This document shows, in pieces, positions 1 to 40,897 of a stretch of 40,897 nt of DNA (position 1 is the first letter of the stretch; the number at the start of each line of letters is the position of its first letter). The notes below the pieces were generated by a model. The model did no database searches. It had not been told where the DNA came from and worked only from the letters and a program-made list of their open reading frames with translations. Made by a program: the position numbers and the translations under genes. The DNA comes from an uncultured Microcaldota archaeon (GTDB lineage Archaea; Micrarchaeota; Micrarchaeia; Anstonellales; Bilamarchaeaceae). The stretch lies in the NCBI GenBank assembly GCA_903835385.1, contig CAILMQ010000054.1, positions 1-40,897 of the forward strand, read 5' to 3'.

Positions 1-356
1 AATTCGGCCCTGGCTATCATTGAATCAGAAAGATGCAGTTTTCCAACGACTTTTTCAACGAACAAATCAAGGTGGAAACCGTCCTTGTTCTCGTAAACCC
101 CAATGGGCTCGAGTTTTTCGTGTTCAAGCTTAATCTGGAATGGCGAGTGGTACTGTGAACCGAACAGGGCATCGGATAAGATACGAAGATCCTCCTTGTT
201 CCTTAGTACGATATCCACGTCTTTTGTCGTTTCCTTCAATTTGCGGAAAGACATCGCGCATCCGCCGATAAGATAGACGTTCAGCGGTTTCCTCACCCTG
301 GCCCCTATTTTTTGGAATTCTTCGTGTATATAAGCCGCATCGAATTGCTTATCCAT
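1..356 (-). CDS. Nucleotidyltransferase-like protein (partial, C-terminus beyond window)
   Basis: The minus frame starts at ATG 356 and runs off the left edge after about 118 codons. The N-terminal part reads as a Pol-beta-type nucleotidyltransferase: a GGCAM segment (residues about 31-35) is followed by TKDVDIV, matching the GG-x(n)-DxD arrangement of the AbiEii/DUF6036-like group. The ATG overlaps the stop of the upstream HTH gene by 8 nt, so the two are translationally coupled. An HTH protein followed by a nucleotidyltransferase is a common toxin-antitoxin-like layout, so this may be the effector of such a pair. The catalytic motif and coupling are visible; the toxin role is inference. The missing C-terminus prevents finer classification. 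Confidence 0.75.
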   Translation of the reverse strand, partial: MDKQFDAAYIHEEFQKIGARVRKPLNVYLIGGCAMSFRKLKETTKDVDIVLRNKEDLRILSDALFGSQYHSPFQIKLEHEKLEPIGVYENKDGFHLDLFVEKVVGKLHLSDSMIARAE

Positions 357-1260
357 TGGCAACACCCTCGACTTCTTTCCAGCTCGGGAAACCGGCAGGC
401 CTAAATCGTCCCTTCGCTTCCACAAATTTAATGAGATCGTTTATGAAATCCTCGCCAAGGCCAAAAAGTTGCCTTTTTCTTAGCAGTTTTTTCGGGTTAA
501 ATGAAGTTTTCAGCATGAGAGCAGACACATAGGAAATGTTTCGCTCGTCTTTGGATAGCGCTAAAGTATGGACGACCACATCAGCAATGCCGGGTTTGAT
601 GTTGGTGTAGTAAAATTTACCAGCTGAAATGAGATGAATTCCGTAACGATCGAATGCACTGAAGGCGGTGGACCAGTATTTCTTTGATTTTGACTCCTTT
701 TCGGTGCTATATACCGCTTCTAGGCCTCTTGCACTATCTAACGAAGGTTGAAAAATAATCGGGCTGCCAATTTCAGGGTAAGCATTACGAATAAGGAAGT
801 ACGTCAGAATCCTTAAACAAAATTCTGCCACTGGATATGCCTCTTTTCGTAGCTCATATCGGCCCCGTTTGCTCATGTAGATTAACCCGATCGATCGCAA
901 TTTTTTTAGAAGACGTTTGGATGTGACTGGGGGTAAGTCGATATCCGATAAGACAAGTTGCTTCTTGTTCCAGATGAAGCTTAGCAAATAAGGACTTCGC
1001 CCCACCAGGATATCTGCCAGTTTTAGAAAAGGGAAATTGGATCTTGCCGAGACAAATCCTGAGATCATGAAGGGATCAAGAGACATAACCCGCAATCTTC
1101 GTTCTTTCTTGATTTCTACAAGGTTGTAGCTTGCCAGTTTTTTTAGGTATCTCGAAAGATTTGATTTTTTTATTTCCAATGCTGCTGAGATACCTGCCGC
1201 AGTGGCGCTTTTTTCAAGCAGAAAGTCCAGGATTTCAGCTTCACGTTGGGTCAGTTTCAT
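349..1260 (-). CDS. HTH transcriptional regulator (AbiEi-like partner of the nucleotidyltransferase)
   Basis: This 303-aa protein begins with a helix-turn-helix: MKLTQREAEILDFLLEKS leads into IKKSNLSRYLKKLASYNLV, a MarR/TrmB-like recognition region. A second wHTH-like stretch (SKRLLKKLRSIGLIYMSKRG) lies near residue 120. The remaining C-terminal half is not recognised. I chose ATG 1260 over the longer ATG 1287 because the latter lies inside the TATA region, and the predicted transcript start (about 1262) makes 1260 leaderless. It overlaps the downstream nucleotidyltransferase. Codon use is AT-rich compared with the neighbouring ribosomal genes, which suggests acquisition. A 9-bp inverted repeat brackets its promoter, so autoregulation is plausible. 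Confidence 0.75.
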   Translation of the reverse strand: MKLTQREAEILDFLLEKSATAAGISAALEIKKSNLSRYLKKLASYNLVEIKKERRLRVMSLDPFMISGFVSARSNFPFLKLADILVGRSPYLLSFIWNKKQLVLSDIDLPPVTSKRLLKKLRSIGLIYMSKRGRYELRKEAYPVAEFCLRILTYFLIRNAYPEIGSPIIFQPSLDSARGLEAVYSTEKESKSKKYWSTAFSAFDRYGIHLISAGKFYYTNIKPGIADVVVHTLALSKDERNISYVSALMLKTSFNPKKLLRKRQLFGLGEDFINDLIKFVEAKGRFRPAGFPSWKEVEGVANG

Positions 1261-1261
1261 C

Positions 1262-1309
1262 GTATCAAAATATATAACTATAAGCATATAAAGTTATGTT
1301 TTTTGATAC
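1262..1309 (-). promoter_or_regulatory. Promoter and inverted-repeat operator of the HTH/nucleotidyltransferase pair
   Basis: On the minus strand a TATA element (TTTATATG, 1292-1285) precedes ATG 1260. Perfect 9-bp arms GTATCAAAA (1262-1270) and TTTTGATAC (1301-1309) flank it symmetrically, and the interior is itself nearly palindromic (ATAACT... AGTTAT). This is the geometry expected of an autorepressed promoter. The regulator bound is presumably the HTH protein (inference). Confidence 0.6.
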
Positions 1310-1310
1310 T

Positions 1311-1317
1311 AAAAAGG
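1311..1317 (-). terminator. T-run terminator after the Rpp29 gene
   Basis: Just after the Rpp29 stop the minus strand reads CCCTTTTTAG. A pyrimidine/T run without a hairpin is the usual archaeal intrinsic terminator. It would end the ribosomal-protein operon before the HTH promoter. Confidence 0.4.
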
Positions 1318-1319
1318 GT

Positions 1320-1598
1320 TCAAACCTTCTTCGGCCTTTCCTCGGGCCTGAAGGTGATTTTACGGCCTTCTATTGCGAACTTGGAGCCGTCGTCAAGGGT
1401 AAAGCAGAACTCGGATGAGACTTTCGGAATCTTCACTTCCTTGCCGTCCGCCTTCTCAATCACAATCAGGTTCTTCGTCTCGTCAACCACTTTGCCTTTC
1501 AAGCCGACCAAACCGCGCTGGGAGCTGTTTGTTATCTCGACCGCTAAGCCGATAAAAGTGGAATAAAGAAGATTGCCCTTGTTCGGCACGGGGCTCAA
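1320..1598 (-). CDS. rnp1: Ribonuclease P protein component 1 (Rpp29/Pop4)
   Basis: At 92 aa this has the usual length of archaeal Rpp29. The diagnostic segment is SSQRGLVGLKGKVVDETKNL followed by a small beta-barrel ending in FAIEGRKITFRPEERPKK. Rpp29 is a protein subunit of RNase P, which removes tRNA 5' leaders, and helps the specificity domain of the RNase P RNA. Its ATG overlaps the aIF1 stop by 4 nt. In most archaea S17 and L14 follow in the same operon, but here the cluster ends and an unrelated AT-rich pair follows. Confidence 0.92.
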   Translation of the reverse strand: MSPVPNKGNLLYSTFIGLAVEITNSSQRGLVGLKGKVVDETKNLIVIEKADGKEVKIPKVSSEFCFTLDDGSKFAIEGRKITFRPEERPKKV

Positions 1599-1915
1599 CC
1601 CCCGAACCTGTCCGAAACCTCTATGCTCTCAGGCAGATAGCCGAGCGCCTTGAGCACTGCCGGAATCTTCTTCTTGTGGTCGCCCTGGAGGATGATTACT
1701 CCCTCCTTCGCAGAGCCGCCGCACGCCAATTTGTGCTTCAGCTCGCGGGTGGTCTGGTCAATCTGGGCGCTGTCTATGCCCTCGACAATGGTGACCAGCT
1801 TCTTGAATTTCTTCTTGGTCGTATAAATCTTGATTTTCGCTACTCCCTGTTTGTCAAGGATCTCGCATACGCAGAGGTCCTTGAGCATTCCGCACTTGTT
1901 GCAGATATCAGCCAT
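1595..1915 (-). CDS. Translation initiation factor aIF1 (SUI1 family)
   Basis: The 106-aa product matches the SUI1 fold. It has an N-terminal zinc-binding segment (CNKCGMLKDLCVC, residues 5-17), then the conserved VTIVEGID and KHKLACGGSAKEGVIILQGD blocks. aIF1 promotes scanning-like start-codon selection on the 30S subunit. A GGTGA motif lies about 10 nt before ATG 1915. The 179-nt gap separating it from L29 is unusually long for this operon and is filled with hairpins. Confidence 0.95.
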   Translation of the reverse strand: MADICNKCGMLKDLCVCEILDKQGVAKIKIYTTKKKFKKLVTIVEGIDSAQIDQTTRELKHKLACGGSAKEGVIILQGDHKKKIPAVLKALGYLPESIEVSDRFGG

Positions 1916-1959
1916 CTTTTTTCATTCACCTTTTTATTTTGTTATACCAAGCCTTCGGT

Positions 1960-2064
1960 TATTCGCCGAGTCGCTCATCACGCCCAAAGGGCTATTCGCT
2001 CCGATTTACCCCGGACATGCTCCGGTTGGTTTTCTCCTGCCGGGATGCATGCAAAGCATGCATC
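1960..2064. repeat. Cluster of perfect hairpins between L29 and aIF1
   Basis: Three compact palindromes lie in 105 bp. GCCC-AAA-GGGC is at 1982-1992. CCGGA-CATGC-TCCGG is at 2011-2025. At 2044-2064 a 9-bp stem (GATGCATGC paired with GCATGCATC) closes an AAA loop. The first is bracketed by direct repeats TATTCGC at 1960-1966 and 1993-1999. None codes for protein. As they lie inside the operon, they would be transcribed and could attenuate or process the message. They resemble the hairpins at 17384, 19132, 31495 and 40866. Confidence 0.6.
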
Positions 2065-2094
2065 AGTCGTCAGGTGTTTTCTTTTGTATTTACT

Positions 2095-2367
2095 TTACTT
2101 GCGGACTCCTGTACTTATAGGAGCAACCGGCTTATTTAATGGTTTGGAAGCAGGCTGAGCTGTTTTCGGAGCGAGCTTGGCAGCCGCCGCTATCCTGGAC
2201 ATGGAGAGCAGGGTTTTCAGCTTGGCAATCCCCTTTTTCACGGGCTTTTTCTTCTCGTGCTTGCCCTCGCCTTCCAGTTCCAGAAGCACGCGCTCGAGCT
2301 GGACTATCTTGGCTTCCGCCTCCTTGGGCGACATCTTCCTCAGTTCGTTCTTTCTTATTGCTGCCAT
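2095..2367 (-). CDS. rpl29: 50S ribosomal protein L29 (uL29)
   Basis: The N-terminal helix pair (IRKNELRKMSPKEAEAKIVQ, then LERVLLELEGEG) is the uL29 signature, next to the polypeptide exit tunnel. I start at ATG 2367 because GGTGAT, overlapping the S3 stop, sits 4 nt before it; ATG 2373 and GTG 2376 are possible. The protein is about 90 aa, longer than the usual 65-70, owing to a lysine/alanine/proline-rich C-terminal tail. It is coupled to S3. Confidence 0.9.
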   Translation of the reverse strand: MAAIRKNELRKMSPKEAEAKIVQLERVLLELEGEGKHEKKKPVKKGIAKLKTLLSMSRIAAAAKLAPKTAQPASKPLNKPVAPISTGVRK

Positions 2368-2372
2368 GAACA

Positions 2373-3137
2373 TCACCTGCCGGACGGCCTGGGCCTGAAG
2401 CCGTGGCCGCCATGGCCGCGATTATCATGCCCTCGGACTCCGCGGGCGCGCTCTGCTTCGGCTACGCTCGCGTGCGTCGGGCGGGCTTCCGGTGGAGCGG
2501 GTGCTTCCACGGATTCCGCGCTCTGCACGACCTTGGGCAGCGGGACAGCCTGAACCTTCTGTCCCGGGAAAACCGTGCCAGGAGGAACTATGCGAACAAG
2601 CACGCCGATGACACCTGATTTGGTGTTCGCAGCCAGGTGCGCCACGCGCACGAGCCGCACAGGCTCGCCTGCCTGCGGTATGTAGCCGCCGGACACGCGC
2701 AACCGTTTCGCCTTCGCGCCTTTGGCACCTATTTTCCCGGATGCGACTATTTCAGCGCCCAAAGCGCCTGCGCGTATGACTTCCTTGAGCAGGTAGTGCA
2801 GCACTGCGCGCACCTTCTTGCCCATTTCTATGTATTTCGCGGCGCGCTTTGCCACCATCCTCGGCTCGAGGAACGGCTCGCGCACTTCTATGACCGATAT
2901 CTGCGGGTTCTCGATGCCGAACTCCCTCTTGATGTTGTCCGTAAGCTCGTTGATGAGCCTGCCCTTTCTGCCGATTATCCTTGCGGGATTCGTCACTTCA
3001 AGCGTGATTCTCGTAACAAGCGGGGTGCGCTGGATGTCAACGCTCGCAAGGCCTGCCCTGTCGAGCTCCTTCTCCAGGTACTTCATTATCCTGTACTTCG
3101 TGTAATACTCCTCGATAAGCTTGTCGTGGTAGAGCAT
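2373..3137 (-). CDS. rps3: 30S ribosomal protein S3 (uS3)
   Basis: A type-II KH domain is visible (ARIIGRKGRLINELTDNIKR, about residues 52-71), followed by the uS3 C-terminal domain (ASGKIGAKGAKAKRLRVSGG). S3 lines the mRNA entry channel. An unusual extension follows the conserved end at about residue 210: an alanine/proline/glutamate-rich linker, then a basic Gly/His-rich tail (GHDNRGHGGHGF). GAGGT precedes ATG 3137. The gene lies 4 nt after L22 and 1 nt from the alternative L29 start. Confidence 0.95.
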   Translation of the reverse strand: MLYHDKLIEEYYTKYRIMKYLEKELDRAGLASVDIQRTPLVTRITLEVTNPARIIGRKGRLINELTDNIKREFGIENPQISVIEVREPFLEPRMVAKRAAKYIEMGKKVRAVLHYLLKEVIRAGALGAEIVASGKIGAKGAKAKRLRVSGGYIPQAGEPVRLVRVAHLAANTKSGVIGVLVRIVPPGTVFPGQKVQAVPLPKVVQSAESVEAPAPPEARPTHASVAEAERARGVRGHDNRGHGGHGFRPRPSGR

Positions 3138-3141
3138 CGGA

Positions 3142-3837
3142 TTACCTCTGGTTCCTCACTTCGGTTTTTCTCGCCTTCGTATTATCGACTGCGTACTGGT
3201 CGTGGTGAGCGTGCGCGGCCTGCCCCTCTTTCTCAAACTCGTGCTTGTGCTCATGGGGGAGCGTCGCGTGCGGTTCCGCTTTCTTGGTTTCGAGTTTCGC
3301 CTCGGATTTGTTCGCTTCCGATTTCGTCTCTTTTTTCGCTTCCGTCTTCGCGTCTTTCTTGGCAGGAGCCGTAACCTCAACGCCCTTCGGAGCCGAAGCG
3401 GACGGCTTGAGCACGATTTCAATGCGCGAAAGCTCGTAGTACGAGCGCGCGGTCCTGCCCTTTGGCGCCATGCGCGGGTAGGTGAACTTCTTGTTCGCCG
3501 ATGCCACGTATATCGTGTAGCCCTCGCCCAGTCCCTTGGCCATGCCGTTGGCTATCGCGGATTCAAGGACCTTCAATACAATGCCGGCCGCCTTCTGCGG
3601 ATAGCGCCCCTGCTTGCCCCCGAGTTCCCTGCGATGGCCGAGCTTGGTGTTGTGCGTCCTATACAGGACGGGAATCTCCATTGCGGCGGCCTTCTCGAGG
3701 AAGGTCAGTGCCCAGGCGGATTTCATCCTCCGTATCCTGCCGCAGACCTCGGAAAGGTCCTTGTAGGACGCGTCAACGCCTTCAAGCCTTGCGGATGCGC
3801 AGGCCTTTGTGTCGAATTCAATTGAGTAACCTTTCAT
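3142..3837 (-). CDS. rpl22: 50S ribosomal protein L22 (uL22), with long charged tail
   Basis: Residues 1-155 are uL22: MKGYSIEFDTKACASARL at the start, then GRYPQKAAGIVLKVLESAIA and MAPKGRTARSYY. L22 sits at the exit-tunnel constriction. The conserved part is followed by about 75 residues of Lys/Glu/Ala-rich repeats and a His-rich end (HATLPHEHKHEFEKEG), which typical archaeal L22 lacks. Start ATG 3837 begins the conserved domain; the longer open frame upstream is only overlap with S19. Translation is probably coupled to S19 (10-nt gap). Confidence 0.94.
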   Translation of the reverse strand: MKGYSIEFDTKACASARLEGVDASYKDLSEVCGRIRRMKSAWALTFLEKAAAMEIPVLYRTHNTKLGHRRELGGKQGRYPQKAAGIVLKVLESAIANGMAKGLGEGYTIYVASANKKFTYPRMAPKGRTARSYYELSRIEIVLKPSASAPKGVEVTAPAKKDAKTEAKKETKSEANKSEAKLETKKAEPHATLPHEHKHEFEKEGQAAHAHHDQYAVDNTKARKTEVRNQR

Positions 3838-3847
3838 GCAAACCACT

Positions 3848-4246
3848 CTACTTAAGCGGCACGAACTTCGAGCCTCTCGTGGCTCCCACACCGGGCCCTG
3901 AATGGAGCACCCTCGTGGTCGTGTGCGAGAAGTCGCCGAGGCGCCGCCCCACCTTGTCCGCCGTGATGTCCACGCGCTTGAATTCCTTGCCGTTGTGCAC
4001 CCCGAACACGAGCCCCACCCAGTCGGGCAGTATGGGCGCGTCGCGCACATGGGTCTTTATCATCTTTTTCGGGTTGGCAATCTTCGCCTTCCGGACCGAG
4101 TCAATGAACGCCTTGAGCCTGGGATTGAATTTCAGGCGCAGCAGCGTCCTCCTGATCCTTGATGTGGAGATTTTCACGAACTGGTCCATTGGTATGTTCT
4201 GGATGTCCTCTTCGGCAATCCCCTTGTACGTGTATTTTCTTGCCAT
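3848..4246 (-). CDS. rps19: 30S ribosomal protein S19 (uS19)
   Basis: This 132-aa protein contains the uS19 core (KTHVRDAPILPDWVGLVFGV, HNGKEFKRVDI, and the C-terminal FSHTTTRVLHSGPGVGATRG). S19 binds the 16S head with S13. AGGTGA lies 5 nt before ATG 4246, which also begins the family's N-terminus. The gap to L2 is 4 nt. Confidence 0.95.
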   Translation of the reverse strand: MARKYTYKGIAEEDIQNIPMDQFVKISTSRIRRTLLRLKFNPRLKAFIDSVRKAKIANPKKMIKTHVRDAPILPDWVGLVFGVHNGKEFKRVDITADKVGRRLGDFSHTTTRVLHSGPGVGATRGSKFVPLK

Positions 4247-4250
4247 AGCG

Positions 4251-5009
4251 TCACCTTTGGGCCTCTTCGTCCGCGCCCTGCCTCTTGGTCTTCCTCCTTC
4301 CGGTGCTCCTGGCCGCGATGTGGCCCACCTTGCCTCCGGGCGGAGTGCCTCTCGCAACGGTTGTCGGCTTGCCCACGTGGTGCTGCTTGCCTCCGTGCGG
4401 GTGGCAATAGGCTGCCATGTGGACACCACGCAGCTGCGGCCAGTACCTGTTGCGCGCATGGTATTTATAGTGCGCGGCACCGGCTGTCATGAGCGGCCTC
4501 TCTCCCCTTCCGCCGCCTGCCACTATTCCGAGCTGGGCGCGGCATTCGTTGGAGAGTATGAGCGTTGTCTTGCTTGGGAGCTTCAGGTAGACGTACCTGT
4601 CCTCCTTTGATATCACGGTTGCGAAGGAGCCTGGCGCGCGGACCAGCTTGCCCCCGTCGCCGGGATTCCTTTCCACGTTGAATATGTAAGCCCCGTCCGG
4701 AAACCTATAAAGCGGAAGCACGGAACCAAGTTTTAACTTCGCTTGCGCTCCCAAATCAACGGTGTCGCCCTTGGCAATGCCCTCAGGGGCGAGCAGATAG
4801 CCGGATTCGTTGTTCTCGTAGCGGACCTTCATGAGCGGCGCGTCGCGGGCCGGGTCGTCCACGAAAGCCTGGACAGTGCCGGTGAGCACGCTGGCTTTCT
4901 CGGTGTCGTCGTAGGTCCTGTACACCAGGTCCACCTTGTAGCGCGAGTGCGGGGACCGATAAGACGGGGACCCGCTTCCCCTCCTCTGCTGTTTAAGCCT
5001 TTTTCCCAT
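4251..5009 (-). CDS. rpl2: 50S ribosomal protein L2 (uL2)
   Basis: The 252-aa product has the L2 OB-fold and SH3-like domains: the conserved YNVERNPGDGG-type segment (IFNVERNPGDGGKLVRAPG) and the C-terminal peptidyl-transferase-proximal AAYCHPHGGKQHHVGKP, which holds the conserved histidine. L2 is essential for subunit association. The gene starts at ATG 5009, 14 nt after L23. Confidence 0.96.
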   Translation of the reverse strand: MGKRLKQQRRGSGSPSYRSPHSRYKVDLVYRTYDDTEKASVLTGTVQAFVDDPARDAPLMKVRYENNESGYLLAPEGIAKGDTVDLGAQAKLKLGSVLPLYRFPDGAYIFNVERNPGDGGKLVRAPGSFATVISKEDRYVYLKLPSKTTLILSNECRAQLGIVAGGGRGERPLMTAGAAHYKYHARNRYWPQLRGVHMAAYCHPHGGKQHHVGKPTTVARGTPPGGKVGHIAARSTGRRKTKRQGADEEAQR

Positions 5010-5022
5010 AAGCGTTCACCCA

Positions 5023-5274
5023 TCAGGCAATCATCTTGAGCTTAGTGGCGACATCGTCGGCCTTGAACTCCTTCATGAGCTTGACCACTGCGTGCTTCTC
5101 GCCCTTGGCAACGATGAGCGTGCGCACCGAGGCGACCTTCACGTTGAACAGCGTCTCAACGTCCTTTTTCACGCTGGCCTTGGTGGCTTCCAGCTTCACC
5201 CTGAACGTGAGCGCGTTCTCGAATTCTATCTTCCCAACGGCCTTTTCCGTCTTTATCGGAGCTATAAGCATCAT
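5023..5274 (-). CDS. rpl23: 50S ribosomal protein L23 (uL23)
   Basis: The small alpha/beta protein begins MMLIAPIKTEKAVGKIE and contains FNVKVASVRTLIVAKGEKHA, the standard uL23 pattern. It forms the exit-tunnel docking site for SRP. GGTG within the end of L4 lies about 6 nt before ATG 5274, so I prefer that over GTG 5283. It overlaps the L4 coding end. Confidence 0.94.
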   Translation of the reverse strand: MMLIAPIKTEKAVGKIEFENALTFRVKLEATKASVKKDVETLFNVKVASVRTLIVAKGEKHAVVKLMKEFKADDVATKLKMIA

Positions 5275-5275
5275 G

Positions 5276-6028
5276 TCATGCACCTGCGAACCTCTGGCCC
5301 AGCTTAAGCAGGGCGGATTCGGAGAACAGCGTTATCCTGCCCGGGTGCGTGCCCGGAGCCAGTTGCCTCACCTGGAGCGCGTCCGCGGTAACGACGTCCA
5401 CGCCCGGGAGGTTCCTGGCGGCTTTCAGCACCGCGCCGCCGGCCACCACCATGAGCGGTGCCTTGCTGCCGGTCTGCCTGGCCTTTTCCACGAACCTGTC
5501 CAGCTTGAGCGCGACGAGAACCTTCGCAACGTCGCTGGTCTTCGCCAGCTTCTCAAATGAGTCTTCCATTATTATTGGAAGCGAGACTCCTATGTCGCTG
5601 CTGCAGCGCGCGACCACGGCCTTGCGGTCCGCGGTCACTGCTATTGCGGATATGAGCGCCTTCCGGTATTCCTTGGGGTTCATGCGCTCCACGATTATTT
5701 TCTCAGGCTTGGGCGGGTGTGCGCGCCTTCCCTTCACCGCGTGCGGCACCCTCTTGACCTTACCGAGTTGGCCCTTGGGGAGCACCTCGTGCGGAAGGTG
5801 CGGGATGCCCTTGTTCTTGACAGTGCCGAAGTCCTCCTTGCGCCCCTTGTATCTGGCGCTGGTCTCCAGGCCCGCGAACTTGTAGTTGCCCTTTGGCTGG
5901 TAGAGCTTGCTCTCCTCGCTCAGCACCGCCCTCTTTATGAGGTCGTCCCTGGCAGCTGCCTCGAACTGCTGCGGCAGGTCTATCTGCCTCAGGACCTTCC
6001 CTTCAAGCGAATAAACAGTGGCTTTCAT
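5276..6028 (-). CDS. rpl4: 50S ribosomal protein L4 (uL4/L4e)
   Basis: The 250-aa product has the archaeal/eukaryotic L4 hallmarks: GRRAHPPKPEKI in the tunnel loop, NPKEYRKALISAIAVTADR, and LPGVDVVTADALQVRQLAPG. AGGTGATGGTT precedes ATG 6028; the upstream GTG/ATG codons overlap the L3 stop and look like part of the ribosome binding site. It follows L3 directly. Confidence 0.95.
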   Translation of the reverse strand: MKATVYSLEGKVLRQIDLPQQFEAAARDDLIKRAVLSEESKLYQPKGNYKFAGLETSARYKGRKEDFGTVKNKGIPHLPHEVLPKGQLGKVKRVPHAVKGRRAHPPKPEKIIVERMNPKEYRKALISAIAVTADRKAVVARCSSDIGVSLPIIMEDSFEKLAKTSDVAKVLVALKLDRFVEKARQTGSKAPLMVVAGGAVLKAARNLPGVDVVTADALQVRQLAPGTHPGRITLFSESALLKLGQRFAGA

Positions 6029-6033
6029 AACCA

Positions 6034-6978
6034 TCACCTCGGCTCAAGCGAGACGTATGACAACGGAGTCTCCTTGGCCGTTTTCGCCCTTCCGGCGAGC
6101 CTCAGCTTCACGAGCCTTTTGACAGGGCCCGGAACCGAGCCTTTCACAATCACGTAATCATTCTTCACGAACCCGTAGCCTGGAAAGCCGCTTTTCGGGT
6201 TTATGTCGTTTATGGCGTCCGACTGCTTCACAGCCAGGAGCTGCTTGTTGAGCTCCGTCCTCGTGTGGTAGCCTGTCTGGCCAGCCTGCGGAACTGTATA
6301 GAGCACGTAGGCCGGGTGCCATTGCCCCAGGGTTCCGACGTGCCTCTGTTTATTGGTGGCTTTGCGCCTTTGCTTGGCGATTCCGAACCTCTTGACCGGC
6401 CCCTGCCAGCCCTTGCCCTTGGTAACGGCGCAGAGGTCCACGAATTCGCCTGACTTGAATATGTCCTTTGCCTTGAGCTCCTTGCCCAGGAGCGATTTCG
6501 CGAGCTCGAATTTCTCCTTCAAGTCCTTGCCGCCAAGGCCCAGCTCCATGGACTCTATGTGCTTCTTGCCGATTAGCGTCTTGTCAGGCTGGCTGAATGC
6601 GAGGAGGCGGACGTCTTTGACCAGGTCGTCCTTTATCTCCTTCTGCGGCTTTTTCTTCATCCTGAGCATTGCGAGTATCTTCTCGTCCTGCGAGAGCATG
6701 TCGCCGATGGAGCGCTCCGCGTCGTAGCAGCGGACGCCGTAAACAATCATGGGCGGCACTTCTATGACCGTAGCCGCGGACACGATTTCCTGGTTCTTGG
6801 TCGGCGACTCGGTAAAGTCGGTGTAGGAAACGTGCGTCATGCCCACCTTGTAGCCCGCGAATCCGGTTATCCTCTTGTCGGACACCGGAAGCCAGCACAC
6901 CCTGACGTTCTGGGTCGCTGCCCTCTTCCTGGGCCGAAAGCCCATGGAACCCCGTCTCGGTTTATTGATGTCTACCAT
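6034..6978 (-). CDS. rpl3: 50S ribosomal protein L3 (uL3)
   Basis: This 314-aa protein is the first gene of the operon. Typical segments are PRRGSMGFRPRKRA at the N-terminus, GFAGYKVGMTHV, and the W-finger region KGKGWQGPVKRFGI with GTLGQWHPAYV. L3 reaches towards the peptidyl transferase centre. The usual start of the archaeal operon at L3 is kept. A leader of roughly 170 nt with several hairpins precedes it. Confidence 0.96.
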   Translation of the reverse strand: MVDINKPRRGSMGFRPRKRAATQNVRVCWLPVSDKRITGFAGYKVGMTHVSYTDFTESPTKNQEIVSAATVIEVPPMIVYGVRCYDAERSIGDMLSQDEKILAMLRMKKKPQKEIKDDLVKDVRLLAFSQPDKTLIGKKHIESMELGLGGKDLKEKFELAKSLLGKELKAKDIFKSGEFVDLCAVTKGKGWQGPVKRFGIAKQRRKATNKQRHVGTLGQWHPAYVLYTVPQAGQTGYHTRTELNKQLLAVKQSDAINDINPKSGFPGYGFVKNDYVIVKGSVPGPVKRLVKLRLAGRAKTAKETPLSYVSLEPR

Positions 6979-7152
6979 TGTATTGCACCTATTTCGCGCG
7001 CTAGCCCGAAAACCGTTCAGAGAGCGAGTCTCCTAATGGTCGCACGCGACGGCTCCCGATATATGGGAGACGGAACGTGCGTATACGGGACCCCGAAAAA
7101 CATGTCTTCGAGGCGAAGGGTAACCCCCTTCTGCGCCGGAAATAATACGCAG
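6979..7152 (-). promoter_or_regulatory. Structured 5' leader of the L3 operon
   Basis: This untranslated stretch has nested stems: CGCACG (7041-7046) pairs with CGTGCG (7076-7081), and inside them CTCCC (7053-7057) pairs with GGGAG (7065-7069), leaving 6x6 internal loops. Further hairpins are CTTCG-AGG-CGAAG (7106-7118) and GAAGGG-TAACC-CCCTTC (7115-7131), which overlap and would be mutually exclusive. A ribosomal-protein autoregulatory leader is a reasonable reading, but no known archaeal leader motif was recognised. Confidence 0.4.
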
Positions 7153-7171
7153 AAAAAGGTATGGAAAGAAA

Positions 7172-7181
7172 GGCTTTTAAA
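7172..7181 (-). promoter_or_regulatory. TATA box of the ribosomal-protein operon
   Basis: The minus strand reads TTTAAAAGCC here. The predicted transcript start is about 26 bp downstream, near 7152. Confidence 0.55.
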
Positions 7182-7271
7182 CGAATCCCAAGATGAAACT
7201 AAAAAATGCGGGCATGGCGGCGGATGGGCTCGTTTTGTGTTAGAAAGTGAAAAACCATAGGTTTAAATATA

Positions 7272-7290
7272 GTTTATACCATATATATAC
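7272..7290 (+). promoter_or_regulatory. Promoter of the 519-aa orphan gene
   Basis: Overlapping A/T-rich candidates GTTTATACC (7272-7280) and ATATATATAC (7281-7290) lie 28-45 bp upstream of ATG 7318. Either would give a short or absent leader. Confidence 0.5.
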
Positions 7291-7317
7291 ATATAACCAC
7301 ATCGTAGCGGTAATGCC

Positions 7318-8877
7318 ATGAACACAAGAAATAGCCCCAGGACCCTAAGGGATTGGCCGGTCTATGTCCAGCCCAAACCAGGGCCCTCCGGCTCGTCCCC
7401 TTTGTGCGAGCGGCTCAGGCGCGATGGGAAATGGGCGGTATGCTCCACCGCGGATGTGCCGGACAAGGCAACCCACGTCATGCAGATAGAGGATGCGCTA
7501 ATCCGGAGGGCATCAGCGCGCCCCGGGCTCGCATGCGTGGTGGCCAGGGCGGACAAGAAGGGCCAGAACCTCATAAACAGGACCGGCGACCGCGACGGCG
7601 CGGGGAGCGCGGCGCTCGCGCTGTCCATGGACGTGCTCGCCGAGACCATGCAGACTGTTTACGGGGCGGGCTGCGGCAAGCCGTTCCTCATGAGGGATTC
7701 CCCGATATCCGACGAGTCCACGCTCATCGCCGCAGGGGACCTAAATTTCCTCTCGCGCATAGGCGATGCCAGGTTCAATGACATTTACGGGAAGGTGCGC
7801 AGGGCGCGCATGGCGCGGCTGGAGGAATACCAGTACGATGCCAGGAAACTGGTGTTCGGGCCAGGCGGCAGGGAGGCCGTGGAACTGGTGCCCATGGACC
7901 TGGAGAGATACGCCAACGCGCTGAAGAATCCCGAGCTGGTGGCCGAGAGCCACGTGTCCAGGCCGCAGGTCGTGCCTCCGGAAATGCTCAGGCCCGGATT
8001 CGTCCACGATGCGATAATACGGGCAGAGGGCGAGGAGCTCTGGTTCGTGCCCAGGATGCCGGCCGCGTTCAGCCCGGTGCTCCAAAGCAGCGGGCTCGTG
8101 CCCGAGCTCCGCAAGCACAAACCCATGATACTGCCTCCGGGAATATCCGCGGTGGAAGTCAAGTTCAGCCACACGGACGAGGGCGACAGGCGCGCTCCCC
8201 TGGATTTCATAGGCCAGACGAAAAAGGGGCTCTCGGAAATACTCTCAGGGAGGTTCGGGCTGCGCTACATAAACACCTACATGGGCAAGCAGGCCGCCAA
8301 CCACCTGCTCGCGCTCACGGCCAGGGCCATGAAGGACGTGGAGAACCAGGGCGCGCCCGTGGGGCGCACGGATTCCAACCTCATATTCATAATAGCAGGC
8401 AGGCCGGGGGCGGTCGCGGACAGGGTGAACGCCGCCCTCGCCAAAAGAATGGCCGAGAGCGGATTGGGCGGGGTGTTCGCGCCAGTCGCAATCGCCGTGG
8501 ACGCGTCCGGCAGGCACAGCAACGACCTGCGGGCCGCGCTCGCGCTCAGAAGCATGGACGTTTCCGACCGCACGGAGGTCCTCACCTACCTGGACCTCAT
8601 CGTGGGCGCAATAGGCATGATGAAAAGCGATATCGTGTCCGCGGCATTCGCTTCCGTAATCCGCAGCCACCCCGAGGCCGCGGAACACGCCGCAAGCGTC
8701 GTGGCGACCGTGGAAAGGCACCTTGAAAACGGCGCAGTGCGGGACGGCGAAGACACAATCTGGTCCATAAGGGCCGGGAAAGATGCGCAAGGGACGGAAC
8801 AGAGCCTGTGGAAATTCGCATCCACTTGGGGCAAGCAGCTCAGGAACGGCCTGATAGACCTGATTTCCGAATTATGA
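7318..8877 (+). CDS. Unrecognised 519-aa protein, possibly with degenerate GGDEF-like domains
   Basis: No family was recognised with confidence. The C-terminal half follows the order of a GGDEF (diguanylate cyclase-like) fold: YINTYMGKQAANHLLALTAR resembles the IND-x-GH-x-GD-x-LL helix, GRTDSNLIFII stands where the GGDEF hairpin would be, and PVAIAVDASG fits the next strand. The first half has a weaker echo (NLINRTGDRDGAGSAAL, then RDSPISDESTLIAAGD). The signature is degenerate, so catalysis is unlikely. The protein is soluble, without signal peptide or membrane segment. It is monocistronic behind a strong TATA region, with only a weak GGTAA before ATG 7318. The domain reading is inference from pattern only. 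Confidence 0.6.
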   Translation: MNTRNSPRTLRDWPVYVQPKPGPSGSSPLCERLRRDGKWAVCSTADVPDKATHVMQIEDALIRRASARPGLACVVARADKKGQNLINRTGDRDGAGSAALALSMDVLAETMQTVYGAGCGKPFLMRDSPISDESTLIAAGDLNFLSRIGDARFNDIYGKVRRARMARLEEYQYDARKLVFGPGGREAVELVPMDLERYANALKNPELVAESHVSRPQVVPPEMLRPGFVHDAIIRAEGEELWFVPRMPAAFSPVLQSSGLVPELRKHKPMILPPGISAVEVKFSHTDEGDRRAPLDFIGQTKKGLSEILSGRFGLRYINTYMGKQAANHLLALTARAMKDVENQGAPVGRTDSNLIFIIAGRPGAVADRVNAALAKRMAESGLGGVFAPVAIAVDASGRHSNDLRAALALRSMDVSDRTEVLTYLDLIVGAIGMMKSDIVSAAFASVIRSHPEAAEHAASVVATVERHLENGAVRDGEDTIWSIRAGKDAQGTEQSLWKFASTWGKQLRNGLIDLISEL

Positions 8878-8909
8878 TTTCCGGGCGGGCATGATTCGAG
8901 GGCGGATTA

Positions 8910-9518
8910 TTATTTGGCAGGCGCTGCGCCGGCCACGTGCATGGCAATGTCCAAAAGCTGCTCCGAGTCGCGGAAAACTTCAGGGAACGACTTCACGCTT
9001 ACGCCGAGCGCCTCAAGCGCGGCCAGATGCGGTTTCAGGGATTCGGGAATGAACCCGTTGTACATCTCCCATGCGTGCATGATGGCATCGTCGTGGCTCG
9101 GGCTTGGCACATAACTTTCCCATTTGGGCAGGTGATTGCAGTCCCTCACGGTTGTTGCGAATTCCTCTGCCGCAGCCGTCACCGCCTCACGGGCTTCCGG
9201 CACATTCTGCTCCACGGCCTTGAGCGCGAAAGCATAGAAATTGGCAATGTCAAATATCGCCTTTGCCCGCGCGACCTCCGCGACCGCCGGACCCTGCTCC
9301 AGCCGGCTGGCGCAGTAGCGGCGCGCGATGCCCTTGATATAGGCGTCAGCCTCGGTTGCGAGCTGGCAGGCACCGGAAATTGCCTGTGCATGCCTCGTGT
9401 CCACGCTGGGCTCCGGCATCCTATGGACTGTTGCGGAGGCGCCATTTCCCCCTGGAAAGCACCCTCCGAATAATGGAAGCAAATCTCCGCTTTTATGCGG
9501 CCTTCTGAGCCTATGCAA
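8910..9518 (-). CDS. Unrecognised 202-aa helical protein
   Basis: No family recognised. Residues 45-130 are alanine-rich helix, and the C-terminus ends in LLDIAMHVAGAAPAK. I chose TTG 9518 because GGTGAT lies 5 nt upstream and the TATA box (CCTTTAAAAG, 9564-9555) predicts transcription from about 9532. ATG 9419 (MPEPSVDTRH) is an alternative that drops a Gly/Pro-rich N-terminus. The gene converges with the 519-aa gene. Confidence 0.55.
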   Translation of the reverse strand: MHRLRRPHKSGDLLPLFGGCFPGGNGASATVHRMPEPSVDTRHAQAISGACQLATEADAYIKGIARRYCASRLEQGPAVAEVARAKAIFDIANFYAFALKAVEQNVPEAREAVTAAAEEFATTVRDCNHLPKWESYVPSPSHDDAIMHAWEMYNGFIPESLKPHLAALEALGVSVKSFPEVFRDSEQLLDIAMHVAGAAPAK

Positions 9519-9554
9519 TGTATCACCAGTAAATTCTACTTTGTACCATAACCC

Positions 9555-9564
9555 TTTTAAAGGG
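9555..9564 (-). promoter_or_regulatory. TATA box of the 202-aa gene
   Basis: CCTTTAAAAG on the minus strand puts transcription start near 9532, about 14 nt before TTG 9518. This supports that start codon. Confidence 0.5.
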
Positions 9565-9645
9565 GCTGCCGGTTCCAGTGATAACTACGAAAAACCACTA
9601 ATAGAAACAGTAGGCGCGAAGCAAAGGAAACAGGATAGACCGTGT

Positions 9646-10200
9646 TCAGGATTCCTCGTAGTTCTCATACGACAGGTCAGAAAAGGAATACGCCAGCAGG
9701 TCGTTGGCAAGGGCTTTTGCGGCGTCGTCTCCGCCAAGGAGCGAGCCGGACTCGGGCACCACCAGGTGCATCTGGCCCTTCCACTCAAAGGCCACGTACG
9801 TACGGCCCGAGCGGGTCACCATCACGCGCGCGTCCCTGCTGTCCAAAGCCCGCAGCAGCGAAGTGAGCAGCAGCGCCTTGTCCATCACTCCGCCTGCCTT
9901 CAGCTCCTCCATCTCCTCGAAGGTCATCCAGAACGGGATGAGCATCCTGAATGTCTTCATCTCGGTCACATGGCTTATCGCGCCCTGTGCCGCCTGCATG
10001 AAATCCCGCTCGTAGGTGTAGGGATGGAAGTCGGAAAGCAGCCTGTCGCGCAGGGATTTCACCAGGTCGTTATAAGGAGAGACGCGCTGCCGAATCTCGG
10101 ACACCGAGCGCTCCTCCTTCTCGCTGATGAGGTCCCTGTATCTGTTCACGACGAGCATGTATATCTTCAGTTTCGTCTCGGCGTCAAGTTCGGCTGCCAT
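9646..10200 (-). CDS. Unrecognised 184-aa protein, possibly a degenerate transglutaminase-like fold
   Basis: The N-terminal 60 residues are charged helix. The C-terminal half reads GGVMDKALLLTSLLRAL, then RVMVTRSGRTYVAFEWKGQ and MHLVVPES. The order resembles the transglutaminase-like core (GxC-x-DxAxLLxSLLRALG, then HVWxE, then a DP/D strand), but the catalytic Cys position is Val or Met and no His-Asp pair is evident. If related, it is an inactive member. It is transcribed divergently from the insertase operon, sharing one TATA region and probably leaderless. Confidence 0.55.
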   Translation of the reverse strand: MAAELDAETKLKIYMLVVNRYRDLISEKEERSVSEIRQRVSPYNDLVKSLRDRLLSDFHPYTYERDFMQAAQGAISHVTEMKTFRMLIPFWMTFEEMEELKAGGVMDKALLLTSLLRALDSRDARVMVTRSGRTYVAFEWKGQMHLVVPESGSLLGGDDAAKALANDLLAYSFSDLSYENYEES

Positions 10201-10221
10201 CCGTGTATTTCTCTCAGGCGC

Positions 10222-10232
10222 AAATATTTAAT
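10222..10232. promoter_or_regulatory. Shared divergent TATA element
   Basis: AAATATTTAAT reads as a TATA box on both strands. It lies 22 bp from ATG 10200 (minus) and 23 bp from ATG 10255 (plus), so both transcripts would be leaderless or nearly so. Confidence 0.5.
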
Positions 10233-10254
10233 CTTTCTTGATTCATAGTGTAGC

Positions 10255-11070
10255 ATGCCTTTTGAGAATTATGCGATATTACTGACAGTACTGGCAGTCA
10301 TCTATTCCGCGGTGGCGCGGTTCATCCAGCTCAAGCTGGTGAACAAGGCGGAGATGGATGCCGTGCAGTCGGAGTCCAAGCGCCTCAACGACGAATACAA
10401 GGCTGCCGAGAAGGCCAATCAGAAGGAGAAGATGGAGCGGCTGATGAAGGAGCAGATGGAGCTGTTCCCGAAGATGAACAAGGTGCTGCTGTCGCAGTTC
10501 AAGCCCATGATAGTGATACTGGCGATGTTCTTCATCGTCAACTGGGCGATAACCACCTACGACCCGTCCAAGCTCGACGACATGACGCTCGTTGCGCACG
10601 ACGACGGAAAGGGATGCGACGCGGTTGCCGCGGACGGCATGTACTCCGCATGCTACGCGCTTAACGGAACGCAGTACGGCAAATGGGTGGCGAGCGCGAA
10701 GGCGCTCAACGGAGCCGCGGACATGGGCGACAATTCCACGTATTTCCTCTATGACGAAGAGAACACCACGGACACGTTCCTGCTCGCGCCAAAGGGCCAG
10801 CCAGTGGCGGTGTCCACGGACCGGCCGGTTTATTATCCGGGCGACACGGTGAAGATAATCGTGACGCCTCCCCAGGGCGCGAACGCCGTCAACGTGACGC
10901 TGGACATGGGCACGTCGTTCTACGTGGACCTGCCGTTCACCATTCCCCTGCTTAATGTCCAGCGGCTCCATGAGCCCTACTGGTGGTTCATATTCGTGAC
11001 ACTGGTGGGCGGCATGGCGATATCCATTGCCTACGGGCAGATGCAGAAGAAGAAGGAGGCGAAAAAATGA
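10255..11070 (+). CDS. YidC/EMC3-like membrane insertase (DUF106) with extracytoplasmic insert
   Basis: The 271-aa protein has the DUF106/EMC3/TMCO1 layout. TM1 (residues about 5-25) is followed by a cytoplasmic coiled coil (KRLNDEYKAAEKANQKEKME), then TM2 (MIVILAMFFIVNWAIT, about 84-99) and a C-terminal TM (WWFIFVTLVGGMAISIAYGQ). This family helps insert membrane proteins. About 120 residues between TM2 and the last TM are unusual. They include two cysteines and a beta segment (DRPVYYPGDTVKIIVTPP) like an Ig/macroglobulin MG domain. The stop overlaps the CMP kinase start. Confidence 0.88.
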   Translation: MPFENYAILLTVLAVIYSAVARFIQLKLVNKAEMDAVQSESKRLNDEYKAAEKANQKEKMERLMKEQMELFPKMNKVLLSQFKPMIVILAMFFIVNWAITTYDPSKLDDMTLVAHDDGKGCDAVAADGMYSACYALNGTQYGKWVASAKALNGAADMGDNSTYFLYDEENTTDTFLLAPKGQPVAVSTDRPVYYPGDTVKIIVTPPQGANAVNVTLDMGTSFYVDLPFTIPLLNVQRLHEPYWWFIFVTLVGGMAISIAYGQMQKKKEAKK

Positions 11071-11585
11071 TAATCGCGGTTTCTGGCCTTGCGGGAAGCG
11101 GAAAGAACACGCTGGGCGGCGTGCTTGCGGAACAGCTGCGTTACAGGCTCGTGTGCCCCACGTTCAAGGACCTCGCGGCCAAGGAGGGCGTGTCGCTCAT
11201 GGAGTTCCAGAAAAGGGCGGAAAAGGACCCTGACATAGACAGGAAATTCGACGCGCTGCTCAAGGACGAGGCGGGCAAGGGCAACTGCGTGGTGACCACC
11301 TGGCTCGGCCCCTGGATGGTGAACCCGAACGTCCGCGTGTGGGTGTTCGCTCCGGACGAAGTTCGCGCCGAGAGGCTGGCGAAGAGGGACAAGATAACCA
11401 TGAAGGAGGCGAGGCTGCACATCGCGGAAAGGGACGATGCGAACCGCGCGCGCTACCTGAAGCTTTACGGTGTGGACATCTACGACCAGAGCGGATTCGA
11501 CGTGTGCGTGAACTCCGGGCTTTACACTCCGGAGGAGTTGGCGGGGATAGTCATGAAGCTGATAGAAACCAAGAAAAAAAGGTGA
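11067..11585 (+). CDS. cmk: Cytidylate kinase (archaeal type)
   Basis: The 172-aa protein has a P-loop at the N-terminus (MIIAVSGLAGSGKNTLGG), a base-binding region and a lid-like RLAKRDKITMKEARLHIAERD. CMP kinases convert (d)CMP to the diphosphate. The reading frame is open upstream, but ATG 11067 forms ATGA with the insertase stop and starts exactly at the P-loop strand. The order insertase, cmk, L14e, cbf5 is the usual archaeal end of the spc-type cluster, which supports the call. Confidence 0.88.
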   Translation: MIIAVSGLAGSGKNTLGGVLAEQLRYRLVCPTFKDLAAKEGVSLMEFQKRAEKDPDIDRKFDALLKDEAGKGNCVVTTWLGPWMVNPNVRVWVFAPDEVRAERLAKRDKITMKEARLHIAERDDANRARYLKLYGVDIYDQSGFDVCVNSGLYTPEELAGIVMKLIETKKKR

Positions 11586-11590
11586 ATACA

Positions 11591-11764
11591 ATGGCAGCTA
11601 TAGAGAAGGGCAGCGTTTGCATACTGAAAATGGGAAGGAGAAAGGGCGAGGAGGCGGTGGTGACCAAGGTCGTCACCGACACTTTCGCGCTTGTGAGGCT
11701 CAAAAGCGGCAAGGAGCGCAAGGTTTCGGTCGGGCACCTGGAGCCGACCGGCAAAAAAGAGTGA
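11591..11764 (+). CDS. rpl14e: 50S ribosomal protein L14e (eL14), short form
   Basis: At 57 aa this is shorter than the usual 75-100 residues, but the KOW-type core is present: MAAIEKGSVCILKMGRRKGE, TDTFALVRLKSG, and the ending KVSVGHLEPTGK. It probably binds 23S rRNA at the subunit interface side. GGTGA lies 5 nt before ATG 11591. It lies between cmk and cbf5, as in other archaea. The missing part is the loop between strands and the C-terminal helix. Confidence 0.85.
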   Translation: MAAIEKGSVCILKMGRRKGEEAVVTKVVTDTFALVRLKSGKERKVSVGHLEPTGKKE

Positions 11765-11773
11765 CGTTTTTTC

Positions 11774-12634
11774 ATGGCCCAGGAACCGGTGGACGACGGC
11801 CTCGTTATAATAGACAAGCCGCCGGGCCACACCAGCCACGAGATATCCGCGTTCGTGAAGAGGATAACCGGAGCGAAGAGGACCGGGCATGCGGGAACCC
11901 TTGACCCGGAGGTCTCCGGAGTGCTTCCCGTGGCCCTGGGAAGGGCGACAAAGCTCCTCAGGTACATAGCCGGCGAGACGAAGGTCTACGTGGGGATAAT
12001 AAAATTCAGGAACGTGCAGCCCCGCGAACGGATAGAGGCGCTGTTCAAAAAATTCACGGGCGAGCTGGTGCAGACTCCGCCGAAAATCAGCGCTGTGCGC
12101 AAGGTGCCGAGGAAGCGGACGGTCCATTCCCTGAAGCTGCTCGAGGTGAGCGCGGAGAACCCGCGGCTCGCGCTCTTCGAGGCGAAAGTGGGCGCAGGCA
12201 CCTACATAAGAACGCTTTGCGAGGACATGGGCAAGGAATGCGGAGGCGCGCGCATGGAGGAACTGCGGCGCACTGCCGTCGGGAACATCACGGAGGCCGA
12301 CGCAGTAACGATGGAGGCGCTCACCGATGCCATGTGGCTGCTGAAGAACAGGAAGGACGGTGCGGAGCTGAAAAAAATAATCAGCCCTCCGGAACGTTTC
12401 ATTTTCCTGCCAAAGGCCGTGATACGGGATTCGGCTGTCGCATCAATACGCGCGGGCGCGCAGATTGCGGCGCCTGCAATGGTGAGCATGGAGAACGCTG
12501 CAATGGGGGACAAGGTCGCGCTGTACTCGGAAAGCGGAAAATTCGTGGGAGTCGGGATAGCCAGGATGTCCTCGGAAGATTTGAAGGAGAGGAAAAAGGG
12601 AATTGTGATAAAGCCGGAAAGGGTGCACGTTTAG
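11774..12634 (+). CDS. cbf5: tRNA/rRNA pseudouridine synthase Cbf5 (TruB family)
   Basis: The 286-aa protein has the catalytic motif GHAGTLDPEVSGVLPVALG, with Asp at about residue 44, then GELVQTPPKISAVRK and GTYIRTLCEDMGKECGG. A PUA domain spans about residues 205-285 (PKAVIRDSAVASIRAGAQI, FVGVGIARMSSEDL). In archaea Cbf5 works in H/ACA particles with Nop10, Gar1 and L7Ae and can also modify tRNA U55. It is the last gene of its operon. Confidence 0.95.
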   Translation: MAQEPVDDGLVIIDKPPGHTSHEISAFVKRITGAKRTGHAGTLDPEVSGVLPVALGRATKLLRYIAGETKVYVGIIKFRNVQPRERIEALFKKFTGELVQTPPKISAVRKVPRKRTVHSLKLLEVSAENPRLALFEAKVGAGTYIRTLCEDMGKECGGARMEELRRTAVGNITEADAVTMEALTDAMWLLKNRKDGAELKKIISPPERFIFLPKAVIRDSAVASIRAGAQIAAPAMVSMENAAMGDKVALYSESGKFVGVGIARMSSEDLKERKKGIVIKPERVHV

Positions 12635-12656
12635 GAACCATCGGAAACGGATTCTG

Positions 12657-13805
12657 TCAGAACTCCATCACTTCGACCTGCGCGAGCGTCTTTTCCACGA
12701 TATCATGCATGTTTATCTCTTCCTCTATCTCGCGCGCCTTCTCAGGCCTCACTTTCGTGGACGGATGTTTCGCCGCAACGAGCGAGCAGCAGTCCTTGTA
12801 ATCCTCTATTGACAGGCTGTAGGTTCCGGCCTTCCCTGCGAGCGAGATTATCTCCTGCTTGTCGTAGGTCGCGAGCGGGCGATAGACCGGAAGCGACGCG
12901 GCCTCGTTGGCGGCGAGCAGGTTCTCCAGTGTCTGGGACGCCACCTGGCCTATGCTGTCCCCGGTAACGAGCCCCAGATGGCCGCCCTGCTCCGCAATCC
13001 TGCTCGCGAGCCTGAGCATGAACCTCCGGAAAACCACGAGCTCCACCCGCGGGTCCACCGCCACGCTGCGCTTGTAGAATTCGTCGTAGGGGGCGATGAA
13101 AAGCCGGCATTTTTGCGGATGATACTGTTTGAGCAGCTTCACTATTCTGGGCATCTTGGAGCCGTGCACATCCTCAACAGACCTGCCAGCGTGCAGGTGG
13201 AGGAAGTCCACGGCACAGCCGCGCTTCATCATGAGCCAGGATGCGACAGGCGAGTCTATGCCGCCGGAAAGCAGGGAAAGCACTTTTCCCGAGACGCCCA
13301 CAGGCAGGCCGCCGAGGCCGCGGCTCCTGCCGAAGGATATTACGGCGCAGTCATTCAATATCTCTATGTATATCTTCTGTTCGGGATTCTTGATGTCAAT
13401 GCCGTGGCCCGCGGCCTCGAGCGCCTTTCCGACTATGCGGTTTATCTCAGGGGACGTGAGGCTAAACGACTTGTCCGAGCGGCTCGCCTCCACCCGAAGG
13501 CGCGTTCCCTTGAACGGCACGGCCTTTTCAAGCACGAGCGCGGTTATTTCTTCCATTTCCTTGCCGGTGATATAAGAGCGGGAGAACCATGCGATTCCGA
13601 AAACCTTGGAAAGCCCCTTCAGCGCGTCCTCCATGCCGCATTCAGGGGTGACTATTATCCTGCTCTCGGTCCTGGATATCTTCGCCCTGCCAACCTGCGA
13701 GCGGATGTTATCCACAAGGGCGTTCTCGAACTGGGACCTGTTCCCGCCCTTGAGGGCTATTTCCGCAAAATGTACGCTGATTGCCTCGGAAGCCAGATGA
13801 AACAC
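12657..13805 (-). CDS. thiI: tRNA 4-thiouridine synthase ThiI
   Basis: The 382-aa protein has an N-terminal ferredoxin-like plus THUMP region (to about residue 165), then a PP-loop (LSLLSGGIDSPVASWLMMKRG). VTGDSIGQVASQTLENL and the conserved DYKDCCSLVAAKHP follow. ThiI adenylates U8 of tRNA. No rhodanese domain is present, as in other archaeal forms. The start is GTG 13805: no ATG precedes the conserved N-terminus, and TATA at 13857-13847 predicts a leader of about 17 nt. Confidence 0.94.
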   Translation of the reverse strand: MFHLASEAISVHFAEIALKGGNRSQFENALVDNIRSQVGRAKISRTESRIIVTPECGMEDALKGLSKVFGIAWFSRSYITGKEMEEITALVLEKAVPFKGTRLRVEASRSDKSFSLTSPEINRIVGKALEAAGHGIDIKNPEQKIYIEILNDCAVISFGRSRGLGGLPVGVSGKVLSLLSGGIDSPVASWLMMKRGCAVDFLHLHAGRSVEDVHGSKMPRIVKLLKQYHPQKCRLFIAPYDEFYKRSVAVDPRVELVVFRRFMLRLASRIAEQGGHLGLVTGDSIGQVASQTLENLLAANEAASLPVYRPLATYDKQEIISLAGKAGTYSLSIEDYKDCCSLVAAKHPSTKVRPEKAREIEEEINMHDIVEKTLAQVEVMEF

Positions 13806-13846
13806 CCGTAAACGGAATGGATTAGATTATGTGATTAAGGGTATTT

Positions 13847-13857
13847 CATAATTAAAG
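13847..13857 (-). promoter_or_regulatory. TATA box of thiI
   Basis: The minus strand reads CTTTAATTATG here, about 45 bp before GTG 13805. Transcription would start near 13825. Confidence 0.4.
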
Positions 13858-13949
13858 CTTAACACCTGGCCCGCTAGCGCCGTAGTGAATGATTGCCGAA
13901 GTCAAATCGCACACTGCCGACGTGGCGCAAGTCAAATTTATGTCCACGT

Positions 13950-14002
13950 CTCCTTTGTTTGCAGAAAGAAGGCAACGAAGCGCCGCACTAATGAGAAAAC
14001 AG
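13950..14002. repeat. Dispersed intergenic repeat, copy 1 (with 18835-18885)
   Basis: The 28-nt block at 13950-13977 matches 18835-18862 at 23 of 28 positions (CTCCTTTGT, GCAG, AAGAA and CAACG identical, in register). After 10-12 nt both continue with TAATGRGAAAMCAG (13989-14002; 18872-18885). Upstream both also hold CTGCCG, GCGCA and ATGT in the same order. The rest of 13806-14012 shows no gene. Confidence 0.55.
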
Positions 14003-14012
14003 TTGGCATTGA

Positions 14013-14636
14013 CTAGCTGCACACTTGCTTCTGGACTTCCCTGTAGGACGTCACCGGGTGGCATTCCTCCTTGAGCGTGGTGATGTAGGCGCAGGCCTGG
14101 ATTTTCGGCGGCACGGCCACGGAGACGTTGCACGAGGGCCTCTTCTGGTTGATATCCATTCCGTACATCTGCTGGAAATCGAATGTCGCGGTCTCAAGGG
14201 GAAGTATGGTCTTCTTCACCGGGTTCTGGTTGAACACCATCCTATCAGTTTTGAATGTCGCTGCCACGGACCAGTCCGCGGTTTTCTGCGGGTCCATGTT
14301 CGTGATGTTGACCGAACAGCGCGTCATGCCCTGGGAACAGTAATAGGATATGCAGTTCCCGAAGGCGTCGGTTGCGGCGCACAGGCTTTTGTCCACGCAG
14401 ATTTCACTCTTCGCGGTGTTGCTGACGCTGTAGTTCAGCACGACCGTGTCGCACACCTGCCCCATGCTGGAGACGTTCTGGCACGCGGTATCGTTGTAGG
14501 GCTCGTTTGTGACCACGGTCCTGCACGAGGAAGTATTGGCCACGCTGTTGTTTTCCTGAGGCGGGGCGGCCGGAGAAATGCAGCCCAGGACGAGCGCTAG
14601 CGCAAAAACCACGCCGAGAATGCGGACGAATTCCAG
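14013..14636 (-). CDS. Exported Cys-rich lipoprotein, apparent CTG start
   Basis: The protein carries a lipobox (LALVLGC) and then about 190 extracytoplasmic residues with roughly 17 cysteines and several N-x-S/T sites. The first ordinary start is GTG 14612, which would leave a signal peptide with no basic n-region. CTG 14636 gives a normal one (EFVRILG before the hydrophobic stretch). GGTGGT lies 3 nt upstream of it, and the TATA box predicts transcription from about 14646. The middle of the protein (CSVNITNMDPQKTADWSVA) looks like a beta-sandwich. Function unknown; the gene diverges from another Cys-rich exported protein. Confidence 0.65.
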   Translation of the reverse strand: MEFVRILGVVFALALVLGCISPAAPPQENNSVANTSSCRTVVTNEPYNDTACQNVSSMGQVCDTVVLNYSVSNTAKSEICVDKSLCAATDAFGNCISYYCSQGMTRCSVNITNMDPQKTADWSVAATFKTDRMVFNQNPVKKTILPLETATFDFQQMYGMDINQKRPSCNVSVAVPPKIQACAYITTLKEECHPVTSYREVQKQVCS

Positions 14637-14665
14637 ATAACCACCCAGGCACTATCCTCCGCGAT

Positions 14666-14676
14666 GGTTTATATTG
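14666..14676. promoter_or_regulatory. Divergent TATA region for two exported proteins
   Basis: GGTTTATATTG serves ATG 14706 on the plus strand. Its complement (CAATATAAACC) serves the lipoprotein on the minus strand. Confidence 0.45.
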
Positions 14677-14705
14677 TTTATGGAGAAAGTGAAATCGTGA
14701 TCGAC

Positions 14706-15059
14706 ATGGACGCGAAACGTCTCGCCCTGTTGTGTTTCGGGCTTCTCATGGCGTTCGCGCCGCTCTCCTTCGCACAGGCCGCGGGGACGTTTTCCTGCCC
14801 CTCGGGCCAGACCGAGGATTTGCAGTGCGCCGCAAGCTGCTGCTCTCAGCATGGAGGGGTTTATTCCTACATGGACCAGACCTGCGAGGTGGCGACCACG
14901 GCGCAGTGGAACAGCACGCTACAGTGCGAGCAGCAGAGCAGCTGCTGCACGTCTTCCGGCGCCTCGGGTCCGGGTTCAAGCAGCGGATGCTGCGGCCCGG
15001 CCGCTTTGCTCGGGCTGGTGGTGGTTGGGGCGGTGGCGGCTGGGAGGAAGGAAAAATAA
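14706..15059 (+). CDS. Small secreted/membrane-anchored Cys-rich protein
   Basis: The 117-aa product has a signal peptide (basic MDAKR, then LALLCFGLLMAFAPLSFAQA). Ten or more cysteines follow, some as CC pairs, then a Gly/Ser linker. It ends with a hydrophobic segment (PAALLGLVVVGAVAAG) and RKEK, the order of a C-terminally anchored surface protein. ATG 14706 was chosen over the longer open frame because the signal peptide begins there and the TATA is about 35 bp upstream. No domain was recognised. The cysteines imply disulfides or metal binding. Confidence 0.65.
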   Translation: MDAKRLALLCFGLLMAFAPLSFAQAAGTFSCPSGQTEDLQCAASCCSQHGGVYSYMDQTCEVATTAQWNSTLQCEQQSSCCTSSGASGPGSSSGCCGPAALLGLVVVGAVAAGRKEK

Positions 15060-15087
15060 ACAAAGCCGGCCAACAGGTTGCACCGGC

Positions 15088-16527
15088 TTATTCCTTTTTA
15101 GCGTCCTTTGCTGTGTAGAAAAGATAGTCGAAAGGCAGGCCGAGCCCGACAAAAGGCAGGCTGTCGTGGTAGCTGGAATTGCCGACGTGAAGGTGCTGGT
15201 GTGGCATTATCACAAGAGATTCACCGGCGCTTTCAGGCATCCCCATGCGCGCGCAGAATTCGCGGAGCGCGCCCCTTACGACACTGAATGTTGCCTCGGT
15301 GGAATTGGTTTTCTGCGAATCCGTGACCTCGCGGTAAACCGTGTCCACCACGGCTGTCCGCGCCTTTTTCCAACTTTCCACTATGCCCTGCCTCTGCCTG
15401 GGAAGCGCACGGACGACGTCTTCAGGCGCCGGCCTGCCCTCGATCGCGTTCCGTACCATGGCGCAGCCGAGGCTCAGAAGGAAGAGCGCGGCATTGGTAA
15501 GGGACGGCTTTCCGGTGTCCTTCAGCACCTGTGGCGTGAATATCTGCCAGGCAGGGATTTCCGGGAAATAGCGTTTTGCGCAATCGCAGACCGAGGACTG
15601 CGTTCCGTTTGACAGTATCGCGATAAGGAGGCCGCGCTCTGTCGCCGCCTCGACAATCCCCTTCTGCTCCGCGGTGACGTACCAGGCTTCCGGACTGCTG
15701 CCGGAAATTCTTTTCTGGATTTCCCTTCCCATGTTCACGAAACGCTCGACGCCCAGGTCGTGGTTTCCCCGCCCGAGACTGTCAATCAGAACACCGACAT
15801 GGCCCGGGCCTCCGGCGCAGATTTCGGATATGACATAGTTGTTTACCATCGTCCAGCGCGATGCCGGATGCTGGAGCATGACTGGCATGCGCTCGAGAAG
15901 TATGTCTGTTTTCCGGTAGTAATGTATTGAAAATGCCGCAACCACATCAGCCGCTTTCTCAGCGAATAGGTTTTCCAGCAGCTCAATGCGGTCACCGCAT
16001 CCGTTTTCCCTGAGCACGCTCCTGAAAGCGCTGTATATCACGTCGTTCAGGCCCCTTTTGGGAAGCAGGAGCGTGCAATGCAGGTCAAAACTCGCGCTCC
16101 GGTAGCGGATGTCCCTGAGGCGCTCGATTACTACAGCGGCAGTGCACTCGCCGGTTTCATCCTCCAGGACCGGCGGGACGTCTATTTTTTGGATGCCGCC
16201 CGACGTCCGGACGGATAATCGCCCGAAAGACAGCGGCTTTTGGCCGGGTTCTTCCACGGTTCCCTGGTCCGGATTCAAAAGGACGTGGAACAATGAAACC
16301 GGCCCCGCTTCATCGGCAATGGGCATGGCCGCCCTCAGAAGGTCCGGTTTGCTGTCCGCAACCGCGACCACGCCCGCCCCGTTGACGCCGACCCATTTGT
16401 TCGGGTAGTGCTGGCCGAGGTATTCCATGTGATGCCTGGCCCAGTCATAGCCGGCACGTTCGGATTCATCAAGACGGCCTGGAGAAAGCAGCCTTCTTTG
16501 TATGCGTTTTTTGTGCAGATTTATCAC
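15088..16527 (-). CDS. Unrecognised 479-aa protein with DUF5678-like N-terminus
   Basis: Residues about 25-90 (DWARHHMEYLGQHYPNKWVG, then VVAVADSKPDLLRAA) resemble the small DUF5678 module. The next segment is beta-rich. The long middle is helical, and the C-terminus holds an HxH motif (IMPHQHLHVG). No signal peptide or TM segments are visible. The start is GTG 16527; GGAG is immediately upstream and the shared TATA at 16551-16560 predicts an almost leaderless message. Function unknown. Confidence 0.55.
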   Translation of the reverse strand: MINLHKKRIQRRLLSPGRLDESERAGYDWARHHMEYLGQHYPNKWVGVNGAGVVAVADSKPDLLRAAMPIADEAGPVSLFHVLLNPDQGTVEEPGQKPLSFGRLSVRTSGGIQKIDVPPVLEDETGECTAAVVIERLRDIRYRSASFDLHCTLLLPKRGLNDVIYSAFRSVLRENGCGDRIELLENLFAEKAADVVAAFSIHYYRKTDILLERMPVMLQHPASRWTMVNNYVISEICAGGPGHVGVLIDSLGRGNHDLGVERFVNMGREIQKRISGSSPEAWYVTAEQKGIVEAATERGLLIAILSNGTQSSVCDCAKRYFPEIPAWQIFTPQVLKDTGKPSLTNAALFLLSLGCAMVRNAIEGRPAPEDVVRALPRQRQGIVESWKKARTAVVDTVYREVTDSQKTNSTEATFSVVRGALREFCARMGMPESAGESLVIMPHQHLHVGNSSYHDSLPFVGLGLPFDYLFYTAKDAKKE

Positions 16528-16550
16528 TCTCCGTATTGGTGGGGCGTCGG

Positions 16551-16560
16551 TTTTTTATAC
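16551..16560. promoter_or_regulatory. Shared divergent TATA element
   Basis: TTTTTTATAC reads as TATA on the plus strand (for ATG 16582) and GTATAAAAAA on the minus strand (for GTG 16527). Both messages would be close to leaderless. Confidence 0.5.
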
Positions 16561-16581
16561 TGTTTGTCTAAAAGTTAAATA

Positions 16582-17151
16582 ATGGCAGGGACTAGGGTAG
16601 CTGCACTTGTGAAAAAATTGCGCATGGCCGAGATCAAGGCCGCAGACCTCGCCATGGCCAATACCGCAAACGGGCTAATGCTGCTGAGGAATGAGCTGTG
16701 CAGGTTCAAGAACAGGAACGAAACCGAGCTGGTGCGCGAGCGGGGAACCTGGCTGGAGAGGAACCTGAGGGAGCTGGAAGGCACGTTCGCCTGGGAATTC
16801 GAGCAGAAGAAAAGGTATGGGAAAGACAGATACGAACTTGACGGGGCAATGGCATTATTTACGTATGTCGGAATAACGGTCGGCGGGATATTTATTTTTG
16901 CGAGGCTTGCGGACGCATTGGTCTCTGCAGGCAGCCACCAGAACGAGGGTGCCGACATCATGGGCGCGGCTGGAATCGTGACCCTGGCGTGCTCCTTGCT
17001 TTCCAAGGTGGTTGGGAAGGTGCTTGGCCGGAAGCTCGATTTCGAGCAGGCCAGGTCCGAAGCCAAGGGAATTGTCAGCGAGTCTGTTGGAAAAGCGCGG
17101 GCCATACTGGAAGGGACCGAAAATCGGGCTGAAGCAGCAGCGCAGGAATAG
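16582..17151 (+). CDS. Unrecognised membrane protein with coiled-coil N-terminus
   Basis: This 189-aa protein starts with about 85 residues of charged helix (LLRNELCRFKNRNETELVRE), followed by a membrane segment (ALFTYVGITVGGIFIFARLA, about 94-113). A second hydrophobic stretch (MGAAGIVTLACSLLSKVVG) follows, then a charged tail. No homologue recognised. Confidence 0.55.
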   Translation: MAGTRVAALVKKLRMAEIKAADLAMANTANGLMLLRNELCRFKNRNETELVRERGTWLERNLRELEGTFAWEFEQKKRYGKDRYELDGAMALFTYVGITVGGIFIFARLADALVSAGSHQNEGADIMGAAGIVTLACSLLSKVVGKVLGRKLDFEQARSEAKGIVSESVGKARAILEGTENRAEAAAQE

Positions 17152-17188
17152 TCCTTATTATTATGATGAAAATTCGCCGAGACCCATT

Positions 17189-17206
17189 TGCCCTTTCGGG
17201 CAAAGG
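17189..17206. repeat. Perfect hairpin downstream of tRNA-Ser
   Basis: TTTGCCC-TTTC-GGGCAAA, a 7-bp stem with a 4-nt loop, lies between the membrane-protein gene and tRNA-Ser. It may be the tRNA-Ser terminator (minus) or another member of the hairpin family. Confidence 0.45.
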
Positions 17207-17236
17207 TCCCCGGCTACTGCTTCTCTTAAGTATTCA

Positions 17237-17367
17237 CGCCGAGGAGGTGATTTGAACACCTAATCCACGAGGGAACACGCTATCTGGCGGATGCCAGTTC
17301 CAGGCGTGCGCACTACCGGGTTTCACCACATCGCTGGACACCAGCAATGCGATTATGCGACCTCGGC
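17237..17367 (-). tRNA. tRNA-Ser(GGA) with two apparent introns
   Basis: The acceptor GCCGAGG (17367-17361) pairs with CCTCGGC before discriminator G (17237), as expected for serine. The T arm AGGTG-TTCAAAT-CACCT is intact, and a long type-II variable arm (TCC-CTCGT-GGA) is present. The anticodon stem CACGC/GCGTG encloses CTGGAA, giving anticodon GGA. A 16-nt intron (hairpin CTGG-CATCCG-CCAG) follows position 37. A further 32 nt with its own hairpin (GCTGG-TGT-CCAGC) lies between the acceptor and the D arm and must be removed for a normal fold. Without both, about 83 nt remain, normal for tRNA-Ser. CCA is not encoded. The D stem is weak. Confidence 0.75.
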
Positions 17368-17373
17368 ATAAAA

Positions 17374-17412
17374 TGCTGAGGCACGCGGACGAAGTCCGCG
17401 AACACCTCGGCA
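17374..17412. repeat. Long hairpin carrying a copy of the tRNA-Ser 5' end
   Basis: Inner stem CGCGGAC-GAA-GTCCGCG (17384-17400) is perfect with a GAA triloop. Outer arms TGCTGAGG (17374-17381) and CCTCGGCA (17405-17412) also pair, with one mismatch. Read on the minus strand, the distal arm is TGCCGAGGT, identical to the tRNA-Ser 5' end 44 bp away. Confidence 0.55.
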
Positions 17413-17488
17413 CAAAATTCAACCTGCCTTTTTGTATCGATGTTCAAAATATAAACCTTGCTCTGTTTCGCTTGCCGGAGCAGCCAAG

Positions 17489-17496
17489 TATTTTAA
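17489..17496 (+). promoter_or_regulatory. TATA box of glyA
   Basis: GTATTTTAA lies about 40 bp before ATG 17532, with GGTGG between. Confidence 0.45.
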
Positions 17497-17531
17497 CTCT
17501 TGCCAGCCATGAAATGATTGGTGGGGTTCCT

Positions 17532-18767
17532 ATGTCTCTGAAACAAACGGATAGCGAGATTTATGGTCTGATTTCCAGCGAGCTCTCTTACCAGCAGTCC
17601 ACCCTCCGGCTCATAGCGTCCGAGAACTACGCCTCAAAAGCGGTCATGGAGGCGACAGGCTCCGTCCTCACCAACAAGTACGCGGAGGGCTATCCGGGAA
17701 AGAGATACTATGCCGGCAACAGGCACATAGACCAGGTTGAGGCCATTGCCATAGAACGCGCCAAAAAGCTCTTCGGCGTCTATCATGCCAACGTCCAGCC
17801 GCATTCCGGGGCGAGCGCGAACTTCGCCGCCTTCTACGCTTTCCTCCAGCCCGGGGACAAGTTCATGGGCCTTGAGCTGGCACAGGGAGGGCACCTCACC
17901 CACGGCTCTCCGGTGAATTACTCCGGAAAATGGTTCAAGCCGGTCGCCTACATGGTCGACCGCGAGACCGAGGCATTGGACTACAATGCCATAATGAAGA
18001 AGGCCAAGGAGGAGCAGCCGAAGCTGATAATCTGCGGCTACACCGCATACCCGCTCATAATAGACTTCAAGGCGTTCCGCGAGACATGCGACGCTGTCGG
18101 CGCGGTTCTCATGGTGGACATCAGCCATTTCGCGGGGCTGGTCGCAGGCGGGGCGTATCCGAGCCCCGTGCCTTATGCGGACATAATAACGTCCACCACG
18201 CACAAGACGCTGCGCGGGCCGCGTGGCGCTATGATGATGGCTCCGGAAAGGAACGCGCAGATCATGGATAAGGCCGTGTTCCCGGGCACGCAGGGCGGGC
18301 CGCTGGAGAACGTGATTGCGGGCAAGGCAGTGTGCTACCACGAGGCGCTACAGCCAGAATTCAAAACGTATGCGGGGCAGGTCGTGAAAAACGCGAAGGT
18401 GCTGGCGGACGAGCTGGTCGCCTCGGGCGTGCGGCTGGTCGCGGGAAAGACCGAAACGCATTTGATACTCGTGGACCTCACGCCCAAGGGCATAACCGGC
18501 AAGGAGGCGCAGGTCGCCCTTGAGGAAGCCGGCATAATAGCCAACAGAAACATGATCCCCTTTGACAAGCAGAAGCCGTTCGTGACCAGCGGCATGAGGT
18601 TCGGCTCCGCGGCGCTCACCACCCGCGGGATGAAGGAGGGGGAGATGAAGCACACCGCGTCCCTGATCGTGAAGGTGCTGGAGAACCCGAACGACAGCGA
18701 GCTGAAGCTGAAAGTCAGGAAGGACGTGGAGGAACTGTGCGCGGGGTTCCCGATATATAAGAATTAA
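17532..18767 (+). CDS. glyA: Serine hydroxymethyltransferase
   Basis: The 411-aa protein matches SHMT along its length: LRLIASENYASKAVMEATGS, GYPGKRYYAGNRHIDQVE, NVQPHSGASANFAAF, and the PLP-lysine motif TSTTHKTLRGPRGAMM (Lys at about 225). The enzyme interconverts serine and glycine with a one-carbon carrier. The PLP motif is the bacterial-type sequence rather than that of methanogen enzymes, and the length is bacterial-like. I infer horizontal origin or ancient DPANN acquisition. GGTGG lies 7 nt before ATG 17532; the open frame upstream covers the tRNA-Ser flank and is not coding. Confidence 0.95.
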   Translation: MSLKQTDSEIYGLISSELSYQQSTLRLIASENYASKAVMEATGSVLTNKYAEGYPGKRYYAGNRHIDQVEAIAIERAKKLFGVYHANVQPHSGASANFAAFYAFLQPGDKFMGLELAQGGHLTHGSPVNYSGKWFKPVAYMVDRETEALDYNAIMKKAKEEQPKLIICGYTAYPLIIDFKAFRETCDAVGAVLMVDISHFAGLVAGGAYPSPVPYADIITSTTHKTLRGPRGAMMMAPERNAQIMDKAVFPGTQGGPLENVIAGKAVCYHEALQPEFKTYAGQVVKNAKVLADELVASGVRLVAGKTETHLILVDLTPKGITGKEAQVALEEAGIIANRNMIPFDKQKPFVTSGMRFGSAALTTRGMKEGEMKHTASLIVKVLENPNDSELKLKVRKDVEELCAGFPIYKN

Positions 18768-18834
18768 AGATACTTTCATGTAGAAGAACGACACCTGACT
18801 GCCGGCGCAGCATTTGAAAGTCATGTGGCTGCGC

Positions 18835-18885
18835 CTCCTTTGTGGGCAGGAAGAAAACAACGGTTTTCTCGTAATGGGAAACCAG
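18835..18885. repeat. Dispersed intergenic repeat, copy 2 (with 13950-14002)
   Basis: See 13950-14002. This copy contains its own hairpin, GAAAAC-AACG-GTTTTC (18851-18866). It is preceded by a GCGCAGC/GCTGCGC stem (about 18805-18833). It lies between glyA and tRNA-Gly. Confidence 0.55.
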
Positions 18886-18950
18886 GCTCCAAAAACAGTC
18901 GCGGCCATTTCGTGCGCCTTGTCGGCGCCCGATGTCCGCTCGCTTCGCTC

Positions 18951-19021
18951 GCGGCCATGGTCTACCGGTATGATTCCAGCTTCCCAAGCTGGCGATCCGG
19001 GTTCAATTCCCGGTGGCCGCA
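18951..19021 (+). tRNA. tRNA-Gly(CCC)
   Basis: The 71-nt gene has acceptor GCGGCCA paired with TGGCCGC and discriminator A. The anticodon stem CCAGC/GCTGG has loop TTCCCAA (anticodon CCC). The T arm is CCGGG-TTCAATT-CCCGG. There is no intron and no encoded CCA. CGCGGCCAT, covering its 5' end, is also found exactly 50 bp upstream (18900-18908). Confidence 0.95.
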
Positions 19022-19057
19022 TCCCATTACTTTTGACTTCTGCTTCTCTTCGGGCAA

Positions 19058-19114
19058 CACAAGGTCTGCGTATCAAATATTATGCGTATTAATTTTCCAT
19101 ACACAGACCTTGTG
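19058..19114. repeat. Long imperfect hairpin downstream of tRNA-Gly
   Basis: CACAAGGTCTG (19058-19068) pairs perfectly with CAGACCTTGTG (19104-19114). After one mismatch the stem continues GTAT/ATAC, leaving an AT-rich 25-nt loop. A 16-position stem in DNA without an ORF could be a miniature element, a terminator or a small RNA. Confidence 0.5.
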
Positions 19115-19131
19115 AAAGTAAAGGGGTCGCA

Positions 19132-19208
19132 CATGTTCGCTTTGAGCGAACATGGCGCGCATTGCCCGATTGCGGGCAATAGCGTGGTCAAAAGCCCTGA
19201 GGTTTGAC
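19132..19208. repeat. Three consecutive hairpins
   Basis: A 10-bp stem with TTG loop is at 19132-19154 (arms CATGTTCGCT and AGCGAACATG). ATTGCCCG-ATTG-CGGGCAAT is at 19161-19180. GTCAAA pairs with TTTGAC at 19187-19208. The complement of the first contains TTCGCTCAAAGCGAA, found again near the right end of the window. No gene is seen in 19022-19299. Confidence 0.6.
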
Positions 19209-19299
19209 TCTAACTCGAACAAGCGGGCCGCAATCATTTATTTCCGGCTCGCGCTCGCCCATTGAATGAAGAAGAATAAGGAAAAATAAAATCAGGAAG

Positions 19300-19752
19300 T
19301 TAATCCATGGCCCCTTTCTTCTGGAAAAGCCTGACCATCTTGCCCTTCACGGTGACGGGAATCGGCACAGCGACCTCCAGGAGCTCCACGGTTATCTCGT
19401 CCTTGGCGTCGTCGTGCTGTGTCACCCTCGCGCGCTCCCCCTTGAACGGGCCGGATATCATCTCGACCATGTCCCCGACCTCTATGGTGAGGGCCGGCTG
19501 CTTGGTGATGGTTATGAGCTTCTTTATCTCCTCGAGGGTTATGGGGGTCCTGAGGAAGCCCTTGACGTGCTTGACCTTTTGGATGAGCTTCACCACGGTG
19601 TTCTCCTCGGGAGCCTCCACGAAGAGATAGCCCTTCACCGCGTCTATGTGGATTATGGAGTATATCCCCAGCCGCTCCGCCCTGGACTTTTTCACGAGTA
19701 TTTCGGAGAGTATCTTTTCCTGCCCGGACGTTACCCTTATTGTGAATATCAT
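19300..19752 (-). CDS. spt5: Transcription elongation factor Spt5 (NusG family)
   Basis: The 150-aa protein has an NGN domain (MIFTIRVTSGQEKILSEILV to about residue 85, including YSIIHIDAVKGYLFVEA). A KOW domain follows (VGDMVEMISGPFKGERARVT). It binds the RNA polymerase clamp, normally with Spt4, and aids processivity. GAGGTG lies 5 nt before ATG 19752, directly after SecE. The operon order FtsZ-SecE-Spt5 is usual in archaea. Confidence 0.95.
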   Translation of the reverse strand: MIFTIRVTSGQEKILSEILVKKSRAERLGIYSIIHIDAVKGYLFVEAPEENTVVKLIQKVKHVKGFLRTPITLEEIKKLITITKQPALTIEVGDMVEMISGPFKGERARVTQHDDAKDEITVELLEVAVPIPVTVKGKMVRLFQKKGAMD

Positions 19753-19761
19753 ATGCGCACC

Positions 19762-19923
19762 TCAGAATGTGTTGAGCACTATTGAAAGTACCAGGCCCAG
19801 CAGGCCGAACGACACCATGCCGAATGCCGTGACCTTCGCGACCATCTCGAACTCCTGGGCGGTCGGCTTCCTGGCGATATGCAATATCCTGATGCATCTG
19901 CGTATCAAATCCACCGTGTCCAA
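19762..19923 (-). CDS. secE: Preprotein translocase subunit SecE (Sec61 gamma)
   Basis: This 53-aa protein is easily missed. It reads as an amphipathic helix ending in ARKPTAQEFEMVAKVTAFGM and one membrane helix (VSFGLLGLVLSIVLNTF), the archaeal SecE pattern. It clamps SecY. The start is TTG 19923, supported by GGTGAT 4 nt upstream; no ATG is available before the conserved helix. It lies between ftsZ and spt5, as usual. Confidence 0.88.
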   Translation of the reverse strand: MDTVDLIRRCIRILHIARKPTAQEFEMVAKVTAFGMVSFGLLGLVLSIVLNTF

Positions 19924-19933
19924 ACAATCACCG

Positions 19934-21085
19934 TCATCCTATAAGGTCGAGGTCGAGGTTCTCGACCTCCACGTTGCCGTCCTTCGGCACGTAATCGTAC
20001 TTCGGGAATTTCACTCCGGCGAGCACGACCAGCACTCGCATGGAAGATTTTTTTATGTTTCCCTCCACCCTCGCGCCCCAGATTATGTGGGCGTTGGGGC
20101 TTATGCGCTTGGAGGTCTCGGCCACTATGTACTCCGCTTCCTTGAGCGTCATGTCCTCGCCGCCGATGACGTTTATCAGCGCCCTGCTGCTCGAGCTTAT
20201 GTCCGCATCCAGCAGCGGGGAGGTCAATGCGGTCTCCACCGCCACCCTTGCGCGGTCCTCGTGCTTCGCGTCCAGCGACGCCTCGCCCAGGCCTATGGCG
20301 GCGAAACCCGCCTCGGACAGTATGGTCTTCAGGTCCGCGAAGTCCACGTTGACCAGGCCGGATTTCGTCACCAGCTCCGCGATTCCTTTCACCGAGCCGG
20401 CGAGCACCTCGTCGCAGACCTTGAATGCCGTGTTCAGCGGCAGGTCCGGGACCAGGTTGAGGAGCTTGTCGTTCTTGATGACTATGAGGGTGTCGGTCTG
20501 CTTGCGCAGCTTGTCCAGGCCCTGGAGCGCATTCTCCATGCGGATTTTTCCCTCTGACGCGAATGGAAGCGTGACCACGGCCACGGTGAGCGCGCCCGCC
20601 TTCTTCGCGGCTTCCGCGATGATGGGTGCCGAGCCGGTGCCCGTGCCTCCGCCCATGCCGCAGGTTATGAACACCAGGGACGCATCACCAATGGCGGCCT
20701 TTATGTCCTCTATGGACTCCTGGGCGGCCTTCTCGCCCACTGCCGGGTTCGAGCCTGCCCCCCTTCCCTTGCTGACCTGCTTGCCCAGTATTATCTTCTT
20801 GTTGGCGCGCACCCTCAGCAGGTGCTTGGCATCGGTGTTCATGGCTATGAGGTTGACGCCCGAAGTGCCGAGGTCGAAAAGCCTGTCCAAAGTGTTGCTG
20901 CCGCTTCCTCCGGCGCCCACGATGTATATCCTCTGCTTGGTCTCCTCTATGAACTTGAGGATTTCCTCGTCGTCGCTGAGCGCCTTTGCTTCCTGAGGCT
21001 CTGCCGCGGCCTGCGCTGTGATGGCCGGCTCTGGGGCCGATGGTCCGGGGATTGGTTGCGGTTGTGTTGCGAATTGTTCCTGCAC
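19934..21085 (-). CDS. ftsZ: Cell division protein FtsZ
   Basis: The 383-aa protein has an N-terminal Pro/Ala/Gln-rich extension (about 45 residues), then GAGGSGSNTLDRL and NTDAKHLL. The tubulin signature ITCGMGGGTGTGSAP and the T7 loop region (VDFADLKTILSEAG) follow. It forms the division ring by GTP-dependent polymerisation. Sequence features match archaeal FtsZ1. Start GTG 21085 follows GGTGAT by 4 nt. Confidence 0.96.
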   Translation of the reverse strand: MQEQFATQPQPIPGPSAPEPAITAQAAAEPQEAKALSDDEEILKFIEETKQRIYIVGAGGSGSNTLDRLFDLGTSGVNLIAMNTDAKHLLRVRANKKIILGKQVSKGRGAGSNPAVGEKAAQESIEDIKAAIGDASLVFITCGMGGGTGTGSAPIIAEAAKKAGALTVAVVTLPFASEGKIRMENALQGLDKLRKQTDTLIVIKNDKLLNLVPDLPLNTAFKVCDEVLAGSVKGIAELVTKSGLVNVDFADLKTILSEAGFAAIGLGEASLDAKHEDRARVAVETALTSPLLDADISSSSRALINVIGGEDMTLKEAEYIVAETSKRISPNAHIIWGARVEGNIKKSSMRVLVVLAGVKFPKYDYVPKDGNVEVENLDLDLIG

Positions 21086-21132
21086 TGCATCACCTGCCGG
21101 TAGAAGGAGTACGGTAGAAGTTTGACTAATCA

Positions 21133-21150
21133 GTTTTATAAATATATATG
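21133..21150. promoter_or_regulatory. Divergent promoter for 5S rRNA and the ftsZ operon
   Basis: GTTTTATAAATATATATG contains TATA boxes on both strands. On the plus strand, +26 from its centre falls at the 5S 5' end (21166). On the minus strand it predicts transcription near 21113, about 28 nt before the ftsZ GTG. Confidence 0.6.
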
Positions 21151-21165
21151 GACATACCTCCTATT

Positions 21166-21280
21166 GTTAGCGGCCATAGGAGGGGGGAAACACCTGATCC
21201 CATCTCGAACTCAGAAGTTAAGCCCTCTCACGGCGTTGCTTGTACTGCCCTATGGGCGGAAACGCGCGCTGCTGCTGACA
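21166..21280 (+). rRNA. 5S ribosomal RNA
   Basis: Conserved 5S elements are present in order: AGCGGCCATAG, CATCTCGAACTCAGAAGTTAAG and the GGGCGGAAACGC region. Helix I closes GTTAGCGGC (21166-21174) with GCTGCTGAC (21271-21279). Length is about 114 nt. It stands alone, with no 16S or 23S nearby, as in many archaea with split rRNA loci. Confidence 0.93.
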
Positions 21281-21329
21281 CTTTCTACTTCACTTCAGTA
21301 TTCTCCTTATCTCATGTCATTCATCGTTT

Positions 21330-21400
21330 TCTTACTGTATTCTCATCGTTCGTCGTCTTAAGTTTTACTAATGCTCCGAAAGTCGTGTGGTGCTTGACTA
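21330..21400 (+). repeat. 70-bp dispersed repeat, copy 1 (with 40760-40829)
   Basis: This stretch matches the reverse complement of 40760-40829 at 59 of 71 positions without gaps, including 17 identical bases (GCTCCGAAAGTCGTGTG). It begins about 50 bp after the 5S gene. No ORF is conserved. It could be a small RNA or a mobile remnant. Confidence 0.7.
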
Positions 21401-21406
21401 ATGCAG

Positions 21407-21453
21407 CGGGGTTGACTCGTGCAACTGCAACATTTAACTGCATTTCCCCGCTA
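21407..21453 (+). promoter_or_regulatory. Promoter and hairpin before the nitroreductase operon
   Basis: AGCGGGG and CCCCGCT can form a 7-bp stem around a 34-nt loop. A TTTAA element (21432-21438) inside the loop would place transcription start at the ATG, giving a leaderless message. Either reading is tentative. Confidence 0.35.
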
Positions 21454-21462
21454 ACTTTTGCC

Positions 21463-21978
21463 ATGGACTTCTTTGAAACCGTGAACAACCGGAAGTCGGC
21501 CAGGGTTTTCCAGGACAGGAAACTGGACCCGAAGCTTCTGCTCAAGCTGCTGGAGACATTGAACCGCGCGCCTTCGGCAGGAGGCCTGCAGGCTTACAGG
21601 GTGTTCGTGGTGAGAACCATGAAAACCAGGGAAGACCTTGTCATAGCGTGCATGGAACAGGATTGCGTGGCGCGCGCTCCTGCAGTGCTCGTCTTCTGCG
21701 CTGACAAAATGCAGTCAGAAGCCAGGTATGCCGAGCGGGGCTACGAGCTTTATGCGATTCAGGACGCGACCATCGCGGCAGCCTACTGCCAGCTCGCGGC
21801 AACCGCGCTCGGGCTCTCGAGCGTGTGGGTCGGCGGATTCGACCCGCTGGAAGTGTCAAGAATATTGAAGCTGGGCGAGCACGAGGTTCCGGTCGCGGTG
21901 ATTCCAATAGGCTATCCTGCGGAGACTCCGGAACGGACCCCAAGGAAAGATTTGAAGGAGATTGTAAAGGAGATTTGA
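21463..21978 (+). CDS. Nitroreductase-family FMN oxidoreductase
   Basis: The 171-aa protein is a short nitroreductase: MDFFETVNNRKSARVFQDRK with the phosphate-binding RKS, then APSAGGLQAYRVFVV, AIQDATIAAAYCQLAATALG, and the C-terminal ALGLSSVWVGGFDP-PVAVIPIGYP segment. These homodimers use FMN and NAD(P)H; the substrate is unknown. ATG 21463 is probably leaderless. The open frame upstream runs through 5S and is not coding. The stop overlaps the DUF357 start. Confidence 0.88.
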   Translation: MDFFETVNNRKSARVFQDRKLDPKLLLKLLETLNRAPSAGGLQAYRVFVVRTMKTREDLVIACMEQDCVARAPAVLVFCADKMQSEARYAERGYELYAIQDATIAAAYCQLAATALGLSSVWVGGFDPLEVSRILKLGEHEVPVAVIPIGYPAETPERTPRKDLKEIVKEI

Positions 21979-22244
21979 TGGCAGCCGGAACCATGGGCGA
22001 AAAGGAGCGCGCGAAAAAAGATATTGAAAAGCTCGAGCGCATCCTCGCGGAATTCAGGAAGCTCGGGCTGGATACGAAATACCCGCAGGTTACGGAATGG
22101 GCGCAGAATTATGCGCAGGACGCGAAGCACTATTATGACAAGGGGGACTATTTCACCAGCTTCGGGGCGGCGAACTACGCCTACGGGTTCATTGACTGCG
22201 TGCTCGTGATTGAGGGGAAGAAGGACGAGGCGAATGTTTTCTGA
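21978..22244 (+). CDS. DUF357 protein
   Basis: This 88-aa helical protein has the DUF357 signature YAQDAKHYYDKGDYFTSFGA followed by NYAYGFIDCVLVIEG. The family is widespread in archaea and has no established function. ATG 21978 overlaps the nitroreductase stop (TGATG), and the 3' end overlaps ksgA by 11 nt. Tight linkage to an rRNA methyltransferase suggests an RNA- or ribosome-related role (inference). Confidence 0.85.
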   Translation: MAAGTMGEKERAKKDIEKLERILAEFRKLGLDTKYPQVTEWAQNYAQDAKHYYDKGDYFTSFGAANYAYGFIDCVLVIEGKKDEANVF

Positions 22245-22995
22245 AGAAGAGGCGATGAGGCCCAAGAAATCCCTGGGCCAGAACTTCCTAATCGACCAGA
22301 ACATACTGCGCAAGGAGGCGAAGCTGCTCGACCCGCAGGGCAAGACGGTTCTGGAAATCGGCCCGGGTGACGGCAGGCTGAGCGAAAAAATACTCGAGCT
22401 CGGGCCGGACAGATTGTTCGCAATAGAAAAGGACAAAAGGATGTGCGAGCTTTTGGGCGAAAAATTCAAAGGCAGCAATGTCACGCTGATTGAAGGCGAC
22501 GTGCTCGAACTCGAGCTTCCGGAAGCTGACGTCGTCGCAGGGAACATCCCATATTACATCACGTCGCAGATTATTTTCAAAATCGCGAGAATGAAATACG
22601 AGCGCGCGGTCCTCATTGTCCAGAAGGAGTTCGCGCAAAAGATGGCAGCCAAATCGAAAGACAAAAATTACGGCCGCCTGTCCGTCACCGCGCAGCTCGC
22701 GTTTGACGTTGAAGTCGTGCAGCTCGTGCCGCGCCACCTTTTCCGTCCGGTCCCGAAGGTGGATTCCGCAATGATAATCCTGAAGCCGACCGGAAAAACA
22801 CTCACGCAGTTCCAGGAGAACGTAATCCGCTGCCTTTTCACGCACAAGAACAAGACAGTGCGCAACGCGCTGCTCGATTCAAAGATGTTTGATAAAGAGG
22901 AGGCGGGCGAAGAAAAGCTCGGTGCGTTCGCGAAACGCAAGGTCCGCACGCTCGCAAAGGAGGAAGTGCTGGAGATAGCGGGACTGCTCCAGTGA
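22234..22995 (+). CDS. rsmA: 16S rRNA dimethyladenosine transferase KsgA/RsmA
   Basis: The 253-aa protein shows KKSLGQNFLIDQNILRK, SAM motif I (VLEIGPGDGRLSEKIL), acidic motif II (FAIEKDK), and catalytic motif IV NIPYYITS, then HLFRPVPKVDSAMI. It dimethylates two adenines in helix 45 of 16S rRNA late in small-subunit assembly. GAGG precedes ATG 22234; ATG 22255 is possible but too close to its GAGG. Confidence 0.95.
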   Translation: MFSEEEAMRPKKSLGQNFLIDQNILRKEAKLLDPQGKTVLEIGPGDGRLSEKILELGPDRLFAIEKDKRMCELLGEKFKGSNVTLIEGDVLELELPEADVVAGNIPYYITSQIIFKIARMKYERAVLIVQKEFAQKMAAKSKDKNYGRLSVTAQLAFDVEVVQLVPRHLFRPVPKVDSAMIILKPTGKTLTQFQENVIRCLFTHKNKTVRNALLDSKMFDKEEAGEEKLGAFAKRKVRTLAKEEVLEIAGLLQ

Positions 22996-22997
22996 GA

Positions 22998-24113
22998 TCA
23001 GTTTTCCACGGGGGCGCTTTTAGCTGGTTTGTCGCCTTTAGCCAGCTTGCCGCTTTTGCCTGCCTCGCATTCCGAAGCGGCGTGGATATGCCCGTTCATC
23101 ATGGACGCCAGCTCCATGTAGGCGGTGAACGAAGGCGCGGCAGGGTCTTCAATGCGCATCACCGAAGCTGCCAGCCTGGCATGGCGTTCTGGGATGGTCA
23201 GGCCATCCACGACCTCCATTTCGGCATTCTCCCTGACGCTCACCAGCCCGCTGCCGGACCCGAAAACCTTGCTTGCACGCCTCTCGTCTTCCTGCGCATC
23301 GGACAGTGCCCAGAGCGACATGGCCTGGTGAAGCTTGTGGCCGACCTGCATGGACCTGAGCCCGCACTCGTCATCTGATATAAGCTTGTGGTTCGCCAGG
23401 TCCGTCATCAAGCTCCCGGCATGCCGGTATGCGTTATACAGCATGTTGAACGAAAGGAGCGCGTCGTTGTCCAGCACCTCGAACGAAATGGGCGGGCATT
23501 GCAAAAAGAACTTGGTCGGCTCGGGAATCAGCGACACTATCTTGGGGCTCGGAACTTCAGGTATGGCAATTACCGGTATGGCTATGAGCGGCATCAGCAC
23601 GATTGGCCCTGCCCCGGGAAGCATCCTATTGAGCGGAAGTATGATGCATGTGCATACTGAAAAGTAGCACTCCACTCCGAGCGTCCTGAGTACTGATATG
23701 GCAAGCGTGGTGAGATCGGTCGATTCCACCTGCCTTGCCATGCCTTCGTTGAATTGCACGGCACCGACCGATGCCACTTCCCCTGCGGTTTCCGGATAGT
23801 GCTTCCGCCAGCTGCCTTCCGGCGAATCGTTTAGGATGAACGGAACTTCGAGCTTGGACCTGAACCGGAAGCCTTCAGGGAGTTTGTCCTGCGGCAATAG
23901 GGTACGGATGGTGGTTTCTACTTTGTCCTTTTTGGAGGAGCCTGGGGCTATCTTCTGCACATGAGCCACGATTTCCGCGAACGCAGGCCCATCGCCCGAG
24001 AACGGCCCTTCAAGCTTCAGCCTGTCTGGCCCGAGCTGCCCCCACAGCGTCCTCATGTGCTCATTCTGCGCGCCCTTTTTCCAGACGGGCAGGAAGAAAA
24101 CTGACTTTCCCAT
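22998..24113 (-). CDS. Unrecognised protein, paralogue of the next gene (second in tandem)
   Basis: This 371-aa protein and its upstream neighbour align throughout. Shared blocks are MGKSVFxxP at the start, LEGPFS, TTLAISVLRTLGVEC, FEVLDNDALLS, then RSMQVGHKL and LWALSDAQEDE. Near the C-terminus is MNGHIHAASEC, a possible metal-binding HxH...C cluster. TDLTTLAISVLRTLGVEC resembles the helix of a transglutaminase fold, but its catalytic cysteine is absent. There are no TM segments, although PLNRMLPGAGPIVLMPLIAI is hydrophobic. ATG 24113 follows GTGAT and matches the paralogue's N-terminus. Function unknown. Confidence 0.65.
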   Translation of the reverse strand: MGKSVFFLPVWKKGAQNEHMRTLWGQLGPDRLKLEGPFSGDGPAFAEIVAHVQKIAPGSSKKDKVETTIRTLLPQDKLPEGFRFRSKLEVPFILNDSPEGSWRKHYPETAGEVASVGAVQFNEGMARQVESTDLTTLAISVLRTLGVECYFSVCTCIILPLNRMLPGAGPIVLMPLIAIPVIAIPEVPSPKIVSLIPEPTKFFLQCPPISFEVLDNDALLSFNMLYNAYRHAGSLMTDLANHKLISDDECGLRSMQVGHKLHQAMSLWALSDAQEDERRASKVFGSGSGLVSVRENAEMEVVDGLTIPERHARLAASVMRIEDPAAPSFTAYMELASMMNGHIHAASECEAGKSGKLAKGDKPAKSAPVEN

Positions 24114-24137
24114 AGTTATCACATGTTACTTTGTTTT

Positions 24138-25289
24138 TCAGTCCAAACGGTCCGGCGTTTTGCCCTTTTTATCGGCCACGCATTCCGAAGCAGGATGCAG
24201 GTGCCCGTTCATCATATGCATTGGCCCGCTCACGTACTCCTCGAACTGGGGCATGCAGCATGTGTGCCTGAAGGTGGCTTGTGTAAACTCAAGGAAGCCG
24301 GCCTGCGTGACGTCCATGCTCGGGGATGCGTCCATCATGCGCCTGAGTTCCTCGCAGAGCATCACCGAGGAGGCCATCTGGATATGGCGGCGGGGGTCGG
24401 TTATTATATTCACGGCACTCCGCCCTTTTGTCTCCCTGTAGCTCCTTGGCCCGCTCTTTTCGTCCAGGCCGAAAAGCTTCCTTGCGTAAGCGGCTTCCGC
24501 CTGCGCATCGGACAATTCCCAGAGCCTCGTGCCTTCGTAAAGCATGTGGCCGATATGCATTGACCTGAGCGCTGGCTCGTCATCTGACCCAAGCTCATGC
24601 CTCGCCATGTCCGCCATCAGCGCCCTGGCATGCCTGCACGCATCACGCAGCTTGATGAGCGAGAGCAGCGCGTCGTTATCCAGCACCTCGAAGAAGGCTG
24701 GCGGGTACTTTGAAAAAAATCCCACCTGGTTGTGGAGCAGGGTCGCGAACCCGAAATCATCGCCCGCAGGCAGGATTATCATGGGCATGGTCGTGGGGAC
24801 GCCGTCCGGTTGAAACGCGCTGCAGTGGGATATTGAGAAATGGCACTCCACGCCGAGCATCCTGAGCACGGACACTGCAAGCATGGTAATCTCGGTCGGC
24901 TCTGTCGGCCTTGCCTGGAACCCCTGGAATTCCACTGCCTGGGCGGATGCCACAGCTCCGGCGTTTTCCGGATACTTCCGCCACCCGCGTTTCCTGGGGC
25001 CGTCTACTATGAACGGTATTCCAAGCAGTGACCTTTCCAAAGGCAGGGCATCCTCAGGGAGCCAGTTCTGGGGCTTGAGGCTGGCCCTGGCCGCAGCCAG
25101 CACGGTGCTTTCGCTGGCGCGGGCTATTGCCTGCACGCAGCGCGCGAGGGTCTCCACCTCGCCTCCCCTGTCCGAAAACGGGCCTTCCAGGCTGAGGCTG
25201 TAGCGTCCGAGTTCTTGTTTCAGCCTGCGCATCTGGGCGGCTGCCATCGCCTTGCCAGTATCAGGCATGAGGAATACTGACTTTCCCAT
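24138..25289 (-). CDS. Unrecognised protein, paralogue of the preceding gene (first in tandem)
   Basis: This 383-aa protein is the upstream member of the pair. It keeps the same ordered blocks: MGKSVFLMP, LEGPFSDRG, EITMLAVSVLRMLGVEC, FEVLDNDALLS, RSMHIGHML, LWELSDAQ and MNGHLHPASEC. It has an extra Cys pair (FRHTCCMP) before the C-terminal motif. TATA at 25322-25313 and ATG 25289 imply a leader of only a few nt. The 24-nt gap to the second gene suggests cotranscription. No known family recognised. Confidence 0.65.
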   Translation of the reverse strand: MGKSVFLMPDTGKAMAAAQMRRLKQELGRYSLSLEGPFSDRGGEVETLARCVQAIARASESTVLAAARASLKPQNWLPEDALPLERSLLGIPFIVDGPRKRGWRKYPENAGAVASAQAVEFQGFQARPTEPTEITMLAVSVLRMLGVECHFSISHCSAFQPDGVPTTMPMIILPAGDDFGFATLLHNQVGFFSKYPPAFFEVLDNDALLSLIKLRDACRHARALMADMARHELGSDDEPALRSMHIGHMLYEGTRLWELSDAQAEAAYARKLFGLDEKSGPRSYRETKGRSAVNIITDPRRHIQMASSVMLCEELRRMMDASPSMDVTQAGFLEFTQATFRHTCCMPQFEEYVSGPMHMMNGHLHPASECVADKKGKTPDRLD

Positions 25290-25312
25290 AAGTATTGTAT
25301 TGTTTGGAAAGT

Positions 25313-25322
25313 TATAAAAAGT
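25313..25322 (-). promoter_or_regulatory. TATA box of the paralogue pair
   Basis: TTTTTATAAC on the minus strand, about 28 bp before ATG 25289. Confidence 0.5.
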
Positions 25323-25350
25323 CGAGTAAAGTAGCGACTATTGTTATTTT

Positions 25351-25923
25351 TTATTCCGAGAACTCCTCGGCTTCGTAAACCTCGAACTCGGTTTTCCGGT
25401 CCTTCCAGGCATCAGGCGCCAGTCCCGCCTTCATGCTAAGATGCGATAGGAACTCCTCCTTTTTCGGCAGCTCCTCCCAGACCGCTGGCAGGAAAGTCGC
25501 CCTTGCCCAGCCTTGTTTTAGTATGAGGCCGTGCCTGCCTGCCACGAGCTTTTTGAGCAAATCGTCCGGGCCGCTGACCGGAAGCGGCACGGGTTTGGTG
25601 AGCACGGATATGCTTATGGTTATTTTCCCGAACTCCTGCTTCGTTAGCCCGTTGAACCTCGGGTCGTTGAACGCGGAATTGATTGCGTTGTCCGCCACGT
25701 CCATGACCAGGGGACGGTGCGCCTCGAGCGAGCCGATGCAGCCGCGCAGCTCCTTCCTGATGCGCAGCGTTACGAAGCACGCGCCGTCCTCGATGAGCCG
25801 CTTTGACGGGACTTCTGTAGGCCTGATGTCCGGCACGTCTCCCTTCTCGAGATAGTTCTTTATCGAATCGCGCGCGAGCGCGAGAAGGAATTTTTTCTCT
25901 TTTTCGTTGAGCTTTTCCGCCAT
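25351..25923 (-). CDS. AMMECR1 domain protein
   Basis: The 190-aa product matches AMMECR1: GACFVTLRIRKELRGCIGSL (the conserved LRGCIG motif), DNAINSAFNDPRFNGLTKQE, and a C-terminal region with GLILKQGWARATFLPAVWEE. Biochemical function is not settled. ATG 25923 lies 4 nt after the MEMO1 stop, so the two are cotranscribed, an association repeated across archaea. Confidence 0.93.
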   Translation of the reverse strand: MAEKLNEKEKKFLLALARDSIKNYLEKGDVPDIRPTEVPSKRLIEDGACFVTLRIRKELRGCIGSLEAHRPLVMDVADNAINSAFNDPRFNGLTKQEFGKITISISVLTKPVPLPVSGPDDLLKKLVAGRHGLILKQGWARATFLPAVWEELPKKEEFLSHLSMKAGLAPDAWKDRKTEFEVYEAEEFSE

Positions 25924-25927
25924 GGTT

Positions 25928-26731
25928 TCACTCCGCTCCTGAGAACGCGTAGCATCCGTAGCCCACGACCGCGTCCTTCGTTCCCGCCGTGTCCCCGGAG
26001 TTCCGATAATCCAGCATCTTGCCCTTCCATTTCCTTTTTTTCGCGATGTGCATGAGCGTGAGGATTCCGGTCCTGCCGCAGGCATCGCCGCTGCGCTCCA
26101 TTGTTGGGATGTCCAGGGCCGGAACCGCCTTGTTGCATATGGAATCCAATTGCTTCGCGCGCTCGTAGGGGTTGTAGTGGCTGAGGTCCGAACTGGCGAT
26201 GATTAGCGTTTCGGCGTCAACCGCCTTTTCCAGCGTTTGCGCGAGTGCGGAGGGAGACACTTCCCCGCAAAGCAGCGGGTATATGGTGAAATCCTTTTTC
26301 ATGACGCTCTGGAGGAACGGAAGCTGGACCTCGATGCAATGCTCCTGGGCATGGGCTTCTGGAATGGTTTTGATAATGTCGGTTTTCCCGATTTCCGATG
26401 CGAGCGAGCCTGCCTTCACCATGCCGAGCGGAGTCTGCCACGCGTCCGCGCCCGCCTCCGCCGCGCCCAGGAATCCGGCGTAGTGCGACGGCCCGAGTAT
26501 TATTATCCTGGACGGCTGCCTGGAGAGCCCTGCGAGCATCTTGTAGCCGAATGCGGCCACGGGACCGGAATAGACATAGCCGGCATGGGGCTCCACCAGG
26601 GCCCTGAGCCTGCCCTCAGTTTTGGCGTTGCCCGCCTTCTCCAAATAGTCCCTTATCATGCTCCTGAGCTCTTCGGGCTCGTCAGGATAGAACGCGCCGG
26701 CCACCGCGGGCCGCCTCGTATGTGCTTCCAT
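25928..26731 (-). CDS. MEMO1 family protein
   Basis: This 267-aa protein has the MEMO (dioxygenase LigB-like fold) pattern: RRPAVAGAFYPDEPEELRSM, EPHAGYVYSGPVAAFGYK, ILGPSHYAGF, AQEHCIEVQLPFLQ, IIASSDLSHYNPYERA. Conserved His/Cys residues could bind metal. ATG 26731 has GGAGAT just upstream and begins the conserved N-terminus. It forms an operon with AMMECR1. Confidence 0.94.
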   Translation of the reverse strand: MEAHTRRPAVAGAFYPDEPEELRSMIRDYLEKAGNAKTEGRLRALVEPHAGYVYSGPVAAFGYKMLAGLSRQPSRIIILGPSHYAGFLGAAEAGADAWQTPLGMVKAGSLASEIGKTDIIKTIPEAHAQEHCIEVQLPFLQSVMKKDFTIYPLLCGEVSPSALAQTLEKAVDAETLIIASSDLSHYNPYERAKQLDSICNKAVPALDIPTMERSGDACGRTGILTLMHIAKKRKWKGKMLDYRNSGDTAGTKDAVVGYGCYAFSGAE

Positions 26732-26762
26732 GCCATCTCCTTGAGAAAACAGGAGAATCATT

Positions 26763-26775
26763 GTTTTTAAATATT
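26763..26775. promoter_or_regulatory. Shared divergent TATA element (MEMO1 / small zinc protein)
   Basis: GTTTTTAAATATT is TATA-like on both strands. Predicted starts are near 26745 (minus) and 26793 (plus). Confidence 0.5.
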
Positions 26776-26806
26776 TGCTGAATAAACTGAGAAGAAGGTG
26801 ACTCCC

Positions 26807-26947
26807 ATGACAGCGTGTCCGAACTGCCACGTATACAAAGGCATATTCTCAGATATGAAACAAAACAAGGAAGGCGTGTTTGTCTGCCCTTCGAACCCGG
26901 TGCACAAGTTCAAGAGGGACAAGGACGGCAACTTCCACTCGCTCTGA
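26807..26947 (+). CDS. Small 46-aa zinc-ribbon-like protein
   Basis: The reading MTACPNCHVYKGIF, then GVFVCPSNPVHKFKRDKDGN contains CxxC followed by CPxxPxH, which could bind one zinc. GGTGA lies 5 nt before ATG 26807, and the TATA is about 40 bp upstream, so the frame is well supported despite its size. No family assigned. A hairpin follows. Confidence 0.65.
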   Translation: MTACPNCHVYKGIFSDMKQNKEGVFVCPSNPVHKFKRDKDGNFHSL

Positions 26948-26981
26948 GACATTCTGAGAAAAACACATAAGGAGAATTAGA

Positions 26982-27013
26982 GCCGGGCCCACGCTCCCGA
27001 GTGGAACCCGGCC
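26982..27013. terminator. Hairpin between convergent genes
   Basis: GCCGGG pairs with CCCGGC, with inner CCAC/GTGG around an 8-nt loop. It separates the 46-aa gene (plus) from the 120-aa gene (minus) and is probably a transcript end or barrier. The plus strand carries seven A's after it, and the minus strand is T-rich. Confidence 0.4.
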
Positions 27014-27075
27014 GACCTAAACTGGGCAAAAAAAGAGCAGCCAATATCCCGAAGAGTGGGTGGGCGGGGCCGCCT

Positions 27076-27438
27076 TTAGCAGACGGCCCATGGCGGGCAT
27101 TCCTTGACCTCCGTGCGATTGAGCAACGCGAACAAATCAACGTCCTGCGGGCGTGAGCGCGCCTCGTCATGGACAGGCGGTTTCCTCGTCCCCGGGCCGC
27201 CCCGTTCCGCAGCCAACGTGTCTATTCTCTTTTGTTGCTCCAGGACCATTGCCAGCAGCATGGATTCCGACAGTTTCATGTTTCCTGCGCGGGCGCACGC
27301 TCCTGCGTGCTCCCTGGCATAGCCGAGCAGCTTGTCAAATACGCTTTGGTAGTCCTGCTGAAGCGCTTTCCTGTATTCCATCAGGGATTCCATTTCGTCT
27401 CTTGCCGCGGCGCGGCGCTCCGATTTCTTCCTGTCCAT
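27076..27438 (-). CDS. Unrecognised 120-aa charged protein
   Basis: A basic N-terminus (MDRKKSERRAAARDEMESLM) leads into helices to about residue 75, followed by a disordered Gly/Arg/Pro segment. GGGTGAT lies 4 nt before ATG 27438. The leader is about 90 nt if the TATA at about 27561-27549 (CCTTTATAAAGCC) is used. No homologue recognised. Confidence 0.55.
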   Translation of the reverse strand: MDRKKSERRAAARDEMESLMEYRKALQQDYQSVFDKLLGYAREHAGACARAGNMKLSESMLLAMVLEQQKRIDTLAAERGGPGTRKPPVHDEARSRPQDVDLFALLNRTEVKECPPWAVC

Positions 27439-27673
27439 CCAATCACCCTCCGTTTCATGAATATGAAGAGGCCCGAATTCAAGGCCCCAACCGTTTTTTG
27501 TCAGGCAAATACGCCCAAAAGGTTCAGAACAAGACAGGTTTTCCGGGCTTTATAAAGGATTTGCAGGAGGGTGGATTTCCGCGGGAAACCCATTTCTGCG
27601 GCAACGCCATGAAAAATGCCAATAAACCATAAATAGTATAAACCTGTGCTATCTAATCATAATACGTGGAGGC
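27439..27673. promoter_or_regulatory. Divergent intergenic region
   Basis: It holds the minus promoter above and, for ATG 27674, an AT-rich TAAATAGTATAAACC near 27632-27646, about 30 bp before the start. Nothing else is recognised. Confidence 0.4.
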
Positions 27674-29032
27674 ATGAGGACCACAGTACATTCGCGCGAA
27701 CTTGCTGCCGGCATGGAAAGGCAGAGGCGAAAGGACAGAATCAGGCAGAGGAATCTGGCAAAGGGAAAACAACTGATGCTCGGTGGCGTTAACGCGGACC
27801 ATATCTACGGCGTGGACGACCAGGGCAGGCACGTGGACCTGAAAGTCACCATGGAGGACTGGAAGGTGGTGCTCGGATTCAGGAGGGAACTCGTTTCCGG
27901 AGTGGACGACACGTTCGTGGAAGGTGACCCCGTACCCAGGACCACGGTGCTGTCCACCACTGACATATACCACGCTGTCAGGGCCATGAAGCACATCCGC
28001 CAGAGGCACGCAAAGGAGCGCAGGCGCAACGAGGAACTGTGCCGGAACATAGACGAGCTCCATGGCATGCTATACGCGAGTGGCAACCTGTTCAATGACA
28101 ATCGGCTCGGCGAAATATATGACATGCTGAAGGCTTACGACGCCGAAATGTCAGAAAGCACCTCTGCCTACAAGCTGCTCGCCAGCCGGAAAATGGGGAT
28201 TGCCCTGGAGAAGCTGAAGCAGGCGATGTGGGAACGCACCGCATTCAGGAGAAGGAGCAGCATAACCCAGGCGTGCGCTCTGCTCACCGCGTTCAAGAGC
28301 AGGTACCTCTGGCGCGAGCGGCAGACTACGAGAATTGACGATTACGACCGGGTGAGGGAGGACGGCCTGCGCGCAACCAGGGACAAGCGGCTCAAAAGCG
28401 TGCTTTCCCACCTTGCAGCAAAGCTTGAAGGCCACGAAGGGCTCGGTGTCGCATGCACCCTGGTCTCGGACCGCGTGATGATAAGCGCCATGCGGGTGGC
28501 GAAGGCGAAGATAGCGACGGGAAAGCACGAGGACGCGCTGGCGATAATCATTGCCTGCGGCAAGGCACTCAAAGGCGAGTGGTTCAGGGGGCAGCTGCGG
28601 GGGGCATATAAATTTGTGGCGGAATCCAGAATAAGCGGTCCGATTGGCTGGAGGGAGGAGGCGAGGGACATGCTGGAGGGATTCGCCCGGCTTCTGGGCC
28701 AGCGGAACACCAGGTACATGCTCACGGAGCTGAGAAAAACCAAAGACGCCTACCTGGAAGGGGACGGCGGGACGCTTGCCTGGATGGAACACGGCAATGC
28801 GAAGATACGCCAGGCGCTTGCCGGAGACCCGCTCCGCAGGGCGCTCGCATGGGTGGAAGAAGTGAAAAAGGAGGCTGCGGGCACGCAACTGGAAAGCCTG
28901 TACAGGGAGCTGACCATGCAAAACAAGGACGTACCAGGAGACACGCCAGCAAGAAATGAACTTCTCAGAGAAGCCGGGCTCGCCTATGAAAAGGCGGTAA
29001 TCGCGCTCGCTAACGTCCCGCTTACTAACTAG
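27674..29032 (+). CDS. Unrecognised 452-aa helical protein
   Basis: The protein is almost entirely helical and Arg/Lys-rich. It begins MRTTVHSRELAAGMERQRRK and includes HIRQRHAKERRRNEELCRN and many RxxR pairs, suggesting nucleic-acid contact. No catalytic motif, signal or TM segment is seen. GTGGAGG lies just before ATG 27674. Its end overlaps the convergent 105-aa gene by 4 nt. Like the other orphan proteins here, it seems lineage-restricted. Confidence 0.6.
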   Translation: MRTTVHSRELAAGMERQRRKDRIRQRNLAKGKQLMLGGVNADHIYGVDDQGRHVDLKVTMEDWKVVLGFRRELVSGVDDTFVEGDPVPRTTVLSTTDIYHAVRAMKHIRQRHAKERRRNEELCRNIDELHGMLYASGNLFNDNRLGEIYDMLKAYDAEMSESTSAYKLLASRKMGIALEKLKQAMWERTAFRRRSSITQACALLTAFKSRYLWRERQTTRIDDYDRVREDGLRATRDKRLKSVLSHLAAKLEGHEGLGVACTLVSDRVMISAMRVAKAKIATGKHEDALAIIIACGKALKGEWFRGQLRGAYKFVAESRISGPIGWREEARDMLEGFARLLGQRNTRYMLTELRKTKDAYLEGDGGTLAWMEHGNAKIRQALAGDPLRRALAWVEEVKKEAAGTQLESLYRELTMQNKDVPGDTPARNELLREAGLAYEKAVIALANVPLTN

Positions 29033-29346
29033 ACGTCTACTTCACAGAGTACCCTGGTGCCTTTGAGCGCAGGGTCCAGCATCTCGTGCTCCGGGCTGAA
29101 TTTCGCGCGGACCTGCACCTTTGAGCCGGGCTCCACGCCCCGCTCGCGCAAATCCCTTGAGAGCGTGGCGTAGAATTCGGGAATCACCGTGTCGTCCGCT
29201 ATTGCACGGACGAGCTTGAGCGACACTTTCGTATCCAATTTGAGCGGCTTGAGCATGCGCTTTCCCTTGCGCTCGATTACAAGGTAGAACACCAGGCCGA
29301 CCTTCTCGCTGGCAAGGCTCCTGTTCAGGTTCCTGCGGGAAATCAT
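29029..29346 (-). CDS. Unrecognised 105-aa protein
   Basis: MISRRNLNRSLASEKVGLVF begins a small mostly beta protein ending KVQVRAKFSPEHEMLD-KGTRVLCEVDV. ATG 29346 follows a TATA-like element shared with the methyltransferase. It may be a stand-alone nucleic-acid-binding barrel, but no family is recognised. Confidence 0.5.
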   Translation of the reverse strand: MISRRNLNRSLASEKVGLVFYLVIERKGKRMLKPLKLDTKVSLKLVRAIADDTVIPEFYATLSRDLRERGVEPGSKVQVRAKFSPEHEMLDPALKGTRVLCEVDV

Positions 29347-29367
29347 GATGTTAATAGGACGGAATCG

Positions 29368-29380
29368 GTTTATGATTATT
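29368..29380. promoter_or_regulatory. Shared divergent TATA element
   Basis: GGTTTATGATTAT lies 22 bp from ATG 29346 (minus) and 20 bp from ATG 29400 (plus), giving leaderless messages both ways. Confidence 0.45.
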
Positions 29381-29399
29381 CTGGTCCCAAACAATACCC

Positions 29400-30194
29400 A
29401 TGAAAAAGACCAAATCAAGCATGTTCCACGACAGCATAGCCGAGAAATACGAGTCTGATTACAGCAGCCCGTATTGGGAACTGTACGACGAGATAACCTG
29501 GAGGATGATGAAGGAATACCTTCCCAAAAGGAAAGGCGCGGTGATTCTGGATGCTGGCGGGGGAACGGGCCATTGGTCCCGCGAACTGGCAAAACTCGGC
29601 TTCAGTGTCGTCTGCTCCGACTTGTCGGAAAAGATGCTCGAGGTCGCAAGGAAAAAAGCCAGGGAAGAGAAACTGGACAGGCGCATCGGGTTCGTGCATG
29701 CGGACATAACCGATTTGTCATGCTTTGAGGACGGATTGTTCGACATGGTCATTGCCCAGGGCGACCCGGTCGGATTTTGCGGCAACCCGGGCAAGGCCGT
29801 AAAAGAACTTTCAAGGGTGGCGAAGAAGGGCGCGTACGTTTGCGTTTCCATAGACGGGTTTTACTCGACGCTCTCGAACCTCCTGGCGGCCAAAGATTAC
29901 GAAAAGGTGAGCAGGTTCATCAAAACCCGGGTTGCGGAATTCCACGGTTCCTTTCCTGCGCATCATTTCACGGTCAGCGAATTGAAGGAATTGTTCAGGA
30001 AAAACAGGCTTGAGGTAAAAAGGATGGCCGGCAAGCCGGTCCTTTCCTTCAACATGGCGCAGGAAAGGCTCGAGAAGATGCTTTCAGACAAGAAATTCTA
30101 CAGCAAGGTTCTTGAGCTGGAATTGAAATTCAATTCCGAGCCGTCCATTGTCGGCTCAAGCAGGCATATCGAAGTGATTGGAAGGAAGAGATGA
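29400..30194 (+). CDS. Class I SAM-dependent methyltransferase
   Basis: The 264-aa protein has SAM motif I (VILDAGGGTGHWSRELAKLG), motif II (VVCSDLSEKMLEVARKKA), acidic HADITDLSCF and motif IV region (FDMVIAQGDPVGF), typical of the UbiE/small-molecule-like group. The substrate is unknown. It is probably leaderless. A 34-bp repeat (30205-30240) follows its stop. Confidence 0.88.
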   Translation: MKKTKSSMFHDSIAEKYESDYSSPYWELYDEITWRMMKEYLPKRKGAVILDAGGGTGHWSRELAKLGFSVVCSDLSEKMLEVARKKAREEKLDRRIGFVHADITDLSCFEDGLFDMVIAQGDPVGFCGNPGKAVKELSRVAKKGAYVCVSIDGFYSTLSNLLAAKDYEKVSRFIKTRVAEFHGSFPAHHFTVSELKELFRKNRLEVKRMAGKPVLSFNMAQERLEKMLSDKKFYSKVLELELKFNSEPSIVGSSRHIEVIGRKR

Positions 30195-30204
30195 CAGTGG
30201 GAAG

Positions 30205-30240
30205 ACTTATGAAAATCAGGGCCGCCCTGGAAACCGAAGG
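30205..30240. repeat. Dispersed 34-36 bp repeat, copy 1 (with 31449-31482)
   Basis: ACTTATGA, a short spacer, then 23 nt that match 31460-31482 at 22 positions (AGGGCC, CCCTGG, AAACCGAAGG blocks). The AGGG/CCCT arms form a hairpin with a 3-nt loop in both copies. Confidence 0.6.
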
Positions 30241-30290
30241 GGATAATTGCTATACCCGGCATTCCGCTTTCATTTAAAATCTTTATCAGC

Positions 30291-30305
30291 ATATCTTTAT
30301 AATAA
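30291..30305 (+). promoter_or_regulatory. TATA box of the 324-aa nucleotidyltransferase
   Basis: CTTTATAATAAAAAT centres near 30298. The predicted start is about 30323, roughly 10 nt before ATG 30334. Confidence 0.5.
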
Positions 30306-30333
30306 AAATAACCTAGTTGGGCGGGCGCATGCG

Positions 30334-31308
30334 ATGAGGCATAAAAACAAGAAGCTAAACACAGGGGACTGCCTGATATTTCCGAGGTTCATCCCCAGGA
30401 CCGGCCCTGACAAGGACCTGCGGGGGCTTGCCGAACTCCTGCTTTCGACACAAGCGCATGCGAAAGAGAGCGACGGCTCCGCGTTCTCCTTCGTACGGGG
30501 CTCCACTGTGAGTTCATGGGACGGGGCGCTCAACCAGGCGCACCGTTGCAGCGACATAGACCTCATAGTCGCGGATGGAGGAGGCAATTATGTCAGGAAA
30601 TTCGAGCAACTGATGCCCGGGCGCAGCGGGGAGATACGGATCGCCATGGATGTCAGGCATGTCAACCTGGGAATGCTTGAGCGCGAATACGCCGGCACGG
30701 GATTTAAGGGGGTCAAAAGGTGCATGGAGCTGACGCACGATTCCCATCCTCTGACAAATCCCGCGGCGTATGCTCATTATCGCCAGAACGCTCTGCTGAC
30801 TTTTTTGAGGATAGGCCTCGGTGATTTCGGCTCGCCTTCCACCATGACGCCGAGCGGGGCAATGGCTGCGATCAACCAGGGGAAGCTCCGGATAAACCCG
30901 CTCAGGTGGTGGAGCATACAATACGCCTTCATGGACTCTACGACTGCGCGACAGAACGTAGCCCGCTACTACGAGGACGTCGAGCGGATGATGTATGACA
31001 CTTTCAACCGCTCGGGAAGTGCCGGCGCGGAAGATTTATACCGCGTTCCAAATGGCTTGGCACTCGGCAACCTGGATGTGTTGGGTGCGAGCGCCGGCTT
31101 TTTCATGGGGAGGATATTGGAGAAATTGCACAGCAAGCCCATGATTTCCTCAAACGACTGGGGAAAGATAGGGAATAAGTTGAGGAGCCTCGTTTCCGGC
31201 GTCTTCAATGGAAAGCACGACATTTATTCCATATTCCGGGATTCGGAAAACGACATCGAACACGCCCGGGACCGCCTTCGCACGAGAGCCGGGGGTGGCT
31301 CCGTGTGA
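30334..31308 (+). CDS. Nucleotidyltransferase-like protein
   Basis: This 324-aa protein contains a Pol-beta-type motif (FVRGSTVSSWDGALNQAHRC-SDIDLIV, about residues 50-82), with the GS and DxD elements in the right order. The rest is helical and not recognised. It could add nucleotides to RNA or protein. ATG 30334 fits the predicted TATA and drops 29 residues of an open upstream frame. It is alone in its operon and differs from the nucleotidyltransferase at 1-356. Confidence 0.7.
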   Translation: MRHKNKKLNTGDCLIFPRFIPRTGPDKDLRGLAELLLSTQAHAKESDGSAFSFVRGSTVSSWDGALNQAHRCSDIDLIVADGGGNYVRKFEQLMPGRSGEIRIAMDVRHVNLGMLEREYAGTGFKGVKRCMELTHDSHPLTNPAAYAHYRQNALLTFLRIGLGDFGSPSTMTPSGAMAAINQGKLRINPLRWWSIQYAFMDSTTARQNVARYYEDVERMMYDTFNRSGSAGAEDLYRVPNGLALGNLDVLGASAGFFMGRILEKLHSKPMISSNDWGKIGNKLRSLVSGVFNGKHDIYSIFRDSENDIEHARDRLRTRAGGGSV

Positions 31309-31349
31309 CTGCGCTTTCATTTTCCGTAGCCGCATCTTTTTGAAAATAA

Positions 31350-31516
31350 AGGGCCATCGCGCGCCCTAAAAAATCAGGGCCATTGAGCGGCCTGCGGGCC
31401 GCTGCTGGCCCTAAGTCCTGAGGCAAAACCCAGGACACGGGACTCAAAACTTATGACTTAGGGCCACCCTGGAAACCGAAGGTTTCTGGGGTGCCTTTAA
31501 CGAAGTTAAAGGGCCA
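31350..31516. repeat. Hairpin array downstream of tRNA-His with four AGGGCCA copies
   Basis: AGGGCCA is repeated at 31350, 31376, 31460 and 31510 (the last overlaps the tRNA-His 3' end), with one inverted TGGCCCT at 31406. Between them lie AGCGGCC-TGCG-GGCCGCT (31386-31403), a GAA-loop stem with two G-U pairs (about 31467-31493), and TTTAAC-GAA-GTTAAA (31495-31509). TGGCCCTAAGTC (31406-31417) can instead pair perfectly over 12 bp with GACTTAGGGCCA (31455-31466), so two folds compete. Confidence 0.6.
31449..31482. repeat. Dispersed 34-36 bp repeat, copy 2
   Basis: Partner of 30205-30240. It begins with the same ACTTATGA and ends in AAACCGAAGG. It is embedded in the hairpin array. Confidence 0.6.
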
Positions 31517-31667
31517 CGGCCGAGACTCGAACTCGGTTCAAGAGCTTGCTGCGGCGTATTGGTTCCTGCAAACCTCAGGGCTTTTTTCCTGGGTTTTTTG
31601 CCCGTATGAGGGCAGGAGTCAAAAAAGCCACCACAGGCTCCTATGCTACCGTTACACTACCGTGGCC
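31512..31667 (-). tRNA. tRNA-His(GTG) with 84-nt intron
   Basis: The acceptor GCCACGG pairs with CCGTGGC, and G-1 (31667) faces C73 (31512), the histidine identity feature. The anticodon stem GGAGC/GCTCT encloses CTGTGG, giving anticodon GTG. The T arm is CCGAG-TTCGAGT-CTCGG. The exons are 31667-31631 and 31546-31512. The intron (31630-31547) follows position 37, and TGGC at its 5' end pairs with GCCG near its 3' end, consistent with a bulge-helix-bulge. The intron also holds GCCCTCATACGGGC and CCTGAGGTTTGCAGG-type stems. CCA is not encoded. Confidence 0.88.
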
Positions 31668-31761
31668 AACAAATATTATGCATTAAGTGCGGATTAACTT
31701 TTTTCTTTCTTCATTTTTTAAACGTATCAGTTAGGCATGATGTAACTTGAACAGTCCGGAG

Positions 31762-31956
31762 CTATGGCCCGCTGAGCCTGGAGGGCAGTTTCATGCCGAA
31801 TTTTTCCCTGGCGCCGTTGAGGATGCCCAATGCCGCGGCGCCGATGCAGGTCGGGCAGGGGCACTGGACGCTGGATATGGAAAATATCAATCCTATGAAA
31901 AGGCTTCCATTGCCCTTTTTCAGGATGTTGTCCGTTGAAAGGTTCATAGGAATCAT
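31762..31956 (-). CDS. Small membrane protein with CPCPTC motif, zinc-importer operon
   Basis: This 64-aa protein has a hydrophobic stretch (GSLFIGLIFSISSVQCPCPTCIGAAALGIL) containing the cysteine cluster CPCPTC, then a basic tail. Its ATG overlaps the permease stop (ATGA), so it is the last gene of the importer operon. The cysteines suggest metal handling or a redox relay at the membrane (inference). No family recognised. Confidence 0.65.
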   Translation of the reverse strand: MIPMNLSTDNILKKGNGSLFIGLIFSISSVQCPCPTCIGAAALGILNGAREKFGMKLPSRLSGP

Positions 31957-32756
31957 TTTGGGCGGAATTGCTTATAAACGAGCACGGCAAAGAAAACGGC
32001 TATCAGCACCATGACAACCGCACCACCTGCGGCCAAGTCCAGGTAGTAGGCAAGGACCAGGCCAGCTACGACCGATGCGACGCCGATGGCCGCCGCGAAC
32101 GCGATTGCCTGCCGGAATCCCCTGCAAAAAAGCAGGGCGGTGGATGCGGGTATGACTATGAAGGATGAGACGAGCAGGATTCCTACGATGCGCATGGAGA
32201 GCACGACCGCGACTGCGGTGAGCACCACGAGCAGGTTGTTGAGGTTCTCCACCGGCAGGCCCGCGGCGCGGGCGGATTCCTCGTCAAAGGTTATGTAGAA
32301 CAGCTCCTTGTAGAAGAGCAGCAGCACTACGATGGTCGCGATGCCCACTCCGGCGATGACGAGTATGTCTGCCTGGCTCACCGCAAGGATGCTTCCGAAC
32401 AAATAGGAGAAAAGGTCCGCATTGAACCCGTGCGCCACGCTTACGATGACAACGCCGATGGCAAGGCCGAAGGAAAAGAACATGGCGATTGCCGCGTCGC
32501 CATAGACTTTCATCTGCTTGAGCTTCTGGATGCCGAGCGCAGCCAGCACCGAAAATACAAGCGCCGAAAACAGGGGATACACCCCGAAAAGCAGCCCAGC
32601 GGCGATTCCTCCGAACGAAATGTGCGCCAGGCCGTCCCCCACCAGGGACATCCTGCGCAGGACGAGGAACACCCCGATGACCCCGCAGAGCAGGGCGACA
32701 AGCATGCCGGCGATGAAGGCGCGCTGCATGAACCCATATTGGAGGAACTCGAGCAT
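31953..32756 (-). CDS. znuB: Zinc/manganese ABC transporter permease (ABC-3 family)
   Basis: The 267-aa polytopic protein (about 7-8 TM helices) has the family order. AGMLVALLCGVIGVFLVLRR opens it, then MSLVGDGLAHISFGGIAAG with the conserved GDxLAHxxxxG, a DEESARAAGLPV loop, and VVLSMRIVGILLVSSFIVIP. It forms the membrane channel of a Zn/Mn importer. It follows the ATPase after an 8-nt gap. Confidence 0.92.
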   Translation of the reverse strand: MLEFLQYGFMQRAFIAGMLVALLCGVIGVFLVLRRMSLVGDGLAHISFGGIAAGLLFGVYPLFSALVFSVLAALGIQKLKQMKVYGDAAIAMFFSFGLAIGVVIVSVAHGFNADLFSYLFGSILAVSQADILVIAGVGIATIVVLLLFYKELFYITFDEESARAAGLPVENLNNLLVVLTAVAVVLSMRIVGILLVSSFIVIPASTALLFCRGFRQAIAFAAAIGVASVVAGLVLAYYLDLAAGGAVVMVLIAVFFAVLVYKQFRPK

Positions 32757-32764
32757 GATGACAC

Positions 32765-33511
32765 CTAGTGATGATGCGGAACGGCCGCCATAGCTTCAGG
32801 ATAGGCGCAGACAAGGTCCGAATCCTTGACGCCTTTTGAAACGTCATGGAATTCGACATTGATATTGACGCAGGCGAGCTTGTTCACGTACTTGCTCACC
32901 ATGCCGACATCATGCGAAATCAGCACCAGGGACATGCCGAATTCCTTGTTGAGCTTCTTAAGGAGCGCATAGAAGTTATGCTGCGCCTCGGCGTCGACGC
33001 CGACCGTCGGCTCATCCAATAGGAGCAGCTCCGGCTCCCCGGCAAGGGCCCGTGCGATGAACACCCGCTGCTGCTGCCCGCCGGACAGGTCCCCGACCCG
33101 CTTGTCACGCATGCCCAGCATGCCAACCACCTTGAGGGCATTCTCAACCGCATTGTAATCCTCTTTGGATAGCTGGTGCATGAGCCCGGCCCTCTCGAAC
33201 CGCCCCATGCTAGCCACTTCGAACACTGTCGCGGGGAAGTTCTGGTCGAAATTCGTCGCCTTCTGCGGAACGTAGCCGAGCCTGGGCCAGCCACGGAACT
33301 TCGGGATCTCCTCGCCAAAGACCCTGATGGAACCCGAATCCGGCTTCAGGAGCCCCAAAATCAGCTTGACCAGGGTCGTCTTGCCGCCGCCATTGGGCCC
33401 GATGACGCCAAGGAAATCGCCCTTTTCCATGGAAAACGTCGCACTTTTCACCGCTGGCTGGCTGCTATAGCTGAACGAAACATCCTTGAGTTCAAGTACT
33501 TTTTCAGCCAA
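32765..33511 (-). CDS. znuC: Zinc/manganese ABC transporter ATP-binding protein
   Basis: The 248-aa ATPase has Walker A (GVIGPNGGGKTTLVKLILGL), Q-loop (YVPQKATNFD), signature LSGGQQQRVFIARALAG, Walker B (LLLLDEPTVGVD) and H-loop (LVLISHD). The C-terminus ends in AVPHHH, a possible metal-sensing tail. It lies between the binding protein and the permease. Confidence 0.93.
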   Translation of the reverse strand: MAEKVLELKDVSFSYSSQPAVKSATFSMEKGDFLGVIGPNGGGKTTLVKLILGLLKPDSGSIRVFGEEIPKFRGWPRLGYVPQKATNFDQNFPATVFEVASMGRFERAGLMHQLSKEDYNAVENALKVVGMLGMRDKRVGDLSGGQQQRVFIARALAGEPELLLLDEPTVGVDAEAQHNFYALLKKLNKEFGMSLVLISHDVGMVSKYVNKLACVNINVEFHDVSKGVKDSDLVCAYPEAMAAVPHHH

Positions 33512-33523
33512 GTTTCCACCAGA

Positions 33524-34432
33524 CTAACTGCACTCCAAGGCAGTCTTTATTATTGGCACGTTTTCCTGCATGAGCGACAGGTAGGTCTCGTTGCGGCTCA
33601 TTTCGTCCAAGGTGATGCCATGCACGGAATTGAATGTTACCGTTGTCCCGTTTATCTCATCCGCGATGGTTTGCGCGGCCTTCGGGCTGACGAGCTTCTC
33701 CACGAACACCGTGGTGACGTTGTGCTCTTTTGCCTGAGTCACAATGGAGGCGATGTCACGGGGCAGCGGCTCGGCCTCCGGGTTTATCCCTTCAATCGGA
33801 ATCTGGTTGCAGCCGTACTCCTTGCAGAAGTAGCCGACCGTGGCATGCGCGATAAGGACGTCCCTCTTCCTGCATGATGCCATGGCGGTGCGGAACTCTG
33901 AGTCAAGCCCATCCAGCTTCGCCATGTAATCCGCAGCGTTCTTCTCGTAGTAATCCTTGCCTGCCGGGTCGGCATCTATGAAAGCGTCCCGTATCGCAGC
34001 GACTTGTTTTTTCGCGAGCAGCGGATCAAGCCAGACGTGCGGGTCATTGCCCGGCTCGTCGGCGTCCTTTGATACGATGAAATCAATCCCTTTGCTCGTA
34101 TCCACCGCTGTCAGGTTGCTGTTATCCACCCCCTGAAGGAGCTGGGGCACCCACGGCTCCATCCCGGCACCGTTGTATAGGAAAACTCTCGCATTGCCCA
34201 GTTTCATAGCATCGGAAGGCGAAAGCTCGAACTCGTGAGGGTCGACCCCGGGCGGGATGAGCATCGTTACCTCAACGCGGTCGCCGCCGATGTTTTTCGC
34301 GAAATCATAAAGCGGGAAAAAGCTGGCTACGACCTCCAGCTTACCGCTCGAAGGCTGCGCAGGGCTGCTCGTGCAGCCAGCTAATAGAAGTGAAAGCATC
34401 AGGAAAGCCGCCAAAAACCAACCCTGTTTCAT
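33524..34432 (-). CDS. znuA: Zinc/manganese ABC transporter substrate-binding lipoprotein
   Basis: The 302-aa protein has a lipobox signal (MKQGWFLAAFLMLSLLLAGC). The cluster A-I fold follows: VVASFFPLYDFAKNIGGDRVEV, ligand segments DPHEFELSPSD, NDPHVWLDP and IAHATVGYFCKEYG, and NPEAEPLP. Three His and an acidic residue are the usual Zn/Mn ligands. Between the first two ligands is a short acidic run (SKDADEPGNDPH) rather than a His-rich loop. It is the first gene of its operon and divergent from the NikR-like regulator. Confidence 0.93.
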   Translation of the reverse strand: MKQGWFLAAFLMLSLLLAGCTSSPAQPSSGKLEVVASFFPLYDFAKNIGGDRVEVTMLIPPGVDPHEFELSPSDAMKLGNARVFLYNGAGMEPWVPQLLQGVDNSNLTAVDTSKGIDFIVSKDADEPGNDPHVWLDPLLAKKQVAAIRDAFIDADPAGKDYYEKNAADYMAKLDGLDSEFRTAMASCRKRDVLIAHATVGYFCKEYGCNQIPIEGINPEAEPLPRDIASIVTQAKEHNVTTVFVEKLVSPKAAQTIADEINGTTVTFNSVHGITLDEMSRNETYLSLMQENVPIIKTALECS

Positions 34433-34461
34433 CGCACCACAAGGTAACCGCGCAACAGGTA

Positions 34462-34490
34462 TTAATAAACTTTTGTATAAAAGTTATTAA
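34462..34490. promoter_or_regulatory. Palindromic operator over divergent importer/regulator promoters
   Basis: TTAATAA-ACTTTT and AAAAGT-TATTAA form arms around GTAT, with one extra A on the left. It overlaps the TATA boxes of both the importer operon (minus) and the regulator (plus). The spacing suits a dimeric ribbon-helix-helix repressor. Confidence 0.65.
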
Positions 34491-34536
34491 CAAATGGGGC
34501 AGCAAGCAGGCAGTCTTAATAACGAAAGGTGGATTC

Positions 34537-34917
34537 ATGGAAATAATCAGCATGTCGCTTGACAAGGAGACTGTGACAAAACTCGACGCGATGCAGAAGA
34601 AGCTGGGCTTCAGGAGCCGCTCCAAGCTCATGCGCGCGACCATAGATTCGCTCCTCAACGAGTACAAGGTTTTGGAGGAGCTGAAAGGGCATTGCGACGC
34701 GGTATTCAATGTGACGTACAACTACAAAAAGAAAGACGAGCTTAGCCACCTGCTGAAGGAGTTCGAAGACATCATCAGGACTGAAATCCATCAGAGCCAT
34801 GCGGGGATGCACCTCCGCGTGCTGATAATATGCGGCAATGCGGAACGTATCAGGGAATTGTTCTCCAAGCTGAAGGCTGGAAAGATGGTACGCTCATTGA
34901 ACGTCAATCCGCTATGA
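34537..34917 (+). CDS. NikR-like ribbon-helix-helix metalloregulator
   Basis: The 126-aa protein has an N-terminal RHH (MEIISMSLDKETVTKLDAMQ, then FRSRSKLMRATIDSLL) and an ACT-like C-terminal domain. This contains HQSHAGMHLRVLIICG, with His/Cys positioned like the NikR metal site. NikR-type proteins repress transport genes when metal-bound. The divergent Zn/Mn importer and the operator between them suggest zinc or manganese here rather than nickel. AGGTGG lies before ATG 34537. Confidence 0.85.
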   Translation: MEIISMSLDKETVTKLDAMQKKLGFRSRSKLMRATIDSLLNEYKVLEELKGHCDAVFNVTYNYKKKDELSHLLKEFEDIIRTEIHQSHAGMHLRVLIICGNAERIRELFSKLKAGKMVRSLNVNPL

Positions 34918-34919
34918 AT

Positions 34920-35807
34920 TTATGGGCGCAGCGACTCCAGCAGCCTTCTCCCGTCCCCGCAGAAGAATTCCACTTCCTTTGCCCCGGATTGGATTATGTA
35001 TTCGCGCAGCTCGTGGAAATCAGCGTGGTCGCTGAGCGGGAACGCGGCGTCGGCGTCGAACCGCATGGTGAGCGCCCATCCCGTTATGGCGGCGCACAGC
35101 GTTTTCTTCCCGAAGGCGTCGGCCAGCCTTCTTGCGAAGTATCTCTTCGCGTGGCGCATGGGGACCACGGCCACGAACCTGCGGTTCATGACTTCTTCCG
35201 CCTCCTCGCTGCCGATGACAAGCCTGTCCAGCTTAACGCCGAAGCGCCCATAGACGCGGCATATCTCCTCCGTGCTTTCGTTCACGACCGGCGCGATGCC
35301 GCAGCGCTCGTTCAGTATCCTCACCATCTCCTGCGCCTTTCCTAGTTCATAGCAGCCCAGCAGGATGTTGCTGGAATCATTGGAGCGGATGAAAGACGAT
35401 ATCTGTTCGTATGTCTGCTCGTATCCAGGAAACTTGTACACCGGGTCGCTTCCGTATGTGGCCTCCATGATGAGCCGGTCGCATTGGGGAATTTCGGCCT
35501 TATGGCCGAACACGTTCTCCTTCAGCGAGATGTCGCCGCTATAAGCGGTCTTTCTCCCGTCCTCTTCCAGGACGAGCTGCCGCGAGCCGAGCATGTGCCC
35601 TGCATCCAGCATCTTAAGATTAACGCCGTCAGGAATCGCGCAGGCGGATTTCTCCAAACCTACGATCGCGAGCGTCTCCTCGCTGGCGATGATTTTTTTC
35701 TGCCGCCCCATGCCCGCCGAGTGGTCCTTGTGCGCATGGGAAAGGAAAGAGAAGTCGCCCTCCGGGCTGTCTAAGCCGAGAGCGAAGCCGTTGCATTGGA
35801 GGCGCAT
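34920..35807 (-). CDS. Metallo-beta-lactamase-fold nuclease (beta-CASP-like exonuclease)
   Basis: The 295-aa protein has the HxHxDH motif (FLSHAHKDHSAGM), DAGHMLGSRQL, AYSGDISL and a late SDHADFHEL, the order found in beta-CASP-type RNA/DNA nucleases (SNM1/CPSF-like). Two metals would be bound. It is the last gene of a four-gene operon that also encodes an XPF nuclease and a PIN protein, which suggests DNA or RNA repair. Confidence 0.85.
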   Translation of the reverse strand: MRLQCNGFALGLDSPEGDFSFLSHAHKDHSAGMGRQKKIIASEETLAIVGLEKSACAIPDGVNLKMLDAGHMLGSRQLVLEEDGRKTAYSGDISLKENVFGHKAEIPQCDRLIMEATYGSDPVYKFPGYEQTYEQISSFIRSNDSSNILLGCYELGKAQEMVRILNERCGIAPVVNESTEEICRVYGRFGVKLDRLVIGSEEAEEVMNRRFVAVVPMRHAKRYFARRLADAFGKKTLCAAITGWALTMRFDADAAFPLSDHADFHELREYIIQSGAKEVEFFCGDGRRLLESLRP

Positions 35808-35829
35808 GATGCATTCTTGCGCTTAAAGG

Positions 35830-36504
35830 TTATATTAGTTGTGCCTTGTCCTCTTCCTGGTCGTACGAGTTCTCGATTATGCTCCGCATCGCCCTGGCGC
35901 GCTTCTCTCCCATGCCCTCCACCTTCCTGAGCTCGGCCTCGCTCGCGGTGAACAAAGTCTCCACGTTCTTGAAATGCTCCAGCAGCGCCTTTGCGAGCTT
36001 GGGGCCCACCATGGGCAGCATCTCCACGATGGCGCGCTGGTTCGCGGACGCGGTGAGCGTCTTCCTTTTCGCGAACACGCGCATCGGGGTTTTTTTGGCC
36101 AGCTGCTCGTGCTTCGCGAGGGCGTATACCAGCTCCGCGGTCTTTTCCATGCTTCTGGTGAAGAATATGCTGGCCCCGAAGTCCGAGACTATTGCCGCAT
36201 ATGCGCCGAGCAATGCCTCCTTGGAAATCCTTCCTTCCGCGCTCTCCCCCTCCACGACTATGGCGACGCGCGGGTAGCTGGAACTGAGATTGAAAAGCTG
36301 CGAGAAAAGCCGGCCGTCCACTATGGACTGCTCGAAATCCTGGCGCGTCTTCCTTTCCACGGCCAGGCGTCCGGAGCAGAGGAAATCGCCAACCTGGAGC
36401 TGCTTCCGCTCGACCGCGGCTCCGCTCGCAGAGAGCATCCTGTCGAATTCCGCACTCTCCCGCTGGTCTATCACGATTAGCGCGCGGGCGTCCCTGTCTT
36501 CCAT
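35830..36504 (-). CDS. XPF/ERCC4-type structure-specific endonuclease
   Basis: The protein has the ERCC4 catalytic core: VIDQRES at the start, QVGDFLCSGRLAVERKTRQDF (GD...ERK motif), then a C-terminal helix-hairpin-helix pair (LPMVGPKLAKALLEHFKN, EGMGEKRARAMRSI). No helicase is fused, so it is the short XPF form rather than a euryarchaeal Hef. It probably cuts branched DNA. ATG 36504 has GGTG upstream; GTG 36513 is an alternative. Confidence 0.92.
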   Translation of the reverse strand: MEDRDARALIVIDQRESAEFDRMLSASGAAVERKQLQVGDFLCSGRLAVERKTRQDFEQSIVDGRLFSQLFNLSSSYPRVAIVVEGESAEGRISKEALLGAYAAIVSDFGASIFFTRSMEKTAELVYALAKHEQLAKKTPMRVFAKRKTLTASANQRAIVEMLPMVGPKLAKALLEHFKNVETLFTASEAELRKVEGMGEKRARAMRSIIENSYDQEEDKAQLI

Positions 36505-36513
36505 CCCAGGCAC

Positions 36514-37197
36514 CTATTTGGCCATTTTCACGTATTCCTCTATCTCGTCGAACCTTATGGAGCAGCCGGAGAACCTGATTTTGTAGAGCGCTGCCTCCAG
36601 CGCCTCGTGCTTGAGCTCGTCGAAGTGGTCGAAGTAACCGTTCTCGTAGGCGACCATCACCAGCTCGCTGGAGCGCAGCGCGGTCATGCCCTTGGTCAAT
36701 GCTCCGAACTCCGTGAGCGCCTTCCGATCAAGCATGACGTTCACCTCGAACTCCTCGGCCAGGTGGTCCTTCATGCTGAAGGGCGCCTCTATGAGCATCC
36801 TTGTTGTGCGCTCGTCTATGAGTATGTGCTTTATGTCAAGGGCGCGGGCGAGGGCGAGCATCTCGGCCTCCCCGTGCTGTATAAGCTGGAGCGGCCTGCC
36901 CTGGACGTAGAATATGCCGTTCGCCATGCGCAGTATGCGCTGCGTCTGCGCCGTCACGTCCATGTCCACGGCGGTTATCACGCCGTCTTTCAGCGCCTCC
37001 TTTATCTTGATGGCCGAGAACGCGTACTGCTTGAGATCCTTTTCCAGCGGGTAGTCCACGGTCTCCTTACGGACCATTGACGGAACTACAAAACGCACCC
37101 TGAACTTCTCGGACAGGAAGTAGAGTATGGGGTCCAGGCACGCGGTGGTGAGGGATATGAACGAACCCGAGTCGCAGAGTATGTCTTTGGGTTCCAT
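36514..37197 (-). CDS. PIN-like domain protein
   Basis: The 227-aa protein has PIN-domain acidic residues in order: DSGSFISL near the N-terminus, HGEAEMLALARALDIKH and then ILIDERTTRML. PIN domains are Mg-dependent ribonucleases. It starts one base after the previous gene ends and is followed closely by the XPF gene, in a nuclease operon. Confidence 0.78.
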   Translation of the reverse strand: MEPKDILCDSGSFISLTTACLDPILYFLSEKFRVRFVVPSMVRKETVDYPLEKDLKQYAFSAIKIKEALKDGVITAVDMDVTAQTQRILRMANGIFYVQGRPLQLIQHGEAEMLALARALDIKHILIDERTTRMLIEAPFSMKDHLAEEFEVNVMLDRKALTEFGALTKGMTALRSSELVMVAYENGYFDHFDELKHEALEAALYKIRFSGCSIRFDEIEEYVKMAK

Positions 37198-37749
37198 TCA
37201 AGCACCGCCCAGCGCCCTGCGCGCGGCTTTTAATCGCTCCGCAACCGGCATTTCTTCCTTTATCCTGTCGAACATCATTGTCCTGCCTGCGTAGCTGAGT
37301 ATGTCCTGCTTGGATATTCCGGTCATTTCCGAAGCCAGGCCGAGCGAGATTCCCTGGGCGTACATGGTGGCTGCGGTTTTCAGCCTGCCCTTGGAAACCA
37401 AATCGCGGACAAATCTCGGGTCCAGTTTTTCAAGTTGCCCGATAGCCGTGACGATGCGCTTGAAGGAGGCGGACGCTGCGGCTTCCTGGCCCGTGCCGAG
37501 CACCTGCACCAGATCGCGCAGCTCGTCCTCTATTTTCCTGATGCGCGGGGCGGCGTCCGGGCCGAGGAACCGCGGCTTCGAGACTATCTTTGACAAGACG
37601 TAGGAAAGGACCGCAAGCTCGTAGGCCGTTGGAGTGAAATCCAGGCTCGCCTCTTTCAGCACGACGTCGTTTATTTTCCTCAGGCGCTTCTGGTTCCTGG
37701 CCCTGAATGCGTCGAGCACCTGGAAAGCCATGTCTTTCATTGATTTCAA
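37198..37749 (-). CDS. Unrecognised helical protein, first gene of the nuclease operon
   Basis: The 183-aa product is helical with a possible HTH near the C-terminus (EMTGISKQDILSYAGRTMM). GGTGG lies 4 nt before TTG 37749, which I prefer; ATG 37740 is also possible. The conserved place before PIN and XPF genes suggests a partner or regulator of these nucleases. Confidence 0.6.
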   Translation of the reverse strand: MKSMKDMAFQVLDAFRARNQKRLRKINDVVLKEASLDFTPTAYELAVLSYVLSKIVSKPRFLGPDAAPRIRKIEDELRDLVQVLGTGQEAAASASFKRIVTAIGQLEKLDPRFVRDLVSKGRLKTAATMYAQGISLGLASEMTGISKQDILSYAGRTMMFDRIKEEMPVAERLKAARRALGGA

Positions 37750-37789
37750 GTTGCCACCTATTTCCAAAATAGCCGGTCCATGGGAGAAA

Positions 37790-37849
37790 CGATAGGTTTT
37801 TAAACCCTATCATGATACTATCATGATAGTTGCGTGATCTTATCGCAAC
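37790..37849. promoter_or_regulatory. Promoter/operator with doubled palindrome
   Basis: GATAGG (37790-37795) and CCTATC (37806-37811) bracket the minus TATA (GTTTAAAAAC). Next come two identical self-complementary decamers TATCATGATA (37808-37817 and 37819-37828) separated by one base. Last are GTTGCG/CGCAAC arms (37829-37834, 37844-37849). This is a dense, cooperative-looking operator between the nuclease operon and the wHTH regulator. Confidence 0.65.
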
Positions 37850-37885
37850 GTTGTCAGGAAACCACTCAACAACGGGGTGACTTCG

Positions 37886-38314
37886 ATGGAAGATAACAGT
37901 GTTAACATATATAAGCTTAACACCGAACGCAGCCCGTTGCGCACAGAAATCAGGAACGACCTCGAGCAAAACATGCAGAAATTCAGCGACCCGGTCATCC
38001 TCGGAGAGCTTATTTTCAAGCTCCTTGAGGAAAGGGAGAACACGAACCGGATACTCAAGAACATACTCGCAAAGCTCGAGAACATCCAAAGCGGAACTGC
38101 CGCAGCGCCCGGAGGCGAGCCCCTCCTGCCCGAAGTGGACGAAAAAATCATGGAATTCGTCCGGGAGAGGGGGAAGATAAGCGCCGAGGACGTGCGGCAG
38201 CATTTCAGCTACAAGGGAAAGAACGCCGCGTGCGCAAGGCTGAACCGGTTATACGAGCTGAACCTGCTCGGCAAAAAGCAGGTCGGAAAGAAGGTCTTCT
38301 TCTTCCCGATGTGA
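37886..38314 (+). CDS. Winged-helix regulator with coiled-coil N-terminus
   Basis: The 142-aa protein has a helical N-terminus (PVILGELIFKLLEERENTNR, ILAKLENIQ) and a C-terminal winged helix (KIMEFVRERGKISAEDVRQH, then CARLNRLYELNLLGKKQVGK). GGGGTGA lies before ATG 37886. It may bind the adjacent double palindrome. The two structured RNAs follow directly, so they could be in its 3' UTR or separate. Confidence 0.72.
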   Translation: MEDNSVNIYKLNTERSPLRTEIRNDLEQNMQKFSDPVILGELIFKLLEERENTNRILKNILAKLENIQSGTAAAPGGEPLLPEVDEKIMEFVRERGKISAEDVRQHFSYKGKNAACARLNRLYELNLLGKKQVGKKVFFFPM

Positions 38315-38325
38315 TTCGTGCGTAA

Positions 38326-38439
38326 ATTGCACTAGTCTCGAAAAATAGGCAAGGCAAAGAACGGGCCGACTCCCGCCTCTCTGTTTATCAGGCCCGTTCT
38401 ACCTTGTTATCCTCCCACTCGAAAGGAGACTGGTGCAAT
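38326..38439 (+). ncRNA. Structured small RNA element, unit A
   Basis: An outer stem (38326-38339 with 38426-38439) has 14 pairs with one G-U. Inside, GGCAAGG (38348-38354) pairs with CCTTGTT (38402-38408), and AGAACGGGCC (38358-38367) pairs with GGCCCGTTCT (38391-38400). The 23-nt loop contains CTCCCGCCTCTCT. All non-Watson-Crick pairs are G-U on the plus strand and would be A-C on the minus strand, so the RNA is plus-sense. No coding potential. Confidence 0.7.
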
Positions 38440-38459
38440 CACACTAATCGACAAGATAT

Positions 38460-38528
38460 GGCAAGGCACGGACGGGCCCGCTCCCGCCTCTCTCATTATA
38501 GGGTCCGTTCCACCTTGTTATCCTCCCA
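38460..38528 (+). ncRNA. Structured small RNA element, unit B
   Basis: A homologue of unit A, 112 bp downstream. GGCAAGG (38460-38466) pairs with CCTTGTT (38513-38519), and GGACGGGCCC (38470-38479) pairs with GGGTCCGTTC (38501-38510). The loop repeats CTCCCGCCTCTCT exactly, and the 3' flank repeats ACCTTGTTATCCTCCCA exactly. Stem differences from unit A keep pairing through G-U. The outer 14-bp stem of unit A is not clearly present here. Confidence 0.7.
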
Positions 38529-38532
38529 TAAA

Positions 38533-38573
38533 AGAATCCTCTGACCAGGGGATTCTTAATTTTCTTTTTTAAT
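38533..38573 (+). terminator. Terminator after the tandem RNAs
   Basis: AGAATCC (38533-38539) pairs with GGATTCT (38550-38556), followed by a T-rich tail (TTTTCTTTTTT). It fits the 3' end of a plus-strand transcript carrying both units. Confidence 0.6.
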
Positions 38574-38590
38574 TCGCCTTAGTGGAAACG

Positions 38591-39961
38591 CTATGCGATT
38601 TCCCTGCCCGGCGCCGTGCGCCTGGAAGCGGAATCCGACGCGCCCGCCCTCCACGCGCTCCCGTATTTCTCCTGCATCTTCTCCTCTATGGAGCGCGCGT
38701 TTTCAATCGCAGCGAGCACGTTTTCCTTTGTGATTGATTGGTTCTTACTTACTGCAGCCAGGTCTCCGGCGAGCTTCACCACTCCACTTATCGCGCGCAA
38801 ACGCAGCGTGAGCGAGTCCGCCTCGCCATCGATTTCCTTTGCCATCTTTTTCGCATGCAGTGCGATTGAATCCACCGCGTCACGGCCCGCATGGGGAATC
38901 CTTTTGTCCCTTGTGATTTCCTGGGCCACGAACTGCGCGAGTTTCGCGCGGTTTATTTCATTGTCCGGCATTGACGAGTTCATCAGCACTTCGTAGCCGT
39001 CTCCGCTGATTCTGGAGCGCAATGCGGGAAGCACGGGCTGGAGGTCGTTGACGTTTATGGCGCCCACAAGTATGAAATCGCATGGAACCGCGTCCACGCG
39101 GACCGCCGCGCCTGACGATGTCGCGTTCCTGCCGCTTATTGGGAATGATTTATCCTGCATCGCGGTGAGCAGATGGCGCTGGAGATTGCCTAAAGTTGAC
39201 AATTCGTCTATGAAAAGCACGCCCTCATGCGCCTCATGCACAGCGCCTGGAATCACGCGCATGAACGGAGGGGTTCCCAGGTCCTTGTGTCCGCCGTACG
39301 GGTCGTGCGACACGTCGCCAAGGAGTTCGGTCTCGCTCGCACCGCTTGCCTGGACAAAAGGATTGCGCTTGAGCGGAAGCAGCACCTTTCTCCTGCTTTT
39401 CTTTCTCTGTTCTTCTTCCTTTTTCATTTCTTCTTCCGTGAGCATGATGACTTTGCCGCGAGCATCAACGGAATAAAAGACGCTCACGCCCTTTTGCACG
39501 GTCGCGAGACGCGCTCCGGGCGCCTCATAGGGCGGATATGCGCCGCATATTAAGCATGGAGTGCCGCGCTCGTCCAGAAGCATGCCGCATCTCCTGCAGC
39601 GTATGCCGAGGCGCTCTGCCAGGAATACCGGGACATCCTTTGAAGCGATTTCCTTCCCGACCCTCTCTGCGCCGGAATCCTTCGCGATCCTCGCCTCGTC
39701 CCGTATCTCGACGACCGGGCGCTCGGGCATTTGGGCGTTATCCAAAACGGAGACCTCCTGTTTAGGTGAGGGAAGAACTGACGCCATTGCGCGGGCGATG
39801 AGGGACTTGCCTGTTCCCGGAGGGCCGACAAGAAGAAGGTGCCGCCTCTGCAGCGCTGCGACGCGGGCGAGGTTCGCGGCATTGTCCTGGCCGATTATTC
39901 GGCTGAAGGGGTCTGTGGGGACCTGTATTTCCGCCGTGGACCCGAACCTGACTCCAGCCAT
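38591..39961 (-). CDS. LonB-like AAA+ ATPase lacking the protease domain
   Basis: The 456-aa protein follows archaeal LonB closely: FGSTAEIQVPTDPFSRIIGQ, Walker A (LLVGPPGTGKSLIARAMA), LLGDVSHDPYGG, Walker B (GVLFIDELSTLG), QDKSFPISGR, NDLQPVLPALRSRI and the sensor-2 region. The insertion that carries two TM helices in LonB is replaced by a CxxC...CxxC zinc ribbon (CRRCGMLLDERGTPCLICG). The sequence ends at the AAA+ lid, without the Ser-Lys protease. It therefore looks like a soluble ATPase or chaperone. ATG 39961 matches the family N-terminus. Confidence 0.82.
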   Translation of the reverse strand: MAGVRFGSTAEIQVPTDPFSRIIGQDNAANLARVAALQRRHLLLVGPPGTGKSLIARAMASVLPSPKQEVSVLDNAQMPERPVVEIRDEARIAKDSGAERVGKEIASKDVPVFLAERLGIRCRRCGMLLDERGTPCLICGAYPPYEAPGARLATVQKGVSVFYSVDARGKVIMLTEEEMKKEEEQRKKSRRKVLLPLKRNPFVQASGASETELLGDVSHDPYGGHKDLGTPPFMRVIPGAVHEAHEGVLFIDELSTLGNLQRHLLTAMQDKSFPISGRNATSSGAAVRVDAVPCDFILVGAINVNDLQPVLPALRSRISGDGYEVLMNSSMPDNEINRAKLAQFVAQEITRDKRIPHAGRDAVDSIALHAKKMAKEIDGEADSLTLRLRAISGVVKLAGDLAAVSKNQSITKENVLAAIENARSIEEKMQEKYGSAWRAGASDSASRRTAPGREIA

Positions 39962-40018
39962 GGAACTGGTTAATGTGAAAATATTTAATAAAAGGAGCGG
40001 GATGCCGGGCTTATCGTG

Positions 40019-40273
40019 TTATTTCCTGCCCATGCCGGCATAGAGCGCATAGAGGACGACGAGGTAACCCACCACCCGCATCACAATCAGCGGGTAGAGC
40101 AATTCCGCGCCGAATCCGAGGCCTGCAGCCAGGTTGGCGATGGCGAATACCACGAACGCGGCCGCCATGTAGAGGTAGAGGTTCCATTTCGTCTTCTTGT
40201 AGCCGATATAACCGAGCGCGATTATCGCGAGGTTCAGCAGGAAGTTGACCATTCCGATTGGATCGATAGCCAT
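40019..40273 (-). CDS. Small membrane protein, about 3 TM
   Basis: This 84-aa protein has hydrophobic segments at about residues 7-24 (MVNFLLNLAIIALGYIGY), 32-55 (YMAAAFVVFAIANLAAGLG) and 58-80. GGTGC precedes ATG 40273. No family assigned. Confidence 0.6.
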   Translation of the reverse strand: MAIDPIGMVNFLLNLAIIALGYIGYKKTKWNLYLYMAAAFVVFAIANLAAGLGFGAELLYPLIVMRVVGYLVVLYALYAGMGRK

Positions 40274-40469
40274 GTGAGCACCGACAGGTATGGGAACGCA
40301 AGGGATAAAAAGGGAACAAAAAAAGGCCAGCCGGCTTCTACGGGCCCGGAAGCGGGCATCAAGCCGCTGGTGCCGTTCACCTGGACCGCATCCACCGGCA
40401 TTCGTGTGAAAATGTTTAAGAAATAAGAGCAAGAAGAATAAGAAAGACAGGGGCAAACAGGTGCCAGGC

Positions 40470-40736
40470 ATGGAAGTGTTTGACCAGAAAGGCAGGAGGA
40501 TATTCAGCGAGCACAAGACCGTGTTCAACCTAGGGGGCAGTTTAACCTGGATAATCTGCATCGGCCTTGCGGTTGCGATAATCCATTACAGTTGCGGGGC
40601 GGGTACGGCCACAGGTTACGTGGGCGACATCTGCAGCCGTGGCCTGGACGTGTGGGACTACCTGGGGCTGATTTGCTGCGCTCCGGTATATTTACTCCTG
40701 ATAATCATATTCAGCGGCGGGCTGAGGATTTGGTAG
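40470..40736 (+). CDS. Small membrane protein, about 2 TM
   Basis: The 88-aa protein has TM segments (LTWIICIGLAVAIIHY and YLGLICCAPVYLLLIIIF) separated by a Cys-containing loop (CGAGTATGYVGDIC). AGGTG lies before ATG 40470; an AT-rich element at about 40409-40420 could be its TATA. Function unknown. Confidence 0.58.
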   Translation: MEVFDQKGRRIFSEHKTVFNLGGSLTWIICIGLAVAIIHYSCGAGTATGYVGDICSRGLDVWDYLGLICCAPVYLLLIIIFSGGLRIW

Positions 40737-40759
40737 GGGGAGCGAAAGAAAAGAACACA

Positions 40760-40829
40760 AGTCAAACATCACACGACTTTCGGAGCCTTGGTCAAGTCTA
40801 AGACGGCGAATGATGAGAAAACAGTAAGA
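40760..40829 (-). repeat. 70-bp dispersed repeat, copy 2 (with 21330-21400)
   Basis: Reverse-complement match to the sequence downstream of 5S rRNA, 59 of 71 identical. The segment TGATGAGAAAACAG (40811-40824) resembles TAATGRGAAAMCAG of the 13950/18835 repeat, so the families may be related. Confidence 0.7.
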
Positions 40830-40832
40830 TGT

Positions 40833-40892
40833 CGCGGTCGACGATTCGACCGCGAGCATGCCCGCCCTATTTTCGCTCAAAGCGAAAATGGG
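40833..40892. repeat. Two perfect hairpins at the window end
   Basis: CGCGGTCGA-CGAT-TCGACCGCG (40833-40854) has a 9-bp stem. At 40866-40892 a 12-position stem with one T-G pair closes loop CAA; its core TTCGCTCAAAGCGAA is the exact complement of the 19132-19154 hairpin core. Confidence 0.6.
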
Positions 40893-40897
40893 ACACC

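Follow-up and report, generated by a model that had tools for sequence, protein, structure and literature searches.

A C-rich-loop RNA element directly 3' of a winged-helix regulator gene in Micrarchaeota

Two tandem stem-loop RNA units lie directly 3' of a small winged-helix (wHTH) gene in a draft archaeal genome of 1.29 Mb, and a hairpin with a C-rich loop follows this gene, on its strand, in much of the class. We give about an even chance to the reading that we prefer, an RNA in the 3' UTR of this gene with a C-rich loop that a trans-acting partner recognises. More broadly, the sequence comparisons suggest that the RNA probably either controls the wHTH mRNA or is excised from it to act as a small regulatory RNA. 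The part of the genome that we analysed, a stretch of 40,897 nucleotides, is called the window below.

Micrarchaeota are tiny, mostly host-dependent archaea, and to our knowledge the use of RNA for regulation in DPANN archaea is almost unexplored. An element strictly tied to a near-universal regulator gene across much of the class provides a concrete, testable DPANN case.

Layout and fold of the tandem units

The host gene and the features of the RNA region are as follows.

37886-38314, plus strand: host gene of the RNA element, encoding a small winged-helix protein of 142 aa (a coiled-coil helix, then the wHTH)
38326-38339 with 38426-38439, plus strand: 14-bp outer stem enclosing unit A, from a fold of 118 nt
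38348-38417, plus strand: unit A, with stem P1 (38348-38354/38402-38408), stem P2 (38358-38367/38391-38400), C-rich loop (38368-38390) and tail AUCCUCCCA (38409-38417)
38370-38382, plus strand: conserved loop motif of unit A, CUCCCGCCUCUCU; 3' of this gene, most genomes of the order have CUCCCRC in a loop, as do genomes of several other orders
38458-38528, plus strand: unit B, with stem P1 (38458-38466/38513-38521), stem P2 (38470-38479/38501-38510), C-rich loop (38480-38500) and tail CCUCCCA (38522-38528)
38481-38493, plus strand: conserved loop motif of unit B, CUCCCGCCUCUCU, on the same basis as that of unit A
38532-38570, plus strand: terminal hairpin (38532-38557) with loop GACC, then a T-rich tract (38562-38570)

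The stop codon of the wHTH gene occupies 38312-38314, and the RNA units lie 25-35 nt downstream of it on the plus strand. Each unit consists of a P1 stem of GGCAAGG/CCUUGUU, longer in unit B, a 10-bp P2 stem, a C-rich loop of 21-23 nt that contains CUCCCGCCUCUCU, and a free tail, UCCUCCCA. When compared with dinucleotide shuffles, unit A folded at -27.1 kcal/mol (z -4.2) and unit B at -27.2 kcal/mol (z -2.8), and the two share 78% identity over 76 nt, which confirmed the tandem homologous stem-loops of the original prediction; their spacing is 111 bp and not the 112 bp given there. The two units would have arisen by lineage-specific duplication of one structured RNA element.

The same prediction held that the unpaired parts are perfectly conserved. 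Indeed, neither CTCCCGCCTCTCT (38370-38382 and 38481-38493) nor ACCTTGTTATCCTCCCA (38401-38417 and 38512-38528) differs between the two copies, but not all of this sequence is unpaired: the ACCTTG part of the 3' segment is a stem strand that covaries, with CCTG against GCAGG in two relatives, and only UCCUCCCA is free. The 14-bp outer stem proposed around unit A is present, and unit A folded together with it reached z -6.1 against dinucleotide shuffles (z -5.8 for the whole 261-nt region); no counterpart of this stem was found in relatives. The predicted terminal hairpin and its T-rich tail are there as well. A GACCAG-loop hairpin with a changing stem stands 3' of the unit in most of genus g12, and the terminal GACC hairpin with its T-rich tract may represent a terminator or the 3' end of the RNA.

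Homologues, transcribed strand and reach across the class

A covariance model built from the two units matched 12 of 43 genomes of the family at E<=0.1, the window's own genome and 11 other Micrarchaeota, so that the search suggested at the outset did yield homologues. All matches lie directly 3' of the same wHTH gene, except in G061, where the contig begins inside the array and the gene is cut off. The named records that carry the motif are Candidatus Micrarchaeota assemblies, one of them entered as Candidatus ainarchaeum and another as unclassified archaeon. The element occurs nearly once per genome, in many genomes as two or three tandem units.

Compensatory changes, whose absence would have spoken against the prediction, are present in the further homologues. 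Among 20 hand-aligned units, P1 was paired in 93% and P2 in 94% of cells, many pairs showing double changes. We counted covariation on a handmade alignment because in the first covariance model one unit had its outer stem shifted by a single base. In the resulting gap-free alignment of 16 units, which leans towards structure since it was made by hand with the variable-length linkers removed, 93.4% of cells were paired, double changes affected 9 of 20 pairs and the covariation score was 0.281; none of 500 shuffles matched it on any measure, and slid structures gave 1-3 pairs.

Wobble pairing had also been taken to reveal the transcribed strand. With two copies this argument is weak: in the minus-strand reading the fold of unit B disappears (z -0.07) whereas that of unit A persists (z -4.2). 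It becomes strong with 20 homologous units, among which about 52 G.U cells stand against 5 A.C cells, and we therefore conclude that the plus strand is transcribed. The expectation of a conserved CU-rich loop and tail on a structured plus-strand RNA was thus borne out.

In four genomes (G031, G034, G036 and G063), two extra hairpins joined by AAUC are inserted in the 3' strand of P1, and together they resemble a separate RNA domain that was inserted here and shows compensatory changes of its own. At the corresponding loci (L029, L028, L025 and L097, respectively) AAUC is conserved and ACUUG repeats flank the extra hairpins.

Beyond the original prediction, the analysis brought out the strict linkage to one regulator gene and a class-wide distribution. 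Among the 84 genomes of the order, 71 encode the wHTH protein; across the class, 263 of 301 genomes have relatives of it (94 of the 96 better ones). The DNA 3' of its stop codon was read in 111 genomes. Within 350 nt downstream, CYCCCRC occurs in 63 of 71 genomes of the order, including all 37 readable genomes of the window's family and most other families. For 110 genomes of the class, CTCCCRC lies within 300 nt of the stop codon in 69, where shuffled sequences gave 4.6 on average and never more than 11; ACCTCCMRC occurs in 59 of 110 (shuffles: mean 0.6, maximum 3). A blind search of 301 whole genomes with TTCACCTCCCACA returned 20 matches, 18 of them just 3' of the wHTH gene and on its strand, as against 5 matches for the reversed pattern. 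A second motif, GCAAGGC, often followed by GACCA, is present within 250 nt in 55 of 110 genomes, where 1.3 were expected.

The loop motif falls mostly in a predicted hairpin loop, with an unpaired probability mostly of 0.9-1.0, on stems that have no common sequence (for example AGAACGGGCC, GGACCAGAA, GGGGGCGC, GAGGGGUGGGUCAAA and CGGCAUGCCC). It also drifts among lineages, through CCUCCCRCC, ACCCCCAC, CCCACC and CCCCC. Read by eye, families f12-f17 have GGCCAUAAUUCACCUCCCAC or close forms, f19 has CACCCCCACA, and f22-f28 have GUUCAACCCACC, in many cases along with a hairpin carrying CCCACC; several f20 and f21 genomes show only a short hairpin with a C-run in its loop. Loci L128 and L130 of family f6 have GUGAGGGGUUUCCCCCUCACCUCC in place of the hairpin, immediately 5' of the GGTGA site of the next gene, which may be a different regulatory form.

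At gathering cut-offs, Rfam recognised only 5S rRNA and a tRNA in the window, and 16 homologous loci searched at E<=1 returned two weak minus-strand matches below cut-off and nothing relevant. We likewise found no description of this RNA in the open-licence literature, in agreement with the first impression that it is undescribed. Evidently a hairpin can retain its loop while replacing its whole stem many times, and elements of this kind are missed by sequence searches and absent from Rfam. The element was not found in the viral contigs searched, and it therefore does not look phage-borne.

Transcript context and possible modes of action

Scored with a simple TATA pattern, 3 of 49 genomes have a TATA-like site 5' of the RNA and 31 of 49 have one 5' of the wHTH start, compared with 5 of 49 for a coding control stretch. 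Since promoter-like sites are missing between gene and RNA, the two appear to be co-transcribed, and the RNA most likely shares the wHTH transcript as its 3' UTR.

In the model that we prefer, the wHTH gene encodes an autoregulated winged-helix protein, and its mRNA would carry the element in the 3' UTR. The C-rich loop (CCUCCCRCC, elsewhere CCCACC or C-runs) and the CCUCCCA tail would serve as single-stranded docking sites for a trans factor, a C-rich-binding protein being likelier than a ribosome-binding site, and tandem copies would offer two such sites. Docking at the loop or tail would determine how stable the wHTH mRNA is, where its 3' end lies or how it is translated. We are less sure of this docking role than of the shared transcript, and that one factor reads all lineage forms of the loop is an assumption.

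Several results bear on this model. The element holds a fixed position on the same strand, directly 3' of one conserved gene. Comparison of the element with its own 5' leader and coding sequence disclosed no pairing beyond controls. A C-rich-loop hairpin with the motif has a single occurrence each in 400 kb of G067 and in 200 kb of G032, and none elsewhere in these stretches; it is therefore not a general gene-end feature. Tests for targets covered the same stretches, 200 kb of G123 and the window. The proposal that the RNA acts on GGAG/GGTG ribosome-binding sites found no support in the window's lineage: GGGAGG, CGGGAG, GCGGGA, GGCGGG and AGGCGG occur in none of 183 upstream windows from the 200 kb of G032, which has the same loop as the window and in which the ribosome-binding site is AGGTG/GGTGA. 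Complements of 12 nt of the loop, allowing up to 2 mismatches, are rarer in the element's own genome than those of a reversed control (190 against 275). With ribosome-binding-site masking unsupported in the window's lineage, and own-mRNA pairing and a general gene-end hairpin unsupported as well, what remains is a gene-linked 3'-UTR element with a loop read in trans. Our first choice for the reader is a protein; the other candidate is RNA, after release of the element as a small RNA.

The second of these options defines the strongest alternative, a 3'-UTR-derived small RNA, which we regard as possible but tentative. Processing would free the hairpins from the wHTH mRNA, unless a promoter that escaped detection drives them, and loop and tail would pair with G-rich stretches of other mRNAs in the manner of LhrC of Listeria, so that regulator and small RNA would form one circuit. 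A single seed-like loop is conserved while the stems change, and the near single-copy C-rich loop suits a processed small RNA equally well. The idea of action at ribosome-binding sites survives in the distant family f5. Its loop, UUCACCUCCCAC, includes UCACCUCC, which resembles the 16S tail, and is complementary to AGGTGA sites in 13 of 350 windows, against 1.0 expected; such a match is to be expected anyway, because ribosome-binding sites match the 16S tail. Against a small RNA stand the absence of loop-core complements from the 183 upstream windows, the lack of enrichment in the genome and the fact that no conserved target was found.

ACCTTGTTA matches the complement of the universal 16S 1492 region; this lead was rejected because the sequence forms one side of a stem and varies together with the other side (CCTG/GCAGG in G032 and G033). 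The 16S 3' end, where the anti-Shine-Dalgarno sequence would be read, is missing from this genome's assembly.

The anatomy of the RNA comes very near that of LhrC of Listeria monocytogenes, whose CUCCC repeats in loop, linker and terminator loop bind G-rich start regions; the LhrC RNAs are free small RNAs with their own promoters and shown targets, and exist in several homologous copies, part of them in one cluster (PMC4132741). Both systems have homologous copies, a CUCCC-type loop on its stem, a single-stranded stretch rich in C and U, and a terminator hairpin, and CU-rich single-stranded motifs stand in loop and linker here too. Unlike bacterial, free LhrC, the element described here is archaeal, tied to one gene and without promoter-like sites, and its terminator loop reads GACC instead of UCCC. 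Complementarity to ribosome-binding sites is lacking in the window's lineage (G032 and the window) and present in f5 through similarity to the 16S tail. At most, then, the RNA may work like LhrC, by analogy; it fails as a member on the promoter, the TATA-like site being as rare as in coding sequence.

Csr/Rsm protein-binding RNAs consist of repeated hairpins with loops carrying GGA. They resemble the present element in having repeated hairpins with a conserved loop motif as a candidate protein site, and differ in that the motif here is C-rich; a comparison of Csr/Rsm RNAs with LhrC has been made (PMC4132741). Another archaeal structured RNA with an unpaired segment and a regulatory link to a transcription factor is sRNA162 of Methanosarcina mazei, which masks a ribosome-binding site with its unpaired linker (PMC3510493). 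That linker is its variable part, and sRNA162 is known from close relatives only, whereas the loop here is constant and the element class-wide. Bacterial small RNAs derived from 3' UTRs, for example that of the glutamine synthetase mRNA (PMC9731577), are likewise structured RNAs in the 3' UTR of a gene; they are released by processing, whereas such release is hypothetical for the present element.

Less probable than a small RNA, and in our view unlikely, is that the element merely terminates transcription or stabilises the 3' end of the wHTH mRNA and is not recognised by its sequence. The element does come right after the stop codon, a U-tract follows it in 37 of 69 cases, and the last hairpin of the window has a T-rich tail. 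Such a function would not need a conserved 7-13-nt loop on unrelated stems, and loops of this kind are not general at gene ends of the same genomes; moreover, the units are duplicated, and it is the separate GACC hairpin that precedes the U-tract. A riboswitch or attenuator in the leader of the next gene is highly improbable: in several families that gene does lie on the same strand shortly 3' of the hairpin, with a GGTGA site to which UCACC could pair, but in the window the next gene is convergent, and elsewhere the downstream gene varies (hydrogenase-maturation-protease-like, AAA ATPase or other) while the upstream gene is constant.

Taken together, the results partly support the interpretation first given to the region. 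A wider idea, which we find rather doubtful, is that the near-universal wHTH factor and the C-rich-loop RNA in its 3' UTR form one ancient, Micrarchaeota-wide two-part control unit, in which the loops that in some lineages copy the 16S 3' tail (UCACCUCC) could compete with the ribosome for mRNAs or tail-binding factors. If this idea is right, no conserved regulatory RNA specific to a DPANN lineage would precede it in the literature that we searched.

The host gene and its neighbours

Three further features surround the wHTH gene and the RNA.

37201-37767, minus strand: divergent gene of 189 aa that no family matches above cut-off; many relatives encode a similar protein beside the wHTH gene
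37809-37851: repeats TCATGAT..TCATGAT..GCGTGAT..TCGCAAC, about 11 bp apart, forming a palindrome; the same array lies 5' of the gene in most genomes of the class
38591-39961, minus strand: convergent neighbour, an AAA ATPase (Mg-chelatase/MoxR-like) with a zinc-ribbon-like CxxC insertion, in which no protease domain was seen

The wHTH protein matched Penicillinase_R with an E-value of 8.5e-4, below cut-off. Its AlphaFold model has a pLDDT of 74 overall and 80-91 over the wHTH, and the PDB matches are general DNA-binding wHTH proteins of MarR/ArsR type. The TCATGAY-like array, iteron-like in look, sits between the wHTH gene and the divergent gene and is the probable operator of the wHTH protein. 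Because of the winged-helix model and this upstream array, the protein is probably an autoregulated DNA-binding regulator. A similar AAA ATPase gene adjoins the wHTH gene, in either orientation, in many families of the order. Elsewhere in the window, two adjacent open frames on the minus strand (22998-25289), of 374 and 383 aa, have similar starts around GKSVF and look like paralogues.
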